Source: Alteromonas macleodii ATCC 27126 (GTDB lineage Bacteria; Pseudomonadota; Gammaproteobacteria; Enterobacterales; Alteromonadaceae). From it: a stretch of DNA of 64,000 bases. Positions 1 through 64,000 of the stretch are shown here, in pieces. The DNA lies in NCBI RefSeq assembly GCF_000172635.2, contig NC_018632.1:3038001-3102000 (forward strand). The letters are read 5' to 3'. Numbering within the stretch: position 1 is the stretch's first letter; the number at the start of each line of letters is the position of its first letter. The translations under genes and the position numbers were made by a program. The notes under the pieces are model-generated. The model was not told where the DNA came from. It did not search any database and worked only from the letters and a program-made list of their open reading frames with translations.

Positions 1-667
1 ACAAATGGATACTGCTATGCACAAACATCGCGGGCTCTGTCAAAGTCTCAATGCCATGCGAATGCGTTTTGGTATATCTAAACAGTATTTCTGTATCTAC
101 CATCCGCCCAGATATTATTGGTACTAAATTATGGTGCAAATCCAGTACAGTTCCCCTTACTCCGTGCGTCAACGGAGGAATTTCATGCGCCCACTTTCTA
201 TAATACTGGTCATCATAATCGTTTATATCTTTATGGCACCAGCCTGCTAGAATAAGTGCTTTTTCAACCGCTGTAATATCGCTTTTTTTTACTATAACAT
301 CAACATCACCACACGTTCTTCCAATACTAGCGGAGCAATTGCTTAAAACATAAGCCCCCCCTTTCAGAAAAACTAGCTTTTTAGTTTTGCCTTTCAAATA
401 GGTGCTTAATTTTTCTGCTTCGTAGCGAATTTGCGTATGTTGGTGCTCGGCTAGGGTTATAGCATTTTCAAAATGCCGTTGGACACATTTCTCGAGAGTT
501 GCTAGCACCCCAACATCGCGAAACCGATAGCCAAACCTAGCCAAAAGCTGCTCGCTCCTCATTACTAAAATAAGGGATTCCCACTGTCTCAATGAAACAG
601 AAGTTGCTAATTGGGGCTCTGTGTACAACTGTATAATTGACTTTTGACTCAACAATGACTGACTCAC
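1..667 (-). CDS. Nucleotidyltransferase family protein (PF14907-like), 3' end cut by window edge
   Basis: My translation from a GTG at 667 reads 222 codons without a stop to the window edge. Visible motifs are FLKGGAYVL near residue 100, a metal-binding-type GDVDVIV about 20 residues later, then HEIPPLTH and LDLHHNLVP. This is the pattern I know from the NTP_transf_5 (PF14907) nucleotidyltransferases found with HPr-kinase-like genes. The GTG overlaps the TGA of the upstream kinase gene as GTGA, so translation is probably coupled. It is the last visible gene of the 2433-to-1 cassette. Substrate unknown; by analogy with lasso-peptide clusters it may extend a phosphate placed by the kinase (inference). 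A later ATG in the same frame exists about 35 codons in. Confidence 0.8.
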   Translation of the reverse strand, partial: MSQSLLSQKSIIQLYTEPQLATSVSLRQWESLILVMRSEQLLARFGYRFRDVGVLATLEKCVQRHFENAITLAEHQHTQIRYEAEKLSTYLKGKTKKLVFLKGGAYVLSNCSASIGRTCGDVDVIVKKSDITAVEKALILAGWCHKDINDYDDQYYRKWAHEIPPLTHGVRGTVLDLHHNLVPIISGRMVDTEILFRYTKTHSHGIETLTEPAMFVHSSIHL

Positions 668-1521
668 AAAATTTCTTCCTCTATAAAATCTTGAAGGTCA
701 ATAAGATTATTGTGCCAAACTCTAAATGATTTAGCCTTTTCCACCGTCTTAACAATCGTGTCAAACCCAATCTTTCCGAGAGCAGTGAAATTAAAAGCAT
801 TGTTACTCAATTGCATAAACGAGTTTGAGTTATCCAACGCTTCTATTTCTAGAATATTTCCAGCCGTGTATTGCGGATAGATTATTCCCACTATTTCAGC
901 TTCTTCAAACCTCATATCCCACGATGAAATAGGAGGAGATACATGTATAACATCCCCCTTGTGCGTATCTTTGGCTATTGATGAAAACGACGCATGAGGA
1001 AACCATTTTTTAGCCAACTTAATGGAGTTGTTTTTCAAACATATTGGCCGAACAAATGGATGACAGCGCCCAGTCTTTAGGTTTATCAGTGCCATTTCAT
1101 CTGATAATAACTGCCACCCGTTAAATGCTAAATGTGTTGTGATTGTACTCTTTCCGCTGCCTGGCGGAGCGGGAAACAAAATTGCTTTACCATCTTTGGC
1201 AAGCACTGCGGAATGGACCAGTAAAAAAGACATTTCATGAGACGCAACTGTCCAATTCATCCCCCACTCAAGCATCGCAAATGCCTGACTATAGTCCAGT
1301 GGTTTAAACGGCTCTCGTAAGTCGCACAAAAATCTAGCTTGCTTTCGAAAAAGTTGGCGAATTAGCCCAGAGTTATGAACTTGTAAAAAGTAATCTGTAA
1401 AAGCTTGCTCCTCAAAACAATATGAAGGGTACAATTTCTCAAGATTGGAATTTACCAAAGGTATATTAGTAGAAAGTTTAAAACTAAAGGGGGCTAGCGA
1501 GAGGCTAAGTGGCATACTCAA
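664..1521 (-). CDS. HprK-related kinase A (HPr-rel-A system kinase)
   Basis: 285 aa with a P-loop APPGSGKST at residues 118-126 in a context typical of HPr kinase/phosphorylase relatives (hydrophobic strand AILFP just before, LLSDE about 15 residues after). It lacks the long N-terminal domain of true HprK. Such proteins are known as HprK-related kinase A and occur beside a PqqD-like protein and a nucleotidyltransferase, exactly the neighbours here. The start ATG overlaps the stop of the PqqD-like gene (ATGA) and its stop overlaps the nucleotidyltransferase start (GTGA). Probably phosphorylates a protein or peptide partner in the cytoplasm; the substrate is not known. It is not the PTS HPr kinase, since no ptsH or rpoN operon surrounds it. 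Confidence 0.82.
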   Translation of the reverse strand: MSMPLSLSLAPFSFKLSTNIPLVNSNLEKLYPSYCFEEQAFTDYFLQVHNSGLIRQLFRKQARFLCDLREPFKPLDYSQAFAMLEWGMNWTVASHEMSFLLVHSAVLAKDGKAILFPAPPGSGKSTITTHLAFNGWQLLSDEMALINLKTGRCHPFVRPICLKNNSIKLAKKWFPHASFSSIAKDTHKGDVIHVSPPISSWDMRFEEAEIVGIIYPQYTAGNILEIEALDNSNSFMQLSNNAFNFTALGKIGFDTIVKTVEKAKSFRVWHNNLIDLQDFIEEEIL

Positions 1522-1742
1522 CGGCTTCTCTCTATCATTTCTTTTGCGGCTAACTCGGAAATTACTTTCGAAGAGTGATTAAGAGGACTATCGTTAAAAG
1601 TTGTTTCACGTAACAGTTTCATGAAACAATGGATGTTAAAGCTGACACATACCACTTCAAAGTTGCTTGAATTGTAAAGTGCAATACCAGAGTTATCACT
1701 AAAGGGATGAACAAATACTTCATCCCTCAAAACATAACACAC
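1518..1742 (-). CDS. PqqD-like small protein of the HPr-rel-A system
   Basis: 74 aa, GTG start at 1742, one base after the stop of the Tat-exported protein gene. The pattern (short beta strands, a residue run giving ALYNSSNFEVVCV, then a helical tail with ISELAAKEMI) fits PqqD-type RiPP-recognition/peptide-chaperone folds, in which strands build a peptide-binding edge. In the family such proteins hand a peptide substrate to a modifying enzyme. Overlap with the kinase start by 4 nt supports a functional pair. Weak sequence signal by eye; the call relies strongly on context. Confidence 0.65.
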   Translation of the reverse strand: MCYVLRDEVFVHPFSDNSGIALYNSSNFEVVCVSFNIHCFMKLLRETTFNDSPLNHSSKVISELAAKEMIERSR

Positions 1743-1743
1743 T

Positions 1744-2433
1744 TTATACTGTTACCTCAGATGCAATGCAACCATTTTGACACTGGTCGATTATTGCGGC
1801 AAGTTCAATACCTAACTTGCCAGCATTGGAACTATAGAGTTCGGATAAGTAATCAACGTAATTTTGCAAAGAGCCAAACGAAGCTAAAACAGGGTAATGC
1901 ACACCATGCATACCGTGGTATTTTGCGTTCAAATACATGCTAACGATATGGCAGTTAACGTTATCGGGGCCCGATAAATCAAACTTGTTTTTGGGATTCC
2001 CCAACCTGTCGAGTTTACTCGTGCGCTTTACAAATACGTCTGTGTCGTCCGTTACACCAGCAATTAACACCCCGCTATCGCCTTCTGACTTGAGAAAGTG
2101 ATGGAGTTTTGGCGCTTCAAATCCACCTAAATAAGTTGGTAACTTAATTGAATTTCCAGAGTCGCTTAAAGCATCAAACCCGAAAACCGAACTAAAAGTC
2201 ACCTTGTCACTATCTGGTATATTGTTTTTCCAATAACCATGTGAACGAAGCATTATACGCTCACCACTAGCCCAGTCTGACCCATGACCTGAAGCCACTA
2301 TCGAATTCACTGTACCATTTGCCCAAACCGACCTTGCAGGTAAACTCAGTAAGGCCGTACCTGCTGCCGCTCTTTTGACAAATTTTCTACGACTTGCACT
2401 AGAGTTTGTTTTTAACTCGTCCATTTCTGACAA
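1744..2433 (-). CDS. Tat-exported protein of unknown function with GYWKN motif
   Basis: 229 aa. Residues 14-20 are SRRKFVK, a textbook twin-arginine motif, followed by a hydrophobic AAAGTALLSLPA and a likely cleavage after SVWA (residue 38). The mature part has LRSHGYWKNN near residue 64-73, resembling the GYWKNH motif seen in various secreted bacterial proteins, and a later HIVSMYLNAKYHG. No membrane anchor or PEP-CTERM tail is visible; the end is NGCIASEVTV. It is first in the cassette with the PqqD-like, kinase and nucleotidyltransferase genes, so it is the obvious candidate substrate or effector (inference). A sigma-54 type promoter lies 39 bases upstream of the ATG. Confidence 0.7.
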   Translation of the reverse strand: MSEMDELKTNSSASRRKFVKRAAAGTALLSLPARSVWANGTVNSIVASGHGSDWASGERIMLRSHGYWKNNIPDSDKVTFSSVFGFDALSDSGNSIKLPTYLGGFEAPKLHHFLKSEGDSGVLIAGVTDDTDVFVKRTSKLDRLGNPKNKFDLSGPDNVNCHIVSMYLNAKYHGMHGVHYPVLASFGSLQNYVDYLSELYSSNAGKLGIELAAIIDQCQNGCIASEVTV

Positions 2434-2471
2434 ACCACCGTTAATCGATAAATACTTCTTGATCTTTTCTC

Positions 2472-2487
2472 TGCAAAAACCAAGCCA
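2472..2487 (-). promoter_or_regulatory. Sigma-54 (-24/-12) promoter for the Tat-protein/HPr-kinase cassette
   Basis: On the minus strand the 16 bases read TGGCTTGGTTTTTGCA. Against the consensus TGGCACGNNNNTTGCA this matches TGGC, G7 and TTGCA, with GG and GC at the exact -24/-12 spacing. Its -12 end is 39 bases upstream of the ATG at 2433, in the divergent intergenic region. Seen by eye only. Confidence 0.65.
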
Positions 2488-2688
2488 ACAGTTAAACTTC
2501 TGATTTAATAGAGAAAAAGTAAAAAAAATAGTTAACTGTAAAGTTTTCTGACAAAGTCATCGATAATGATTTGTCATGCTTCGTTAATCGCCTGCGCTAT
2601 ATACGCATACTATTTAACCCATAAACTATAGTGTACTCTATTATTCGGGCAATTTAAATCAAACTTGTATACTAGAGAGTGCATCAAA

Positions 2689-4341
2689 ATGTTAGCCATC
2701 GAAAAAATTTTAAAGGAGAGGCTTAAAGGTATCGCAGTAGTCATTTGTGACTCAGGTTTAATTGCAGAATACTTAAACTCTCCGGAAGGTTTCAATTCAA
2801 CCATAACTTGCGTTGTCAAACCTTTAACCATTGGCGCAATAGAGAGTATTCTGAATATTGCAAACAATTGCCAAGAGACAGCTATTCCTGAATTTGCGAT
2901 TCACCCTTTATCCACAGGAAAAAATTGGGGATATGGCTCTTCTGTTCCAATAGAAGGGTCTAAATCAAACGTGATATTAGATCTTTCTTCGCTCGATAGC
3001 ATAACTCATTTCGATAAAGAAAACGGTATCGTATCTCTTCAGCCCGGTGTGACCCAACAACACCTATTTGACTACTTACATGATAATAATCATCCCTACA
3101 TGGTTCCTGTTACAGGTGCAGGCCCGACTACAAGCATTTTAAGTAACGCTCTCGAGCGTGGCTATGGTATTACGCCGATCGCTGACCACTTCACCTCAGT
3201 AATGTCGATAAAAGGTTTTTTAGCAGATGGAAGCTTTTACGAGTCTTCTCTTCAATGTATGAGCGATACTGCTAATGGAAAAAATAGTGAATGTTACGTA
3301 GATAAAACATTTAAATGGAAACACGGCCCTTATCTCGACGGAATTTTCACTCAATCTGGAAACATGATTGTAACCGAAATAACTCTATCATTAGCTCGTG
3401 TAAAGCCTGCATTTGACTCTTTTTATATGCGCTTTTTCGACAAAGAAAGTTTCGATAACGCTTATGCGGTTGTGAAAGAAATTTTCCACAATTTAGAAGG
3501 CGTTGTAGGGTCAATAAATTTGATGGATAAAAGGCGTGTCGCCGCGATGGTCGCAGACAACCCCCAAGGCTGTGGTAGCCATAAAGTAATGACAGATGAA
3601 CAAGTAGACGCAATTTCTAAACATTACGATGTACCTGAATGGACATTAGTAGGAACGGTCTACGGCACACATTCGGTAGCAAAGGCTGCAAAAAGTGATA
3701 TCAAAAAAATTGCAAAAGGAAAAGCCGATCAAGTTCTGTTCTCTAGCGACCTATTGGTTAGATTAGGTCAAGTTGTTACTAAAAGGCTTAGCCTTCCGAT
3801 ATTAGATAGTGCAAGAGAGCAACTTGAAAAGCTCTCTGCGGGAATGGAGGTCATGCAGGGCAAGCCCAGTCAGGTTGCTTTACCTCTAGCTTATTGGCGC
3901 AACCCTAGAGTTCGACCAGATAAGTCACGATTGATGAACCCCGCAAAAGACGGTTGTGGTCTGCTTTGGTACGCCCCTCTTGTACCAGCTAAAGTAAGCT
4001 CAATGAAAGCTTTTATTGAAATGGTTCGAAGTATTACCCCCAAATATAATATTGAACCCATGATAACCTTTACAAACCTTAGTGGGATTTCGACTGACAG
4101 CACTATCCCAATTGTGTTTGATTTAGAAAATCCGCAAGCAGTAGAAGATGCACACGCATGCTTACAGGCATTGTTTGATGAGGGCGTGAAACAGGGGTTC
4201 ATCCCTTACCGATTAAACATTCAACAGCAATTAGAACTAAATGCTAACAGTACGTTTTGGAAAACGGCCGGGAAAATCGCTCACGCATTAGATCCTGCTG
4301 GCATTATAAGTCCAGACAGATACAACCCTTATAAACCCTAA
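2689..4341 (+). CDS. FAD-binding oxidoreductase of the p-cresol methylhydroxylase / vanillyl-alcohol oxidase type
   Basis: 550 aa from the ATG at 2689; an AGAGAG ribosome site lies about 9 bases upstream, which is why I prefer it to the in-frame TTG at 2665. HPLSTGKNWGYGSSVP near residue 75-90 is the FAD pyrophosphate-binding loop of this superfamily, and the C-terminal LDPAGIISPDRYNP is the typical closing motif. Known members oxidise para-hydroxylated phenols, often with FAD bound covalently through Tyr or His, and pass electrons to a cytochrome or oxygen. No cytochrome subunit gene is adjacent. It is divergent from the Tat-protein cassette and overlaps the protease gene tail-to-tail by 4 nt. 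Its substrate and any link to the PEP-CTERM system are unknown. Confidence 0.8.
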   Translation: MLAIEKILKERLKGIAVVICDSGLIAEYLNSPEGFNSTITCVVKPLTIGAIESILNIANNCQETAIPEFAIHPLSTGKNWGYGSSVPIEGSKSNVILDLSSLDSITHFDKENGIVSLQPGVTQQHLFDYLHDNNHPYMVPVTGAGPTTSILSNALERGYGITPIADHFTSVMSIKGFLADGSFYESSLQCMSDTANGKNSECYVDKTFKWKHGPYLDGIFTQSGNMIVTEITLSLARVKPAFDSFYMRFFDKESFDNAYAVVKEIFHNLEGVVGSINLMDKRRVAAMVADNPQGCGSHKVMTDEQVDAISKHYDVPEWTLVGTVYGTHSVAKAAKSDIKKIAKGKADQVLFSSDLLVRLGQVVTKRLSLPILDSAREQLEKLSAGMEVMQGKPSQVALPLAYWRNPRVRPDKSRLMNPAKDGCGLLWYAPLVPAKVSSMKAFIEMVRSITPKYNIEPMITFTNLSGISTDSTIPIVFDLENPQAVEDAHACLQALFDEGVKQGFIPYRLNIQQQLELNANSTFWKTAGKIAHALDPAGIISPDRYNPYKP

Positions 4342-5123
4342 TACTTTACGTCATTTTTATTAAGTATTGCCATAACGTGTTTAACTGGGATTGCGTAACT
4401 AATTCCACTTGGAGATGAAAGAGCTGCTTCTTTGCCCTGGCTTACAAAGACTTTATTAATCACACCCACCAAATGCCCTGTCTCTATATTATAAACAGGG
4501 CTACCTGAATTACCTGGAAATGCTGTGGCGTCGAGTTGATATACGAGTTCAGGCTTTTTTAGTCTCTTGAGCATTGAGACTGTCAACTGATCTGCATTCC
4601 TCGCAGGTATCGCATCAGGCGTAATAGCTGATATTAGTCCTTTGTGCGTAGCAGGATAAAGTCCAATTGCAGCACCTAATGGAAACCCAGTAAAAGCAAT
4701 TTCATTGCCTGGCTTCAATAAAGTTTCGCTTCCCATTTTTAATGGCTTTAGTTCATTACTGATTTTCAATAGCGCTAAATCATGAACAGGATCGATATCG
4801 ACAATTTCTGCTTTTTGAGCAGTGACGTTTCGACCTTCACCGTGAATAGCAACATAGTGTTGCACGATTTGGGGATCTAGAATTTTTGAAACCACATGAT
4901 AATTGGTTATGACCCATTTACCGTTGCCAACTACAAAGCCAGTACCAAGAACTTGATTACCATCACTTTCCAGTGGTGTATACAAACCGATAGCAACGAC
5001 AGAATCCGTTGTCTCAGACACTATATCAACAAACGAATAACTTGCATTTGCACTTAAAAAAGGTGAAAAAAATAGAGATGTAAAAACCAGTAATACGTTG
5101 GAATAGTGCGATAAATAGGACAT
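4338..5123 (-). CDS. Secreted trypsin-like serine protease (S1/DegP-type catalytic domain)
   Basis: 261 aa with an N-terminal signal peptide (residues 1-27, ending in SANA). The catalytic triad is visible: His76 in TNYHVV, Asp115 in DPVHDLALL and Ser206 in FPGNSGSPV. There is no PDZ domain after the protease domain, so it is shorter than DegP/DegS. Likely periplasmic or extracellular. Similar proteases are often found in PEP-CTERM loci, but a role in processing those proteins is only inference. Its 3' end overlaps the flavoprotein gene by 4 nt in convergent orientation. Confidence 0.85.
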   Translation of the reverse strand: MSYLSHYSNVLLVFTSLFFSPFLSANASYSFVDIVSETTDSVVAIGLYTPLESDGNQVLGTGFVVGNGKWVITNYHVVSKILDPQIVQHYVAIHGEGRNVTAQKAEIVDIDPVHDLALLKISNELKPLKMGSETLLKPGNEIAFTGFPLGAAIGLYPATHKGLISAITPDAIPARNADQLTVSMLKRLKKPELVYQLDATAFPGNSGSPVYNIETGHLVGVINKVFVSQGKEAALSSPSGISYAIPVKHVMAILNKNDVKY

Positions 5124-5399
5124 GATTGACGAATCTCTTTTTTACAAGGTAGCAACATGGAATTGTTAAAGCATATAGTGCTTTTCTTTATATCTCCATT
5201 AAACTTAGCGACTTTACTGCACGTGCATCTCCGTTTTCTCGGTAGAAGTTACTCTATAATAGTGCGGTAAACATTTAAGCTTTTTGAAATAATCTATACT
5301 GCTTATCACACTTATTTGTTTTTCGTTTGAATGAATTAGTTTTACGTACAAAGTCTATGTAAATTAATGGTAAAACTCTGCTAGACTGAATAAAAAGTA
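5124..5399. other. Divergent intergenic region between protease and exosortase acyltransferase
   Basis: 276 bases, AT-rich, with no ORF I would support. It contains a perfect 10-bp palindrome TGCACGTGCA at 5218-5227. A TGG...CTGC sequence before 5400 has -24/-12 spacing one base too short for sigma-54, so no promoter is called. Confidence 0.4.
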
Positions 5400-6248
5400 T
5401 TGGATATCGCTTCATCTATGGTTAAAAGTAAAAAGCAAACCCTGCTCGAGAAGTTAGGGACTATAGTTGGTGAGAAAAGTAAAATAGGAAAGCTTATTTC
5501 AGGATATAGAAAGCTGGAAGAAGCGAACTATATTTCTAGTCATTTTTCGGCATATTTGGCGCCAGTTGTTGCGAGTTCTAAAGAGTTGAAAAATGATGTT
5601 TTTACTATAAGACATGAAGTGTATTGTGAAGAACTTGGATTTGAGCCAATAAAAGAGAGTGGTTTAGAGTTTGATGAATTCGACAGCTTTTCACTTCACT
5701 GCTTAATACAACACCATAAAAGTAAGCATTTTGCGGGCACAGTGAGAATGGTGAGGCCCACAAAGCCCGATGAACAGCTTCCAATAGAAAAATATTGCCT
5801 AAACTCCATCACGCGAAAAGATTTAGACCCCTCTCAGTTTGACCGCAAAGATATTTGTGAAATATCGCGATTAGCTGTTCCTAAAGAGTTTCGTCGACGT
5901 GTAATGGATAAATTCGCAGGGGCTGGAGTGGCAGTTATCAACGAGCACACATACTCTGAAAAAGAAGTTCGCTGCTTTCCTTTTATTGCAGTTGGGCTTT
6001 ACCTCTCTGCAGCAGCGTTAGCAATCGAAGAAGATATAAAACACGCTTATGTAATGATGGAGCCGCGTTTAGCGCGTAGTATGAAATTCATCGGCATCAA
6101 GTTCGAGCAAGTTGGCCCTGTGGTCGAATATCATGGTAAACGTGCGCCTTATTATATAAATAAGTCCCTACTACAGAAAAGCCTTCGCCCTGGCTTTGCG
6201 AAAATGCTTGCAGATATACTTGCCGCACTGGAAAGGCAGGAGTTCTAA
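5400..6248 (+). CDS. PEP-CTERM/exosortase system-associated acyltransferase
   Basis: 282 aa from a TTG at 5400; an ATG at 5418 is an equally possible start, as neither has a clear ribosome site. The block NDVFTIRHEVYCEELGFEP near residue 63-82, followed by EFDEFDSFSLHCL and ICEISRLAVPKEFRR, is the signature of the GNAT-like family linked to exosortase loci, which is distantly related to LuxI autoinducer synthases. The acyl donor and acceptor are not known. It stands alone, ended by a hairpin shared with the PEP-CTERM gene on the other strand. Its presence beside a PEP-CTERM substrate and prsT supports the assignment. Confidence 0.85.
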   Translation: MDIASSMVKSKKQTLLEKLGTIVGEKSKIGKLISGYRKLEEANYISSHFSAYLAPVVASSKELKNDVFTIRHEVYCEELGFEPIKESGLEFDEFDSFSLHCLIQHHKSKHFAGTVRMVRPTKPDEQLPIEKYCLNSITRKDLDPSQFDRKDICEISRLAVPKEFRRRVMDKFAGAGVAVINEHTYSEKEVRCFPFIAVGLYLSAAALAIEEDIKHAYVMMEPRLARSMKFIGIKFEQVGPVVEYHGKRAPYYINKSLLQKSLRPGFAKMLADILAALERQEF

Positions 6249-6284
6249 CTCTGTATTAACTATAAATTTTTTCTTTTAAGATAC

Positions 6285-6312
6285 AAAAACGGCTCCGTAA
6301 CGGAGCCGTTTT
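6285..6312. terminator. Bidirectional terminator between acyltransferase and PEP-CTERM genes
   Basis: Stem AAAACGGCTCCG / CGGAGCCGTTTT with loop TAA, flanked by A and T runs, placed between two convergent genes. It can act in both directions. Confidence 0.85.
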
Positions 6313-6328
6313 AACAAGAATGTTTATA

Positions 6329-7300
6329 CTAAACTTTGCGACGACGATTGATTGCGCCGATACCAATCAAAGCCAAACCAAACAATGCGATAGTAGACGG
6401 TGCAGAAACTACATTTCCTCGAACGTTACCATTACCTGCTGCAGAATAAACCTCTAGGGTGCCATCTGATGCATCGTTAAATTGCGCTGATAGACCAAAG
6501 CCGATAACATCGCTCAATAATTCTAAGCCAGCTTCTGCCCAGCTAATATCTTCTGCTTCTGTGAAGCTAGTCATAGCAAGACCGCCTATAGCGTCTAGAG
6601 AGAAGTCAGTATCCCCAGCAGAAAGACCAAAAACTCCATCTCCGATGCTTTCAGCGCTGTAAACTGAATCAATAAAGCTCAACTTAAGCCATAGATCACC
6701 ATCCCCTGCATTTGGAGCGTTTGCAAGAACGTTGTTCTCGTCAATTTCAAGATCAGGTGTATAGTCAATAAAAATATCCAACACGCCTGACGATGGTTGA
6801 ATACCTAGAAACAAAATCTCCCCAGTTTGAGGATCTTCAAACAAGTTTCCATTGTTCACTTGGTTTTGAATGAAATCTTCAAAAGTCACACCAAAGTCAG
6901 CAACTCCGCTATCTTCGTACGCAGTGCGCAGGTTAGCTTCAGTTCGAGAGCCGGCTAAAGGATTGAAACCTAGACCAATGTTAGAAAATTCAAAAGTCAA
7001 TTCGCAACCGTTACATTCGAACTTTCCTAAACCTGACCCTGTTAGTTCGCCGTAACCATTTAGGGTAAAGCTTCCCAAGTTACCAAGAGTGAGGCTAGAA
7101 AGAGATGTAGGTGTACCAGCACTCTCCCACCACTGAACAAACTCAAAACCATTATTGAAGTTACCTTGACCTTGCGTCGGGTCAGCACCTTGAAGTGGAT
7201 CAAGCGTAACATTACCAGGAAGACTTACTACACTAGCACTCGCTAGCGAAGATGCTCCTAGTGCCACAGAAACAGCAACTGCCTTTAGAATTTTTTTCAT
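6329..7300 (-). CDS. PEP-CTERM sorting domain protein (variant V-S-A-P-S-T tail)
   Basis: 323 aa. It has a Sec signal peptide (residues 1-22, ending SLASA) and a C-terminal tail at residues 298-323: motif VSAPST, a hydrophobic segment IALFGLALIGIGA, then the basic end NRRRKV. This tripartite tail is what exosortase A recognises and cuts; the usual P-E-P is replaced by S-A-P. The mature part has two cysteines (CNGC) and many Asp/Asn/Gly residues, with no recognised enzyme domain. Expected to be exported, processed by XrtA and attached to or released with the extracellular matrix. A sigma-54 promoter match lies 42 bases upstream; it is a single-gene unit ended by the hairpin at 6285-6312. Confidence 0.88.
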   Translation of the reverse strand: MKKILKAVAVSVALGASSLASASVVSLPGNVTLDPLQGADPTQGQGNFNNGFEFVQWWESAGTPTSLSSLTLGNLGSFTLNGYGELTGSGLGKFECNGCELTFEFSNIGLGFNPLAGSRTEANLRTAYEDSGVADFGVTFEDFIQNQVNNGNLFEDPQTGEILFLGIQPSSGVLDIFIDYTPDLEIDENNVLANAPNAGDGDLWLKLSFIDSVYSAESIGDGVFGLSAGDTDFSLDAIGGLAMTSFTEAEDISWAEAGLELLSDVIGFGLSAQFNDASDGTLEVYSAAGNGNVRGNVVSAPSTIALFGLALIGIGAINRRRKV

Positions 7301-7341
7301 AGTCTCAATCCTTTACGGGTTTTATAAGTACACCTTGATTA

Positions 7342-7357
7342 AGCGATAAGCATGCCA
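7342..7357 (-). promoter_or_regulatory. Sigma-54 (-24/-12) promoter of the PEP-CTERM gene
   Basis: The minus strand reads TGGCATGCTTATCGCT, matching TGGCA, G7, T12 and GCT of the consensus TGGCACGNNNNTTGCT with correct GG-to-GC spacing. It lies 42 bases before the ATG at 7300. Control of PEP-CTERM genes by RpoN with the PrsK/PrsR system is known in other XrtA bacteria. Confidence 0.65.
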
Positions 7358-7467
7358 AAATTGTAAGGCATTGATTCAAAGGGAAATAGTAAAAATCAGT
7401 ATTTACTAATGGTTTGAAGTGTAAAAGAAGTCGACAACTGTATTCAGTTGCCGAAATTATTATCATT

Positions 7468-10137
7468 TTAGTATTGTTTGTAATTACTAGAGCAAGTTTG
7501 GGCCCGCTCTTCTTGGCCCGTGTCAGAAAAATATTGGCATTGAAGCTTTTTTAGACTTCCACTTGGATTGTCTCCAATTAAACTTTCAAATAATCTATTG
7601 CCAGATTCAACTCCCTCTAACTTCACAGATAAGCGCGCAGCAGTATCGATTAAATAGGGAGGATTTCCCTTCGGAACTAACACCTTGTCAATAAGTTCTT
7701 GCGCAGCTACGAGGTCGTCCCCTTCCATATATAAATATGCAGCGTTATTGAGAGCCAACAAATTATCTTTGTCAAGATCATACAATTTACGATATAAGGC
7801 AGCAGACTCTAATGGCTTCGTACTTTTTAGCCCGTCTGCTAGAGCCGTTATTACTGGGATGTCATTTGGCTCACGAGAAAGGTATTTTCTTAATAGGTCA
7901 AATGCCTCTTCATGTTTTTTGACTGACGCTAATGCGTACGCATAGTAAAGTACATCTGTACCTCGACTATTAGTATCTACAACTCTGGACAAAATATTGA
8001 CTGCCTCAAGCGGTTGCCCACGACCCAATTGAATTTTGCCATTTGCTAGTTTATACAAATCTATATTTCTAAGTTCATTAGGAACAGATGCAAGTGCCTT
8101 TTCAGCCTCAGAGAATTCATTATTTTTTATGAGTAGTTCAACCCTAGCAAATATGAGTCTTGGATCATCAGGATATATCTTGATCAATTGATGAACCACA
8201 TTTTCAGCTTCCTCAAATTTCCCTTGAGCTTCTAGCATGAAAACTAGAAACATCTTTACGTTTCCATCGTCAGGATAGCTCTTCTCTTTTTTATTAAGAA
8301 ACTCTACAGCTTGGTCTATTTTTCCTAATGCTGACAATGATAGTGTATAGAGTCGAATAAAGTTGACGTCGGGAACACTCTGATCCGAGAACTTTTTGAG
8401 CACTTCTACGACCGAAGAGAAATTCCTTTGAATAAACAACGAGTGGGCATAAAGCAAAGATGACCTAAAATCTCCTCTATCTTCAAAATGGCTCTTTATA
8501 TAATAAAAGGCCTCAGATGCGTCTCCATTGGCAACTTGTACATCTAATAAGAGTTTTAAAAGTTTCTCGTTATGCGGAGACTCTGATAACAGCTTAGCTA
8601 CAACAGGTTCAACACGGCTCCAGTTACTCTGTGCAATGTCTTTTTTTAGTGCATTTAGATTCGCTGAGATATTAGATGGCTCAAGTAATAGTAATCTCGA
8701 ATAATAATCGTCTGACCGCTTCGTTTTTCCAGCTTTCATCGCTGCAAAACCCGCAAACTCAAGTGCTAGCGCCCTATCTTTTGCCTCGGCATTCTCAGCC
8801 CAGTCCTCAGCAATAGTTAGCGCATTCTCAAGATCATTCTTTCTGATTGCGGTTGCTATTAGGAGAGCTATTTCTTCACCTGCATTTTTGGTTGACTTAT
8901 AAAGGCCTTCCAATGAGATTTCTTCACCTTCAATATAACCAATTACATTTTGGAAGAAAGGATCATTTTTAGCTTTTTCGGAGAGGTAATTTTGCGTAAC
9001 ATCAAATGCTAAAAGTGGTTGTCCATTTCTTTTCAATTGATAACCTAATTCAGCTGCAACTGCGTCATTAAGATACCGACTAGAAGGACTATACAACTTC
9101 AGAGCTTCTTCTGTATAACCCAACCTAAGGGCCACTTGAAGTTTGAGTTGGTTAATACGCTCTCTATCTTTTTCGTAACCATCCTCGATAAGAGAGAGAA
9201 ACCGATGAGAAGTTTCATATTGCCCAATTTCAAAAGCAATTTTAGCAATCTCGAATGAGAGCCCAGGAGATTTTCTTCCAGACTGATAGGCACTTACTAA
9301 TAAAGGCAACGCTGATTCTTTATCTCCGTTATTCAAAGCAATGTAAGCTTTGAGTTCACTAAGCAATCCACTCTTACTGTTTTTTTTGTAAAGGCTGTCT
9401 ACTATTGGCTCGGCTTTATCATACTGCTTACTACGAATATACTCTACGGCGAGGAGTAGTGTCGCTTTTAAATCATCTGGCTTATTTTCTGTATATTTTT
9501 CTAACTCTCTAGTGGCAAGTAGTGAATCTCCGGAAAGCGTTAAAACTTGAACTTTAAGCCAAGAAACTTCTTCGCTTAAAACTTGTGCTGTCTCAGCTTC
9601 ATTCACTTGGCTCAAAGCCTCAGCGTAATCCTTCGCTAGCAGGGAAAGAATAACGCCTGAAAGCAGTGAGTATTTCGATTCGCTAGTTGCGTTGGCTTTA
9701 AGTATCTTATTAGATTCACCTTCGTCACCTAGCTTTCTTAGCGCCAAAGCATAATAATATTTAAGTCCTTCACCATGTCCTGAATATTCAGAGAATAATT
9801 TCTGAAGCTCTATATATGACTCGTTTCGATACATTGCCATAGCTAACTGCTCGGCAACAGAATCATCTACTGTTTCAACCCTTTTATAAACAATCTCCAA
9901 CTCTTTTTCTGCAGCAGCATAGTTTCCAGTAGCAAGATAAGCCTCCCCCAACATTTGCCGAGCGTTATAGTTTTGCGGATCGTTACTTACTGCATTTTTT
10001 AATAGCACTACAGCCGTTTTATAATTACCTTCTTCGATATTCTCTGACGCAGATTTGATATCATCAACCACGCTATCGCTACAACTACTCAACAACAACA
10101 AAAGGGCTGCACTTACATATACTTGTTTTGCTCTCAT
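7468..10137 (-). CDS. prsT: PrsT: XrtA/PEP-CTERM system TPR-repeat lipoprotein
   Basis: 889 aa lipoprotein: signal peptide with lipobox LSSC and the modified Cys at residue 19. The rest is tetratricopeptide repeats; examples are the segment around residue 35 (GNYKTAVVLLKNAV, DPQNYNARQMLGEAYL) and further repeats to the C-terminus. Length and layout fit the PrsT family that marks exosortase A loci. Probably faces the periplasm as a scaffold for PEP-CTERM export or polysaccharide assembly; the exact job is not known. It lies 16 bases after the glycosyltransferase gene upstream and is likely in the same transcript. Confidence 0.9.
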   Translation of the reverse strand: MRAKQVYVSAALLLLLSSCSDSVVDDIKSASENIEEGNYKTAVVLLKNAVSNDPQNYNARQMLGEAYLATGNYAAAEKELEIVYKRVETVDDSVAEQLAMAMYRNESYIELQKLFSEYSGHGEGLKYYYALALRKLGDEGESNKILKANATSESKYSLLSGVILSLLAKDYAEALSQVNEAETAQVLSEEVSWLKVQVLTLSGDSLLATRELEKYTENKPDDLKATLLLAVEYIRSKQYDKAEPIVDSLYKKNSKSGLLSELKAYIALNNGDKESALPLLVSAYQSGRKSPGLSFEIAKIAFEIGQYETSHRFLSLIEDGYEKDRERINQLKLQVALRLGYTEEALKLYSPSSRYLNDAVAAELGYQLKRNGQPLLAFDVTQNYLSEKAKNDPFFQNVIGYIEGEEISLEGLYKSTKNAGEEIALLIATAIRKNDLENALTIAEDWAENAEAKDRALALEFAGFAAMKAGKTKRSDDYYSRLLLLEPSNISANLNALKKDIAQSNWSRVEPVVAKLLSESPHNEKLLKLLLDVQVANGDASEAFYYIKSHFEDRGDFRSSLLYAHSLFIQRNFSSVVEVLKKFSDQSVPDVNFIRLYTLSLSALGKIDQAVEFLNKKEKSYPDDGNVKMFLVFMLEAQGKFEEAENVVHQLIKIYPDDPRLIFARVELLIKNNEFSEAEKALASVPNELRNIDLYKLANGKIQLGRGQPLEAVNILSRVVDTNSRGTDVLYYAYALASVKKHEEAFDLLRKYLSREPNDIPVITALADGLKSTKPLESAALYRKLYDLDKDNLLALNNAAYLYMEGDDLVAAQELIDKVLVPKGNPPYLIDTAARLSVKLEGVESGNRLFESLIGDNPSGSLKKLQCQYFSDTGQEERAQTCSSNYKQY

Positions 10138-10153
10138 ATCTGCCTCTATCGTT

Positions 10154-11230
10154 CTATTTTTTTCTTTTATAAATATTCACGTATTGTTCGCACATCGCTC
10201 TCAAAGAGTACTTGTCTTGTACTAATCTGTGAGCGTTTTTCACTTTTTCTATCGGGAAATTAGAGATACTTAGCAGCATTTCTTCAGCTAATTGAATAAC
10301 ACTACCGGGCTTCACAAAAGAAACGACACTTTCATCAATAAAATGTCTTATCCCTCCAACATCTGTGGTGATAACAGGCCGACCAACAGCCATTGTTTCA
10401 AGTATTGTCATAGGCATAGCCTCGTAGTGCGATGACAACACAAACAGATCACAAGATACTAGCTGGTAATGGATATCGTCGCGATAACCAAGAAAGTCAA
10501 CGTTATTACTTATATTCAACGTCTTTGCCAAATGAATTAAGTTCTCTCTCTCGCTTCCATCTCCTATAATTTTGAGCCGGACTGGTTGAACAGTTTTTAA
10601 CAATACCTCCTTGAAGGCAGCGATTAAAAGTGCCTGATTTTTTACAGGATCTAGTCGCCCCACTGTACAAACAACTTTCTCTTCCCCTTTTGCTTTACTT
10701 GGAAAAAAAATTTCGTCAGGTACATCAACGCCATTTTGAATTAAATGTAAACGTTGCGGCTTCACCTTCACTACTCTAGTTACCCAATCCATCAGGTCTT
10801 GAGAAACTACAACGTAGTCATTGATAAAGAATGATGACACTTTTCGAATAAAGTTATTCTTTTTATTCAATCCATCTTGGGCATCGCCGCCATGTCCATG
10901 ATCACTGTGAACGCGCGTTTTTACACCAGCCAAAAATGCAGTGAGATGATACTCAATGGTACCGAAGTTATAGGTATTTATTGCATCAGGGGAGAGCTTC
11001 TTTAACAATTTATATAAGCGATGGTGGCAGCCGATATCTTTGCCTGGTTTTTTATCCAAACAAAAAATTTTTATATCGGGAATGATTCCCGCGGTCATTT
11101 CAAACTCTGGGGTGAGCGATATGATAATGTGCTCAACCTCTTCGTAAGAGCCATTGATGAGATTTACAATTACTTTCTCTAATCCTCCGCATCCCATGCT
11201 ATAGACAAGATGCACAACCTTCTTTTTCAT
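10154..11230 (-). CDS. Glycosyltransferase family 4, PEP-CTERM/XrtA system type
   Basis: 358 aa from the ATG at 11230, chosen because GGTGA lies 5 bases upstream; an in-frame ATG at 11248 adds six residues. The N-terminal VVHLVYSMGCGGLEKVIVNLI and C-terminal FVLSSHYEAMPMTILETMAVGRPVI blocks (each a GT-B landmark) place it in GT4, and the GGLE start resembles the sugar transferase associated with XrtA loci. It would transfer a sugar from an NDP donor to a lipid-linked glycan at the cytoplasmic face. It precedes prsT in one operon. Confidence 0.85.
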   Translation of the reverse strand: MKKKVVHLVYSMGCGGLEKVIVNLINGSYEEVEHIIISLTPEFEMTAGIIPDIKIFCLDKKPGKDIGCHHRLYKLLKKLSPDAINTYNFGTIEYHLTAFLAGVKTRVHSDHGHGGDAQDGLNKKNNFIRKVSSFFINDYVVVSQDLMDWVTRVVKVKPQRLHLIQNGVDVPDEIFFPSKAKGEEKVVCTVGRLDPVKNQALLIAAFKEVLLKTVQPVRLKIIGDGSERENLIHLAKTLNISNNVDFLGYRDDIHYQLVSCDLFVLSSHYEAMPMTILETMAVGRPVITTDVGGIRHFIDESVVSFVKPGSVIQLAEEMLLSISNFPIEKVKNAHRLVQDKYSLRAMCEQYVNIYKRKK

Positions 11231-11314
11231 TGACTCACCGATTCTCATTTTCCATACTGAGGTTACTATGTTGCTTATTTACTATATTCGATTTAACAGA
11301 AGAAAAACATTGTT

Positions 11315-12427
11315 TTGAGTGAAACCATCCCATCGTCCGAGATTATCGTTAAGTCTCATAAAGTGAATTCCACAACACAACTACTCCTTTTAAAAAATAA
11401 GTGGACCACGCTGTTTAATCGTGCTGATAGTAAATTCTTTTTGAGTTGGCGTTGGATAGCCAGTTTTGCTCACAATGCATTGGATAGTGGCTATACACTC
11501 TATCTTACCGAGGCTGCGCATTGCGATGAAACAGTTGGTCTAGGCCTTTTTGTTAAGACACAAGAAACCCGAAATATTCTATTTCGCTATACACAATTAT
11601 ATCTTCACAAAACTGGTGATGACGCACTGGATAAGAGTTGGATAGAGTACAACGATTTTGTGCTTGATGCGCGTGCTCCCAAGGCTATTCGAGCAGCCAT
11701 GTGGTCTTTTGTCATCTCTCATTTCTCTGACGTTGACGAGTTTGTTTTAGGTGTAAGCGAAAAAGGCGTGTGCGATGAAACAAGTGCAATTCTCAAGCGT
11801 TTTTTGGTTAGAGACTATCTTCACTCAAATGGATACAAGCTGCCAATAAGCGCTGACGGCGACACCAAGTACAAAAGTGCACAAGCACGCTCTCAAATTA
11901 GAAGGAGTAATAAATTAATTGAGCAGATGGGTCTCACTTTTACCGTTTCCAGAGATATTAAGGATTATTCGTCTGCAATTACTAAATTGCAGCCGATGCA
12001 TGAAAACACGTGGCAAGAAGAAAGCGGGTTTTGCACCGGCACTTTTGTAAAACATATGGAATTACTAACGCAATACAACGACAGCACGGCACTGATTAGT
12101 GCCGAATTGTCAGATGCAAACAATGTCGTTGCAGTACTGATTGGGTTTGTGCACAAAGATACGTTTTATTACTACTTATCAGCCAACGAGACTAGTACCA
12201 ATAACAAGATCAAATATGGCCTCAGTCTTCATCACTTTGTGATTCATTGGTGCTCCCAACAGGGCTTAAAGTATTACGATTTTTTGGCGGGGGATTACCG
12301 CTACAAACGTTCATTTACTGACAATACACTTCAGTTCAGCTACTTATTCTTTCAACGCCCCTCTTTGAAGACGAAACTTGAACATTGGTTAAGAGGAACA
12401 AAAAAAAGGCTATTCTCTAGGGAATAG
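11315..12427 (+). CDS. GNAT/FemAB-like acetyltransferase (CelD/BcsL type)
   Basis: 370 aa from a TTG at 11315 with a purine-rich AGAAGAAAAA upstream. The C-terminal half (YYYLSANETS, YGLSLHHFVIHWCSQQGLKYYDFLAGDYRYKR split over two blocks) matches the Acetyltransf_6/CelD pattern, in which a GNAT-type fold ends in a motif with a small-residue-D-x-x-x-G-D. Such proteins occur in polysaccharide loci and probably acylate a sugar or peptide; the substrate is unknown. It runs convergently into the FemAB-type gene, overlapping it by 11 nt. Its role in the XrtA locus is inferred from position. Confidence 0.7.
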   Translation: MSETIPSSEIIVKSHKVNSTTQLLLLKNKWTTLFNRADSKFFLSWRWIASFAHNALDSGYTLYLTEAAHCDETVGLGLFVKTQETRNILFRYTQLYLHKTGDDALDKSWIEYNDFVLDARAPKAIRAAMWSFVISHFSDVDEFVLGVSEKGVCDETSAILKRFLVRDYLHSNGYKLPISADGDTKYKSAQARSQIRRSNKLIEQMGLTFTVSRDIKDYSSAITKLQPMHENTWQEESGFCTGTFVKHMELLTQYNDSTALISAELSDANNVVAVLIGFVHKDTFYYYLSANETSTNNKIKYGLSLHHFVIHWCSQQGLKYYDFLAGDYRYKRSFTDNTLQFSYLFFQRPSLKTKLEHWLRGTKKRLFSRE

Positions 12428-13475
12428 CTTTAACAATGTGAGGCCCAATCAATTTGGTAATGCCTATTGGAAGCTTTTGCCATACTTTAATGGCTAAACC
12501 AAAGTTTTCGTTATCTGGCGACAAGTCTGGCAATGCTTTACCTTTCGGTACATAGTGATACCAATAACATTGATGAGGTTGTGCTCCCCACTGCTTTTTG
12601 AACTTATAGGTACCTGCATCAATAGATGAACGGCCAAAGTCAAACTGCTTAAACCCTTCTTCAATGGCATAACTTAAGATTTGCCAATACAAATACATGT
12701 TTACCGAAATGCGATTGGCATAACGAACAGTGCTTGCCCACGGGATCTCAAGTTTGTCTTTGTAATGCATTAGAAATCCGGTAGATACGGGCTTTCCTTC
12801 CCAGTAAACCACACAAATATGGACATTGGCTTCAAATGTATTTAGTATTTCAGCAAAAAGCTTCTTGCTGTAAACTGGCGTACCCAGATCTCTCATGTTT
12901 TGACAAAAAACATCATAAAAATCGTCGAGTAGCTCTTTGCCACCAATCTTATGGCTAACGCCTTCGCGAATAGGCCTTTTTATTTGTGAGCGGCGCTTAG
13001 ACCCGATAGATTTACCTAATGCGTCTTGGCTTTCTGGCAAATCTAATATCATATTTACTTTATGTGTCGACAAATGAAAATCAGAGGGCATATTTTCTTC
13101 GCTACAGCGAAACTGCACGTGAGACACGTTAAGATTATCGGCAAGCTCAGTAGCTGCATTTACCAACATAGTACTTACGTCTGTGTTATCAGCTAGCACC
13201 CCGCCATAATTAAAATAAGGCATGGAAACGAGAAAATTACCAAATACCACGCTCTTCAAATTAACTAAAGGCAACACGCCAACCACCTTGCCTGACGTGT
13301 CTTTAGCTAAAAAATAACGTGGTTTCTGGCTTAATGTTCTTTCTATTAATTTGGCCCAAGCCATTTTATGATAAAGAGCGCCGCTGCTGTGCTGCTCTAC
13401 GTAGGCATCCCACAGCTTGTAATCTTCGTTTTTAACTTCTTCTACGCTATACAATGCCTTACTTCCATTAGTCAT
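12417..13475 (-). CDS. FemAB family XrtA/PEP-CTERM system-associated protein
   Basis: 352 aa from the ATG at 13475, which has GGTGA 8 bases upstream; a TTG at 13490 is the longer alternative. Landmarks are SSGALYHKMAWAKLIE near the N-terminus, SKRRSQIKRPIREGV in the middle, and FDFGRSSIDAGTYKFKKQWGA near the end, matching the FemAB-related proteins of exosortase loci. FemAB relatives transfer amino acids from aminoacyl-tRNA to peptidoglycan precursors; in this branch the substrate is unknown. It overlaps the end of the upstream beta-helix gene by 8 nt, so the two are likely one operon. Confidence 0.88.
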   Translation of the reverse strand: MTNGSKALYSVEEVKNEDYKLWDAYVEQHSSGALYHKMAWAKLIERTLSQKPRYFLAKDTSGKVVGVLPLVNLKSVVFGNFLVSMPYFNYGGVLADNTDVSTMLVNAATELADNLNVSHVQFRCSEENMPSDFHLSTHKVNMILDLPESQDALGKSIGSKRRSQIKRPIREGVSHKIGGKELLDDFYDVFCQNMRDLGTPVYSKKLFAEILNTFEANVHICVVYWEGKPVSTGFLMHYKDKLEIPWASTVRYANRISVNMYLYWQILSYAIEEGFKQFDFGRSSIDAGTYKFKKQWGAQPHQCYWYHYVPKGKALPDLSPDNENFGLAIKVWQKLPIGITKLIGPHIVKAIP

Positions 13476-14492
13476 TCTGTGCTTCACCAATAATTCTAAT
13501 TCTGTCCATTACAAGCTGGCGCTCGTGAATAGGAGGTAAATATGGAAGTTTCTCAACTCCAGCATCTTCACGCGACAAATACCAAAGGTTATTTTCCTCA
13601 TACTTGTCTGGATCATTAAAATCTCCGACAAAAATATTGCCCGCTACTACCACTTCATCAACCAACCTACTTTGAAGGAGTACGTTGGCACGACTTCTAT
13701 CAAAGATCACTAAATTATTTTTAAGAACAACTCTGTTGACCGACAGTTTTCTCTCAACACGTTTTTCCAAACCATAAGATATCAGTTGACTATTTGAGAC
13801 TCTTCCCCTTGCTGCAAAATCGAATTTTTGACGATAAGCTCACCATAGTTAGCCATATCAATAAGCCTACTGTCTTTTGAACTAAGCGACGCAAGCACGC
13901 TATTATCAACAATCACCTTTTTCGAACGAGATTTTATTCCAGAGCCTTGATTTTTTGTAGATAAAATCTGAGAGTATCTGATAGAAAGTTCATCGACATT
14001 TATGTACATAGCGTGAGAATAACCTCCACGGTTACCTAAATTCTCGAACTTTGAGTATTCAATTTTAACAAAACCTTTGATATACGAGGTCATTATTCCT
14101 GATTGAGAATCGTGTACATATAAATTTTTTACGGTTAAGTTTTCACCTTCAAACCTAATGCATGCGCCGTTTCCATGGGAGACAGAAATATTCTTACATT
14201 CAATTGATTCTACAAGTACATTTTTCCCAGTTAACACCAGCGCAGCCTTACCTTCTACAGCTGCATTGTCAAAAACAACACCGGTCTCGCCTAAAATAGA
14301 GATGTTACTTTTACTAATGTAAGCACCTTTTCTATAAATGCCTCTTTCTAAATAAATAACACTACCATCCTTAATCGAGGGTATGGATTCAGCTAGCGAC
14401 TCAAAGCGATTACCATCCACATATATGGTTCCTGCTGCAACGTTGTTTATAAGCGCTGGCAGCGCGAGAAAAATAAACAAAAAATATCTCAT
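13468..14492 (-). pseudogene. Secreted right-handed parallel beta-helix protein, split by a one-base frameshift
   Basis: Two adjacent reading frames form one protein. The first (from the ATG at 14492, AGGA six bases upstream) has a signal peptide ending NNVAAG and beta-helix rungs such as NISILGETGVVFDN and NVLVESIECKNISV. It stops at 13782. The second, in the -1 frame, continues with rungs VVLKNNLVIFD and VVVAGNIFVG up to 13468. Adding one base to the GGGG run (minus strand; 13805-13808) joins them into a 341-residue protein in perfect phase. Beta-helix proteins often bind or cleave polysaccharide; no catalytic residues can be named. Either a true inactivation, a switchable G tract, or a sequencing error. 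Confidence 0.75.
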
Positions 14493-14638
14493 AAACATCC
14501 TATTTGCGAAGCATCTCGTTAACTTATGAACTAAATAATACCTCTTGTATTGATGATTACTTTCCCTGCTAAACTTGTTTCTCCCTATTGGATTAAACCC
14601 TTTACGGTCGATTGATAGAACAATAGCGTTCGCTTTTC

Positions 14639-15345
14639 TTAGAGCGTGGAATATTGAAATGAATATATACCTTTCTTATTTAATTCCACCGGAAACGCAT
14701 CTCTTTTAGGCTCATTCGCTAACAATGAAAGATTAGAAATTGAAGTCGGTTCAGCTGAGCTCCGAACTTTAAAGCCTTCACGCAATCTGTCAATACCTGC
14801 CTTAAACACCAAAGTTAAACATGCAATTCTTGCAACACATAACTAAATTCCCCGTCCATGACGATGTGCAACAAACACATCACCTTGCCACCTAAATATC
14901 GTATAAAGCATGAGTTCGTCGCGGACTTCTCTAGGTTAACCTATAAGCTTCACTGTTGTAACTACAGAACTTTCTAGCGTTTAAACGACCGAGTCGCCTT
15001 TTCTAGCATTGGAACAATCGCCTTAACTGCGTTTTCTCCGGAGATAAGGCGTGGGCCATTCGCATCATTTTAGCCTTTCAAAAAAGGCTTCAAAACCTCG
15101 TACACAAACGCTTCCGCTGATGTAACCTATGACGAAGCCAGAAAATTACCGGTAGAAACATTACCAGTTACTACAATGTCTAAATCGGGCTCTACAATAC
15201 GAACCTTGCTTTAGTATATGGTGTCGACCGCTTTTGGGTTTATTTTCACACCCACCAACTCAATCCCACGAGAAGCGATAACTGCAGAGGTAGGCAAGCC
15301 AATGGACCCTAAACCAATTACTAATTCTTTTTTAGATTCCGTCAC
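14639..15345 (-). pseudogene. wecC: Decayed wecC (UDP-N-acetyl-D-mannosamine dehydrogenase) remnant
   Basis: The minus-strand frame starting GTG at 15345, overlapping the wecB stop as GTGA, reads ELVIGLGSIGLPTSAVIASRG, the NAD-binding GxGxxG start of WecC, then AVDTIY-stop and VRIVEPDL. Four more in-frame stops follow (TAG, TAA, TAG, TAG), yet homology continues through LISGENAVKAIVPMLEKAT. Further on, around 14771-14820, LTLVFKAGIDRLREG matches the C-terminal GLAFKxDIDDLRES motif of this family. About 700 nt remain of an expected 1250, so there is also an internal deletion. wecB-wecC is the usual gene pair for making UDP-ManNAcA. No other large ORF fits here. Confidence 0.82.
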
Positions 15346-16469
15346 TTTGAGTCCTTTGACAGTGTGGCTACTATTCTGCCTGAAGCCTTGCCATCGCCAT
15401 AAGGGTTATGTGCCATCGACATGGTTTTATAACTTTCTTCATTGTTTAATAATTCAAGCGTTTCGCTAACAATTTTTCTTGCATCTGTACCTACCAGCTT
15501 AACGGTTCCAGCCTCTACCGCTTCTGGCCTTTCCGTGGTATCGCGCATAACCAGCACTGGTTTACCCAGCGAGGGAGCCTCTTCTTGTACGCCGCCAGAG
15601 TCTGTAATAATGATATGACTTTTATCCATAAGATAAACAAAAGGCAGGTAATCTTGTGGTTCTATTAGAATGATATTATCGTGCTTCGAAAGGAGCCTAT
15701 TTACTGGCTCTCTTACATTCGGGTTCAAATGCATAGGGTAAACAATTTGAACATCGCTACGCTGTTCCGCAATTTCAGCAAGCGCTTTGCAAATACGCTC
15801 AAAGCCCCCACCAAAACTTTCTCTTCTGTGCCCAGTAACCAAAATAAGCCTTTTAGTTTTATCGATAAAAGAAAACATTTTTTCAAATGTTTCAGAAAGT
15901 GCATTGACGTTGCTTAGTTTTTCCCGTACCCATAAAAGCGCATCGATAACGGTATTACCCGTGACGGCTATCTTGCTTTCAGGCACATTTTCAGCAAGTA
16001 GATTACTTTTCGACAAACTAGTTGGAGCGAAATGGTATTCAGTAAGAGCGCCGGTCAGCTTTCTGTTCGCTTCTTCGGGCCATGGTGAGTATAAGTTTCC
16101 GGTCCTTAACCCAGCTTCAACATGCCCTACGCTAATCTGCTGATAGAATGCGGCTAGTGATGCAGAAAATGTAGTTGTGGTATCGCCGTGAACCAATACA
16201 ACGTCGGGTTTGAATTCTTCGAGTACCGGCTTTAACCCTTCTAATATACTCGTGGTTACCGAATACAAGTCTTGCCCTGGCTTCATGATATCTAAATCAT
16301 AATCGGGTGTAATTTCAAAAAGAGACAGTACTTGGTCTAGCATTTCTCTGTGCTGGGCGGTAACACAAACCTTTGCGTTTATGTCTGAACTGGCTGCTAA
16401 TGCATGTACTAGCGGTGCCATTTTTATCGCTTCTGGGCGTGTTCCAAATACTGTCAAAACTTTTTTCAT
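15342..16469 (-). CDS. wecB: UDP-N-acetylglucosamine 2-epimerase (non-hydrolysing)
   Basis: 375 aa, full length for the family. The start [20 protein letters not shown] and later [38 protein letters not shown] and [22 protein letters not shown] are diagnostic; the Asp and Glu residues of HGDT and EAGLR are conserved. It converts UDP-GlcNAc to UDP-ManNAc in the cytoplasm for polysaccharide synthesis. The following wecC is decayed, so UDP-ManNAc would not be oxidised by a neighbour-encoded enzyme. An AAGGAATG ribosome site precedes the ATG. Confidence 0.96.
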
Positions 16470-16562
16470 ATGGTATTACATTCCTTTTAAATCGATAAGC
16501 ATATTGCCTTAGATAAAGGAAAGATTATAGTCATTTTTATAATATTGAATCTTTGACCTGAT

Positions 16563-17576
16563 TTGATAGATTCACTTTTTTTGAAACTCCGTGTAGTCTT
16601 CATCAAATTAAAATCACTTAAAGGTATCAGGGTGTTAGAGTTTGGTCTAAAATTTATCTCTGGGTTAAATTGGGTACGCCATAGAGAGCATTCATTTGCG
16701 ATTATTTATTTTCATCGCGTGCTGAGAGAGCCTAATCTTTTCTGCCCTGATGACTGGACCCTCGATAGTTTTGATAGACTTTTGACATTTTTGAACAAGC
16801 ATTTCAACGTAATTCCGATATCAACAGCTTTGAAACTTCAGAGTCAAGGCTGTCTCCCTCCTAGGACACTTTGTCTATCATTTGATGATGGGTATCTAGA
16901 TAATTATACCGAAGCACTTCCGGTACTTGAGCGCTTGAGAGTAAAGGCTAGCTTTTTCATCGCAACCGACGGTACAGAGAAAGGTTACCTTTGGGGAGAT
17001 GAATTAGCACATACAATTAAAAAAACGTCGAAGCTGACATTAATGTTTAAAAAACGAAAATATGCACTAAGTAATGATAAGGAAAAAGCTTCGAGTTATT
17101 TGTCATTGACCAATAGTATCAAATTCATGACGAATCAAGAACGAGACGAAAGCTTAAAGTTTATTACATCACAATTGGGAAAAATATCAATTCCGAGACT
17201 TATGATGAATAAACAGCAATTATTAGCGCTTTCCGAAGGTGGTCATGACGTTGGCGCACATACTGCAACTCACAGTATTTTAGGGTGTCAAAGTAATCAG
17301 GTGGCAGAACAGGAAATTAATTCGTCGATTGACTACCTCAACAAATTGTTAAATAAAAAGATTGAGTTATTTGCTTATCCAAATGGTCACTTCCCTTCAG
17401 ACTTTAATCAGGAGCACGAGGCAATGCTTATTCGAGCAGGCTTATCGGTTGGGTTATCTACCAATGATGGAGGAGTAAGGATCCAAACTCGAAAAACATG
17501 TATTCCGCGTTTCATGCCCCACAGAAAAGAAATTAATCAGTTTTGTTTATCAATACTAAAAATTGCAGGTGAATAG
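16563..17576 (+). CDS. Polysaccharide deacetylase family protein
   Basis: 337 aa. The NodB-type motif SFDDGY is at residues 106-111, with FAIIYFHRV before it and a later GGHDVGAHTATHSIL carrying the metal-binding histidines. These enzymes remove N- or O-acetyl groups from sugars using a divalent metal. The reading frame opens with a TTG at 16563 and no strong ribosome site is visible, so the true start may differ. No clear signal peptide, so a cytoplasmic or membrane-face role is possible. First of a three-gene plus-strand unit with a glycosyltransferase and a sulfotransferase. Confidence 0.85.
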   Translation: MIDSLFLKLRVVFIKLKSLKGIRVLEFGLKFISGLNWVRHREHSFAIIYFHRVLREPNLFCPDDWTLDSFDRLLTFLNKHFNVIPISTALKLQSQGCLPPRTLCLSFDDGYLDNYTEALPVLERLRVKASFFIATDGTEKGYLWGDELAHTIKKTSKLTLMFKKRKYALSNDKEKASSYLSLTNSIKFMTNQERDESLKFITSQLGKISIPRLMMNKQQLLALSEGGHDVGAHTATHSILGCQSNQVAEQEINSSIDYLNKLLNKKIELFAYPNGHFPSDFNQEHEAMLIRAGLSVGLSTNDGGVRIQTRKTCIPRFMPHRKEINQFCLSILKIAGE

Positions 17577-17581
17577 CAGAT

Positions 17582-18811
17582 ATGCAGCCAAACAAAAGAG
17601 TACTTTTTATTTCCTTTGACTATCCACCTAGTAAGTCGGTAGCGGGGCAACGAACATTACGAATGACACAATACCTTCCAGAGTTTGGCTGGCAGCCACT
17701 AGTCCTTACGGCTAAAAACAGTGCTTATGAAGGGTTGGATGAATCACAAGAAATTCCAAAGCATATGTATGAGCATATTTATCGAACGGGGGCATTGGAT
17801 GTCGATCGTCATTTATCTATTAATGGAAAACATTTGGGCTGGATGAAAGCTATCGACAGATGGTCGACTTGGATACCTGGCGCGATAATCAAAGGTATTA
17901 ATATTATAAAAAAATACGAACCCGAAGTAATTGTTGCTACCTACCCAACGATGAGCGCTCACATCGTTGGAAATATACTAGCAAAGATAACGAGAACTCC
18001 ACTGGTCTTAGATTATCAAGACCCATACGCTTATATCCATAAGAACAATGTCGACGCTTTAAAGAAAAAAATTAGTTACAAAGTAGAAAAAAGTGCAATA
18101 AAGCGCGCGCATTCTTTGATTTTTGTAACTGAACAAGCGATGTCTGCCTATCGTCGATTTCACTGTCTACCCGAAAACCTTTTATGTACCGTAATTGAAA
18201 ATGGATATGACGAATCAAACTTTACAAAGTTAGACTTGATGCCAAACACTTCACTTTTTAATAAAAGTAAATATTCACTTTATTACAGTGGTGTCCTGTA
18301 TCCTGATGGAAGAGATCCAACACCGCTATTTAACGCATTAAGTTTGCTTAAAAAAAATGGAATCATAGCGCCCTCCAATTTTGAGTTAGTATTTCAGGGG
18401 TCAGGCAATGGTAGTCGGTTCAGGAACCTCATCGCAGAACTGCAAATAAACGAAATGGTTAAGTTCGAAAAGTCGGTTTCTTTTCTCGAGTCACTCAAAA
18501 ATATGATGGCTGCTGATGCACTTTGCCTCATCCAAGATGCGGTTTTTAAACTGCAAATTCCAGGTAAGCTCTATGAGTACATTAGAGCAAAGAAACCAAT
18601 ATTAGTCTGCGCACCGACTAACACTGCAACAGCGTATGAAGCGCAAGTTATACCTTATGCACAAATTGGTTACTCTAAAGACGAAATAGCTGAATGTATT
18701 ATTGAAATGATAGGGAAAAGTAATATCGCTGACTTGGACATAACCCACTTTTCTAGAAAATCAAAAGCAAGAAAATTAGCAACTCATTTGACCGAGGTCC
18801 TACATGGCTAA
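17582..18811 (+). CDS. Glycosyltransferase, GT4-like (GT-B fold)
   Basis: 409 aa. It begins KRVLFISFDYPPSKSVAGQRT, the usual GT4 nucleotide-binding start, and contains LVLDYQDPYAYI, FVTEQAMSAYRR and the C-terminal GKLYEYIRAKKPILV, where an E-x(n)-P motif contacts the donor. It would add one sugar to a lipid-linked chain; specificity cannot be read. Five bases separate it from the deacetylase and it overlaps the sulfotransferase by 8 nt, giving a tight operon. Confidence 0.83.
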   Translation: MQPNKRVLFISFDYPPSKSVAGQRTLRMTQYLPEFGWQPLVLTAKNSAYEGLDESQEIPKHMYEHIYRTGALDVDRHLSINGKHLGWMKAIDRWSTWIPGAIIKGINIIKKYEPEVIVATYPTMSAHIVGNILAKITRTPLVLDYQDPYAYIHKNNVDALKKKISYKVEKSAIKRAHSLIFVTEQAMSAYRRFHCLPENLLCTVIENGYDESNFTKLDLMPNTSLFNKSKYSLYYSGVLYPDGRDPTPLFNALSLLKKNGIIAPSNFELVFQGSGNGSRFRNLIAELQINEMVKFEKSVSFLESLKNMMAADALCLIQDAVFKLQIPGKLYEYIRAKKPILVCAPTNTATAYEAQVIPYAQIGYSKDEIAECIIEMIGKSNIADLDITHFSRKSKARKLATHLTEVLHG

Positions 18812-19496
18812 GTACTCAAAAGCATCTACTCTTCTTTACAGGAAGGTTTTACCTGAATTACTTCAGCAAAAAATTGATGTAATACGTGGAGAATCGCAAG
18901 TCTTTAAAGAGTGCTTTGAGCCAACGAAATCTATTTTCATTCATGTCCCTAAAGCGGCAGGTACAAGTATAGCCAGGTCTATTTATGGCCAGAGCGTAGG
19001 TCACAGAAAGGCAACAGATTACATAAGAGTTAGCCGTAAAACCTTTAAACAATACTTTTCTTACGGATTTGTAAGGAACCCTTGGGATAGAACTGTTTCC
19101 GCCTATCATTTTGCTAAGCAAGGAGGAACACAGCATGTCCAACCGATTGAGAACAAGGTCTACCAATCAAAAAAGTTTCGTTCTTTTGAATCTTTTGTAA
19201 AAGAATGGTTGGTAGAAGTAAACCTTGAAAAAGAAGATGTAGTTTTCGCTCCTCAGTACTGGTGGCTATATGAAAATAGTCGCTGTGCCGTTAACCGAAT
19301 AGGTAAACTCGAAAACTTAGATAGTGAAATTGGTTACTTAGAAACTAAAATTGGTATCAACGTTAACATACCTAAACTAAATGTTTCGGACAAAAGTAAA
19401 AACTTCTTCCAATACTACACCCCCGACCTCGTTGATATTGTTGGGGAAATATACGCTAAAGACATAAAGCTATTTAACTATGAGTATACTGGTTAA
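18804..19496 (+). CDS. Sulfotransferase family protein (PAPS-dependent)
   Basis: 230 aa. The PAPS-binding loop IFIHVPKAAGTSIARS (residues 44-59) and the 3'-phosphate motif GFVRNPWDRTVSAY (residues 88-101) are both intact, matching the Sulfotransfer_2 type family. It would move sulfate from PAPS to a sugar hydroxyl. Sulfated polysaccharides are common in marine bacteria, so this gene suggests a sulfated product. Last gene of the deacetylase-glycosyltransferase operon; a hairpin follows at 19518. Confidence 0.88.
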   Translation: MAKYSKASTLLYRKVLPELLQQKIDVIRGESQVFKECFEPTKSIFIHVPKAAGTSIARSIYGQSVGHRKATDYIRVSRKTFKQYFSYGFVRNPWDRTVSAYHFAKQGGTQHVQPIENKVYQSKKFRSFESFVKEWLVEVNLEKEDVVFAPQYWWLYENSRCAVNRIGKLENLDSEIGYLETKIGINVNIPKLNVSDKSKNFFQYYTPDLVDIVGEIYAKDIKLFNYEYTG

Positions 19497-19517
19497 TTTG
19501 TACGTAAACATTTGGTG

Positions 19518-19553
19518 ATCCCTATATTCAATTTATGAATTGAATATAGGGAT
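19518..19553. terminator. Perfect inverted repeat between convergent operons (possible bidirectional terminator)
   Basis: Arms of 16 bases, ATCCCTATATTCAATT and its exact complement, around a TATG loop. It sits between the end of the sulfotransferase and the end of the acyltransferase gene. It lacks a clean T run, so termination is plausible rather than certain; it may instead be a small repeat element. Confidence 0.5.
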
Positions 19554-19614
19554 TATCGGACGGACACTACCATGGTTATTTGCTAAGCGCTAGGTGGGAT
19601 TACCGGACGCTCAC
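19551..19614. repeat. Two imperfect 17-bp direct repeats
   Basis: GATTATCGGACGGACAC at 19551-19567 and GATTACCGGACGCTCAC at 19598-19614 differ at three positions and are 47 bases apart. They abut the inverted repeat. No transposase gene is beside them. Confidence 0.45.
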
Positions 19615-19656
19615 ATATGTACTGTTTTAGCTCGCTCCTATTATTATCAACCAAGT

Positions 19657-21612
19657 TTAAAGCAGCTCTTCTTTTAAAATTCTTTTCCCAAACACTATTG
19701 CGCCATGTTTGCTGATATGACGACTATCTGAGTATGTAAGTTTACCATCTACAATTAGGTCATCGGGTAGTTTCAACTTAAACAAGTGAGTTTTTCTGAT
19801 AAATCTAACATCTTCTGCAGCAGCTACTTTCTCAATTCTACTATCTATCAAGGTTGAGAGATTAACTAAACGTTCTGAATACATTTCAGATAATTGGCTA
19901 TGCAATGGAATTTTGTAATCGAGACGTTTCGGCCCAAAATTCAACGTGGGCAATGGGCCCACAATAGTTACATTTAACCCATACTTTTTTTGCACGGTTG
20001 CCATATATTTTACTACTTGATGTATTGCACCATCTGATATTTCTGGAGAAGAGGCGTTTTGCAACCCGTTTTTCAGTAGTCTGTCGCCAGTCTGTGTATA
20101 AATTAGCGTCTCTATAGTGTCGGCCCTGTCGTCGACAAATGCTAAAAAGTCATCATACTGACATCTATGGGGCCGTTTTCCAGAAAGAGGCGCATGAATA
20201 CGACAAAATCCACGTGACACGCTTACTACGAATTTCGTATCAAAAGAAGACGATATGACATTGTACATATCCATACCATGACTGCCCCCCAGAATAAAGA
20301 CTGCCCTACCATACTTTTCGCTACACTTGTCATATTCAGAAATAAACGAATCATCAAAAGAAGGTGACCAAAGGTGGCAGTCTCGACTTACGGGTCTATT
20401 CATTTCATGATTGATTGCCTCCTCGATTACGTTAAATCGCTTAATAGATTCTGGATCCAATAATTTTTGAAAAGCTTTGTTATTTATGAAAAACAAAGCG
20501 ATACCAAAACAAATCAATGAACAAAAAACACCGTGTTTAACCAATTTTTTATTATTTACAACGACTGAATTACGATATGGTGCTTCCACATACTTCCAAG
20601 ATAGCCAGCTTAGCAATAAAGTGATTGATAGAGCTACTAGAATATAAAAGACAGAAAGGTGCTGGCCGTATAGCGTTTTGAAAATCACTAAGATTGGTTG
20701 ATGCCATAAATAGATGCTATAACTTAACAATCCAATCCAAATTAAAAGCTTATGGCTAAGAATAGTTTTAGCAAGTGATTTTTCAGCACTAAATAGTAAG
20801 ATGGTAGCAACGAACAGAACGGGAATGGCCGTTAAGATACTAGGGTGACGAGTTTCAGAGTCAAAGATAAAAAAGCAAGTTGTTAAACCGAATAAAGCGA
20901 TTATTGATATAGTTTTACTAAATTGAGAATAAAACGAACTCTCTTTTACACGGTAATAATAAAGTGCGCACATCGAACCTATAAATAGTTCCCATATACG
21001 ACTTGGTAATAAATAAAAGTTTGCCTCAGCAGAGTTTTGCGCTCCCCACTCAGCAATCATGAGCGAGGCGAAAATAATAAGCCCCCCCCCACCCCCTAGG
21101 AATCTGCGATACTGAGAGTAAAAGTAGAGAATAATTAAAGGTAAAAAGATATAGAATTGCTCTTCAACCGCCAAACTCCAAGTATGGAGTAGAGGCGTCA
21201 TCTCAGATGCCGTTCCGAAATATCCGGCCTCTGTCCAAAAATAGATATTAGAAACAAATGCCAGTACCGATAAAATACTTAAGCCATAATCGCTCAAATC
21301 ACTCGGGTGGCTGTTGAACAATGGGTAGATTATACTGGTAGTAAAAATCATCAAGAATAATGCTGGCAGTATCCTTCTAGCCCTTTTTTCATAAAACTTT
21401 AGTATAGATAATTGGCCTTTTCTTGCGTTTTGCACAAGAATAGACGTTATCAGATAACCGCTAATTACGAAAAAAACGTCTACGCCTAGAAAACCGCCAC
21501 TAAATAACGAAACCCCAGCATGAAATAAAACCACTGGTATTATCGCAAAAGACCTCAACCCATCTATCTCAGGCCTGTAGTCTAAAGTGTGTAGTTTCTT
21601 AGAATGGCTCAA
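19657..21612 (-). CDS. OafA-type O-acyltransferase with C-terminal SGNH domain
   Basis: 651 aa from a TTG with GGGAGG upstream. The N-terminal half is an acyltransferase_3 membrane domain: YRPEIDGLRSFAIIPVVLFHAG, FFVISGYLITSIL and LLHTWSLAVEEQFY are diagnostic, with about ten membrane helices. The C-terminal half has GGSHGMDMY and a final DSRHISKHG, the Ser and Asp-His blocks of an SGNH esterase-like domain. Such proteins O-acetylate surface polysaccharide in the periplasm. A run of 9 Gs plus another 5 Gs in the coding strand (21082-21096) encodes five glycines between helices and could slip. Last gene of the 20-kb minus-strand run. Confidence 0.9.
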   Translation of the reverse strand: MSHSKKLHTLDYRPEIDGLRSFAIIPVVLFHAGVSLFSGGFLGVDVFFVISGYLITSILVQNARKGQLSILKFYEKRARRILPALFLMIFTTSIIYPLFNSHPSDLSDYGLSILSVLAFVSNIYFWTEAGYFGTASEMTPLLHTWSLAVEEQFYIFLPLIILYFYSQYRRFLGGGGGLIIFASLMIAEWGAQNSAEANFYLLPSRIWELFIGSMCALYYYRVKESSFYSQFSKTISIIALFGLTTCFFIFDSETRHPSILTAIPVLFVATILLFSAEKSLAKTILSHKLLIWIGLLSYSIYLWHQPILVIFKTLYGQHLSVFYILVALSITLLLSWLSWKYVEAPYRNSVVVNNKKLVKHGVFCSLICFGIALFFINNKAFQKLLDPESIKRFNVIEEAINHEMNRPVSRDCHLWSPSFDDSFISEYDKCSEKYGRAVFILGGSHGMDMYNVISSSFDTKFVVSVSRGFCRIHAPLSGKRPHRCQYDDFLAFVDDRADTIETLIYTQTGDRLLKNGLQNASSPEISDGAIHQVVKYMATVQKKYGLNVTIVGPLPTLNFGPKRLDYKIPLHSQLSEMYSERLVNLSTLIDSRIEKVAAAEDVRFIRKTHLFKLKLPDDLIVDGKLTYSDSRHISKHGAIVFGKRILKEELL

Positions 21613-21633
21613 GGTGCCTCCCGCAAGATTGCT

Positions 21634-22833
21634 TTAAATGCACTGCAAACTACACCAGTCCCATGTGTATTTTCTAAAGCTTTTAGCTAGCTCTTCACGG
21701 TTTAAATCCTGCTGTAATAACATAATTAACGCATTGACAATTGCAAGGTTATCGTCGGGACTAACAACTTTACCCAGATTTGGTTCACTCGCCATTATTT
21801 CTGGTACACTTCCGACCTTTGTAGCTAATGCAGGACACCCACAAGCTAGAGCCTCTGTGAGTACATTCGGGCTCCCCTCCCCCCTGCTTGACAAGCAAAA
21901 TAAATCTGCAGCATTGTACCAATCGATAAGTTTTTCATTTGGTACCGCACCAACGAAGTGCACGTGTTCACTCAATTGTAAATCAAAAACCAGCTTTCTA
22001 AGCTCTTTACGGTAATCCCCCTCAGCCCCTTCTGCACCAAGAATATAGAAGTGGGTGTTATGTAATGCTTCAGTGTTAACGATATGGCTAAGTGCATTAA
22101 TAACTACATCAAACCCTTTTCTATAAATAAGTGCGCCAACACCTATTATTACTTTATTCTCGCTTGGAATTTCAAGGTTATTGCGACAGGCCGTTTTGTC
22201 TTTATAAAAAAATGCATCAGTATCCACTCCGTTTCTTACCACCTTTGTTTTGTGTCGTGAACTTGCAATTCTGTCAGCAGTGTCGGCCATCTCTTCGCTG
22301 AGTGAGATAATGCTGTCTACCTTTTTTAGGTACTTCGCAACAGTTCTTTCTCTGATATCACCGTCTTGCTGATGAAAAGCTTCCATCCCTCTCAAAGTTA
22401 CGCGATAAGGAGTATGATAACGATTGCTCAGATAATCCCCAGCGGGGAGGTCTGGAAAAGTCCAGTGTAAATCAATTAAATCGAAATCGAATCTAATTTT
22501 TTTAATAACCTTTTTCACTGCATTTCGATAGGATAAGATTTCTAACGCTTTAAAGTGCCCAGGAATTGATAGGTATCTAGGGTGATATATGCTCAAGTTT
22601 CCGCGTTGTGTACTGGAAGGAATATGGCTCAGGTGTTTAAACTTATCGATAAAAAGATGAATGGGTGACCAAGGTATAGGGTTTATGACCGTAATATCAG
22701 CATATTTCGCCATCGCGTTTAAGCGGTTGTACACAAAAATGCCGTGATTAGGTTTTTCTGGGTTAGGGAAAAGGTAACTAATCGCCAATATTTTTTTACG
22801 AACTGTGTGATCGTTTTTACTGTCCACATGCAT
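21634..22833 (-). CDS. Glycosyltransferase family 4
   Basis: 399 aa from the ATG at 22833; longer starts would run deep into the asparagine-synthase gene. KKILAISYLFPNPEKPNHGIF begins the N-terminal GT-B domain; IIGVGALIYRKGFDVVINAL and DLFCLSSRGEGSPNVLTEAL are typical C-terminal GT4 donor-binding blocks. Adds a sugar to the growing lipid-linked unit. It overlaps the upstream gene by 17 nt and is followed after 21 bases by the O-acyltransferase. Sugar specificity unknown. Confidence 0.88.
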   Translation of the reverse strand: MHVDSKNDHTVRKKILAISYLFPNPEKPNHGIFVYNRLNAMAKYADITVINPIPWSPIHLFIDKFKHLSHIPSSTQRGNLSIYHPRYLSIPGHFKALEILSYRNAVKKVIKKIRFDFDLIDLHWTFPDLPAGDYLSNRYHTPYRVTLRGMEAFHQQDGDIRERTVAKYLKKVDSIISLSEEMADTADRIASSRHKTKVVRNGVDTDAFFYKDKTACRNNLEIPSENKVIIGVGALIYRKGFDVVINALSHIVNTEALHNTHFYILGAEGAEGDYRKELRKLVFDLQLSEHVHFVGAVPNEKLIDWYNAADLFCLSSRGEGSPNVLTEALACGCPALATKVGSVPEIMASEPNLGKVVSPDDNLAIVNALIMLLQQDLNREELAKSFRKYTWDWCSLQCI

Positions 22834-24721
22834 CTCGATTGTGATAATTTTTCCTAAGCCACTCTTCGAGTACAACCAATTGCCATAGTATTTTATGATG
22901 GTCGTACTTATCTGCATTATGCTCTTCTATCAGCTGATGAATGCGTTCAACCTTAAAGAACTGATGAAGCTTTGTTTTATTCGACAATAATAAGTCTTTC
23001 GCGTAGTCCCGAAGCTCGTTTTGAAACATTAGTTTAAGTGGTGTGGGGAACCCCATTTTCTTACGATAAATAATGTCGTTGGGCAAAATGCCTTCCATCA
23101 TCTTTTTAAGTGGATACTTTCCTTCGCCTTTTTTAATTTTATGCTTCGACGGTATAGTTGCCGCAAACTCTACTAATCTGTAATCAAGAAACGGCACTCG
23201 AAGCTCAACCGATGTTGCCATACTCATGCGATCGGCTTTGATTAATAAGTCGTCAACTAGCCACGTTTTTGTATCGAAGTAAAGCATTTTGCTTAGCTGG
23301 TCGTTATCCTTAGTATTGTCAAACAGTTGCTTAGAAAATTCACCGTAATTTATTGCTGCTTTGACGGAATGTAATCGTTTGCTGAAGTCGTCTCTATACA
23401 ACGCTTGTTTTTGTGCGTCTGGGTAGGTAGACATACCTTTGTAGCGCTTTTCAATAGGTTGTGTGGCCATATTCAGGTATTTAGAGACCTTATGACTTTT
23501 GCCCAGCACTTTATTTGAAATACCTGCAAAAAATTCTGTTCCGCACTGCCCTACTACGTTACGGTACTTTTCTAATACGTTCATGTACTGGTACAGGTCG
23601 TAACCAGCAAATATTTCGTCAGACCCTTCGCCCGAAAGTGCTACTGTGACTTTTTCTTTCGCCAGTTTGGAAACAAAAAACAGGGAAATAGCAGCAGCCT
23701 CGGTAACAGGCTCATCCATTAAATGAATATACTCAGGAATAAAGTCGGCAAACTGCTGCGGAGTAATTTTTAGCTCATGGTGGTCGGTACCAAACCTCTC
23801 TGCAACCATTCTTGCATACTGCGTTTCGTCGTAGTTCTTACCAAAGTCATAAGCTATCGAGAATGTTTTTAGGGGTTCTTTTACTCTATCAGCAAGTAGT
23901 CCAACAACTGCGCTAGAGTCTATACCACCACTTAAGAAAATACCGAGAGGGACGTCACTGCGAAGCCTAAGGTCTATCGCACTTTCAAGTAACGCTTTGC
24001 TTTCATTTACATAGAAGTCAAATCCCTTATCTTCAACGTTATTAAACTCGAGATCCCACCACCGTGTTGTTGTTAGTTGGCCATTCTTCACAATGGCGTA
24101 ATGGCCTGGCATTAGGCGCTTAATGCCTTTATGAAGCGTATTTTCGCCAGGAATATAGCCAAAACTCATGTAGTCGTCGATTAACTCAACATTTAACTCT
24201 GGGAGGACACTTAGACCTTTTAATATAGCTTTAGTTTCAGAGGCAAAAATAAGCTCGTTAGCACCTTGATAGTAATAAACGGGCTTTATCCCCAAGCGAT
24301 CTCGGGCCAGAAACAATTCTTGTGTTTCGTTATCAAATATTGCAATAGCGAACATGCCGTTAAAACGGCTTAAACAGCTTTTTCCCCACTCTACGTAAGC
24401 TTGTAAAATAACCTCGGTATCGGTACCGGTTACAAACGTATAGCCTCTTTGCTCGAGCTCGGCTCTAATTTCAATATAGTTATACACTTCGCCATTATAC
24501 GAAATAACAAAACGGCCGCTTTCATCTACCCGAGGTTGATGGCCTGCCGGAGTGGGATCTAATATACTCAATCGTAGATGAGCTAACCCACAATAACCAT
24601 TGTCTGACACCCACAATCCGTTGCTGTCTGGGCCACGATACGACATGGTGTTTCGCATGATTGCAATACGTTCTGCATCCACTGCATTGGTAAAATTTAA
24701 CGTACCTAATATTCCGCACAT
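22817..24721 (-). CDS. asnB: Asparagine synthase (glutamine-hydrolysing) / glycan amidotransferase
   Basis: 634 aa. Cys2 is the glutaminase nucleophile (start MCGILGTLNF), followed by SYRGPDSNG and the synthetase domain with GIFLSGGIDSSAVVGLL (PP-loop SGGxDS) and VALSGEGSDEIFAGYD. In polysaccharide loci such enzymes usually amidate a uronic acid sugar rather than aspartate. It differs clearly from the second AsnB-type gene at 33655, so this is not a recent duplicate. One base separates it from the glycosyltransferase-like gene upstream. Confidence 0.9.
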   Translation of the reverse strand: MCGILGTLNFTNAVDAERIAIMRNTMSYRGPDSNGLWVSDNGYCGLAHLRLSILDPTPAGHQPRVDESGRFVISYNGEVYNYIEIRAELEQRGYTFVTGTDTEVILQAYVEWGKSCLSRFNGMFAIAIFDNETQELFLARDRLGIKPVYYYQGANELIFASETKAILKGLSVLPELNVELIDDYMSFGYIPGENTLHKGIKRLMPGHYAIVKNGQLTTTRWWDLEFNNVEDKGFDFYVNESKALLESAIDLRLRSDVPLGIFLSGGIDSSAVVGLLADRVKEPLKTFSIAYDFGKNYDETQYARMVAERFGTDHHELKITPQQFADFIPEYIHLMDEPVTEAAAISLFFVSKLAKEKVTVALSGEGSDEIFAGYDLYQYMNVLEKYRNVVGQCGTEFFAGISNKVLGKSHKVSKYLNMATQPIEKRYKGMSTYPDAQKQALYRDDFSKRLHSVKAAINYGEFSKQLFDNTKDNDQLSKMLYFDTKTWLVDDLLIKADRMSMATSVELRVPFLDYRLVEFAATIPSKHKIKKGEGKYPLKKMMEGILPNDIIYRKKMGFPTPLKLMFQNELRDYAKDLLLSNKTKLHQFFKVERIHQLIEEHNADKYDHHKILWQLVVLEEWLRKNYHNRDACGQ

Positions 24722-24722
24722 A

Positions 24723-25637
24723 TTATTTCTTCAAGTTTTCTGAAATGTACTGTTTCGCTAGCTTATTATATAAAAGCCCTTGAAAACGCCAGGTTCCTAA
24801 AAAATGTATGAGCTTAAGTTCGCGCGTATAACGGGCCACGCTACCGTAGTAAGAAAGCGGGAGAACTTTAGCACCTGGCATGTTCGATATCATCATGTTA
24901 GCCGCGGTTTGCTCCGAACCCCACTCACGCCATTTTTCTCCAATTCGTGAAAACATACAGTTACTTATTCGAATTAACGTATCTTTACTAAACGATCCTT
25001 TTGCATAACCCACAAAACCTGCGCAACCTCTCACATAATGGGAGAATCCAATTTTATGTAGCGCATCTAAATTTAGTTCAGATTGATGCTGTACATGCCC
25101 GTTAGTAGGTTGATTTCTGTCAATTGCTGCCTGTTTAGCCTCACCTAATGTACTCAAATTTTCACACTCTGTGCCCAAAATAAATGAGTAATTGTTCTGG
25201 TAAGCATGTTTTACTTCACTAAGATTATGACGTGATAAAAGGTCAGCATCTAACTGAATCACATAGTATCTGCTCACAAAACTTTCTATGGCGAGCATGC
25301 GGCGCCAAGATGTGTACGTTGGAACACGCTTATCAACGAAGTCGGTGCCGTTTAGTATAACGACATCATCAATAAAGGATTTTAAGTGAGCGACGTGCCA
25401 TCTCTCTAGCGACCCATCATTAACAACAACAATTTTCTCAGGATTAAATAGAGAAGCAAAACTGTGGATAGAAATTAGATATTGATAGAAATCCCTTTTA
25501 CATAACATCGAGAGTACACATAGGTCTTCATGACGACCTTCTACCCGATTTATAGCTTTAAGCCCCAGTGCATTCTTGACGTCCCAATCAAAATATTTAT
25601 GCATTAAATTGGACTTCAGGTTAGAAAACTTTGACAT
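24723..25637 (-). CDS. Putative glycosyltransferase (GT-A-like), family not recognised
   Basis: 304 aa from the ATG at 25637, with AGGAG six bases upstream; ATG and TTG codons just before are alternatives. No signal peptide. The segment FVSRYYVIQLDADLLSRHNL contains a D-x-D of the kind that binds metal and nucleotide sugar, and HYVRGCAGFVGYAKGSF follows as in many GT-A enzymes. I cannot name the family. It lies between the pyruvyltransferase and asnB genes in the same operon, so a sugar-transfer role is inferred. Confidence 0.65.
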   Translation of the reverse strand: MSKFSNLKSNLMHKYFDWDVKNALGLKAINRVEGRHEDLCVLSMLCKRDFYQYLISIHSFASLFNPEKIVVVNDGSLERWHVAHLKSFIDDVVILNGTDFVDKRVPTYTSWRRMLAIESFVSRYYVIQLDADLLSRHNLSEVKHAYQNNYSFILGTECENLSTLGEAKQAAIDRNQPTNGHVQHQSELNLDALHKIGFSHYVRGCAGFVGYAKGSFSKDTLIRISNCMFSRIGEKWREWGSEQTAANMMISNMPGAKVLPLSYYGSVARYTRELKLIHFLGTWRFQGLLYNKLAKQYISENLKK

Positions 25638-25646
25638 CATCAACTC

Positions 25647-26756
25647 CTAAAGTTCAAGGCTTGATTGAAGATATTCAAACGAATCTACGCGCATCTTATC
25701 TAAACTTGCAGACACTCGTTTGTAATCTATCGGGCTGAGCTTTTGATAATGTAGCACCAAATCATTATCGTCAAAACAAATTCTATCTTCGAGTTCCAGG
25801 CTTTCTAATAAACTAGCTAAACGAGTAATACCTCGTTTTTCATTTGCAATACAAATAAAATCCTTTTCAAAAATTATAGAAAGACAAATACAGTGGTAAG
25901 AATCAGTTACAACAACCTTTGCTGAATATATTGAACTCAACCACTCGCTGACCTCTCTAAAACGCCTTTTGCCAAGGCTTTCATCATAATAGATATTAGT
26001 TTGCTGGCACCCTTTATTAATTGAAAGCAACTCAATACTTTTTTTAAATTCCGCAGACATGTCCAACTTGTAGTACGCAATTCCACTGGACTTATATAAC
26101 TTATCGTTTATTAGGCCAAAAAAGTAATCTGAACCAACTAAGAGCGTCGGGTCCAAAACATGCTCGCTGTTTAAGCTAAACTTTTCCTTACAAATACTTG
26201 CACCCGAACGCTCTCTTACCGATATGGCACTAAATTTTGACAGCTCTTTGGAGACACTTGAAACAATTTCAGGCGCTTCCCAGAAGTCAACACCGAAACT
26301 TGCAGCATATGCAACTCTTTTCACAGAATCATGGACACCTTTTAAGAAATATGACATTTCAAACGGTTTTGTGTATCTAACTCTCCAAACCTGATCGCTC
26401 CCAACAATCACTATATCAAATTCCTCACATAGCTTTATGAAATCATCGTTAGAGTTAACTTCATTGGTTAAGGTCAAATTTTTTTTCCTAAATTTGATGA
26501 ATGGACCAGCCCCATCTAGATAGCCTTTAAGAGAAGTCAATAAACTTTTTGAAAACAAAAGCCGAAACATGGCTCCAATATAGTCCCTAATAGTAGACGG
26601 TGGTGTAGGTTCTATTTGAGGGACAAAATTAATATGCATTGCGTTAAAGCCTAACCTACCTAATGCATTTTCTAATGCGGCTGCTTGCAGTACGGCACCA
26701 TAATTAAAATTACTATGTTGAAGATTTAATATACCGACATTTATTTTTGACTTCAT
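25647..26756 (-). CDS. Polysaccharide pyruvyl transferase family protein
   Basis: 369 aa. The start VGILNLQHSNFNYGAVLQAAAL and the block FDIVIVGSDQVWRVRYTKPF are typical of PF04230 (CsaB/WcaK-like) enzymes, which put a ketal-linked pyruvate on a sugar using PEP. It begins directly after the stop of the FrhB-like gene; pyruvyltransferase next to an FrhB-type iron-sulfur protein is a pairing often seen in polysaccharide loci. Pyruvylation would give the polymer negative charge. Confidence 0.87.
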   Translation of the reverse strand: MKSKINVGILNLQHSNFNYGAVLQAAALENALGRLGFNAMHINFVPQIEPTPPSTIRDYIGAMFRLLFSKSLLTSLKGYLDGAGPFIKFRKKNLTLTNEVNSNDDFIKLCEEFDIVIVGSDQVWRVRYTKPFEMSYFLKGVHDSVKRVAYAASFGVDFWEAPEIVSSVSKELSKFSAISVRERSGASICKEKFSLNSEHVLDPTLLVGSDYFFGLINDKLYKSSGIAYYKLDMSAEFKKSIELLSINKGCQQTNIYYDESLGKRRFREVSEWLSSIYSAKVVVTDSYHCICLSIIFEKDFICIANEKRGITRLASLLESLELEDRICFDDNDLVLHYQKLSPIDYKRVSASLDKMRVDSFEYLQSSLEL

Positions 26757-28079
26757 CTATTTACCCAATATTTTATTTAGAAAGGCTTTAGTACCTAAAT
26801 GAAGGTAGTCATAATAAACACCAAGTAATTTCATCCTTCGTGAAAAAATCGAATAGCTGTTGTAGTACTTGGCTTTTGAAAATAAGAGAATACTGTAGTG
26901 AGACAACTTTTGTCTAAAAACGTATAAGCGCTTTCTTTTTGAACTACTTACGGCCTCCGACAAATAAACCCTGCAGGGTGGAGTCCAACTTGAAGCAGTT
27001 TCAATTCTAAACGGCAGTCCATCTCTTCGATGCCTATAGTTGGCAGCCTGAGACTTATAAAAATCTTCTGCTGAAGATTCTTGTGTAAAAATTTCCATTT
27101 TGAACTCTTCTATTATTTCGTCTATGACTTGATTTCTTGAAATGAAAATATTCGTACCTTGAAAGTCTTTGATAGACTCTTTTAGCCATGCATCACCAAA
27201 AGTCGCATCAGCTAATTCTCCAGCCAAATCATCACAAAAATCGCAGGATTTGTGTTTAAAATAACCGTGGCCCCAATTACTGCCTAAAAGAGATTTATTC
27301 CTTGAAGTTTGTGTTTTCCCGTCCAAACCAGTTACGGTGACAAAGTAATCGCCAGCATTATAGCCCTCTTTTTTGACTCGAAAGTCTATATCCGCGAGAG
27401 AATCAGGATGTATACCCATTTGCCATCCATAATTTTCAGCAAAGCCGGTCGATTTCATATGACCACATACCAAAGAAAAAGCAAATTTAACGCTATCTAC
27501 TTTCATAAATTCTTGTAGATGTCTAATCGCCTTTACATAGCATGGAACTCCAATAAATAAAACTTTGTCTTTTGTATTTGTTAGATACTTAATTAAGCCT
27601 TCAAAGGTGACTGGATAATATCTTGATTTCTTACGTCTTGGCTGCCTTAACTCATCTGCACTGCGAGAGATTGTGTAATTAAAAAGTGCCCCCTCAGCAG
27701 CTCCAACATGCACAACAGAATCAATATACCCTTTCAACAATAGCTTTTCTGCAAACCATGTAGTCAAACCGCCAGAGCTAGAATTCATTCGTTCTTTCTT
27801 CGCTAGCACATGCCCAATCTTAACACTACTGTAGAAACCTATTTTTTGAGAGTGCCGAAGACGGCCAAAGAGTTTTAATCCAAGCTCATCTTCACTAGAT
27901 TTAGAAACGGGGCATACTGCGTCTGCTGAGACTCTCTCTTGCTGTGAAAGGTTATCTTTAATCCTTGCCTTATAGAAACCGCTATCTTGAATAGTTATTT
28001 CAACTTTATCGCCTAGTGGGGATTTACACGCTCCACACCCTATGCAAAAATCGCCATCTAAAACGTTTGACAAGCTCAT
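26757..28079 (-). CDS. FrhB-like iron-sulfur protein (coenzyme F420 hydrogenase/dehydrogenase beta-subunit family)
   Basis: 440 aa. Cysteines 12, 15 and 18 (CIGCGACKS) with Cys56 (VCPVS) form a ferredoxin-like cluster motif; a second set appears in KSCDFCDDLAGELADATFGDAW. FIGVPCYVKAIRHLQ is also typical. The family includes F420-dependent enzymes, but F420 is not expected in this organism; related proteins in polysaccharide loci may reduce or otherwise modify a sugar with an unknown donor. Start overlaps the DUF707-like gene by 4 nt (ATGA). Confidence 0.85.
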   Translation of the reverse strand: MSLSNVLDGDFCIGCGACKSPLGDKVEITIQDSGFYKARIKDNLSQQERVSADAVCPVSKSSEDELGLKLFGRLRHSQKIGFYSSVKIGHVLAKKERMNSSSGGLTTWFAEKLLLKGYIDSVVHVGAAEGALFNYTISRSADELRQPRRKKSRYYPVTFEGLIKYLTNTKDKVLFIGVPCYVKAIRHLQEFMKVDSVKFAFSLVCGHMKSTGFAENYGWQMGIHPDSLADIDFRVKKEGYNAGDYFVTVTGLDGKTQTSRNKSLLGSNWGHGYFKHKSCDFCDDLAGELADATFGDAWLKESIKDFQGTNIFISRNQVIDEIIEEFKMEIFTQESSAEDFYKSQAANYRHRRDGLPFRIETASSWTPPCRVYLSEAVSSSKRKRLYVFRQKLSHYSILLFSKAKYYNSYSIFSRRMKLLGVYYDYLHLGTKAFLNKILGK

Positions 28080-28891
28080 TGATTTATACCTAAAAACTTC
28101 TTGAACATATTTTTCGCTCTGAAAAGATAAAAACCGAAAACCATTTCAATGTATTTCATTGTTTGAATAAAATCATACTTGGCAACCGAGTGATATATTT
28201 TATAATTTTTATAATCTGTCACTATATTATTTTTCTCTTGAAATCTTGCCCAATTTTCAGCCAACGATTTAAGAGACGCTAACTTAGCTATTTCACTGCC
28301 ATTTTTTTTCATTGCATCGTGTGGATTGAGGCATTTTATACTATCTACTATCGCCAACGAGTTATCTCCATATTTATTTCTTATGAAGTAAGAAAACCAC
28401 CAATCTACACCCCAACAGTTAACTTCAGGTCTATAATATTTCATAAATTCAAACAGCGCGTTTTTTTCGAATAATACAAAGGTTATCTCGATAAAATTTG
28501 TTGTCCTATAATGACTAAATAACTTAACTTTGGTTGGTGGATGACTTATTTTACCTCTTAGGTCAAAGGCAGGCTGCATCGCTTTGAAAGCATATCTATT
28601 TCGAATCTCAAAAAGTGATTCAATCTCTGAACGAGAAATTATTATATCATCGTCAGCCAATAAGATTGAATCATATTCCATCAGTTTCTGGCTATAATTT
28701 TTAATCGCATAATCAAAGTTTTGAAGCTTTCCGCCTTTCTTCCGAAAAAAAAAGTCCACCATGCTCTCTTCTTTTATATTTTCTTCGTCACCGTAATAAC
28801 ATGCCCAGATATCAAAGCTGCCGTTGCCACACCAACTTGATATAACACTTTGATCTCCAAAAGAGGTAAATAGTAAATTTTTTTTCTTCAT
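28076..28891 (-). CDS. DUF707-like putative glycosyltransferase
   Basis: 271 aa, no signal peptide. YDSILLADDDIIISRSEIE carries an acidic D-D-D stretch in a GT-A-like setting, and PAFDLRGKISH plus CWGVDWWFSYF resemble landmarks of the DUF707 family. Likely binds a nucleotide sugar with metal. Overlaps both neighbours by 4 nt. AT-rich compared with the outer parts of the cluster. Function beyond sugar transfer cannot be read. Confidence 0.65.
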   Translation of the reverse strand: MKKKNLLFTSFGDQSVISSWCGNGSFDIWACYYGDEENIKEESMVDFFFRKKGGKLQNFDYAIKNYSQKLMEYDSILLADDDIIISRSEIESLFEIRNRYAFKAMQPAFDLRGKISHPPTKVKLFSHYRTTNFIEITFVLFEKNALFEFMKYYRPEVNCWGVDWWFSYFIRNKYGDNSLAIVDSIKCLNPHDAMKKNGSEIAKLASLKSLAENWARFQEKNNIVTDYKNYKIYHSVAKYDFIQTMKYIEMVFGFYLFRAKNMFKKFLGINQ

Positions 28892-30363
28892 CGGACATCC
28901 TTGCTAGGGTAGCGTAACTGTTCAATCAATTTAATATAAATGAAGTTGAATTGTGAGCCTTTTGCGGCTTTGCAGAAAAAAAGAAATACTGCAATGCCGG
29001 AAATATTAGATAAAATAATATTAATTAGAGAATATTGGCTTATCGAAAAAAATGAATAATTGAAAAATAAAAATATTAAAAATGGAGGAAGAATTTGAGT
29101 TAAAACTTTGGCTATACTACTAAATCTAAGACTCGCAAGTTTTTTCAGTATTTCTATAAAAATTGCTAGTCTTATAAGTTGAATAACAATACTTCCATAT
29201 GCAATTAGCAGTGGATCTGAATACGCTACTGCAATAGTTAAAACTATTAAACGTAAAATTAAAATAATTGAACTTATAATTATTAGCTTTTGAGGTACTC
29301 GATAGATTGTTATTGGTTTAAAGAATGATTCCGATAGACCTATAACTAAGGAGGTTAAAGCGAAATATTTGAAGTATGGGGCAAGCTCCAGCCATTGTTC
29401 TCCCAACAGAACTAATACTACGAACTCTGAATGAAAGAAAAATGTTAAGTACACAGGAAGAAGTAAAAATGATTTAATGATCGTTGTTTGAGATAAATTC
29501 AATAATAGGATATTGGAAAAGTCGCTTTCAGATGTAGAACGTTTTAGCTTGCTCAAAGATACTTGATTCGCGCTGTCGATAGCCTTAGTTATCTCTAAAG
29601 AAAACAACATACATATCTCTAATCCGATGGTAAAAAAACCGACAATTTTTGCCTCAAAATATTTTGTAAGTACAACTATTCCCGATTTTGCGTTAAAAAA
29701 CTCAACTAACTGATTAATTGTAAACCACTTCGAAAAAGAAAAAATACTTTTGACTTCCTTTAATGAAAAATAACGAGGAACGTAGGGAGCTGAAAACACA
29801 TAGCTTAGAAGAGTTGATACGAAGGCAGCAATAAGCATTCCAAGGGCAAGAGCCCAATAATTTTCGAACAGCAATGCGAACAAGAGAGTCGCAGAAACCG
29901 AAATTACTTTCGTAATAATGGTTACCTTCATAGATGGCGAAAAGTTTTGGTTTCTTGTTTCAACTACTAAGTTTATATTTGAAAGCGATTGAATTACGAA
30001 AATGAAAGACAACGCCTTAAGAACCATACTTACATTTGGCTCTCCTAGCCAAGTTGATACTGTATTAGAAGTAAAAAAAATGCTGATTGTTAACAAACAA
30101 CCGATAGTAGCTTTCACCACAAATAGCGAACCAAGAAAATCATCAGATATATATTTTTTCGTTGTAACATTCTGTCCTATACCAATCTCTTGCAACCTCA
30201 ACCCCAGATCCTGAGCAACCATACACGCAGCAATGACTGCATAATCCTCTGGACTCAGAATTCTAGCTACGAAAATAGTTCCCAAAAGTCCTAACAATCT
30301 AGCCGACATTCTGGTTACGCCTATAATGGCAGAGTTCTTCGCTACTGAATTTAAATTTCTCAT
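28888..30363 (-). CDS. Wzx-like polysaccharide flippase (MOP superfamily)
   Basis: 491 aa, strongly hydrophobic with about 12-14 membrane helices. It starts NSAIIGVTRMSARLLGLLGTIFVARILSPEDYAVIAA (two landmark pieces of PST-type transporters). It would flip lipid-linked repeat units from the cytoplasmic to the periplasmic face. With the ligase/polymerase-like gene next door, this indicates Wzx/Wzy-type assembly. The region is AT-rich and its codons lean to A and T endings, suggesting later acquisition than the exosortase core (judged by eye). Confidence 0.88.
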   Translation of the reverse strand: MRNLNSVAKNSAIIGVTRMSARLLGLLGTIFVARILSPEDYAVIAACMVAQDLGLRLQEIGIGQNVTTKKYISDDFLGSLFVVKATIGCLLTISIFFTSNTVSTWLGEPNVSMVLKALSFIFVIQSLSNINLVVETRNQNFSPSMKVTIITKVISVSATLLFALLFENYWALALGMLIAAFVSTLLSYVFSAPYVPRYFSLKEVKSIFSFSKWFTINQLVEFFNAKSGIVVLTKYFEAKIVGFFTIGLEICMLFSLEITKAIDSANQVSLSKLKRSTSESDFSNILLLNLSQTTIIKSFLLLPVYLTFFFHSEFVVLVLLGEQWLELAPYFKYFALTSLVIGLSESFFKPITIYRVPQKLIIISSIILILRLIVLTIAVAYSDPLLIAYGSIVIQLIRLAIFIEILKKLASLRFSSIAKVLTQILPPFLIFLFFNYSFFSISQYSLINIILSNISGIAVFLFFCKAAKGSQFNFIYIKLIEQLRYPSKDVR

Positions 30364-30370
30364 GCTTAGT

Positions 30371-31156
30371 TTAAGACGACTTCGACATATTATGCTTGTC
30401 TTTCACGAAATGTTTGGCACAAAATTCCCAACGCACTAATTTTGGCAGTTTTTTCATAATTTTATATTCATCAGGAAAAAGCATAAGGCGAGTTAAATAG
30501 AAAGGGCTTTCAGCTTGTGCTAAAAGTGTGGATATCACTCTATCCTCCCCTTTAGTTCCACAATGGAGTTCAACTTCTTTTACGTGTTTTTTCTCAATCG
30601 TATTAAAGACATCTCTGATAACAGCAGCACGTATCATATAAAGGCCGCCTTGAGCATACTTATATTGTAGGTGGTGACCGTCACCAACTGCGTCATATTT
30701 ACTGGTTAACATGCGGCTTAAACGCTTATTACGAAAGAATAGAATATCCGAGTCAACCTTAACAATGAAGTCGTGTTCCTCCGCGTTCTCACATACCTTT
30801 AGGAACGATGTGATCTCTGCCATCGTTGTCTCGGTCGACGCCCAAGCAAACTCATAAACCCTATGTATCGCAAGTTTAGGACATATTTTTTTCAACTTAT
30901 CTATTTGATTTGTATTGAAAGGCGCTTTTTGATCTACAAAAAGATTAACACTGCCAATTTTTTCACTGTCAATATGATTTACCAGCGACTGTATTGATAA
31001 GTTCAAATAATCAAAATCTGGCTTATATGAAAAATATACGAAGTGAAACTTAGCATTGGCATTTTTTTTAACTGGTTTGATCACTAGATTGCTTATCCAA
31101 TCGGCAACTATGCGAAAAGAATCACTTGCCTTTATAGGAACATTAAATATTAACAC
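30371..31156 (-). CDS. Putative glycosyltransferase (GT-A-like)
   Basis: 261 aa from a GTG at 31156 with AAGG upstream, overlapping the ligase gene by 14 nt. HDFIVKVDSDILFFRNKRL contains the D-x-D of GT-A enzymes; GDGHHLQYKYAQGGLYMIRA and CGTKGEDRVISTLL follow as in acceptor and catalytic loops. No signal peptide. Family not named. It lies between ligase and flippase and is probably one of the repeat-unit transferases. Confidence 0.68.
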   Translation of the reverse strand: MLIFNVPIKASDSFRIVADWISNLVIKPVKKNANAKFHFVYFSYKPDFDYLNLSIQSLVNHIDSEKIGSVNLFVDQKAPFNTNQIDKLKKICPKLAIHRVYEFAWASTETTMAEITSFLKVCENAEEHDFIVKVDSDILFFRNKRLSRMLTSKYDAVGDGHHLQYKYAQGGLYMIRAAVIRDVFNTIEKKHVKEVELHCGTKGEDRVISTLLAQAESPFYLTRLMLFPDEYKIMKKLPKLVRWEFCAKHFVKDKHNMSKSS

Positions 31157-32435
31157 TGGTTTCTACCTTCGATTTTGAGTCTATTCGCTGCAAACACGCT
31201 AACACTGCCAATAGCATATAAAGTATGTCGTAATATGCCATACTTAATAAACTAGCTGAAACTGCGTAGGCAATGAGCGATGTTTTAATAGCTTTACTAA
31301 GTCGCCGTATCCAATCTTGGCCACTATTTTTGGATAAATAAGCTGAAAGCCGCCATCCTTTAAAAAGTAATAATAAAAAGAGGAACAATCCTACAAAGCC
31401 TGCATCTCCCAACACCTGAAAATAAACACTATGAGCAGCTTTCGGATTGTCAATTGCTGTATTGTAAGTGGAAACAAAATCGAATTTATTTATATCTCTA
31501 TAATAGTACGCCCAAACATGCCCATATTGCATACTATCTTGGCCTACTCCAAATACAGGATTATCTATAGCTGCAAGAGTTGCCAACTTCCAGGCAGTAA
31601 CGCGCCCCATAAAAGACTGATCCTGTGCGGCATTTTCTATTGTTCCCATTCTGCTTGACCAACTGGAATAAGAAACGCTTATGGCGGCTATTAGCACAAC
31701 TGTTCCTGCGAATAGCATAAGTAATTTATATTTAGACTTCCAAAATGTTTCCCACATTACAATAATCAACCCAACAAACCCTCCCCGAGAGAAAGAGCCA
31801 ATTACCGCTACGAGTGAAGCGCCACTTATCCCTAACGTTCCTAATTTAAAAAATTTTCTGTTTGATGTCGATAATAGGTACAAACTAATAGGAAGCGACA
31901 TAATTATTGCTAGAGCGAAAAGATTATTGTCTGTCATCATAGAGTTTTTTATGCCTGGGAAGGGATATGTACCGGCAGTGAGAACGAACTTTGAAGCTTC
32001 AGCGACGATATTGAAGCCGATTCCGAATACGTATGCATAAAGTAATGCATGTATTCTAGTCTTTGTGGTCATCAAGCATAATATAAGACCACAGAAAATG
32101 ATGGCTTTTAAAAAATCATTCCATACCGCCCAAGAAGCAAAGCTGTAACTCATAGTCATAGAGTTACTGATTGCAGTCTGTATTAAAAAGAGAACCATTA
32201 TAAAAAAGAGATTGCTGTGTAAACCTGTTTTCAACTTATCACGGTTTATTACCATCGATATAACAGTAATTAGGGCTAAAAAATATGCATATCGAAGTTC
32301 AGCTGCAAATCCAAATAATTCATTTTTTGGGACTGCTGTTATTGTCCATACCCATGCGCATAGCCCTATAAAAGGGTGCCTCAAAGCCAGTAATACAAAC
32401 GGAAAGAAAATAAGAAAAAATACAATATCCCTCAT
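31143..32435 (-). CDS. O-antigen ligase/polymerase-like protein, exosortase A system-associated
   Basis: 430 aa with about ten membrane helices. It starts RDIVFFLIFFPFVLLALRHP, followed by LCAWVWTITAVPKN, the pattern of the putative O-glycosylation ligases of XrtA loci, and the Wzy_C part has FSRGGFVGLIIV and AAHSVYFQVLGDAGFVGL with the conserved His. It would polymerise repeat units or attach glycan to protein in the periplasm. Its ATG follows the stop of the small ORF by one base. Confidence 0.87.
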   Translation of the reverse strand: MRDIVFFLIFFPFVLLALRHPFIGLCAWVWTITAVPKNELFGFAAELRYAYFLALITVISMVINRDKLKTGLHSNLFFIMVLFLIQTAISNSMTMSYSFASWAVWNDFLKAIIFCGLILCLMTTKTRIHALLYAYVFGIGFNIVAEASKFVLTAGTYPFPGIKNSMMTDNNLFALAIIMSLPISLYLLSTSNRKFFKLGTLGISGASLVAVIGSFSRGGFVGLIIVMWETFWKSKYKLLMLFAGTVVLIAAISVSYSSWSSRMGTIENAAQDQSFMGRVTAWKLATLAAIDNPVFGVGQDSMQYGHVWAYYYRDINKFDFVSTYNTAIDNPKAAHSVYFQVLGDAGFVGLFLFLLLLFKGWRLSAYLSKNSGQDWIRRLSKAIKTSLIAYAVSASLLSMAYYDILYMLLAVLACLQRIDSKSKVETSVNI

Positions 32436-32436
32436 A

Positions 32437-32550
32437 TCATTTCTTTTTCACCTCGTGGCTATTTTGCTCTTCAGCATCTTCTTTTGCCGCAATAGTCAAA
32501 TAATAAATTGTCGCAAAAGCACTTAGTAGTAAAAGACCTATTGATAACAC
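32437..32550 (-). CDS. Small predicted membrane protein (37 aa)
   Basis: A GTG at 32550 with AGGAG five bases upstream opens a 37-codon frame ending TGA at 32437. The product is one hydrophobic segment (SIGLLLLSAFATIYYLTIAA) followed by a charged tail KEDAEEQNSHEVKKK. It overlaps the glycosyltransferase end by 13 nt and ends one base before the ligase ATG, the same tight packing as the real genes around it. Likely a single-pass inner-membrane peptide. It could instead be only a spacer, but the ribosome site and coupling favour a gene. Confidence 0.6.
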   Translation of the reverse strand: MLSIGLLLLSAFATIYYLTIAAKEDAEEQNSHEVKKK

Positions 32551-33677
32551 CTTAACTCCTTACCAAGGATTATCACTCTCTTCGCGTTTTCTTGCCAAAC
32601 AAACCTTTTATCTACCACGCTCTGTTTTACTGCGCTTCGCTTCGCGATATGTTTGGTGTAATGGGTAATAGCTTCGGTTAATGTCTCTTTGAAGGCCTGT
32701 TGATTTCCTTTTTCGAAGAACAATGCAGTGTTGTCACTTAATATTTCTTCAATATTAGGCGTTCTAGGCGCAATAATCAGCGCTCCAACGGCCATATACT
32801 CGAACATCTTTAGGGGCGATGCGTAAGACGTGACATCTGGCTGAAGTGCAATATCGAAATCTTTTACGAAGTTAAGCACTTTTTCTCGGGAAACAAGGCC
32901 TTTAAACTCAACTTTATCGGCGATACCCAGTTCCTCCGCTTGAGCTTTTAGTTGAGGTAAAATGGCACCGTCGCCAATGCATACCAGTTTAAGTGGTAAC
33001 TCTTTATGCTCGGCAATAGCTTCAATTGCTTTGTCCATTCCGTGCCACGGATGGATAAAACCAGTAAAACCAATCGTTATTTGTGCTTTTTCTTCAATAT
33101 TTGGCTGCGCAAGCATTTCATCAATAAAGTACTGACGCACTCCATTGTGAATAACCTCTATTTTGCTATCGGGCACACCCGCCGCTCGTACATAATCGGC
33201 AAGCACGTTAGTCACAGGCAAACAGCAGTCGGCCCCTGTCCACGTGAAATTTTCAATTTTTTGGGCAAAGCTCTTTAGTGCGAGTCCACTGTACCTGCTT
33301 CGCTCTTCCACGAGTGGTGCATTTATTTCTAGTATCAATGGCACGTTGAAAAGCTTTGCTGCCAATACACCCGCGGGCTGATACAAATTGTAACGTTCAT
33401 AAATCACATCGGGTTTAAACTTAATAATGGCAACAGCCAGTTTTATAAACACCCACATGCTATAAGCAAGCTCAATAATTTCATACAACGCATGTGGCAG
33501 CGCTTTTTTCAGTTTACTAACAAAACCGCCGTCACCACCAAATTCTGCATTTTCGTTTACTTGTGGCGCCACAAAATGAAGTTCATGCCCTTGTTCTAAA
33601 AGTGCGTTTGTGAGCTCTTCAACATGAACATATTGTCCGTCTTTCGAGGCAATTCTATGGTGATACAATATTTTCAC
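32538..33677 (-). CDS. Glycosyltransferase family 4
   Basis: 379 aa from a GTG at 33677, so the protein begins MKILYHHRIASKDGQYV as GT4 enzymes of exosortase loci do; a TTG at 33692 is the alternative. GGDGGF near residue 50, DVIYERYNLYQPAGVLAA, IGFTGFIHPWHGMDKAIEAI and KMFEYMAVGALIIAPRTPNIEEIL are GT-B landmarks. Adds one sugar in the cytoplasm. Overlaps the amidotransferase gene by 23 nt. Confidence 0.87.
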   Translation of the reverse strand: MKILYHHRIASKDGQYVHVEELTNALLEQGHELHFVAPQVNENAEFGGDGGFVSKLKKALPHALYEIIELAYSMWVFIKLAVAIIKFKPDVIYERYNLYQPAGVLAAKLFNVPLILEINAPLVEERSRYSGLALKSFAQKIENFTWTGADCCLPVTNVLADYVRAAGVPDSKIEVIHNGVRQYFIDEMLAQPNIEEKAQITIGFTGFIHPWHGMDKAIEAIAEHKELPLKLVCIGDGAILPQLKAQAEELGIADKVEFKGLVSREKVLNFVKDFDIALQPDVTSYASPLKMFEYMAVGALIIAPRTPNIEEILSDNTALFFEKGNQQAFKETLTEAITHYTKHIAKRSAVKQSVVDKRFVWQENAKRVIILGKELRCYQ

Positions 33678-35580
33678 TTTCTTGTGTTCCAAAGTGTTTT
33701 TCTAAAAATGCGTTAAAAATAAGAAGTGACCAAATAGTCATCCCATGCTCGTGACCACGCTCGTGATGTTCATCTAGCAGTATGCTGATACCGTCTTGAG
33801 AAAATAGCCCAGTTTGCGCCAATGCCCCCTCTGAAAGTTTACTTTTCAAACTCTCTTTGGGGATCTGTCGAAGCCACTCATCAATAGGTGATGAAAATCC
33901 CATTTTTTTTCGCTTGGTTACGAACGGCGGAAGCAAGTGCTTGAAGCCATTGAGCAATAGTCGCTTGGTTTGGGTCATTGATAGGTTGAGTGATGGAGCC
34001 GCTGCCAGCGTGCGTTCAACCAGATGATGATCTAAATAGGGTACGCGCACTTCAAGTGAATTTTTCATGCTTGCACGGTCTACTTTGGTAAGAATACCGC
34101 CTGCAAGGTAGGTCTTGAAGTCTATAAGCTGTATTGCTTTAAGGCTGTTAGTGCATCTGCATTTTTTGGCTATATCGTTAAATAGGCTTAAACTACTGTA
34201 ACCTTTCAATTGCGCTTTTAACTTCGCAGAGTAAAGTCGTGACAATTCGTTTTGATGTGTAATTGAAATCGCATTGTGGTAGCTACCAATGGCACTACCA
34301 GCTAAAGCACTTAACGTAGTTTTACCACGCAAAAACTTTGGTGCAGTTTTTAAATTTGGATAGAGTTTCGCTAATGTACCAAACATTTTTCTGCGCACGC
34401 CGTCAGGCAAGCACTTACGAATTTTTTCCTCAACCCACAGCATTTTATGGTTACGATATCCATAGAGCAGCTCATCTGCTCCATCGCCAGATAGTGCGAC
34501 TTTCACGTGCTGTGCTGCGACACCTGACAGTATAAAAGTTGGAATTGCTGAGTTATCAGCAAACGGCTCGTCATAAATATCAACAAGCTTTTCCATAAAG
34601 GTTAAGTCATTAATTGAAACACTGGTGTTTAAATGCTTAAAGCCCAACTGCTTGGCTAACTGTTTTGCATAAAAAGATTCGTCGTACTTCGATAAATCGA
34701 AACCAATTGAGAACGTATTGATAGGTACTTTAGAGTGCTTTTGCATAACAGCAGAGATAACCGAAGAGTCAATTCCACCTGAGAGAAAACTACCTAAAGG
34801 CACGTCAGCTATCATGCGAAGACTAATAGCTTCTTCCGTTAGTCGAGAAAAATCTTCATTTATGTCTTTCTCGCAAGTTATGTCATCAGACACGAAGTCT
34901 TCTATATTCCAATAACACTCTGGCGCAACTTCACTGTCACGTGTACTTAAATCTATCGTAATAACATGCGCTGGTGGCAACTTGAAAATATCTTTAAAGA
35001 TGGTTTTGGGATCGGCCACATAGCCTAGCGAGAAAAAATCTTCTATGGCACAGGGGTTCAAATGTTTTTCAATATCAGGATGCGCAGTAATGGCTTTTAG
35101 TTCAGACGCAAATAATAAGTCTCCTTGCGTCGTTTTTGCCCAGTGTAATGGTTTAATTCCTAAACGGTCTCTGGCTACAAATATTTTGTTTCGAGGCTTA
35201 TCGTAAATGATAAATGCAAACATACCTCGCAGTTTCTGAACCGCAGATGCTCCCCATTCTTTCCAAGCAAATAACAAAACTTCTGAATCGCACTGCGAAG
35301 CAAAAACGTGGCCTAAACTCTCTAGCTCAATTTTTAATTGCTTAAAATTATAAATTTCTCCGTTGTAACTTAAGACAATACCGTCACTTTCGATAGGCTG
35401 CTTACCATTTTCAACATCTAGAATTGATAATCGCTTATGTCCTAACCCCACACTGCTATCAATATAGAATCCTTCACCATCAGGGCCTCTATGGTGAAGA
35501 GTTTCAGTCATTGAACGCAAAGTAGACTCGTCGACTTTTCCGTCAGTTGTCGCTTTTACCCAAGCTACTACGCCACACAC
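33655..35580 (-). CDS. asnB: XrtA/PEP-CTERM system amidotransferase (asparagine synthase-like)
   Basis: 641 aa. Nucleophile Cys2 (MCGVVAWVKA), LHHRGPDGEGFY, LGHKRLSILDV, then GSFLSGGIDSSVISAVM and VALSGDGADELLYGY with the PP-loop. The LGHKRLSILDVENGKQPI and FSLGYVADPKTIF blocks match the amidotransferase subfamily of exosortase A loci. It probably amidates a sugar acid or another cluster product using glutamine and ATP. Between a GT2 gene (5-base gap) and a GT4 gene (overlap), close to the exosortase. Confidence 0.92.
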   Translation of the reverse strand: MCGVVAWVKATTDGKVDESTLRSMTETLHHRGPDGEGFYIDSSVGLGHKRLSILDVENGKQPIESDGIVLSYNGEIYNFKQLKIELESLGHVFASQCDSEVLLFAWKEWGASAVQKLRGMFAFIIYDKPRNKIFVARDRLGIKPLHWAKTTQGDLLFASELKAITAHPDIEKHLNPCAIEDFFSLGYVADPKTIFKDIFKLPPAHVITIDLSTRDSEVAPECYWNIEDFVSDDITCEKDINEDFSRLTEEAISLRMIADVPLGSFLSGGIDSSVISAVMQKHSKVPINTFSIGFDLSKYDESFYAKQLAKQLGFKHLNTSVSINDLTFMEKLVDIYDEPFADNSAIPTFILSGVAAQHVKVALSGDGADELLYGYRNHKMLWVEEKIRKCLPDGVRRKMFGTLAKLYPNLKTAPKFLRGKTTLSALAGSAIGSYHNAISITHQNELSRLYSAKLKAQLKGYSSLSLFNDIAKKCRCTNSLKAIQLIDFKTYLAGGILTKVDRASMKNSLEVRVPYLDHHLVERTLAAAPSLNLSMTQTKRLLLNGFKHLLPPFVTKRKKMGFSSPIDEWLRQIPKESLKSKLSEGALAQTGLFSQDGISILLDEHHERGHEHGMTIWSLLIFNAFLEKHFGTQESENIVSP

Positions 35581-35585
35581 GGAAG

Positions 35586-36407
35586 CTATCTCCTTTGAAT
35601 TCGCTTGTAGAGTCCATTTAAACCCCAGAAATATCTATGCTTTTTCATAAGGTAAAAAATGCCCGCAAGATGCGAAAAGTGGAATTTATTGAGTTTAAAC
35701 CCACGCGATAACTCCTGCGCGTCGTGTATTACAGATACGTCAGGGACGTAATGAATTTGGAAGCCAGCCTCCCAAATACGAATGCAGTAATCAACATCTT
35801 CTGGAGAATAAAAGATCTTTTCATCTAACATTCCCACCTTATCTACCACGTGCTTGGGTAACATCCAACATGCAGATATAGCATAATCAACCGCTTGGGG
35901 AGCGCTGACTAAAGATAAGTCACTGGGTTTCTGTTCCATCTTCTTCAAAAATAGGAAACGCTTTGCTTTACCCCATAGCGTAGGAAACTTGTCGCACGAA
36001 AGTTGGAAATTACCTGATGCGTAAGTCACTTTCGGCACAGCTAAGCCTACTTGCTTATTTTGATCTAAATAGCTGATTAATCGCTTAAGTGCTTTTGCGT
36101 TAACATAAGCATCCGAATCTAAAACCAACACGTGTTTGCCTGATGCTCGCTTTAATGCTTGATTTCTTGAAAATGTTGTACCGGTGTTTTCACCAAGATT
36201 TATTACATGAAGTGCACTACCAAACTTGTCAGCGTATTGATTTATACATTCAAGTGAATTATCCACCGACCCGTTTTCAACGACAAAAACCTCGCCGATC
36301 AATTCTGCACTTTGTAACGCGTCATAAAGAGCGGTTAAGCACTTACTGATATGCTGTTCAGAGTTAAAAGACAGAATTACTACTGAAATATCCACTTGTT
36401 TACTCAC
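35586..36407 (-). CDS. Glycosyltransferase family 2
   Basis: 273 aa. DISVVILSFNSEQHISKCL is the GT2 N-terminal strand, GKHVLVLDSDAYVNAKAL carries the D-S-D metal-binding motif, and GMLDEKIFYSPEDVDYCIRIW carries the E-D-x-D-Y-C-x-R block of rhamnosyl-type GT2 enzymes. Adds a sugar to a lipid-linked acceptor. Start overlaps the exosortase gene by 8 nt. Confidence 0.9.
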   Translation of the reverse strand: MSKQVDISVVILSFNSEQHISKCLTALYDALQSAELIGEVFVVENGSVDNSLECINQYADKFGSALHVINLGENTGTTFSRNQALKRASGKHVLVLDSDAYVNAKALKRLISYLDQNKQVGLAVPKVTYASGNFQLSCDKFPTLWGKAKRFLFLKKMEQKPSDLSLVSAPQAVDYAISACWMLPKHVVDKVGMLDEKIFYSPEDVDYCIRIWEAGFQIHYVPDVSVIHDAQELSRGFKLNKFHFSHLAGIFYLMKKHRYFWGLNGLYKRIQRR

Positions 36408-37890
36408 TCTTTTGTTGTTCTTGTTTTAGAAGTACTTCAATCAGGCGTTCTTGCGATACATTTTCTGTACTTGCAGCATATAATGCTTTACCTCCGAAGT
36501 CATCTAGCGCTAATTTGCTAAGTACTTGTAAGCTCTTTACCTTTATCGGGTTTGCAGAAAATTCGTTACCAACTTTCCAAAGATAAACCAAGTTAATTGA
36601 CTTACCTATTCCATTTTTTAGCACCAGATATTTGTAATGAATTCGCTCGTTTGCATATTTGTGTTCGAGAACTTCAGATTTAGCAACAGACCATACTTCA
36701 GGGTCGTAGGCTCTGTTACTCCATGTTAGCAGCTCTTTTTTCTCACCCTCAGTTAAGTATTTGATTTCATGAAAAACTACCATTTCACCTTTTATGGAAA
36801 GTGTTTCTGTTCGATATTCGTCATAGCCCGAATAAATAGGCCGCCAACCTGCAAACAAAGATATGACGCTAGAGTTTTGTTCTTCGACTGTTTGGCTGGC
36901 AAGAGCAAATGTCTTCTGACTGCTGAAAATAAGCATGAATAACGGCGCCGAACCAATAATTAAGAAACTGGCTAAGAAGCGCTTTTTAGGGATCCTTAGC
37001 TTTGCTGATTCATCGCTAACTCTAGGTAACTTTTTACCATCATAAAAAAGCCTTGAGAACATGAGTATCAATGCCGTAACAAAGAAAAAGAATACCCATC
37101 CGTAAACAAGGTGGTCAAAACCAACTGCGGCTTGCATATTGCTTACATGTCCAATGTAAACCATTATAAATGCACGCATACCATTCGCTAAAATTGGAAT
37201 AACTATTACACTCAGCATGAACGCAACTTGCTTTATGCGTGAGCGAATTTCAAGGTGTGCTATGAGTAGCCCTATAGTAATAGTGGAGAAAAGAAACCTA
37301 ATACCACTGCACGCTTCAGCAACGTGGAAAAGGCCTTCTGGTATCTGTAGATACCAGCCCTCTCGATAAACTGGAACATTTACTAACTTAAGCATTATTA
37401 CCGTTAAGTCTGCCGTCACCTCTTGCAGATGCGGAATCATAAACTCGCCAAATGGTACTGAAAGAATCAAAAAGAAAAGTGGGAATAGTAGATGCTTTAA
37501 TGTAATTAAACCAAAAACACTCCAAATAAAGAAAAGAGGCATAGACATGAGCGCAAATTGTTGCAGGGCATTTATCAGTGATAACTTACCGATAATGAAG
37601 GCTACTGCCGCACACAATAGCCCAAGCAACCCTAAGCAAGCGTCTACCCGACTTCTACGCGCAAGCGCGAAAGCAAACCGCTTGCGGTATATTAGCCAGA
37701 CCGCAATGGGTGCAATTAATACTGCATGTTCAAATGTGGTCGATTCAAACCATGTTGTTACAATGCGTTCAAAAGTATAGAAGTAAGCAAAAAACCAAAA
37801 GAACGTTAAAAAAGCTAGGCTGCCTGCATGCGCAGGCGCTATTGTAACTCTAGAAACTTCTCTTGGTGCATCACTTGATGTAAACGTCAT
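36400..37890 (-). CDS. xrtA: Exosortase A with fused C-terminal EpsI (DUF3485) domain
   Basis: 496 aa. Eight or so membrane helices carry the catalytic set: Cys194 in AEACSGIRFL, Arg239 in ANGMRAF and His260 in GFDHLVYGWVFF. These are the transpeptidase residues of the exosortase/archaeosortase family. After the last helix (about residue 325) a soluble domain, roughly residues 330-496, with WRPIYSGYDEYRTE resembles EpsI/DUF3485, as in exosortase A of XrtA loci. It cuts PEP-CTERM tails at the outer face of the inner membrane. Overlaps the deacetylase gene by 20 nt. Confidence 0.95.
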   Translation of the reverse strand: MTFTSSDAPREVSRVTIAPAHAGSLAFLTFFWFFAYFYTFERIVTTWFESTTFEHAVLIAPIAVWLIYRKRFAFALARRSRVDACLGLLGLLCAAVAFIIGKLSLINALQQFALMSMPLFFIWSVFGLITLKHLLFPLFFLILSVPFGEFMIPHLQEVTADLTVIMLKLVNVPVYREGWYLQIPEGLFHVAEACSGIRFLFSTITIGLLIAHLEIRSRIKQVAFMLSVIVIPILANGMRAFIMVYIGHVSNMQAAVGFDHLVYGWVFFFFVTALILMFSRLFYDGKKLPRVSDESAKLRIPKKRFLASFLIIGSAPLFMLIFSSQKTFALASQTVEEQNSSVISLFAGWRPIYSGYDEYRTETLSIKGEMVVFHEIKYLTEGEKKELLTWSNRAYDPEVWSVAKSEVLEHKYANERIHYKYLVLKNGIGKSINLVYLWKVGNEFSANPIKVKSLQVLSKLALDDFGGKALYAASTENVSQERLIEVLLKQEQQKSE

Positions 37891-38707
37891 ACATGCTACC
37901 CCAGTTAAAATCCTTTAACAGCATTTCAATTTTAGATTCCATTCTTGAAAGGTTGATGTAATGCCTGAATTTGGAGCGCCAATTTGCATCATTTACGTAA
38001 GGCTGCTCAGGATCTATTTCCCAAGGATGAAAATAAAAACTGTATGGTGCAGTTTCGTGTTCCATGAATGCCATAATGCGCTTTTTAGAAAGCCAATAAG
38101 GGTACAGTCTGTAAAAGCCACCGCCTCCTATTCCGACATTAGCTTCCTTTTTTCTAATAGTGGGTATAGGAATTTCTATAATTCCTTCATCACGTTGGTG
38201 TTTGAACCGTGGCCAATCAGGTACACCATAGAGGTCATGCATAATGGGATAAGTACTTGAAGAATAAACAAACCCCTGTTCTGCTAACACTTCATAAACC
38301 CACGTATTGGTATCGTTAACTGAAAAACTTGGTGCTCGATACCCTTTAACAGCCGTACCACTTACATCCTCTAAAATAGCTTTGCTTTCATAAACGTCTT
38401 TATCAAACTGTGATCTAGACATTGTTGTCGCACGTTGATGTTCAAGTCCATGACTAGCTAATTCATGGCCTTCATTTACAATCCGTTTAATTACATCGGG
38501 GCAGCGCTTCGCAACCCAACCCAATGTAAAGAAAGTTGATTTGACATTGTGTTCAGCAAACAAATCTAAAAGACGATGTGTATTTTTCCCAACTCTTAGT
38601 TGCTGAGAGTCCCAGCTATCTTTTGCTATTACGTCTTCAAAAGCTGAAACCTGAAAGTAGTCTTCTACGTCTACAGTCATTGCATTAAGGCGATTATCTA
38701 ACTTCAT
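37871..38707 (-). CDS. XrtA system polysaccharide deacetylase
   Basis: 278 aa. The start NAMTVDVEDYFQVSAFE and then STFFTLGWVAKRCPDVI, EGHELASHGLEHQ and SFYFHPWEIDPEQP are the landmark blocks of the deacetylase found in exosortase A loci; D and H metal ligands are present. It removes acetyl groups from a sugar of the exopolysaccharide or its intermediates. Between the priming glycosylphosphotransferase (2-base gap) and xrtA. Confidence 0.93.
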   Translation of the reverse strand: MKLDNRLNAMTVDVEDYFQVSAFEDVIAKDSWDSQQLRVGKNTHRLLDLFAEHNVKSTFFTLGWVAKRCPDVIKRIVNEGHELASHGLEHQRATTMSRSQFDKDVYESKAILEDVSGTAVKGYRAPSFSVNDTNTWVYEVLAEQGFVYSSSTYPIMHDLYGVPDWPRFKHQRDEGIIEIPIPTIRKKEANVGIGGGGFYRLYPYWLSKKRIMAFMEHETAPYSFYFHPWEIDPEQPYVNDANWRSKFRHYINLSRMESKIEMLLKDFNWGSMYDVYIK

Positions 38708-38709
38708 AC

Positions 38710-40122
38710 TTATCGCCCTTTACCAAACAATACAATTTCAACTGTACGAATTAGAATGAGAATATCGAGTAGTAAACTTTGATGCTTTACGTAGTAAAGA
38801 TCAAACTTGAGCTTTTCCATAGAATCTTCAACGCTGGCGCCGTAAGGGTAATTAAGCTGTGCCCACCCAGCCAAACCAGGTTTAACATTATGGCGCTGAT
38901 TGTAATAAGGCACTTCGCGTACTAGCTGCTCTACAAATTGCGGTCTCTCTGGGCGAGGTCCGATAAATGCCATTTCACCTTTAAACACATTTAAAAGCTG
39001 TGGTAATTCGTCAACGCGGTATTTTCTGATGAAATGTCCAATACGGGTAACACGATCATCGTTCTTACTCGCCCATTTAGCGCCATCTTTTTCTGCATCA
39101 GGTCGCATACTTCTAAATTTAATTATTTTAAAAAGCTTTCCGTTTAATCCTACTCGCTCTTGCTTATAAAAAACTGACACGCCTGTTCTTCGGCCATCAT
39201 CAAGGTAAATAATCAGCGCCGTTGTGAGCATAATTGGCCAAACGAAAAGAAAAATCAGGAAAGCTAAAATAGCGTTAAGTGTATAGTCGAGGGCATCTCG
39301 CAAGTAGTTCTGGCTTTGGAACCCATTCGAATAAATGACCCAGCTAGGATACATAAGGTTTACCACAATTTGCCCTGTTTCACGTTCCATGAAATCCAAT
39401 AGCTCGGTAACTTCTATGCCTCTAAGCCGACAGTCAAAAAGCACTTCTACAGGAAGCGTTCCACGACGTTGGTCGCAAGCAATGACTATTTCTTCTATTT
39501 CATTATCTGCAATGAACTGTTGAAAACTCTCGTCTACTTTAAGATGAATAATCTTCTCTTTTCGAATTCCGTCTTCGCGATTGTCTCCTGGAATTGGGAT
39601 GAACCCTACAAGCTCAAACCCAATTCTATCCACATCTCTGCGCATACGCTTTTCAATAATTGAAGCTCTTTCCCCTGCCCCAAGGACTAATATGCGCACT
39701 TTCCCTAGGCCTAACAAGCCAAGACGGTTTGTGAAATACCTGAAAACAACTAAGGTTATAATAATTGAACAAACCGATGCCGGCAGGAAATAAGAATCCA
39801 TAACCAAGTCATCAAAAAATGCTCGACTTAGCACTTCGACTAAAAAATAACTCAGTCCCACGCTTACGAATATGCGACGGATGATCCCCCGAAAAGTTTC
39901 TCTTAACTTCGCTTCATACAACCCAACGGATAACGAACACAACAATATTGAAACTGTAAGCATTCCTACGTTGATTATCAGTTTTTCCACCGCCACATTT
40001 GGCGACATTCCAATTTGCGTAAGGATAAAGTGAGAAATATAGCCCATGTAAGCAATGAGCAACGCTTCTGTTATTACTAGTATATTTGAGCGTTTATTTT
40101 GATTGCGCTTGTTTACTGCCAC
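38710..40122 (-). CDS. XrtA system exopolysaccharide polyprenyl glycosylphosphotransferase
   Basis: 470 aa. The N-terminal half has four to five membrane helices and a Rossmann-like part (VRILVLGAGERASII); the C-terminal half is a bacterial sugar transferase domain with KLFKIIKFRSMRPDAEKDGAKWA, RKYRVDELPQLLNVFKGEMAFIGPRPERP and a closing LDILILIRT. This is the priming enzyme that puts the first sugar-phosphate on undecaprenyl phosphate, starting the repeat unit. First gene of the minus-strand run that continues to 19657. Confidence 0.94.
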   Translation of the reverse strand: MAVNKRNQNKRSNILVITEALLIAYMGYISHFILTQIGMSPNVAVEKLIINVGMLTVSILLCSLSVGLYEAKLRETFRGIIRRIFVSVGLSYFLVEVLSRAFFDDLVMDSYFLPASVCSIIITLVVFRYFTNRLGLLGLGKVRILVLGAGERASIIEKRMRRDVDRIGFELVGFIPIPGDNREDGIRKEKIIHLKVDESFQQFIADNEIEEIVIACDQRRGTLPVEVLFDCRLRGIEVTELLDFMERETGQIVVNLMYPSWVIYSNGFQSQNYLRDALDYTLNAILAFLIFLFVWPIMLTTALIIYLDDGRRTGVSVFYKQERVGLNGKLFKIIKFRSMRPDAEKDGAKWASKNDDRVTRIGHFIRKYRVDELPQLLNVFKGEMAFIGPRPERPQFVEQLVREVPYYNQRHNVKPGLAGWAQLNYPYGASVEDSMEKLKFDLYYVKHQSLLLDILILIRTVEIVLFGKGR

Positions 40123-40271
40123 CCCTGGCCCCCTAAAACTGCGGCGTTTTTCCCATCATAAAGGGATTTATTCCAATAGACTACAATTGTTATTGGCATT
40201 ATAGTGACATTTACCGTAGGGTAAACGGCAAAAGCCATAAATTAACCATAATGAGTGTAGGATGATCTCTT
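40123..40271. promoter_or_regulatory. Divergent promoter region of the two exopolysaccharide operons
   Basis: 149 bases between oppositely directed priming-transferase and export-lipoprotein genes; both operons must start here. A minus-strand TGGTTAATTTATGGCT has -24/-12 spacing but weak -24 identity, and it lies over 100 bases from the ATG at 40122, so no sigma-54 promoter is claimed. Confidence 0.5.
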
Positions 40272-40904
40272 ATGTTCCGCTTTAAAAAACTAATAACGTG
40301 CTGTGCTCCACTTTTACTTATCGGTCTTAATGGTTGCAGTAACACTGGCATCCTGCCTGAAGCAACTACCCGACCTTCACTAACTACCAATGTTAATGAT
40401 TACCAATATTTAATTGGCCCAGGTGATTCCCTAACTATTTTTGTTTGGAGAAACCCAGAGGTTTCTGGCAATTTTATTGTTCGACCGGACGGAAAGGTGA
40501 CCACTTCTCTAGTGGAAGATATTGATGTGGCTGGTAGAACACCAACAATGCTTGCAAGGGAAATAGAAGAACAGCTTTCTACCTACATAAACAACCCGAG
40601 AGTGACGGTAAGTGTGAACAATTTCACTGGTCCTTTGAGTGAACAGGTTCGCGTGATTGGTGAAGCTACAAATCCAAGTGCTGTAAGTTACTCCGAGCAC
40701 ATGACGTTACTGGATTTAATGATAGCCGTAGGTGGTTTAACGGAATTTGCAGACGGAAATAACGCGAAACTGGTTCGAGTAATCGCCGGAAAACAAAAAA
40801 CGTTCGAAATAAACATTGACGATTTGATTAGAGATGGTGATATCTCAAAAAATGTCGATATGCTACCTGGTGATATTGTAATTATTCCAGAAGCTTGGTT
40901 CTAG
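40272..40904 (+). CDS. XrtA system exopolysaccharide export lipoprotein (Wza/EpsA-like)
   Basis: 210 aa. Lipobox LNGC with Cys22, then YQYLIGPGDSLTIFVWRNPEVSG, the Poly_export domain start, and a SLBB-like part with VRVIGEATNPSAVSYSEHMTLLDLMIAVGG (in pieces). The family forms the outer-membrane ring through which the polysaccharide leaves. About 210 residues is normal for this short XrtA branch. First of a four-gene plus-strand operon. Confidence 0.94.
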   Translation: MFRFKKLITCCAPLLLIGLNGCSNTGILPEATTRPSLTTNVNDYQYLIGPGDSLTIFVWRNPEVSGNFIVRPDGKVTTSLVEDIDVAGRTPTMLAREIEEQLSTYINNPRVTVSVNNFTGPLSEQVRVIGEATNPSAVSYSEHMTLLDLMIAVGGLTEFADGNNAKLVRVIAGKQKTFEINIDDLIRDGDISKNVDMLPGDIVIIPEAWF

Positions 40905-40935
40905 TTGTAAAGCAGTAAACGGAACAAATAATAAA

Positions 40936-42504
40936 ATGCAGGACTTACAACAAACGCTAATCCAAATTCTTGATTACATTAAAGGGGTTTGGATTAAAAA
41001 GCGTTACGTGATTATTTTTTCATGGCTTATCTGCCCTATTGGCTTTTTATATGTTGCCAGCCTTCCCGATGTCTACTCTTCAAAAGCCCAAGTGTTCGTA
41101 GATACTCGATCGGTGTTGCAACCATTACTTCGCGGGCTAGCGATTCAAACAAACCCCGACCAAGAAATTCAGATGATGGCTAAAACACTGCTAAGTAGAA
41201 GTAATGTTGAGAAAATTGCCAGAGAAAGTGATTTAGATATTACAACTGCTTCAGAACTAGAATTTGAAACTTTGGTCACTAAATTATCAGACGAAATAAA
41301 ATTGTCATCAACCGGAAGGGACAATATCTACAATATCTCATTTTCCAATGAACTTCCCTCTGTTGCTCAAAGAGTAGTTCAAGAGACTTTGGATCTATTC
41401 GTAGAAGGCGCTTTAGGTAACAACAGAAAAGACACAGATACGGCAGGCCGCTTTCTAGATGAACAAATCTCCGAGTATGAATCGAGGCTAACTGAGGCAG
41501 AGCAGCGTTTGGCCAACTTCAAACGTCAATATAATGATATTCTGCCTTTAGCAGGCACTTATTATTCCAGCCTTCAGAATTTAAATAACGAATTAGAGTC
41601 GACACGCCTTCAGATAAAGCAAACCCAACAGCAAACTGATTCGTTGAATAAACAAATTAGCAACGCAAAACGCAATGATAGTTTTGGAGTTACTAATCAA
41701 GAAGAGCCAACGCTTCGAACTAGATATGACGACCGTATAAGGTCGCTTGAAGAGGAATTGGATCGCCTCACACTTCGCTTTACTGACGCACACCCAGACG
41801 TTGTAGAGACCAGAGCTCTGCTATCTAGTCTTGAGCAATCTCGAGAAAAAGAAATTGAAGCATTTTTGAGTAACGAAGAAGATGGCAATAATGCACCGCT
41901 TTCAGAGCTCAATAGAGAAATTAAACTTGAAGCTAGTAGATTGGAAAGCCAGATCGCTTCACTGCGTGTGAAAGAAACTGATTTACAAAGAAAAATAAGC
42001 GAACTTGAAAGTAAAGTAGACCTCATACCGCAAATAGAAGCCGAATCTTCTGCATTGAATAGAGATTATGATGTTACAAAACGTAAGTATGAAGAACTAT
42101 TATCACGGAAAGAATCAGCAGATTTATCTCGAAGAGCTGACGTGTCAGCAGAAGACCTTCAATTTAGAATTATCGAGCCCCCGCTTCTTCCAAAGCGCCC
42201 TTCAGGCCCCAATAGACTCATTTTTTACACCGCCGTATTAATATTGGGTTTTGGTTCGGGAATTGGTATCGCCTTTCTTATAAGCCAACTTAACCCTATC
42301 TTGATTAGACCTAAGCAGTTACTCAATGTGTCGGATTACCCTATATGGGGAACGGTAACTCATTTGAATATCGAACAGATAAACAAGACTAATCGAAACC
42401 GTCTTTTAGTATTTCTGCTTTCCAGTGGTACTATCCTGGCAATGTATAGCGCCTTGGTCGCCGCTGAAGTTATGAATATAGATTTATTTGGAGGGCTTCT
42501 TTAA
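40936..42504 (+). CDS. XrtA system polysaccharide chain-length determinant (Wzz domain)
   Basis: 522 aa. An N-terminal membrane helix near residues 25-45 and a C-terminal pair of hydrophobic stretches (near 435-455 and 490-510) frame a long coiled-coil periplasmic region rich in E, K and Q (about 180-420). Wzz landmarks SSKAQVFVDTRSVLQPLL and PPLLPKRPSGPNR are present. It regulates chain length and couples to the kinase encoded next, whose ATG overlaps its stop by one base. Confidence 0.93.
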   Translation: MQDLQQTLIQILDYIKGVWIKKRYVIIFSWLICPIGFLYVASLPDVYSSKAQVFVDTRSVLQPLLRGLAIQTNPDQEIQMMAKTLLSRSNVEKIARESDLDITTASELEFETLVTKLSDEIKLSSTGRDNIYNISFSNELPSVAQRVVQETLDLFVEGALGNNRKDTDTAGRFLDEQISEYESRLTEAEQRLANFKRQYNDILPLAGTYYSSLQNLNNELESTRLQIKQTQQQTDSLNKQISNAKRNDSFGVTNQEEPTLRTRYDDRIRSLEEELDRLTLRFTDAHPDVVETRALLSSLEQSREKEIEAFLSNEEDGNNAPLSELNREIKLEASRLESQIASLRVKETDLQRKISELESKVDLIPQIEAESSALNRDYDVTKRKYEELLSRKESADLSRRADVSAEDLQFRIIEPPLLPKRPSGPNRLIFYTAVLILGFGSGIGIAFLISQLNPILIRPKQLLNVSDYPIWGTVTHLNIEQINKTNRNRLLVFLLSSGTILAMYSALVAAEVMNIDLFGGLL

Positions 42505-43454
42505 TGAAAAATACAATTGAGAAGGCACTTCAAAAACAAAAAGAGGCGAAAGCAGCAAGTCAAAAGACTTCGTCTACAGAAAAGCTTGAAGACGCTAATC
42601 ATTCAAACGTGCCTGAAGAGTCGAAGGTATCAATTGACAAACCTGCACCCGCAGAGCTTCCTGCTGAAACCGTGCTCGCTGATGAAAAAGAATTTATCAA
42701 TAAGAAATCTCCACTCGACGAATTTGTTATCGATTTTGCCCGTCTTGATAAAAATGGGCATATTTCGCTAAACGGTGAGAGAAAGCAAATTAATGAAGAG
42801 TACCGCGAAATAAAGCGTAAGCTTTTAGCCAATGCCTTTGGTTCACTAGCGAAAACCCTTCACAACCCGAACATTATTATGGTTACCAGTAGTCGCCCTT
42901 CTGAGGGGAAGACATTCACTGCAACCAACTTGGCAATGAGTATCGCATCGGAGCAGGATAAAACCGTACTGCTAGTGGATGCCGATGTGCTTAAGCCTAA
43001 TGTGTTAAATACTTTAGGGTTAGAGCGTCGTAAAGGGCTAATGGAATACTTGACCGGGGACGTTGACGATATTTCAGATGTGCTGTACCCAACCAACATC
43101 GATAAGCTGAAAATAATTCCTGCTGGAAAATCTCACCATTTGTCTACCGAACTGCTAGCAAGTCAAAAAATGCATGACACTGTTAATGAATTTGCTAACA
43201 GATACCCAGACCGAATAGTTATTTTTGATACGCCTCCTCTTATTGGTATAAACGAGAGTGCGATTCTCGCTAATTTCGCTGGCCAAGCGGTTGTTGTTGT
43301 TGAAGAGGGCAAAGCGAAGATAGGCGATATTAAAATGTCTGTAGAGCGATTGAACCCGGAAATGGCCATAGGATTTGTAGTGAACAAGTCTGTACATAAC
43401 GACACCGATGGAAGCGGATATTATGGGTATTATTACTCAGAGCGCAGCGAATAG
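42504..43454 (+). CDS. XrtA-associated tyrosine autokinase (BY-kinase)
   Basis: 316 aa. Walker A TSSRPSEGKTFTA at residues 128-140, Walker A' TVLLVDADVLKP about 25 residues later, and Walker B IVIFDTPPL. The C-terminus GYYGYYYSERSE holds a tyrosine cluster that is autophosphorylated in trans. The first 75 residues are low-complexity and charged. Works with the separate chain-length protein upstream to control polymer export. The 43408-43454 stretch could be read as a second start of the next gene, which I reject. Confidence 0.94.
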   Translation: MKNTIEKALQKQKEAKAASQKTSSTEKLEDANHSNVPEESKVSIDKPAPAELPAETVLADEKEFINKKSPLDEFVIDFARLDKNGHISLNGERKQINEEYREIKRKLLANAFGSLAKTLHNPNIIMVTSSRPSEGKTFTATNLAMSIASEQDKTVLLVDADVLKPNVLNTLGLERRKGLMEYLTGDVDDISDVLYPTNIDKLKIIPAGKSHHLSTELLASQKMHDTVNEFANRYPDRIVIFDTPPLIGINESAILANFAGQAVVVVEEGKAKIGDIKMSVERLNPEMAIGFVVNKSVHNDTDGSGYYGYYYSERSE

Positions 43455-43464
43455 GCGCAATACA

Positions 43465-45099
43465 ATGCCTAAAAGAAGAATAATAAAGCCGACACTTGTT
43501 GCTGCAGCCGTCGCAACAAGTCTACCGGCTTTTGCAAAGCTTAACGTTAATGCTGTTGCCACAGCCGATACCATCTACCAAAGTGTCGATACTGAGGAAA
43601 ATGGCAACCGTTCACTTACCACGGTGACTGTAGCGCCAAAAGTAAACGCAACTTATCAAACAAGAACATTTCAAGGGTTATGGTCTGGTACCTACACCCA
43701 TCTTGAGCGCGATAACGACGATGCGAGCCAGCGCCAAGATTACGCAGAGTACAGCTATTCAGCGCAATGGGTACCTTTTGAAAATTTACTGTCCTTTCAA
43801 GCGGCTGGGGCTTTAAATTACCAAAATACCAATTCAGCAAACTTTTTAATAAGTGATTTTATTGCAAACTCTGACAGTTTGGCGAAAACTCGCTCGAATC
43901 GACTATCTTCTACGCTTACACTAGATCAAGGCGACTGGGTAAGGGGGCAAGGCACGGCGTCATACTCCGACACCGCATCTGAGCGCTCTCTAACTAACAA
44001 TAACGCTCTAGACAATGATAGCTATCAGCTTACTGGTAACTTAATTAATGGTGATGAAGCTAAGTACTTCATCTGGTCAGTAACCGGCACTTATCAAAAT
44101 ACCGAACGAGGCCAAGCAAACAGTGGTGATTTTGAGTCGAGAACCGCTAATGGTTATATAGACACTCGAATTTATGGTGACTGGGCTATCCGTATAACCG
44201 CCAGGCACGAGGCAAACCAAATATCTGACAGAGACGACACCAATAGCTTAGTTAGAGAGTTTAATTCTTACGGTGCCGGTTTAACTTACCGTCAAGCTGA
44301 GAATCGTTATATATCACTGACGGCCAATAAGAGTGAGTCTGATTTAGAAGAAGATGATGGTGAGACATTCATAGGCGTTGATTTGCAATGGGCACTAAGT
44401 ACCCGAACTCGCATCGCTGCAACATATGGACGTCGCTTTTATGGGGAATCTGCCTCAGCAACAATCGGATATAATTCTAAGTACTTACGAACCTCGTTCA
44501 GCTATTCGGAAGACGTTACTAACACCTCTCGCTTGTTAGCTGATCCAGAGAACTTAGGCGTGTTTGTTTGCCCAACTTCGTCGACATCCATTGCTGATTG
44601 TTTTCAGCCCAATAGCTTAAGTTATACACCCTCCGCGGGAGAGCAATTGGTGCAGCTTACTTCTCAAAATCTAGAGTTTGACGACAACATCATTCTGCGA
44701 AAAAGTGCAAATTTTCAAGCAGGTTATGACTTTTCTAGAATTACCCTCGCTTTTTCTTGGCGATATGCCGAAGATGATTACTTAGACGAAGATAGACTAA
44801 GACGCACCTACTCTTTCGGTACAAACGTAGCCTATAAAATTGGTAGCTATACCAACATAACTAGCAGTATTAACTACGCCAATATCACAGGTCAGAGTGC
44901 AGAAGACGTATTCAGAGGCGAAAGCGACAACTGGAATGCATCCATTGGTTTAGAAAGAGAGTTCGGTCGCCGGTTAAAAGCAAGTATTGATGCTAGGTAC
45001 CTTAAACAAGAGGGGGATTTGAATACGGGCATATCTCAGTTTGGTAACAACTATACTGACAGACGCTTAAGCGCCTCTATTACCTACACCTATGACTAA
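43465..45099 (+). CDS. XrtA/PEP-CTERM system outer-membrane beta-barrel protein
   Basis: 544 aa from the ATG at 43465 (AGGC upstream), which gives a proper signal peptide ending SLPAFA; a start at 43408 would bury it. The rest alternates hydrophobic and polar residues with many Tyr/Thr/Ser and ends SASITYTYD, typical of a barrel. It fits the outer-membrane protein family found after the autokinase in exosortase A loci. Probably aids polysaccharide or PEP-CTERM protein secretion. Ended by the terminator at 45161-45204. Confidence 0.87.
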   Translation: MPKRRIIKPTLVAAAVATSLPAFAKLNVNAVATADTIYQSVDTEENGNRSLTTVTVAPKVNATYQTRTFQGLWSGTYTHLERDNDDASQRQDYAEYSYSAQWVPFENLLSFQAAGALNYQNTNSANFLISDFIANSDSLAKTRSNRLSSTLTLDQGDWVRGQGTASYSDTASERSLTNNNALDNDSYQLTGNLINGDEAKYFIWSVTGTYQNTERGQANSGDFESRTANGYIDTRIYGDWAIRITARHEANQISDRDDTNSLVREFNSYGAGLTYRQAENRYISLTANKSESDLEEDDGETFIGVDLQWALSTRTRIAATYGRRFYGESASATIGYNSKYLRTSFSYSEDVTNTSRLLADPENLGVFVCPTSSTSIADCFQPNSLSYTPSAGEQLVQLTSQNLEFDDNIILRKSANFQAGYDFSRITLAFSWRYAEDDYLDEDRLRRTYSFGTNVAYKIGSYTNITSSINYANITGQSAEDVFRGESDNWNASIGLEREFGRRLKASIDARYLKQEGDLNTGISQFGNNYTDRRLSASITYTYD

Positions 45100-45160
45100 T
45101 TCACTGACTTTTTCAATCTACCGGTTGTAGTTTGTAGGCAGTACTAGTCAACTAAACTCA

Positions 45161-45204
45161 AAAAAAAGCGCCCGATTTTACGTTAGTAAAAAGGCGCTTT
45201 TTTT
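45161..45204. terminator. Bidirectional terminator between export operon and XrtA ATPase gene
   Basis: Stem AAAAAAAGCGCC (45161-45172) pairs exactly with GGCGCTTTTTTT (45193-45204) around a 20-base loop, with T runs on both sides. It separates two convergent genes. Confidence 0.82.
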
Positions 45205-45253
45205 GTTTATCAAATGATGGTGGCTACAAAGAAAGTATCACTCTTTATTATCC

Positions 45254-46317
45254 TCACTCTTTTTTATCATCACTCTTAAGTCGGACATACGTTTTGAACT
45301 TCTTTTTCATAAGCTTATCAACGTATTGCGTCATTTTCACTTTTTGTGAAATGGCGTCATCTAAAGCATCAACTAATTCTGCTAACATGTCCAAGTAGTA
45401 TTTGGTGTCGCGAATAACATTGCCTTTAGGTGTCATGATAGTTTGGCTTTCAGGGTGGTCAGCAAATCCCATATGCTCCGTCACTTCCGCGCCCGTTTTA
45501 TCAGGCTCGAACATCTCTGCTTTTACTTCTTCAATTACTTCGTTTACCGCGTCCGCGTCAAAGCTCTCTAGTTCTTCTAAAAAGCCATAGAGCATTACCC
45601 TATCCATTAGGGTATTAATTTTGCGAGGAATACCGCGAGAGAACATGTGAATTCGTTCAAACGCCTCTTCACTGAATAACTGTGAGCCATTCCATCCCGC
45701 GTGGTGCAATCGGTACTCAATGTATTCTTTGCACTCTTCCAACGAAAGCGGAGCGAGATGACAAGACGCCACAATACGTTGCCTAAATTGCTCCATATTC
45801 GGTGCGCGTAGAATAGGCTGTAATTCTTCTTGCCCCAGCAAAAAGCTTTGAATCAACGGTTTGCCGTTCAGCTGAAAGTTACTCAGCATTCTTAGTTCTT
45901 CAATGGTCTCTAACGGAAGGTTTTGCGCTTCATCAACCAATAGTAAGGCGCGGCGACCCGCTTTGTTTAGATCGTATAAGAAAATTTCAAGCGCTTTTAA
46001 AATATCGGCTTTTGAGCGACCTTCCGTAGGGATATCAAATTTAGACGCGACCATTTTTACCAGTTCATCTGGCGACAGCTTTGGCGTAACTATTTGAGCT
46101 GCCGCAATGTCGTCTTCAATTTCTTCAAGTAAGCTGTTTGCTACGGTGGTTTTCCCGGTCCAATTCCGCCGGTAATAACGATGAACCCTTCAGCTTGAGA
46201 AAGTCCATACTGTAGATAAGACATGGCGCGTTTGTGCCATTTACTTGCGAAGAAAAATTCTGGATCTGGGGTTAACTGAAACGGTTTCGAGTTAAGTCCA
46301 TAATAACTTTCGTACAT
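45254..46317 (-). pseudogene. XrtA-associated ATPase, frameshifted inside Walker A
   Basis: The ATG at 46317 opens MYESYYGLNSKPFQLTPDP, ASKWHKRAMSYLQYGLSQ and GFIVITGGIG, then PGKPP and a stop. One base added near 46159-46161 restores GGIGTGKTTVANSLLEEIEDD and continues into the long frame ending 45254. The repaired protein is 354 aa, normal for the AAA-type ATPase of exosortase A loci, with LLLVDEAQNLP (Walker B) and GIPRKINTLMDRV. Every piece other than the missing base looks intact, so this is either a very recent knock-out or a sequencing error. It is convergent to the export operon. Confidence 0.85.
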
Positions 46318-46555
46318 GCAATTTACCGTTTTTCCATTAAAAATGTGCGTTCGAAAACATGAGTGCGAACACGTGAGTTCGAAACAGCGCGCTTATTCTC
46401 GTATATATGGTAACCAACATCGCGCGATTATCGAAGTAATATATTTACGCCGAGTCTTTAGGGCTGGTTGATCTATGTTGTACAGCAAAGGTCAACAAGC
46501 ACTAGTTAATTCTGCTAACATAAAGCTACGAGAAATTTCTATACATTGAATTACA

Positions 46556-46903
46556 TTGGCACAAAGTATACCAGCCAACGAAGGCAATACCCACCAGGGA
46601 AGTACAAAAGCTACGTGGTATCTCTACTTAGTTGAAAATAAGCTTGGCCAACTCTACACAGGAATTACCACTAACCCCAAGCGCCGCATAGCGCAACACC
46701 GAGGAGAGTTAAAAGGGGGCGCCAAGGCCTTAAAAGGTAAGGCACCACTGACCTTTAAAGCCATATTCGAAATGATTGACAAGTCACATGCCTCAAAGCT
46801 TGAATATGAGGTAAAGAGAATGAGCCGCCCTCAAAAAAACGGGATTATTCGTAAAGGGCAACTCAATGAGCTAATGTGTATGAAAACCCAATTTGAAGAT
46901 TAA
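46556..46903 (+). CDS. GIY-YIG nuclease superfamily protein (YhbQ-like)
   Basis: 115 aa from a TTG at 46556, the only usable start because a stop lies three codons upstream. WYLYLVENKLGQLYTGITTNP (residues 21-41, in two pieces) holds the GIY-like YLY and YIG-like YTG, and RRIAQHRGEL supplies the catalytic Arg/His region; a Glu occurs in the YEVKRMSR helix. Small stand-alone members may act in DNA repair; the role is unclear. Not part of the XrtA locus. Confidence 0.82.
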   Translation: MAQSIPANEGNTHQGSTKATWYLYLVENKLGQLYTGITTNPKRRIAQHRGELKGGAKALKGKAPLTFKAIFEMIDKSHASKLEYEVKRMSRPQKNGIIRKGQLNELMCMKTQFED

Positions 46904-46948
46904 GACATTGGGTTGCGTTAGGTTCGTTATCCAGAAAAGAGTATGCCC

Positions 46949-47854
46949 CTACCCGCCTAAAACACCGTTAATGATCATCGCGTTTCCTATGCTAAGGGTA
47001 AACCCAAGTGCAGCTACACCAACGTTATGCTGTTGGTCGACTTCCTGCCGGAAATTCATGCCAAATAAAATAATTTTTTTGCTCGCTAGTACCAAAATAT
47101 GAAGTGCGATTGCTAGGCCAACACTAACAATCAGCCAACCTGTTATATTGCTCACGTAGCCTGATGGGTTATAAATGAGTAAATTCTTCGCTGCCGACAC
47201 AATCATAGCAGTTCCAAGTAAATTACCAGTGTGCTCGATAGCGAGTGCTAACTGGCCCTTCTCTAGCGCCCCTTGAAATGAGTCGTTTTGATTATCTCTT
47301 GCATATCTAAACTCTAAAATGCGCGTCATAACAAGCAACATGGTCAGAACTACGGTAAAACCGGTCACAATAGCAATGATTGCGTTCATGTCGCTGCCAT
47401 CAACCCACACCATAATATTGCGTAAAACAATTGCGCTTGCCACCAAGCTAGCCGCATCAACCAGCGCCACACTCACACTCCTTTCGGCAATCATCGCATG
47501 CGTATCAACTTTATTAAGTACTAGTTTATCGTGAGCGAAGCGTCCGAACTTCACCAATATAATGCCCACAATGCCGAAAGTTACCATTCCAATCGCCGCT
47601 TCTTTATAACCCACGCCAATATGACGGCCAACAACCGAGCTCAATACTATGCACAACGACAGCATGCCTCCCGCAATGCTTATCCCAAATGCGAAGTTAT
47701 CTTTAACACCTAGTTCTTCTGTTACCGAGTATTTCCTAAATGCGCCTGTCAGCCACTTCATAATCATTAGCAGTACTAACGCAATTGCGACATCCATAGC
47801 GAGATATATCAGCAGTTCTTGCGTTAGAGGTACTAGTTTTACTAAGGCTTCCAC
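46949..47854 (-). CDS. DUF350 family inner-membrane protein
   Basis: 301 aa from a GTG at 47854 with AGGAG nine bases upstream; a GTG at 47878 is the longer, less supported option. About eight membrane helices in two similar halves: FGISIAGGMLSLCIVLSSV and QLALAIEHTGNLLGTAMIV are the repeated DUF350 blocks. Function not known. Stands alone, convergent to the GIY-YIG gene. Confidence 0.8.
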   Translation of the reverse strand: MEALVKLVPLTQELLIYLAMDVAIALVLLMIMKWLTGAFRKYSVTEELGVKDNFAFGISIAGGMLSLCIVLSSVVGRHIGVGYKEAAIGMVTFGIVGIILVKFGRFAHDKLVLNKVDTHAMIAERSVSVALVDAASLVASAIVLRNIMVWVDGSDMNAIIAIVTGFTVVLTMLLVMTRILEFRYARDNQNDSFQGALEKGQLALAIEHTGNLLGTAMIVSAAKNLLIYNPSGYVSNITGWLIVSVGLAIALHILVLASKKIILFGMNFRQEVDQQHNVGVAALGFTLSIGNAMIINGVLGG

Positions 47855-48168
47855 GTTATCTTTACTCCTTGAACACACAAAGTTCTTCTGATTAGTTTTT
47901 GATGTAGTTTCGAAAAATCAGTGATGGCTAATTGAATAGCGTTCATCTAATACAAACTTGTACAACGATGACATCGAACTTGTTCAGATTTATTTTAGTT
48001 AGGGCTAAATGACCTGTAGATCACACCCTGGGTTAGCAGGCACTTAACCACATCGAATGCGGAGCTGCACGTTAGCGCACTTAGCAGACCTTGTTTTGAG
48101 TACTTGCAATAGCAATTGTGAGTATTCAACCGTAAAACACGAGCGATATCTCATAAGACGCGAGCATT
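47855..48168. other. Intergenic region before glnE
   Basis: 314 bases between divergent DUF350 and glnE genes. No ORF with a ribosome site, no hairpin with a T run and no clear operator seen; promoters for both genes should lie here. Confidence 0.4.
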
Positions 48169-51102
48169 ATGCCAACAGACAACGAAAATAGCATGACAAA
48201 CGTAGAACTTGCCGAAAAATTTTGGCAGCAGTTGTTAACAGCGCCAGCAATTAGCGAAAGTAACAAAGCCGTGATTGAGGCTCATTGTGAAACACTAATG
48301 CTCTCCTTCACGCGTTCCTCTTTCTTGGCAGAGACTTTGATTCAAAACCCTTCATTTGTTTCTCGCATCGTTGAGCCTTTTCAACCCCTTGAGAAAAGTG
48401 AAGCGCTTAAATCCCGTGTTCATACCATGTCATCTGACTATCTCGCAAACCTAGACAATGAATTGCACAACGTCGCCAGCGAAGATGACTTAATGCAAGT
48501 GTTGAGGGAATTTAGAAATAAAGAGATGGCGCGGATTACTTTCCTCGACGTATTGAACAAGCAACCCATCGAAATATCACTTATGCAGGTTTCAGCATTA
48601 GCTGATGTACTTATTAACGGTGCGTACCACTGGCTTTATCAACATTTAGCTGCGCGCTATGGAAAACCACAAAGCCATAACCAAGACATGCACATGTATA
48701 TCTTAGGTATGGGGAAATTAGGAGGAAAGGAACTCAACTTTTCTTCTGATATCGATTTGATTTTTACGTACCCAGAAAAAGGCGAAACCCAAGGCGGTCG
48801 AAAAAGCGTAGAGCATCAGCAGTTTTTTACCAAACTCGCGCAAAAACTTATCCAAGCATTGAACAAAGTGACTAATGACGGTCAAGTCTACCGCGTCGAC
48901 ATGCGTTTACGCCCCTTCGGCGATTCTGGCCCCCTTGTGATGCATTTCGCGGCACTTGAAGATTATTATCAAGACCAAGGTCGACACTGGGAGCGCTTTG
49001 CCATGGTAAAAGCGCGGGTGATTAACGATGATAATTCGCAAGATGTGAAATGGTTAAAGAGCATTTTGCACCCGTTTACCTTCCGTCGTTACTTAGACTT
49101 CACCACATTAGATGCCCTTCGTAATATGAAAAAGCTGATCGCCACAGAAATACGCAGACGCAGACTGAGTAACAATATAAAACTCGGCGCAGGTGGCATT
49201 CGTGAAGTGGAGTTTTTTGCCCAAAGTTTTCAGCTGATTCACGGAGGACGAGAGCCAGCATTACAAAGTAAGTCATTACTTAGCACGTTAGACGCATTAA
49301 CTGAACTCGATATAGTCGAAAGCGATGTAACGCAACAGCTAAAAAGTGACTATTTATTCCTAAGAAAAGTAGAGCACACGCTTCAACAAGCTCAAGATCG
49401 CCAGACCCAAACTCTTCCTGAGTTACCTTGGCAACAAGCTGCGCTTATTGAAGTCATGGGTTTTGATTCTTACAGTGAATTTTTAGTGCATTTAGATACT
49501 GTAATGGCGCGTATTCATGCCCATTTCAACGAGTTAGTAGAAGAGTCTCATGATACGCACTCAGAAGAAGACCAGCTTTTCACTGCCTGCCAAGATGCGT
49601 GGCGTCTTGCATTGCAAGAGGATGAGTTTACTGAAACCTTTGGCGAATACCTGTCTGCTAGCGATATTAAAGGCATATATTCTATTCTTGTCGTCTTCAA
49701 GGATAAGCAACGCAATTATCGCATAGGCCAAAAAGGTGAAGACACGTTAAATAAGTTGCTTCCCGAAATCTTGTATGTGCTCATCAACCAACATCCAAAC
49801 TACATCCCTCAGGTACTCGACCGTTTACTCGGTGTTATAGAAGCGATTACAGGCCGAACCACTTACCTTGACTTACTACTTGAAAATCCGGATGTATTAA
49901 AACAGTTAGTAAGGCTATGTGAACGAAGCGACTGGATAGCTCAAGAAATTAAGCGCTTCCCATTACTATTAGACGAATTACTCACGCCGTTATACCTCGG
50001 TCAGCAAAATACCGATATCCATACCAGCAAGCAGGAATATCAGCTGGAACTGCGTGAAATCATGCTTCGTATTGAACAAGACGATGTTGAAATGCTTATG
50101 GATGGATGGAGGCAGTTCAAACTTTGCCAACAGCTTCGCATAGCCGCCAGCGACATCAGTGAATCACTACCTATAAACAACGTGAGCGATAAGCTTACGG
50201 TGCTAGCTGAAGTGATATTGGAGAACGTAAAAGATGCTGCCTGGATGCAAATGCACCAGCGCTATGGCGTTCCAGCACACCTAGAGGGAACTGACAAAGG
50301 ATTTGCCGTTATCGGCTATGGAAAACTAGGCGGGTATGAATTAGGTTACGGCTCAGACTTAGATTTAGTGTTTTTGCATAATGCCCCTCGCGGCATAAGT
50401 ACAGACGGTAAGAAGTCTATTGAAGCGCAACAGTTTTACATTAAGTTGGCGCAGCGCATCATGCATCTTCTCAATACGAAGACGTTGTTTGGACAATTAT
50501 ACGAAACCGACTTGCGTCTACGCCCTTCTGGCAATGCGGGATTGTTATGTTGCCATATCGATGGTTTCGAAAAATACCAGACCGAAGAAGCATGGACTTG
50601 GGAACATCAAGCGCTGGTTCGTGCAAGAGCCATTTGCGGAGACCCACGCCTTTTGAATGACTTCACGCAGGTAAGAAATTCTATACTAACTCGCTCTAGA
50701 AACGCTAAAACGTTGGCTGACGATGTGTGCAAAATGCGTTTAAAAATGCGGGAGCACTTGCTTTCAAAGGACAACGAAAAGGTAGACTTAAAGCAGTGTG
50801 TAGGTGGTATTACCGATATTGAGTTCATGGCTCAATACCTTGTACTCGCTAATGCAAAGTCACAGGCTGCCATGACAGAATATCCTGACAATTTTCGCAT
50901 TTTTGACGCCGCAGCCAAGACCAACATTATTGATGTCGCCACTGCGCACAAACTGCAAAAGGCGTATTTAAAGCTGCGAGAGCAATACCACCATTTAACG
51001 TTAGCAGATACCAAGTACGCAGATCAGAGCGAAGAACTAGATGCCATACGAGAGCAAGTAACCATTCACTGGAATACACTATTTGGAACGTGTAGCGGCT
51101 AG
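48169..51102 (+). CDS. glnE: Bifunctional glutamine synthetase adenylyltransferase/deadenylylase
   Basis: 977 aa, normal for GlnE. Two nucleotidyltransferase domains are visible: the deadenylylase half with LGMGKLGGKELNFSSDIDLIF (residues about 180-200) and the adenylyltransferase half with GYGKLGGYELGYGSDLDLVF (about 718-738). Each carries the G-S/S-D-x-D metal motif. RVDMRLRPFGDSGPL and ETDLRLRPSGNAGLL follow respectively. It adds or removes AMP on glutamine synthetase in response to PII proteins. An earlier or later start (ATG at residue 9) is possible. Confidence 0.98.
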   Translation: MPTDNENSMTNVELAEKFWQQLLTAPAISESNKAVIEAHCETLMLSFTRSSFLAETLIQNPSFVSRIVEPFQPLEKSEALKSRVHTMSSDYLANLDNELHNVASEDDLMQVLREFRNKEMARITFLDVLNKQPIEISLMQVSALADVLINGAYHWLYQHLAARYGKPQSHNQDMHMYILGMGKLGGKELNFSSDIDLIFTYPEKGETQGGRKSVEHQQFFTKLAQKLIQALNKVTNDGQVYRVDMRLRPFGDSGPLVMHFAALEDYYQDQGRHWERFAMVKARVINDDNSQDVKWLKSILHPFTFRRYLDFTTLDALRNMKKLIATEIRRRRLSNNIKLGAGGIREVEFFAQSFQLIHGGREPALQSKSLLSTLDALTELDIVESDVTQQLKSDYLFLRKVEHTLQQAQDRQTQTLPELPWQQAALIEVMGFDSYSEFLVHLDTVMARIHAHFNELVEESHDTHSEEDQLFTACQDAWRLALQEDEFTETFGEYLSASDIKGIYSILVVFKDKQRNYRIGQKGEDTLNKLLPEILYVLINQHPNYIPQVLDRLLGVIEAITGRTTYLDLLLENPDVLKQLVRLCERSDWIAQEIKRFPLLLDELLTPLYLGQQNTDIHTSKQEYQLELREIMLRIEQDDVEMLMDGWRQFKLCQQLRIAASDISESLPINNVSDKLTVLAEVILENVKDAAWMQMHQRYGVPAHLEGTDKGFAVIGYGKLGGYELGYGSDLDLVFLHNAPRGISTDGKKSIEAQQFYIKLAQRIMHLLNTKTLFGQLYETDLRLRPSGNAGLLCCHIDGFEKYQTEEAWTWEHQALVRARAICGDPRLLNDFTQVRNSILTRSRNAKTLADDVCKMRLKMREHLLSKDNEKVDLKQCVGGITDIEFMAQYLVLANAKSQAAMTEYPDNFRIFDAAAKTNIIDVATAHKLQKAYLKLREQYHHLTLADTKYADQSEELDAIREQVTIHWNTLFGTCSG

Positions 51103-51112
51103 GCGATGAAGC

Positions 51113-51730
51113 TTAACCTCTAACCAAACGACAGTTGGTGGTGAGAAATTCTGTTTCTTGGGCAGTCACCACCAGCGAGCGTTGCTCTGCACATAAATAT
51201 GCTTTTACTTGCCCTTCAAAACTACTGTCTATGGCACTGGCAATTTTAGCAAGCGATCCTGCAACCGTGTTGTCCAATTGAAACTGGTGCTTAATAACAA
51301 AGTCTTGCTCCAGGTTCCATATCACCTGCATGCCTTCAGCTTGAGCATATTGCGAAATAGCTTCGCGCAGTGTGTTCCCTTCCTGGAACGTGCGGTATTT
51401 ATGTTCGCCGGTCCAATTCTTTTCAACCGGACGTGTTTGGCTAGACATTTGTGCAAGCTTGTTGTCTAAATTTGGATCAACGCCCGCAATATCCAGTACA
51501 AAGTCTCCCTGCTCCTCTTCTGCTGGGTCAGTAGCAGACATACGGAAGTCTCGATAGAACTCACTTAACCCACGTGATACAGACTTTTCTTCCGCTTGCC
51601 CTTGAGGAACAGGCTCTTGGTCCTGTGTTTGAAGCATGTAAATGAGTACGCCAGCAATGATCACAAGCACTGCAGCTATGCCAATTTGCTTTGCCCAAAA
51701 CGATGAACTTGAGTAACTTGTCTGTCCCAT
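51113..51730 (-). CDS. TcpQ-like C-terminal domain protein with N-terminal membrane anchor
   Basis: 205 aa. One membrane helix near residues 14-34 follows a short polar N-terminus; the rest is periplasmic. WTGEHKYRTFQEGNTLREAISQYAQ and MQVIWNLEQDFVIKHQF resemble the TcpQ/PilL-C type domain found in pilus and secretion-associated proteins, which fold like secretin N-domains. No pilus genes are near. Two cysteines (LCAEQ, TTNCR) may form a disulfide. It ends 10 bases from the glnE stop, convergently. Confidence 0.7.
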   Translation of the reverse strand: MGQTSYSSSSFWAKQIGIAAVLVIIAGVLIYMLQTQDQEPVPQGQAEEKSVSRGLSEFYRDFRMSATDPAEEEQGDFVLDIAGVDPNLDNKLAQMSSQTRPVEKNWTGEHKYRTFQEGNTLREAISQYAQAEGMQVIWNLEQDFVIKHQFQLDNTVAGSLAKIASAIDSSFEGQVKAYLCAEQRSLVVTAQETEFLTTNCRLVRG

Positions 51731-51883
51731 ACCTTACCAATGTGTAGCCACTTTTAATCGAAAATCAGCTTATGCTATGTGTATGAACTTAAGCATAATT
51801 CTTCTATTTTAGTCTACCTTCGAACGGAAAGCCTATTATTCTATTTATCTAATTTTCATCGCTAGGTGTTTATTCATACACAG

Positions 51884-52852
51884 CTATAGTGATTTATACA
51901 GCGATTCAGGGTTACCTTCCGGTCTGGTTTTAAATCGCTTGTGCATCCACAAATAGCTTTCTGGCTGTTCTTTAACCGCAGCGTCTACATGTTGATTCAG
52001 TAATGTTAGTGCTTCAGCGTCTTCCATATCGCCTAACTGAGAAAGCGGTGGATAGATTTTAATTTTGTAACCGCGTTTGGTGTACTGTGACGTGATGATC
52101 ATTGGCTCAGAGTGACTACGTCGAATAAACATCAGCGTTGCTGTAGTTGTCGCGGTATCTTTCACCCCACCGAATGGCACAAAGATACTTTGTTTCGGGC
52201 CATAATCCTGGTCGGGCAAATACAAACAAAGTTCTTTATCGTCAAGTGCAGCAAGTAAGGCTTTTGCGTTGCGTTTATCAATCATGTATTTGTTCGAGCG
52301 GTTTCGCCCATGATACTGAAGGTAATCAACGAGAGGGTTGTTGTGTTTGCGATAAAACGCGATGCTTGGACGGAAGAAGCCAATACCTCTACAGGCAAAT
52401 TCCAGATTCATATTGTGAAGTGCCATACCAAATACACCTTTGCCATTTGCAAGGGCCGCTTCAACATGCTCAGTGCCTTCAATCTCAATGGCTCGTTTTA
52501 CGCGCCAGCTAGGCCACCACCACCCCATAGCAGTTTCAAATAGTGCCATGCCTGTACGCCGCACATTTTCTTTGTAAAGCGCCTCTACTTCACTGGCGGA
52601 AAGTGTAGGGTTCCAGAGCGTCAAGTTACGCTTTGCGACTTTTGCCCGTTTAGGAACAATTAATGCGATAAGTTTACCGGTACCGCCACCGATAGCGCGT
52701 ATCACGGGTAAAGGCAACCATGTAATTGTATAAAGAACGAAAACACCTAACCATACAGGCCAAAACTTAGGGCCTAAAAATGCTAGTTTAAATTTAGGAG
52801 CTTTAATTGCCGCCGCCAATGTCTGTATCCTTTGAAACGAAGTGGGCGGCAT
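51884..52852 (-). CDS. LpxL/LpxM-family lipid A acyltransferase
   Basis: 322 aa. One N-terminal membrane segment (FWPVWLGVFVLYTITWLPLP) and the acyltransferase motif H-x4-E in ALHNMNLEF, followed by AFYRKHNNPLVDY and YLPDQDYGPKQSIFVPFFG-like blocks; YLWMHKRFKTRPEG closes it as in LpxL. It adds a secondary acyl chain to Kdo2-lipid A. The ATG at 52852 lacks a good ribosome site; a TTG at 52819 with AGGA eight bases upstream could be the real start. Confidence 0.93.
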   Translation of the reverse strand: MPPTSFQRIQTLAAAIKAPKFKLAFLGPKFWPVWLGVFVLYTITWLPLPVIRAIGGGTGKLIALIVPKRAKVAKRNLTLWNPTLSASEVEALYKENVRRTGMALFETAMGWWWPSWRVKRAIEIEGTEHVEAALANGKGVFGMALHNMNLEFACRGIGFFRPSIAFYRKHNNPLVDYLQYHGRNRSNKYMIDKRNAKALLAALDDKELCLYLPDQDYGPKQSIFVPFGGVKDTATTTATLMFIRRSHSEPMIITSQYTKRGYKIKIYPPLSQLGDMEDAEALTLLNQHVDAAVKEQPESYLWMHKRFKTRPEGNPESLYKSL

Positions 52853-53004
52853 TGTAGCAGAAGGTTTTTGGTGGGGCTAATTGAGACAGACAGCCCACAG
52901 TGCTCTTGCGATTAATAGAAGCACTTAAGCAGAGAGAGCCCATACTTGCTTTCTCTGCTTAAGAAATATATTGCTTGTTAGCAATACAAACTGAAATCAG
53001 GTCA

Positions 53005-53262
53005 CTAATATTCTTTATCGATTTGCTTCAACTTTTTCTCAAACGATTCATATTGCTCTTTTGAGTCATAGTCAAAATGGTATTGATTGTGAAAGCCGAA
53101 CTGCAGCTTCACATTAACGTCTTCAATGTAAAGCGTATAGCCATCGTGATCTGTAAACGCAGTAATCCCATTAAGCTTATACTGTTCATCTTCTTTCGCG
53201 CCATGCTGGCGGATCTTGTCGAAAACCTGAAGTAAGAACTTGCTGTCTAATTCGTTTTTCAT
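53005..53262 (-). CDS. DUF3081 family protein
   Basis: 85 aa, no signal or membrane segment. AFTDHDGYTLYIEDVNVKLQF and FHNQYHFDYDSKEQYESFEKKL match the small DUF3081 family of Alteromonas- and Vibrio-like bacteria. Function unknown. Single gene between the lipid A acyltransferase and the outer-membrane barrel gene. Confidence 0.82.
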   Translation of the reverse strand: MKNELDSKFLLQVFDKIRQHGAKEDEQYKLNGITAFTDHDGYTLYIEDVNVKLQFGFHNQYHFDYDSKEQYESFEKKLKQIDKEY

Positions 53263-53367
53263 TGTAAATCCATTGTTGAGAATTTATCTATTTTTACACA
53301 ATCAAACGATTTTTGGATTTATCTAGGGCCTATATTTAAAACGACTATGCGAGTTAATAACTACAAC

Positions 53368-53922
53368 CTAAAAGTTGTAGCGAAAACCTAAATTTACAAT
53401 ATGCGCAGAAAAATCATCTTTGCCACCAAAGTAGGTGTATTCCACGCGTACCATCGACTGTAAGCCTAAGTAGTAATCGAAGCCTAGCCCAGCTAATCCT
53501 GCGATAATTGTGTCATCGTATCCACACACAGCGGCTTCTGGGCCACAGGTAGAGCTATCTATCGACGCGTGCTCGATGTCAACGCTTGCCACGCCTAATT
53601 TATAATACAGCTCACCTTTCTGGCTACTCGCTTTACCTAGTAACGCCAAATAAGGGCCTTTAGATGAGATTGATTGTTCGTCATTATCTGTATCAATAAA
53701 AGAGATATAGCCACCTTCTACATACCACTGACGGTGAAATTGATAGCCTAAAGCAGCTGAATAGCTAATATCAGACTCATTATCTATTTCAGTATCTACG
53801 TTGCCAAAGCCAATATTTGCCACTGCATATCCGTTGGCTGATGCTAGTCCAGAAAAACCCAAGCTTGTTAAAGCTGCACTTCCAATAAGGAACTTAGCGA
53901 AAAATGATGAAAGACGGCGCAT
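53368..53922 (-). CDS. Outer-membrane beta-barrel protein (OmpA-like/opacity type)
   Basis: 184 aa with a signal peptide ending GLASA (about residue 29). Alternating strands such as YSAALGYQFHRQWYVEGGYISF, YYKLGVASVDIEH and the final AHIVNLGFRYNF, ending in Phe, fit an eight-stranded barrel; the terminal aromatic residue is the Bam recognition signal. A Cys pair near residues 126-133 (STCGPEAAVCG) could close an external loop. Role unknown. Confidence 0.83.
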   Translation of the reverse strand: MRRLSSFFAKFLIGSAALTSLGFSGLASANGYAVANIGFGNVDTEIDNESDISYSAALGYQFHRQWYVEGGYISFIDTDNDEQSISSKGPYLALLGKASSQKGELYYKLGVASVDIEHASIDSSTCGPEAAVCGYDDTIIAGLAGLGFDYYLGLQSMVRVEYTYFGGKDDFSAHIVNLGFRYNF

Positions 53923-54332
53923 TTTAATTACTTCTCCATGTTAAAGAGCGCTCACTATAAAAGACAATGCCTCTGATTAAAACGAACAAACAGAGTTTAG
54001 ATGAATACAGTTAACGGACAGCTGCACGAAAAAGCGGGTTCTATACCAGTCCGTATAGATAATTACCCACACAGCGAGAGGTAAAATGTTCGTAATCGCG
54101 GCGTGTTACCGCAGGTATAGTGTTTCTACATCAAGGTGACACAACAAGCAGAGCGTTTTTTGACCATTAAATATCAGCAATGTTAATCCCTTGCATCACA
54201 CTTTCGTATACAAAAGACGCAGATAGTTTATATAACCACATGATTATTTGATAATTTTTACAAAATTTGATCTTTTTTAAATTAGGTGTAGTATTAACCT
54301 AAACAACTGGTCAGATGAGCGGATGAGTTATT
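53923..54332. other. Intergenic region between barrel protein and fadE
   Basis: 410 bases. The right part holds a plausible sigma-70 promoter for fadE (TTGATC at 54267-54272, 16 bases, TAGTAT at 54289-54294). Nothing recognisable between about 53950 and 54240. Confidence 0.4.
54305..54320 (+). promoter_or_regulatory. Possible FadR-type operator upstream of fadE
   Basis: AACTGGTCAGATGAGC matches the left half (AACTGGTC, GA) of the E. coli-type FadR site AACTGGTCGGACCTGTT; the right half diverges. It sits just downstream of the predicted -10 and 12 bases before the ATG, a position where a repressor would block fadE. Confidence 0.35.
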
Positions 54333-56582
54333 ATGAGTATCAGAACTAGCTTAAAGAAAGTATTACCCCCAATTTCAATCACAGAGCAAGAAGCCTTAGA
54401 TGCAGGCGATGTGTGGATTGAATCTTCTATTTATCAGGGTAAGCCTGACATGCAGGCGCTACGCGATATCCCTCAGGCAAAACTGAGCGCAGAAGAACAA
54501 GCATTCATGGACGGTCCAGTAACCGAGTTGCTGAACATGATCGATGATTTTGAACTAGGCAACGGCAAGCACATTCCTCAGGACGTTTTAGACTTCCTAG
54601 GTAAGAACCGTTTCTTCTCTATGATCATTCCAAAGAAATTTGGTGGTCTTGAGTTCAGCCCGTATGCAAACTCTACAATTGTTGCCACTATCGCAGCGAA
54701 AAGCGGTGCAATTGCAGTAACCGTAATGGTTCCTAACTCATTAGGTCCAGGCGAGCTTCTTATGCACTACGGTACGACCGAGCAACAAGATTACTGGCTA
54801 CCTCGTCTAGCAGACGGTCGCGATATTCCGTGCTTCGCGCTTACCAGCCCTGAAGCAGGTTCTGACGCAGGTGCTATTCCTGACGCGGCTATCGTGACTA
54901 AAGGCGAGTTCAACGGTGAAGAAGTGCTTGGTTTACGTGTAAGCTGGGACAAGCGCTACATTACACTTGCACCAATTGCGACCGTACTAGGTCTTGCGTT
55001 TAAAGTATTCGATCCAGACCAACTACTTGGCGACAAACTAGAGCTTGGCATTACCTGTGCCCTTCTACCTAAGTCTCACCCTGGTGTTGAACTTGGTAAC
55101 CGTCACGACCCAATGGGTGTACGCTTCTACAACGGTACTACTCGTGGTCAAGATGTGTTCATTCCTATGGACTTCATCATTGGTGGCCAAAAGAACATTG
55201 GTCGTGGTTGGCAGATGCTAGTTAGCTGTCTAGGTGCAGGTCGTGGTATTTCACTTCCAGCAATGGGCGTAGCGACTGCACAATCTGCATTTAAAGGCAC
55301 GGTTGAATATTCTTTCGTACGTGAGCAATTCGGTCTTCCAATTGGTCGTTTTGAAGGTATTCAAGAGAAAATGGCTGACATTGCGGGTAAGACTTTCTTA
55401 CTTGAGGCTATGCGTGTTCTTACAACTGAAGGTCTAGGCCTAGGCGTGAAGCCATCAGTAGTCACCGCTATTGCTAAGTATCACATGACTGAACTAGGTC
55501 GTGATGTGATGAACTCTGCTATGGACATCCAGGCAGGTAAAGCGATTCAACGCGGTCCTCAGAATACGTTAGCGGGCGGCTATGCTGCGCTTCCTATTGC
55601 TATTACGGTAGAAGGTGCAAACATTCTTACCCGTAACCTGATGATCTTTGGCCAAGGTGCAATGCGTTGTCACCCTTACCTTAAAGACATGGTTGACCTA
55701 ATCCACAGCAACGAAAGTTCTGCGGATGCAGAGTTCAACAAGGTACTTCGTAAGACTGTTGGCTTCAGCGTTAAAAATGCATTCCGCAGCCTAGGTAAAG
55801 GCTACCTTCCTTTCCTACGCGAGAGCGAGTCTGCTTTACCAGAAGTTCGCAAGTATGAGAAGCGTGTTAACAGCATCTCTGCAAAACTAGCACCACTTGC
55901 TGACTTGTCACTTGCTGTGTTAGGCGGTGACCTGAAGAAAGCTGAGCTTTTATCAGCACGTCTAGGTGACGTAATGAGCTACCTATACGGTGCAATGGCA
56001 GCAATTCGTTTCTACGAGCAGCGCATTGAAGACAGAAAACTTGCACTACCGTATTTCGAATACGCGATGCAGTGGTCTTTACAACAAGCTGATCAGGCAA
56101 TTGTTAACTTTATCAACAATTTCCCGAATACGGCGACACGTGGCTTAATGCGTCTTCTTACGAACACCTACACCAATAGTGTTGCGGGTATTAGCGACGA
56201 CCTAGTGCGTGAGCTTTCTATTGCGTCTATGCAAGATAACAGCGTGAAAGAGCAGCTTACTCACCTTGTTCGCGTTACGCCGGGAGACGGCAATGACATT
56301 AACGAGCAAGCGTTTAAAGCGAAGCACGCGGTAGCGCACCTTCTTGGCAAAGTGCAAAAAGCACTTCGCAAAGAGCCTGTAGTGCCGTTCATTTCTTTTG
56401 AACATGCACTTAACAAGCTTCAAGAAAAAGGCGTAGTAACGGCTGATGAAGCCGCTAAGCTTCACGACTATAACGAAAAGCGCAAGCTAGCAGTTCGTGT
56501 AGACGAATACACGTTCGATATGGAACTTGTTCCAGCGTCTCAAACGCTTAAAGCGATTGATGGCGGTCAAAACGCTGCGTAA
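54333..56582 (+). CDS. fadE: Acyl-CoA dehydrogenase, FadE type
   Basis: 749 aa. Acyl-CoA dehydrogenase N-, middle and C-terminal domains in order: FFSMIIPKKFGGLEFSPYA, CFALTSPEAGSDAGAIPDAA (FAD/substrate block), IGRGWQMLVSCLGAGRGISLPA, FVREQFGLPIGRFEGIQEKMAD, and VEGANILTRNLMIFGQGAMRCHP. A further C-terminal domain of about 280 residues (DUF1974-like) marks the long FadE form. It does the first step of fatty acid beta-oxidation with FAD. Strong codon preference in this gene, unlike the AT-rich glycan genes, suggests high expression. Hairpin terminator at 56613-56637. Confidence 0.94.
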   Translation: MSIRTSLKKVLPPISITEQEALDAGDVWIESSIYQGKPDMQALRDIPQAKLSAEEQAFMDGPVTELLNMIDDFELGNGKHIPQDVLDFLGKNRFFSMIIPKKFGGLEFSPYANSTIVATIAAKSGAIAVTVMVPNSLGPGELLMHYGTTEQQDYWLPRLADGRDIPCFALTSPEAGSDAGAIPDAAIVTKGEFNGEEVLGLRVSWDKRYITLAPIATVLGLAFKVFDPDQLLGDKLELGITCALLPKSHPGVELGNRHDPMGVRFYNGTTRGQDVFIPMDFIIGGQKNIGRGWQMLVSCLGAGRGISLPAMGVATAQSAFKGTVEYSFVREQFGLPIGRFEGIQEKMADIAGKTFLLEAMRVLTTEGLGLGVKPSVVTAIAKYHMTELGRDVMNSAMDIQAGKAIQRGPQNTLAGGYAALPIAITVEGANILTRNLMIFGQGAMRCHPYLKDMVDLIHSNESSADAEFNKVLRKTVGFSVKNAFRSLGKGYLPFLRESESALPEVRKYEKRVNSISAKLAPLADLSLAVLGGDLKKAELLSARLGDVMSYLYGAMAAIRFYEQRIEDRKLALPYFEYAMQWSLQQADQAIVNFINNFPNTATRGLMRLLTNTYTNSVAGISDDLVRELSIASMQDNSVKEQLTHLVRVTPGDGNDINEQAFKAKHAVAHLLGKVQKALRKEPVVPFISFEHALNKLQEKGVVTADEAAKLHDYNEKRKLAVRVDEYTFDMELVPASQTLKAIDGGQNAA

Positions 56583-56612
56583 ACTGTCATAATTGCAGTA
56601 ACTTGATTAACG

Positions 56613-56637
56613 AAGCCCCATCCTTGAGATGGGGCTT
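56613..56637 (+). terminator. Rho-independent terminator of fadE
   Basis: Stem AAGCCCCATC / GATGGGGCTT around loop CTTGA, followed by TTTTAT, 31 bases after the fadE stop. Confidence 0.9.
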
Positions 56638-56725
56638 TTTATTTGCCCGTTAAATTACCTTTCTATTGTTTCGTTCGTACTCTACCCTTAGCTTATCGTG
56701 GTTTTCTTAAACAAGGATTTGTAAA

Positions 56726-57442
56726 GTGAAAACGATGCGCTTTATTGGCATTCAAACCGTTTCAACATTTTTTATTCTCTTTATCTCGTCGCTGCTATTC
56801 AATTCAAACGCCAGTGCCCAGCACGATGATACTAACTTCGTCATTGGAGAACTAACTCATCCTCGAGTAAGTAGCTTCTATAAACCCCTAATAGCACGTG
56901 CGTACCAAGATATCGGCATTGAGGTTACATTCGAAAAAGTGGGTGGGGAAAGAGGCTTACGGCTGTTGAATGAAGGAATGACAGATGCAGATATTATTCG
57001 CTATGACGTAGTGTCTCAGCCTGACAATAACATTGTAATAGTTCCTCCAGCACTGTCTCATGGCGCATCATTTCTATTGTGTATACGAGGAGCTGAGTGC
57101 AATAAAAGCATAATTCAACAACCAGATAAGGCAATAGCCGTTACTACCCGATTTTTCTTCAATATGCACGCCAAACCTGGCGAGTTAAATGCCAACATCT
57201 TTGAATTTGATGACTTTCACCACGTCATAAATTTACTGCTCAACGGGCGATTTGACTACGCTATTTTACCGAGTGACTATTCTGAAGAAGCCATTTTCGA
57301 ACAATCTGGAATTGAGTATATACCTCTAGTGGAACACGAATTGGTACACGTTATTCATAAGAAACATAGCCATTTAATTGACCAACTTTCTGCAGCAATC
57401 ACCAAGCAGCTTCAATTGCTCAAAACCGCGGAGAGTGAATAA
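56726..57442 (+). CDS. Periplasmic solute-binding protein, family 3-like
   Basis: 238 aa from a GTG with AGGA about nine bases upstream; a signal peptide ends SNASA (about residue 31). The pattern FVIGELTHPRVSSFYKPLIARAYQDIGIEV, with ERGLRLLNEGMTDADI, is that of SBP_bac_3-like proteins seen without transporter genes in Alteromonadales. It probably binds a small ligand in the periplasm. No permease or ATPase lies nearby, so it may act as a sensor or be orphan. The hairpin at 57449-57473 closes the gene. Confidence 0.75.
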   Translation: MKTMRFIGIQTVSTFFILFISSLLFNSNASAQHDDTNFVIGELTHPRVSSFYKPLIARAYQDIGIEVTFEKVGGERGLRLLNEGMTDADIIRYDVVSQPDNNIVIVPPALSHGASFLLCIRGAECNKSIIQQPDKAIAVTTRFFFNMHAKPGELNANIFEFDDFHHVINLLLNGRFDYAILPSDYSEEAIFEQSGIEYIPLVEHELVHVIHKKHSHLIDQLSAAITKQLQLLKTAESE

Positions 57443-57448
57443 ATAAAA

Positions 57449-57473
57449 AACGCCCGCATCAATTGCGGGCGTT
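57449..57473. terminator. Hairpin terminator between binding protein and TonB receptor genes
   Basis: Stem AACGCCCGCA / TGCGGGCGTT around loop TCAAT, with an A run to the left that would be a T run for the minus-strand receptor gene. Works best for the receptor side. Confidence 0.8.
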
Positions 57474-57515
57474 AATTGAACAATAACTAGTACCTTCGCA
57501 CTAGATATTTGCTCG

Positions 57516-60026
57516 TTAGTCGAACATATATTTAAGCGACAGCACTGTAGTACGGCCGTTCAATGGACGTGCTCTGATGTAGCTACCAACTTCTGCTGAA
57601 CCTTCTTCTGACTCAGTGATGATAAATTCATCAGTGGCGTTATTCACATTAAGCGACACAGAAAATTGGTCGTTCACCCAATAAGTGGCAAACAAGTTTA
57701 CAAGGTTATAACCCTCTTGTTTAAGGTCGTTATTGTCCTGAACATAGTACTCTGTCGAGCCTTGTAGTGAGGCACCAACAGACCATGTATCAGTAACGTA
57801 CTCAGGTGTAATAGTCCAAATCCAATCTGCTTGGCGGCGTGGAGTATTTCCTTCAAGTGCAGGGTTGTTTACATCTTTACTGATTTCAGCGTCTGTCCAC
57901 GTTAAGTTACCGGATAGCACGAAATTATCAGTTGCTGTCCAGCGGCCTTCAAGCTCTAAACCTGTTGCTTCATATTCGCGCATAAAGGTTAAACCACTGG
58001 TTACCTCTGCTTGCGTATCTTCAGTAACAGTATCAAACAAGGTTGCGTTAACCATGAGGTCTTTCGTACCGTATTTGTAACCTACCTCGAATTGCTTCGT
58101 TGTATCGTAACCCGATGTTGTGCTTGTTAAGCTGCCGTCTGTATTCAATGTACCGCCAATCTGCAGTAAACGATCGGCAATAGCACGGCCACCTTTTGAG
58201 TAACGGGCAAAAAATGTCTGACTGGCGCTTAGCAGGTACGAACCACCGATTGAATAAGACGTATTATTCGCACTGTAATCAACAATTTGAGAAGACGCAC
58301 CGGCGCGATTTAAGTTGATAACACCACCGCTAATGAAGCCGCTGTTGATTGCTGAAGCATCTTCAATTTGCTCAATAGTTCCGTTACCGTTTAGGTCGAA
58401 GTCAGCATTTCCGCCGCAACATGAGCTGATGAGTTCACCTGAAGCTTCGGTCGTGTCATGACGTACCGATGCATCAATAAGAATGTTATCTGACAATTCA
58501 AAACCAACGTTCATGTACGGCGCTTTTGTTACATAGTTTAAGTCCCACTCCCACGAAAGGAAGCTTGGTGACAATAAACCGTTTGAAACAAGTTCCACGC
58601 CATCGCCATCTGTAATTGTTAGAAGCTGTGAATTGTCACCGTCTAGAGTTTGTATAAATGTCTGCCAGCTTGACCAGCTTGTGGCGATGTCCTGGTTTGA
58701 GTAGTAATAACCTACTGTGAGGTCGATACCGTTATCAAATTCTTTACGCAAGCTGAAATCGTTGATCATGTTACCCAGATCGTTGATTCGAGTGTCGAAC
58801 TGAAGGTTTGTAAATGCTTGTCCTGTGTACACTTCACCAGCGCCAGGTCCGTTCGCGAGTACAACACTTGTGCTGTCGCAATTCAGCGCATTTCCGTCAC
58901 CGTCAGTAGCGCCGGCACAAAGTGCAGAAGCGAAATTCGATACATCGCCAGGGCCCGCTGGAAATCCATCAGTAAATGGAGCAATAAAACCACCTGAGAT
59001 ATCTGAAATACGGAACTTGTTTAATAAGAACAAGTTTTCAGCCACTTCGAGGTCAACTTCAACGCCAAATGAGTTTACTTTTGATTCGATACCATCGCGG
59101 ACGTCGCGATTCTCTGGGTTACCATAGCTGTCAAAAGTAGAAATGTTTGTGTTGTAAGCTGAGTTTAATGCCTGTGAGCTGGCATCGTAACCAGGTACCG
59201 GGCCATATTCACCATCGCCTTTCACCAATACCGGAGAAGGAAGGTATGTTGATACTTTGTCATCAAGGTTTTTATAGAAGAAACGGATGTGACCGTTATC
59301 TAGCATCTTAGTGATATTGAACTTAACCTGACCGCCTTGGTCGCCATTGTATCCCGTTTCTCGCGGGCCCTCTCCACCACGGGCAAAGCCAGCAATGTGG
59401 TAGTAAAGGTCGTCGCTAATTTCACCGCCATAGCGAAAATCTAAACGAAACTCTTCGTAATCGACGCCAAATGACGTTCCAATGGCACCGCCACCTACTT
59501 CGCCCGTGTTACTGATCAAGTTAATAACACCGCCTGGCGAGTTACTTGCGAATGTTGACGCTGAACCACCGCGTACTGCTTCCACATTCGCTACTGACCA
59601 GTCGTAGCGTAAAAAGTTATCGGCATTGCCAAAGTTAATATCACCATATTCTAAAACAGGTAAACCGTCTTCATGGATTTGCAAGAATTTAGAACCACCC
59701 GTCGCAAGTGGAATACCGCGAATAGTAATATTTGCGTTACCGCCACCGCCTGAAGACTCGGCACGAATACCGGGTAACGCGCGAAATACCTCAGCGGTAG
59801 AACGAGGAGCTAGTTTAAGAATATCGTCTTCATCGAATGCACTTACAGAAACACTAGCTTCTTGCATCGTTGCACCACCCGGTGCAGCGGTAACCACAAT
59901 CTGTTCGAATTTTTCTTTCGACTTTGCGTCAGCATCAGCTGTTGATGATTCCTGCGCGATAACCGAGCCCGAAAAAGCGGCGCAAATCGCTAGGGTCAAA
60001 GCGTTGAGTGTGTGATTTTTGTTCAT
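57516..60026 (-). CDS. TonB-dependent outer-membrane receptor
   Basis: 836 aa. Signal peptide ends SVIAQ (about residue 25). A TonB-box-like KFEQIVVTAA precedes the plug domain (RSTAEVFRALPGIRAES, NITIRGIPL, VEAVRGGSASTFASNSPGGVINLIS). The barrel ends with LSLKYMFD and a terminal aromatic motif. One extracellular loop holds DLNGNGTIEQIE, a canonical EF-hand-like calcium loop. Cysteine pairs (SSCCGG; ALCAGATDGDGNALNCDS) could staple loops. The ligand is unknown; a LacI-type palindrome upstream hints at a sugar or oligosaccharide. Confidence 0.93.
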   Translation of the reverse strand: MNKNHTLNALTLAICAAFSGSVIAQESSTADADAKSKEKFEQIVVTAAPGGATMQEASVSVSAFDEDDILKLAPRSTAEVFRALPGIRAESSGGGGNANITIRGIPLATGGSKFLQIHEDGLPVLEYGDINFGNADNFLRYDWSVANVEAVRGGSASTFASNSPGGVINLISNTGEVGGGAIGTSFGVDYEEFRLDFRYGGEISDDLYYHIAGFARGGEGPRETGYNGDQGGQVKFNITKMLDNGHIRFFYKNLDDKVSTYLPSPVLVKGDGEYGPVPGYDASSQALNSAYNTNISTFDSYGNPENRDVRDGIESKVNSFGVEVDLEVAENLFLLNKFRISDISGGFIAPFTDGFPAGPGDVSNFASALCAGATDGDGNALNCDSTSVVLANGPGAGEVYTGQAFTNLQFDTRINDLGNMINDFSLRKEFDNGIDLTVGYYYSNQDIATSWSSWQTFIQTLDGDNSQLLTITDGDGVELVSNGLLSPSFLSWEWDLNYVTKAPYMNVGFELSDNILIDASVRHDTTEASGELISSCCGGNADFDLNGNGTIEQIEDASAINSGFISGGVINLNRAGASSQIVDYSANNTSYSIGGSYLLSASQTFFARYSKGGRAIADRLLQIGGTLNTDGSLTSTTSGYDTTKQFEVGYKYGTKDLMVNATLFDTVTEDTQAEVTSGLTFMREYEATGLELEGRWTATDNFVLSGNLTWTDAEISKDVNNPALEGNTPRRQADWIWTITPEYVTDTWSVGASLQGSTEYYVQDNNDLKQEGYNLVNLFATYWVNDQFSVSLNVNNATDEFIITESEEGSAEVGSYIRARPLNGRTTVLSLKYMFD

Positions 60027-60503
60027 TTTTTCTCCGACAATGTGTTGAATTTGTTAAATCCAAGGTAGCCTCTGTCCCTTTAACGTAGGGAGGCGGTAGC
60101 ACAATTTAAACTTAATCGATTAAGAATTTATAACAAAGGAACAACATTGTAAACATCCTGTGAAAAGTTTTTACTCTTGCGCAGCGCCTTATTTAACTTT
60201 TGTATACTTATGTTTTAGCTATATTTAGCGGTTCACATCGCTGATAAGAAATAAAAAGCAATATCGATTAAGAACACTACACTTTCAGGTATTTAGAACG
60301 AACTGTGAAAAACATAGATAGACTAAAAGCGGGTTGCTTTAGTCGAATTTTAAAATGCCCCCGTCATATGCATTATATTTAGCCTATACTACAATCATTT
60401 AGTGCACTTAAGTTTGTACGCTTCCCGCTACTCTGTACGACTAAATTTGCTTTTGAAGTAATGCATTAAATTTGAATCACAATGTAATTAAGGCTTTATC
60501 CGG
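60027..60503. other. Divergent intergenic region between TonB receptor and GGDEF-EAL genes
   Basis: 477 bases without a credible ORF. It contains the palindrome at 60111-60124 and a partial copy ATCGATTAAG near 60264. No tRNA or hairpin terminator seen. Confidence 0.45.
60111..60124. promoter_or_regulatory. Palindromic operator-like site upstream of TonB receptor
   Basis: CTTAATCGATTAAG is a perfect 14-bp palindrome with a central CG, the form of LacI/GalR-family operators, 85 bases upstream of the receptor ATG. No LacI-type gene lies in the window. Confidence 0.45.
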
Positions 60504-62522
60504 TTGAACACGTATCAAGAATCGATATCACAAACTGAAATAGAACGAGACACAACCGACATGCTAATTGGCAATAGCTTTGTCGGCTTCTTGATGACGA
60601 TATTTGCCTTTTCTGGCCTGGTATTTTTCTTTGAAAGCGACTCCCCTTCAACATTTGCAAATAAACTACAGATTTGGGGAGTAATGGTGTGCGTCTCACT
60701 TCTGAGGCTAATTGATGCATTATATTGGCGCACTAATTTGGCAGGAAAAGCTTATAACCCGCGCCCTGCTTTGATTCGGTTTTCGACCGGTCTCTATGTT
60801 ACGGGTTGTATTTGGGCGCTTTATTCAGTGCTTTTCTATTCATCCATGACAACTGTCGAACTAGCAGCGACTATGGTTGTACTCGCCGCTATGTCCGGAG
60901 GAGCTGGAACCGTCCTGTCTCCGAACATAAAACTCGTCGGATTCTACTCTACTGCTCTTCTTGTACCTATGTCGTTATGTGCGTTAATAGATGCTAGCGG
61001 GAAATTTTTTATTTTAGGTGTGCTTGGCTTGGTTTTCTGGTTTGGTATTTTCGCCAGTGCTTTTCGCTACCATCGCTTTTTCATCAGTACATTACACCTT
61101 AAAGCTAAGAATAATAGTTTGATGGAACAGATGCGTATTGAGCGTAGTGAAACAGTTAAAGTAAACAAACTACTCATAGCTTCAAACGAAAAGCTCGATG
61201 CATCTAACGCCAACCTTGAAGCGGAAGTGGAAAGAAGAACGGCGGATTTATATCGGTTGTCCAACAGAGATCCACTGACAAATTTGCTTAATCGCAATGG
61301 CTTTCTCAAGCATCTCAACAATTTGATAGACACCACACGTGCGCTTGATAACTCGCTCGCCCTTCTATTTATCGACTTAGACGGATTCAAGCAAGTTAAC
61401 GACAGTTTAGGACATAAAGTCGGCGATATTGTCCTTGCCGAAATTGCCAACAGACTTCGTAACTATACAGAAGAAAATCACCTGGGAAGATGGGGAGGAG
61501 ACGAATTCGTCGCCGTAATTCCTTATGCTAATGTTGATACCGCAAAGGCCGTAGCACACGCTATGCGCAGTGGCGTCACTATTCCCATTATTGCGAACGA
61601 CAATCAGGTAACGTTAGACGCCACTATCGGCATCGCTATGTTCCCCGTCCATGGCGACAGCGCTGTTGATTTAATTCAACAGGCCGACCTGACTATGTAT
61701 GATCAAAAGCGTAAGCAAAGAGGCTCTATTGGCGTATTTAATGAAACGTTGCACAACGAAATAAAGCGAGAGCAGCGCCTTTGTGAACGCTTAAGATTAG
61801 CCATTGAAAATAGTGAGTTTACTGTTTTTTATCAACCTATCATTGACGTCACGACAAACTCCTTGTCGTCAGTAGAAGCGCTTTTACGGTGGAACTGCGA
61901 CGGAGAAAACATCTCTCCTGCGGTATTTATCCCCCTTGCAGAGCGCAGCGGGCTAATGCCAGAAATAGGTGCGTGGGTATTAAATAGAGCGCTTATCGAC
62001 CTTTCACATTGGCAGTTCAAACCCGGTCTCGCAATGTCGATAAATGTATCAGTCGCGCAGCTGCTCGATGACAGCTTCTTTAAAGTTTTAGACAATGCCC
62101 TCAGCACAACTAAAATTTCACCAGAACGTCTCTATCTAGAAATAACTGAAAGCGTATTCGCTATTGATAAAGATCTAGTGACTAAACGAGTGAGCGAACT
62201 CGTAGCCCGCGATGTCAAAATATCAATTGATGACTTTGGTACAGGTTATTCATCTTTAAACCGTCTTCAATCTATGCCATTCAATTTTATTAAAATTGAC
62301 CGCTCTTTTATACAGAATAGCTCTGAAGAGAGTGATACCATAATAAGAGCGACACTTTTAATGGCTAAAGAGTTTGGCTGTAAAACCATTGCAGAGGGCA
62401 TCGAAACTGAGCAGCAAAGGCAACACTTGTCCCAGCTTGGAACCGACTATTTGCAAGGCTTTTACTTCGCTAGACCAATGAACGCCAACGACCTTATTTC
62501 TTGGTATAACGAAAACTACTAA
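60504..62522 (+). CDS. Membrane-bound diguanylate cyclase/phosphodiesterase (GGDEF-EAL)
   Basis: 672 aa from a TTG at 60504 (AAGG ten bases upstream); an ATG at residue 20 is an alternative. Residues 20-200 hold about six membrane helices, then a short coiled coil (200-250). The GGDEF domain has [12 protein letters not shown] and an intact GGDEF at 331-335; the residues where an RxxD inhibitory site would sit read EENH, so product inhibition is probably absent. The EAL domain has the intact VEALLRW at 457-463 and [13 protein letters not shown] later. Both activities may be real. tdk follows after 5 bases. Confidence 0.93.
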
Positions 62523-62527
62523 TAACC

Positions 62528-63106
62528 ATGGCTCAACTTTATTTTTATTACTCTGCAATGAACGCAGGGAAGTCTACATCACTCCTCCAATCAGCTTATA
62601 ACTACCGTGAACGCGGTATGCATTCCGTGATTTATACCGCAGCGCTAGATGATCGGTACGGCGTTGGGAAAGTCACTTCTCGTATCGGCTTACAAGCAGA
62701 TGCCAAGCTATACGCAAAAGGCGATGATTTGTTTGCCTCAATAAGCAAAGACTGCGAAGCGTTAAAGCCCGACTGCATTTTTATTGACGAAGCACAGTTC
62801 TTAACAAAGGCACAAGTAAAGCAGCTAGTGGACGTAGTTGATGAACTTGATGTGCCGGTACTAGCCTACGGCCTGCGTACCGACTTTTTAGGTGAAACCT
62901 TTGAAGGCAGTCACTATTTGTTGGCTTGGGCAGATAAACTATCTGAACTAAAAACCGTTTGCCATTGCGGCAAAAAAGCAAGTTTCGTGGTGCGTTTAGA
63001 CGAAAATGGCAATGCAGTAAAAAATGGTGATCAAGTACAAATTGGCGGCAACGACACCTATGAATCAATGTGTCGCAAGCACTTTAAAGAACTCGTTTGG
63101 GACTAA
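62528..63106 (+). CDS. tdk: Thymidine kinase
   Basis: 192 aa, normal for type II TK. P-loop SAMNAGKST at residues 9-17, Walker B FIDEAQFL near 86-93, and a zinc site from CHCG and [18 protein letters not shown] is the substrate lasso region. Phosphorylates thymidine in the cytoplasm for DNA synthesis. It starts 5 bases after the GGDEF-EAL stop and is probably co-transcribed. Confidence 0.97.
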
Positions 63107-63457
63107 ATCCAAACGTCGAGTAACCTAACTAAAATAAGCGGTCACTGAACCTCATATCTGTTGCGGGCTATAGCATTTATTGTCCGCTTCTCATTCTCTA
63201 AAAAATTTGCCACTCCCCCTTCTGCTCTTTGCCAGATTTCAATCGGCGTTATCCAAACTTTCTCGGTACTATCTAGAGGTAGTAAGAAAAAGCATTAAGC
63301 ATTCTTGCTAGCCAAGAATAACCGTTTATGACCTGTATTTAAAAACACTTTTCTTAAACAATTAAGAAAACACTTGCGTATGAGTAAAACAACTACTATT
63401 GTTAAAACGTTGTAAATAATAAAACCTTTGTTTAACACACTCAGCAAGGTATGACTC
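63107..63457. other. Intergenic region before the last TonB receptor
   Basis: 351 bases, AT-rich on the right, with no ORF or terminator I can support. The promoter of the downstream receptor should be here; an AAGG ribosome site lies 10 bases before 63458. Confidence 0.4.
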
Positions 63458-64000
63458 ATGAAGCACACCAGTACGTTTAAACCTGCGTTAATCGCTATTT
63501 CAATTACCGCCGCCCTTAACAGCGGTTCAGTAGTAGCACAAGACACACCAGACGACGAACAAGTAGAAATTATTCAAGTTTCGGGTATTCGAGGCTCTTT
63601 GATGCGCGCCCAAGCGGTGAAAATGGACAACGATTCCATTGTTGAGGCCATTTCCGCAGAAGACATCGGTAAGCTTCCAGACTCTTCAATCGCAGAATCA
63701 CTTGCCCGCTTGCCAGGCCTATCAGGTGAGCGCGTAGGCGGACGAACGTCGGGTATTTCGGTACGTGGCTTCAAAGAAGACTTTACCGGCACCTCACTGA
63801 ACGGACGAGAACTTATTGGTATTGGCGACAACCGTGGCGTAGAGTACGACTTATACCCTGCTGAAATCATGACAGGCGCCACTATTTACAAAACCTCTGA
63901 CGCGTCGCTTATTGTCCAAGGTATTGGCGGTACAGTAGACTTGCAAACAGTACGCCCTCTAGCAGCCCAGGAAACCCTTACCGTCACTGGGGTCTACGAA
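63458..64000 (+). CDS. TonB-dependent receptor, N-terminal part (cut by window edge)
   Basis: 181 codons from the ATG at 63458 to the edge, all open. Signal peptide ends SVVAQ; then VEIIQVSGIRGSLMRAQ (TonB box and start of plug), IVEAISAEDIGKLPDSSIAESLARLPG and ISVRGFKEDFTGTSLNGREL, with YPAEIMTGATIYKTSDA. This is the plug of the large receptors typical of marine and Xanthomonas/Caulobacter-type polysaccharide utilisation. Ligand unknown; the barrel lies outside the window. Confidence 0.92.
   Translation, partial: MKHTSTFKPALIAISITAALNSGSVVAQDTPDDEQVEIIQVSGIRGSLMRAQAVKMDNDSIVEAISAEDIGKLPDSSIAESLARLPGLSGERVGGRTSGISVRGFKEDFTGTSLNGRELIGIGDNRGVEYDLYPAEIMTGATIYKTSDASLIVQGIGGTVDLQTVRPLAAQETLTVTGVYE

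Follow-up and report, generated by a model that had tools for sequence, protein, structure and literature searches.

The first 2.4 kb of the window (the whole 64,000-nucleotide stretch of DNA analysed here) consists of four coupled genes, all on the minus strand, which encode a Tat-signal protein, a PqqD-like protein, an HPr-kinase-related protein, and a nucleotidyltransferase. What does this cassette modify, and is the exported protein its substrate? The original prediction likened the enzymes to those that tailor lasso peptides and proposed phosphorylation or nucleotide transfer acting before Tat export. We find that the Tat gene, the kinase, and the nucleotidyltransferase occur as a unit in many genomes. 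Nearly all of the related clusters examined keep these genes together, which makes the exported Tat protein the probable, hitherto overlooked target of the cassette enzymes.

The cassette and its enzymes

All four predicted open reading frames are present at the start of the window. The features of the locus, in window coordinates, are as follows.

1-667, minus strand: nucleotidyltransferase, PF14907; runs past the window end
664-1521, minus strand: HprK-related kinase A, TIGR04352
1518-1742, minus strand: PqqD-like RRE adaptor, 74 aa
1744-2433, minus strand: Tat-signal protein, proposed substrate; 229 aa from a TTG start or 226 aa from the ATG at 2424
1924-1938, minus strand: MYLNA, residues 166-170, in the mature domain of the Tat protein
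2224-2238, minus strand: GYWKN, residues 66-70 of the Tat protein
2278-2304, minus strand: S44-x3-S48-x3-S52, proposed modification segment, just after the signal
2320-2391, minus strand: twin-arginine signal, residues 15-38
4338-5123, minus strand: HtrA-like trypsin-type protease, PF13365
5400-6248: exosortase-system acyltransferase, over its model cut-off
6329-7300: PEP-CTERM protein, over its model cut-off
36400-37890, minus strand: exosortase A (XrtA), TIGR03109, 275.8 bits (cut-off 208)

The Tat gene and the PqqD-like gene are 1 nt apart. A predicted GTGA overlap is found at the kinase/nucleotidyltransferase junction, but the ATGA proposed for the PqqD/kinase junction is not, as this reads TTGA with a TTG start or, alternatively, TGA-GT-ATG. 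The complete nucleotidyltransferase is 382 aa (L002, 11519-12667), and the gene next downstream of the cassette is of the sugar-nucleotide epimerase/dehydratase type (PF01370). A FAD-binding oxidase-like gene (PF01565, 2665-4341, plus strand) lies between the Tat gene and the HtrA-like protease gene.

Both enzyme assignments held. The kinase scored 287.6 bits against TIGR04352 (HprK_rel_A; equivalog cut-off 200), and its H, GxGK, DE, R, and K residues are invariant in 17 aligned sequences. The nucleotidyltransferase matched PF14907 at 108.4 bits over the full 382 aa; a strict KG-x...D-x-D pattern fits 127 of 133 nucleotidyltransferases, and the remaining six carry a close variant by eye. We take the conserved motif residues of both enzymes to be catalytic. 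The PqqD-like assignment fared less evenly, as this protein had zero matches in Pfam and NCBIfam, TIGR04353 included, whereas its predicted structure (pLDDT 91) has the PqqD/RRE fold and aligned best with the leader-binding lasso B1 RREs. A profile of the adaptor searched against solved structures also ranked the lasso RREs TbiB1 and TfuB1 first, and the analogy to lasso tailoring is sound in this respect.

The enzymes are already of a named NCBIfam kind, HPr-rel-A, which pairs the TIGR04352 kinase with the TIGR04353 PqqD-family peptide chaperone. TIGR04353 matches 13 of the 23 same-slot proteins scanned (E up to 0.1; the window protein is among the 23), so relatives' adaptors fit this kind while the window adaptor matches no model. 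We call the window system HPr-rel-A-type because its kinase passes TIGR04352, though its adaptor fails TIGR04353. Neither the NCBIfam models scanned nor the literature searched, which took in few subscription journals, names a substrate for HPr-rel-A, and no paper joining these cassette genes was found in that literature.

Association with a Tat-signal protein and with exosortase A

Loci were gathered by the kinase alone, giving 38 at the order level (kinase over cut-off in 35 of 98 genomes), 39 from a class sample (kinase in 41 of 369 genomes, of which two were shared with the order-level set), and 80 from named genomes (the best 80 of 354). Some of these 157 loci are one place seen twice, and 153 distinct kinase sequences entered the tree described below. 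Matches below the TIGR04352 cut-off, L070, L071, L072, and L142 among them, were dropped before counting. The first of these (L070, in G002) is a weak HprK_rel_A match (45 bits) near 5607 beside two small ORFs, of which the one tested matched lasso_leader_L3 (28.2 bits, cut-off 19); it is probably an ordinary lasso-type cluster.

A Tat-signal protein lies beside the kinase in 155 of the 157 loci (38 of 38 order-level, 38 of 39 class-sample, and 79 of the best 80 of 354). In the two misses, L133 and L169, the contig ends 585 and 412 bases ahead of the kinase match. The original prediction was to be abandoned if Tat homologues were absent from most copies of the cassette, and these counts fail to refute it. 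A nucleotidyltransferase is likewise found in 155 of the 157 loci (best 80 of 354 included), and in its two misses, L135 and L157, the contig stops ~1 kb past the kinase start. A loose pattern picks out a candidate PqqD-sized frame just ahead of the kinase in 149 of the 157 (again including the best 80 of 354). Gene order and strand differ between loci while the set of genes is constant: the Tat genes are downstream in L165, L180, L182, and L190 (L165 and L182 have a pair each), and some kinase loci carry a duplicated Tat protein. Three genomes (G005, with 7% contamination, G029, and G046) have two HprK_rel_A loci each, with differing Tat proteins. The HtrA-like protease is a loose associate outside the core set, as a homologue adjoins upstream on the same strand in 20 of 38 order-level, 7 of 39 class-sample, and 11 of 80 named-genome loci (best 80 of 354).

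The association also holds when approached from the Tat protein. A close-family Tat profile run across the 98 whole order-level genomes found 33 matches spread over 30 genomes. Every one of them lies within 2.5 kb of an HprK_rel_A gene, and the 63 kinase-negative genomes had zero matches. The profile missed five kinase-positive genomes (G001, G036, G069, G071, and G093), where a divergent Tat protein was found in the slot by reading.

The cassette was predicted to belong to an exosortase locus, and XrtA is indeed encoded in the same window, ~36 kb away; PrsT-like and glycosyltransferase genes in the window fell below their model cut-offs. Among the 98 relatives, HprK_rel_A was over cut-off in 35 genomes and XrtA in 39. 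In support of the suggested co-occurrence, XrtA was found in 35 of 35 kinase-positive genomes vs. 4 of 63 others (G027, G043, G073, and G074; Fisher p 1.8e-22, with kinship ignored and 59 of the 98 genomes from one genus). XrtA-like matches appear in 71 of the 98 genomes at E 0.001 without the cut-off, indicating that the kinase link is to XrtA proper. The class sample gave a similar picture, with XrtA over cut-off in 35 of 41 kinase genomes vs. 38 of 328 others (p 1.4e-22, kinship ignored). The six kinase genomes without XrtA over cut-off were G105, G149, G154, G283, G346, and G382; a weaker XrtA match is present in G105, G283, and G346, and genome completeness is 75-85% for G105, G283, and G382. 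Kinase and XrtA share a contig in 26 pairs, of which 23 are within 70 kb, all 23 on the same strand.

As the original prediction held, no lasso cyclase adjoins the cassette. The nearest asparagine-synthase-like (PF00733) genes, at 22817-24721 and 33655-35580 on the minus strand, are >20 kb off within the exosortase locus and score 308.8 and 239 bits against a lasso-cyclase cut-off of 525. Both score best on the XrtA-system amidotransferase model TIGR03108, though with 562.9 and 746.7 bits they fall short of its cut-off (816.9).

The Tat protein, its serine segment, and two substrate types

The window protein matches the Tat-signal model TIGR01409 at 18.4 bits (cut-off 16.7), in agreement with the predicted twin-arginine signal, and tatC is over cut-off in the same genome; export itself is predicted. 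Beyond the signal, the protein is poorly annotated. NCBIfam returned only one weak match for it besides the Tat-signal model (E 0.16) and, for eight relatives' Tat proteins, no family model besides Tat-signal models or weak matches; no Pfam model matched the window protein or two relatives. We found 66 homologues, with a Pfam domain absent over most of the protein's length, and alignment A3 holds 59 of them (P0059, P0060, and P0062-P0066 were left out). In P0060, the conserved Tat signal and serine segment precede an unrelated C-terminal part annotated PF24125.

Conservation is concentrated in and just after the signal. The twin arginines are kept in all 59 alignment rows that have residues at this position and W37 in 60 of 60, and S44, I45, A47, S48, and S52 do not vary among 60 close relatives. 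Mean pairwise identity among these 60 is 75% over residues 39-57, compared with 63% in the signal and 24-50% in the mature domain. The GYWKN motif singled out by the original prediction is present, but it is less conserved (W68 56 of 60, Y67 41 of 60, K69 27 of 60) than the serine motif beside the signal, which that prediction left out. Farther on, N169 and A170 of MYLNA are kept in 60 of 60.

The serine segment extends well beyond these close relatives. Across 135 distinct type I proteins, those with the serine triad, successive aligned columns hold C in 116, S in 133 (and T in the other 2), S in 128, and S in 112, followed by [ST]-P-G-x-W and later the Asn of MYLNA, which is Asn in 131 of the 135. 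This alignment is without L165, L180, L182, L189, L190, and L209, whose Tat proteins were found later. Of 140 type I proteins, 115 contain the spacing S-x3-S-x3-S, compared with a mean of 16 and a maximum of 29 in 200 shuffles. In the predicted structure, this block has a pLDDT of 58-61, with a short helix at 41-46, and lies ahead of a folded mature domain (mostly >70, often >90). The model thus places the segment in a poorly ordered tail rather than in the folded domain, and low model confidence in the post-signal stretch fits what is expected of a recognition or modification segment.

Nine class-level loci encode Tat proteins of 74-258 aa without the triad (type II), and the nucleotidyltransferase is divergent in six of the nine. 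All nine have [ATN]-S-[ILFA] within the last 25 residues, often as C-x-[TA]-S-[ILF], while shuffled sequences averaged 1.4 and none of 500 shuffles reached 9; this pattern was picked after viewing the sequences and also matches 16 of 140 type I proteins. The shortest precursor (L126, 4032-4256, in G154) is a 74-aa Tat-signal protein with ~12 residues past the signal, beside PqqD-like and HprK_rel_A genes, and it resembles a RiPP precursor with the Tat signal as leader. On a tree built from the kinases alone, by a quick method without bootstrap, the nine type II kinases form one side of a branch (SH-aLRT 99). Substrate type therefore changes once on this tree, compared with a shuffled mean of 8.8 changes and none of 500 shuffles as low as 1. 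Substrate type follows kinase clade, which supports the view that kinase and Tat protein are paired.

A proposed modification pathway and its alternatives

Taken together, the original observation of the cassette is partly confirmed and its interpretation partly supported. On balance, we favour a RiPP-style modification cassette that acts on an entire Tat-exported protein; the chemistry, phospho- or nucleotidyl-transfer before export, is one that we infer. The RRE adaptor would bind the Tat preprotein at or near its signal, and the HprK-like kinase would phosphorylate a conserved serine just after it, most likely S44 and perhaps S48 and S52 too. In type II proteins, by analogy, the phosphorylated serine would instead be near the C-terminus. 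The PF14907 enzyme may then add a sugar or nucleotidyl group to the phosphate, as the PsmK/PsmN pair suggests, and Tat would carry the product to the cell-surface compartment that the exosortase A/exopolysaccharide locus serves. A more specific version, which we offer only tentatively as a possibility, is that the Tat protein is a cytoplasm-made phospho-glycoprotein: the kinase would prime the serine triad, PF14907 would sugar the phosphate, and Tat would deliver a primer, anchor, or matrix partner for exosortase A-linked exopolysaccharide.

Two known systems resemble this proposal. One is that of the linear polyphosphorylated peptides (LPP) of Bacillota, whose polysaccharide loci contain a discrete RRE, an HprK-like kinase, and an NTP transferase (PMC13381572). 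There, precursors are conserved in their N-terminal part and variable at the C terminus, and LppK adds several phosphates to core Ser3, with the RRE and NTP transferase in the same cluster; deleting lppN had no effect in a heterologous host (PMC13381572). The likeness lies in an RRE, HprK-like kinase, and nucleotidyltransferase near polysaccharide genes, in precursors that are conserved toward the N-terminus and vary beyond it, and in candidate serines near the mature N-terminus. The LPP clusters have an SpI-like leader peptidase, an MsbA-like exporter, and a YxxP-type RRE motif in the leader (PMC13381572). The window precursor differs in combining a Tat signal with a predicted folded domain in an exosortase A context, and no YxxP motif occurs in its N-terminal 43 residues. 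In the second system, pseudomycoidin, PsmK phosphorylates the C-terminal serine, and the addition of one or two hexoses to it requires PsmN (PMC9266682). The window cassette may share with paeninodin and pseudomycoidin a kinase and nucleotidyltransferase pair that tailors serine. Unlike lasso peptide clusters, it has no adjoining lasso cyclase, and its precursor is a Tat-signal protein rather than a short peptide (though the type II precursor of L126 is only 74 aa).

The alternatives fit less well. The pair of enzymes might load the Tat protein with a nucleotide-type cofactor, turning it into a periplasmic redox or catalytic protein that uses Tat since the loaded protein must be folded. Tat export commonly serves cofactor-bearing proteins and PF14907 keeps the D-x-D nucleotidyltransferase motif, but we think this unlikely, as the candidate site falls in the poorly ordered tail of the model rather than the folded domain, and the NCBIfam and Pfam scans assigned the mature domain to no cofactor-binding family. 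Less likely again is that the enzymes act on something other than the Tat protein, for example a lipid or an exopolysaccharide precursor, with the Tat protein a partner working outside the cell. The setting among exosortase A and exopolysaccharide genes would suit such a role. Yet an adaptor of the RRE type implies that the ligand is a peptide, a conserved segment next to the signal is common to the Tat proteins while the rest of their sequence diverges, and substrate type tracks kinase clade. We give least credence to a reversible HPr-like phosphorylation that gates Tat export or protein activity, with the nucleotidyltransferase regulating the pair: the kinase is related to HPr kinase/phosphorylase (E 0.0042) and the candidate serines adjoin the export signal, but a nucleotidyltransferase kept in 155 of 157 loci (best 80 of 354 included) is superfluous for a simple switch, and three spaced serines are kept, not one.

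New here are the proposed substrate family, its serine motif, the division into two substrate types that follows kinase clades, and the close link to exosortase A. The substrate proposed for HPr-rel-A is a fast-diverging, unannotated family of Tat-signal proteins with a sharp candidate site. Were the phospho-glycoprotein reading true, this would be a protein-scale RiPP pathway in which the Tat signal serves as leader, and its relatives on the peptide scale would be LPP and phospho-lasso peptides. If our favoured reading is right, the RRE-guided kinase/nucleotidyltransferase chemistry of short peptides would extend to whole proteins awaiting Tat export, and at exosortase A loci PEP-CTERM proteins would be joined by a second kind of processed surface protein.
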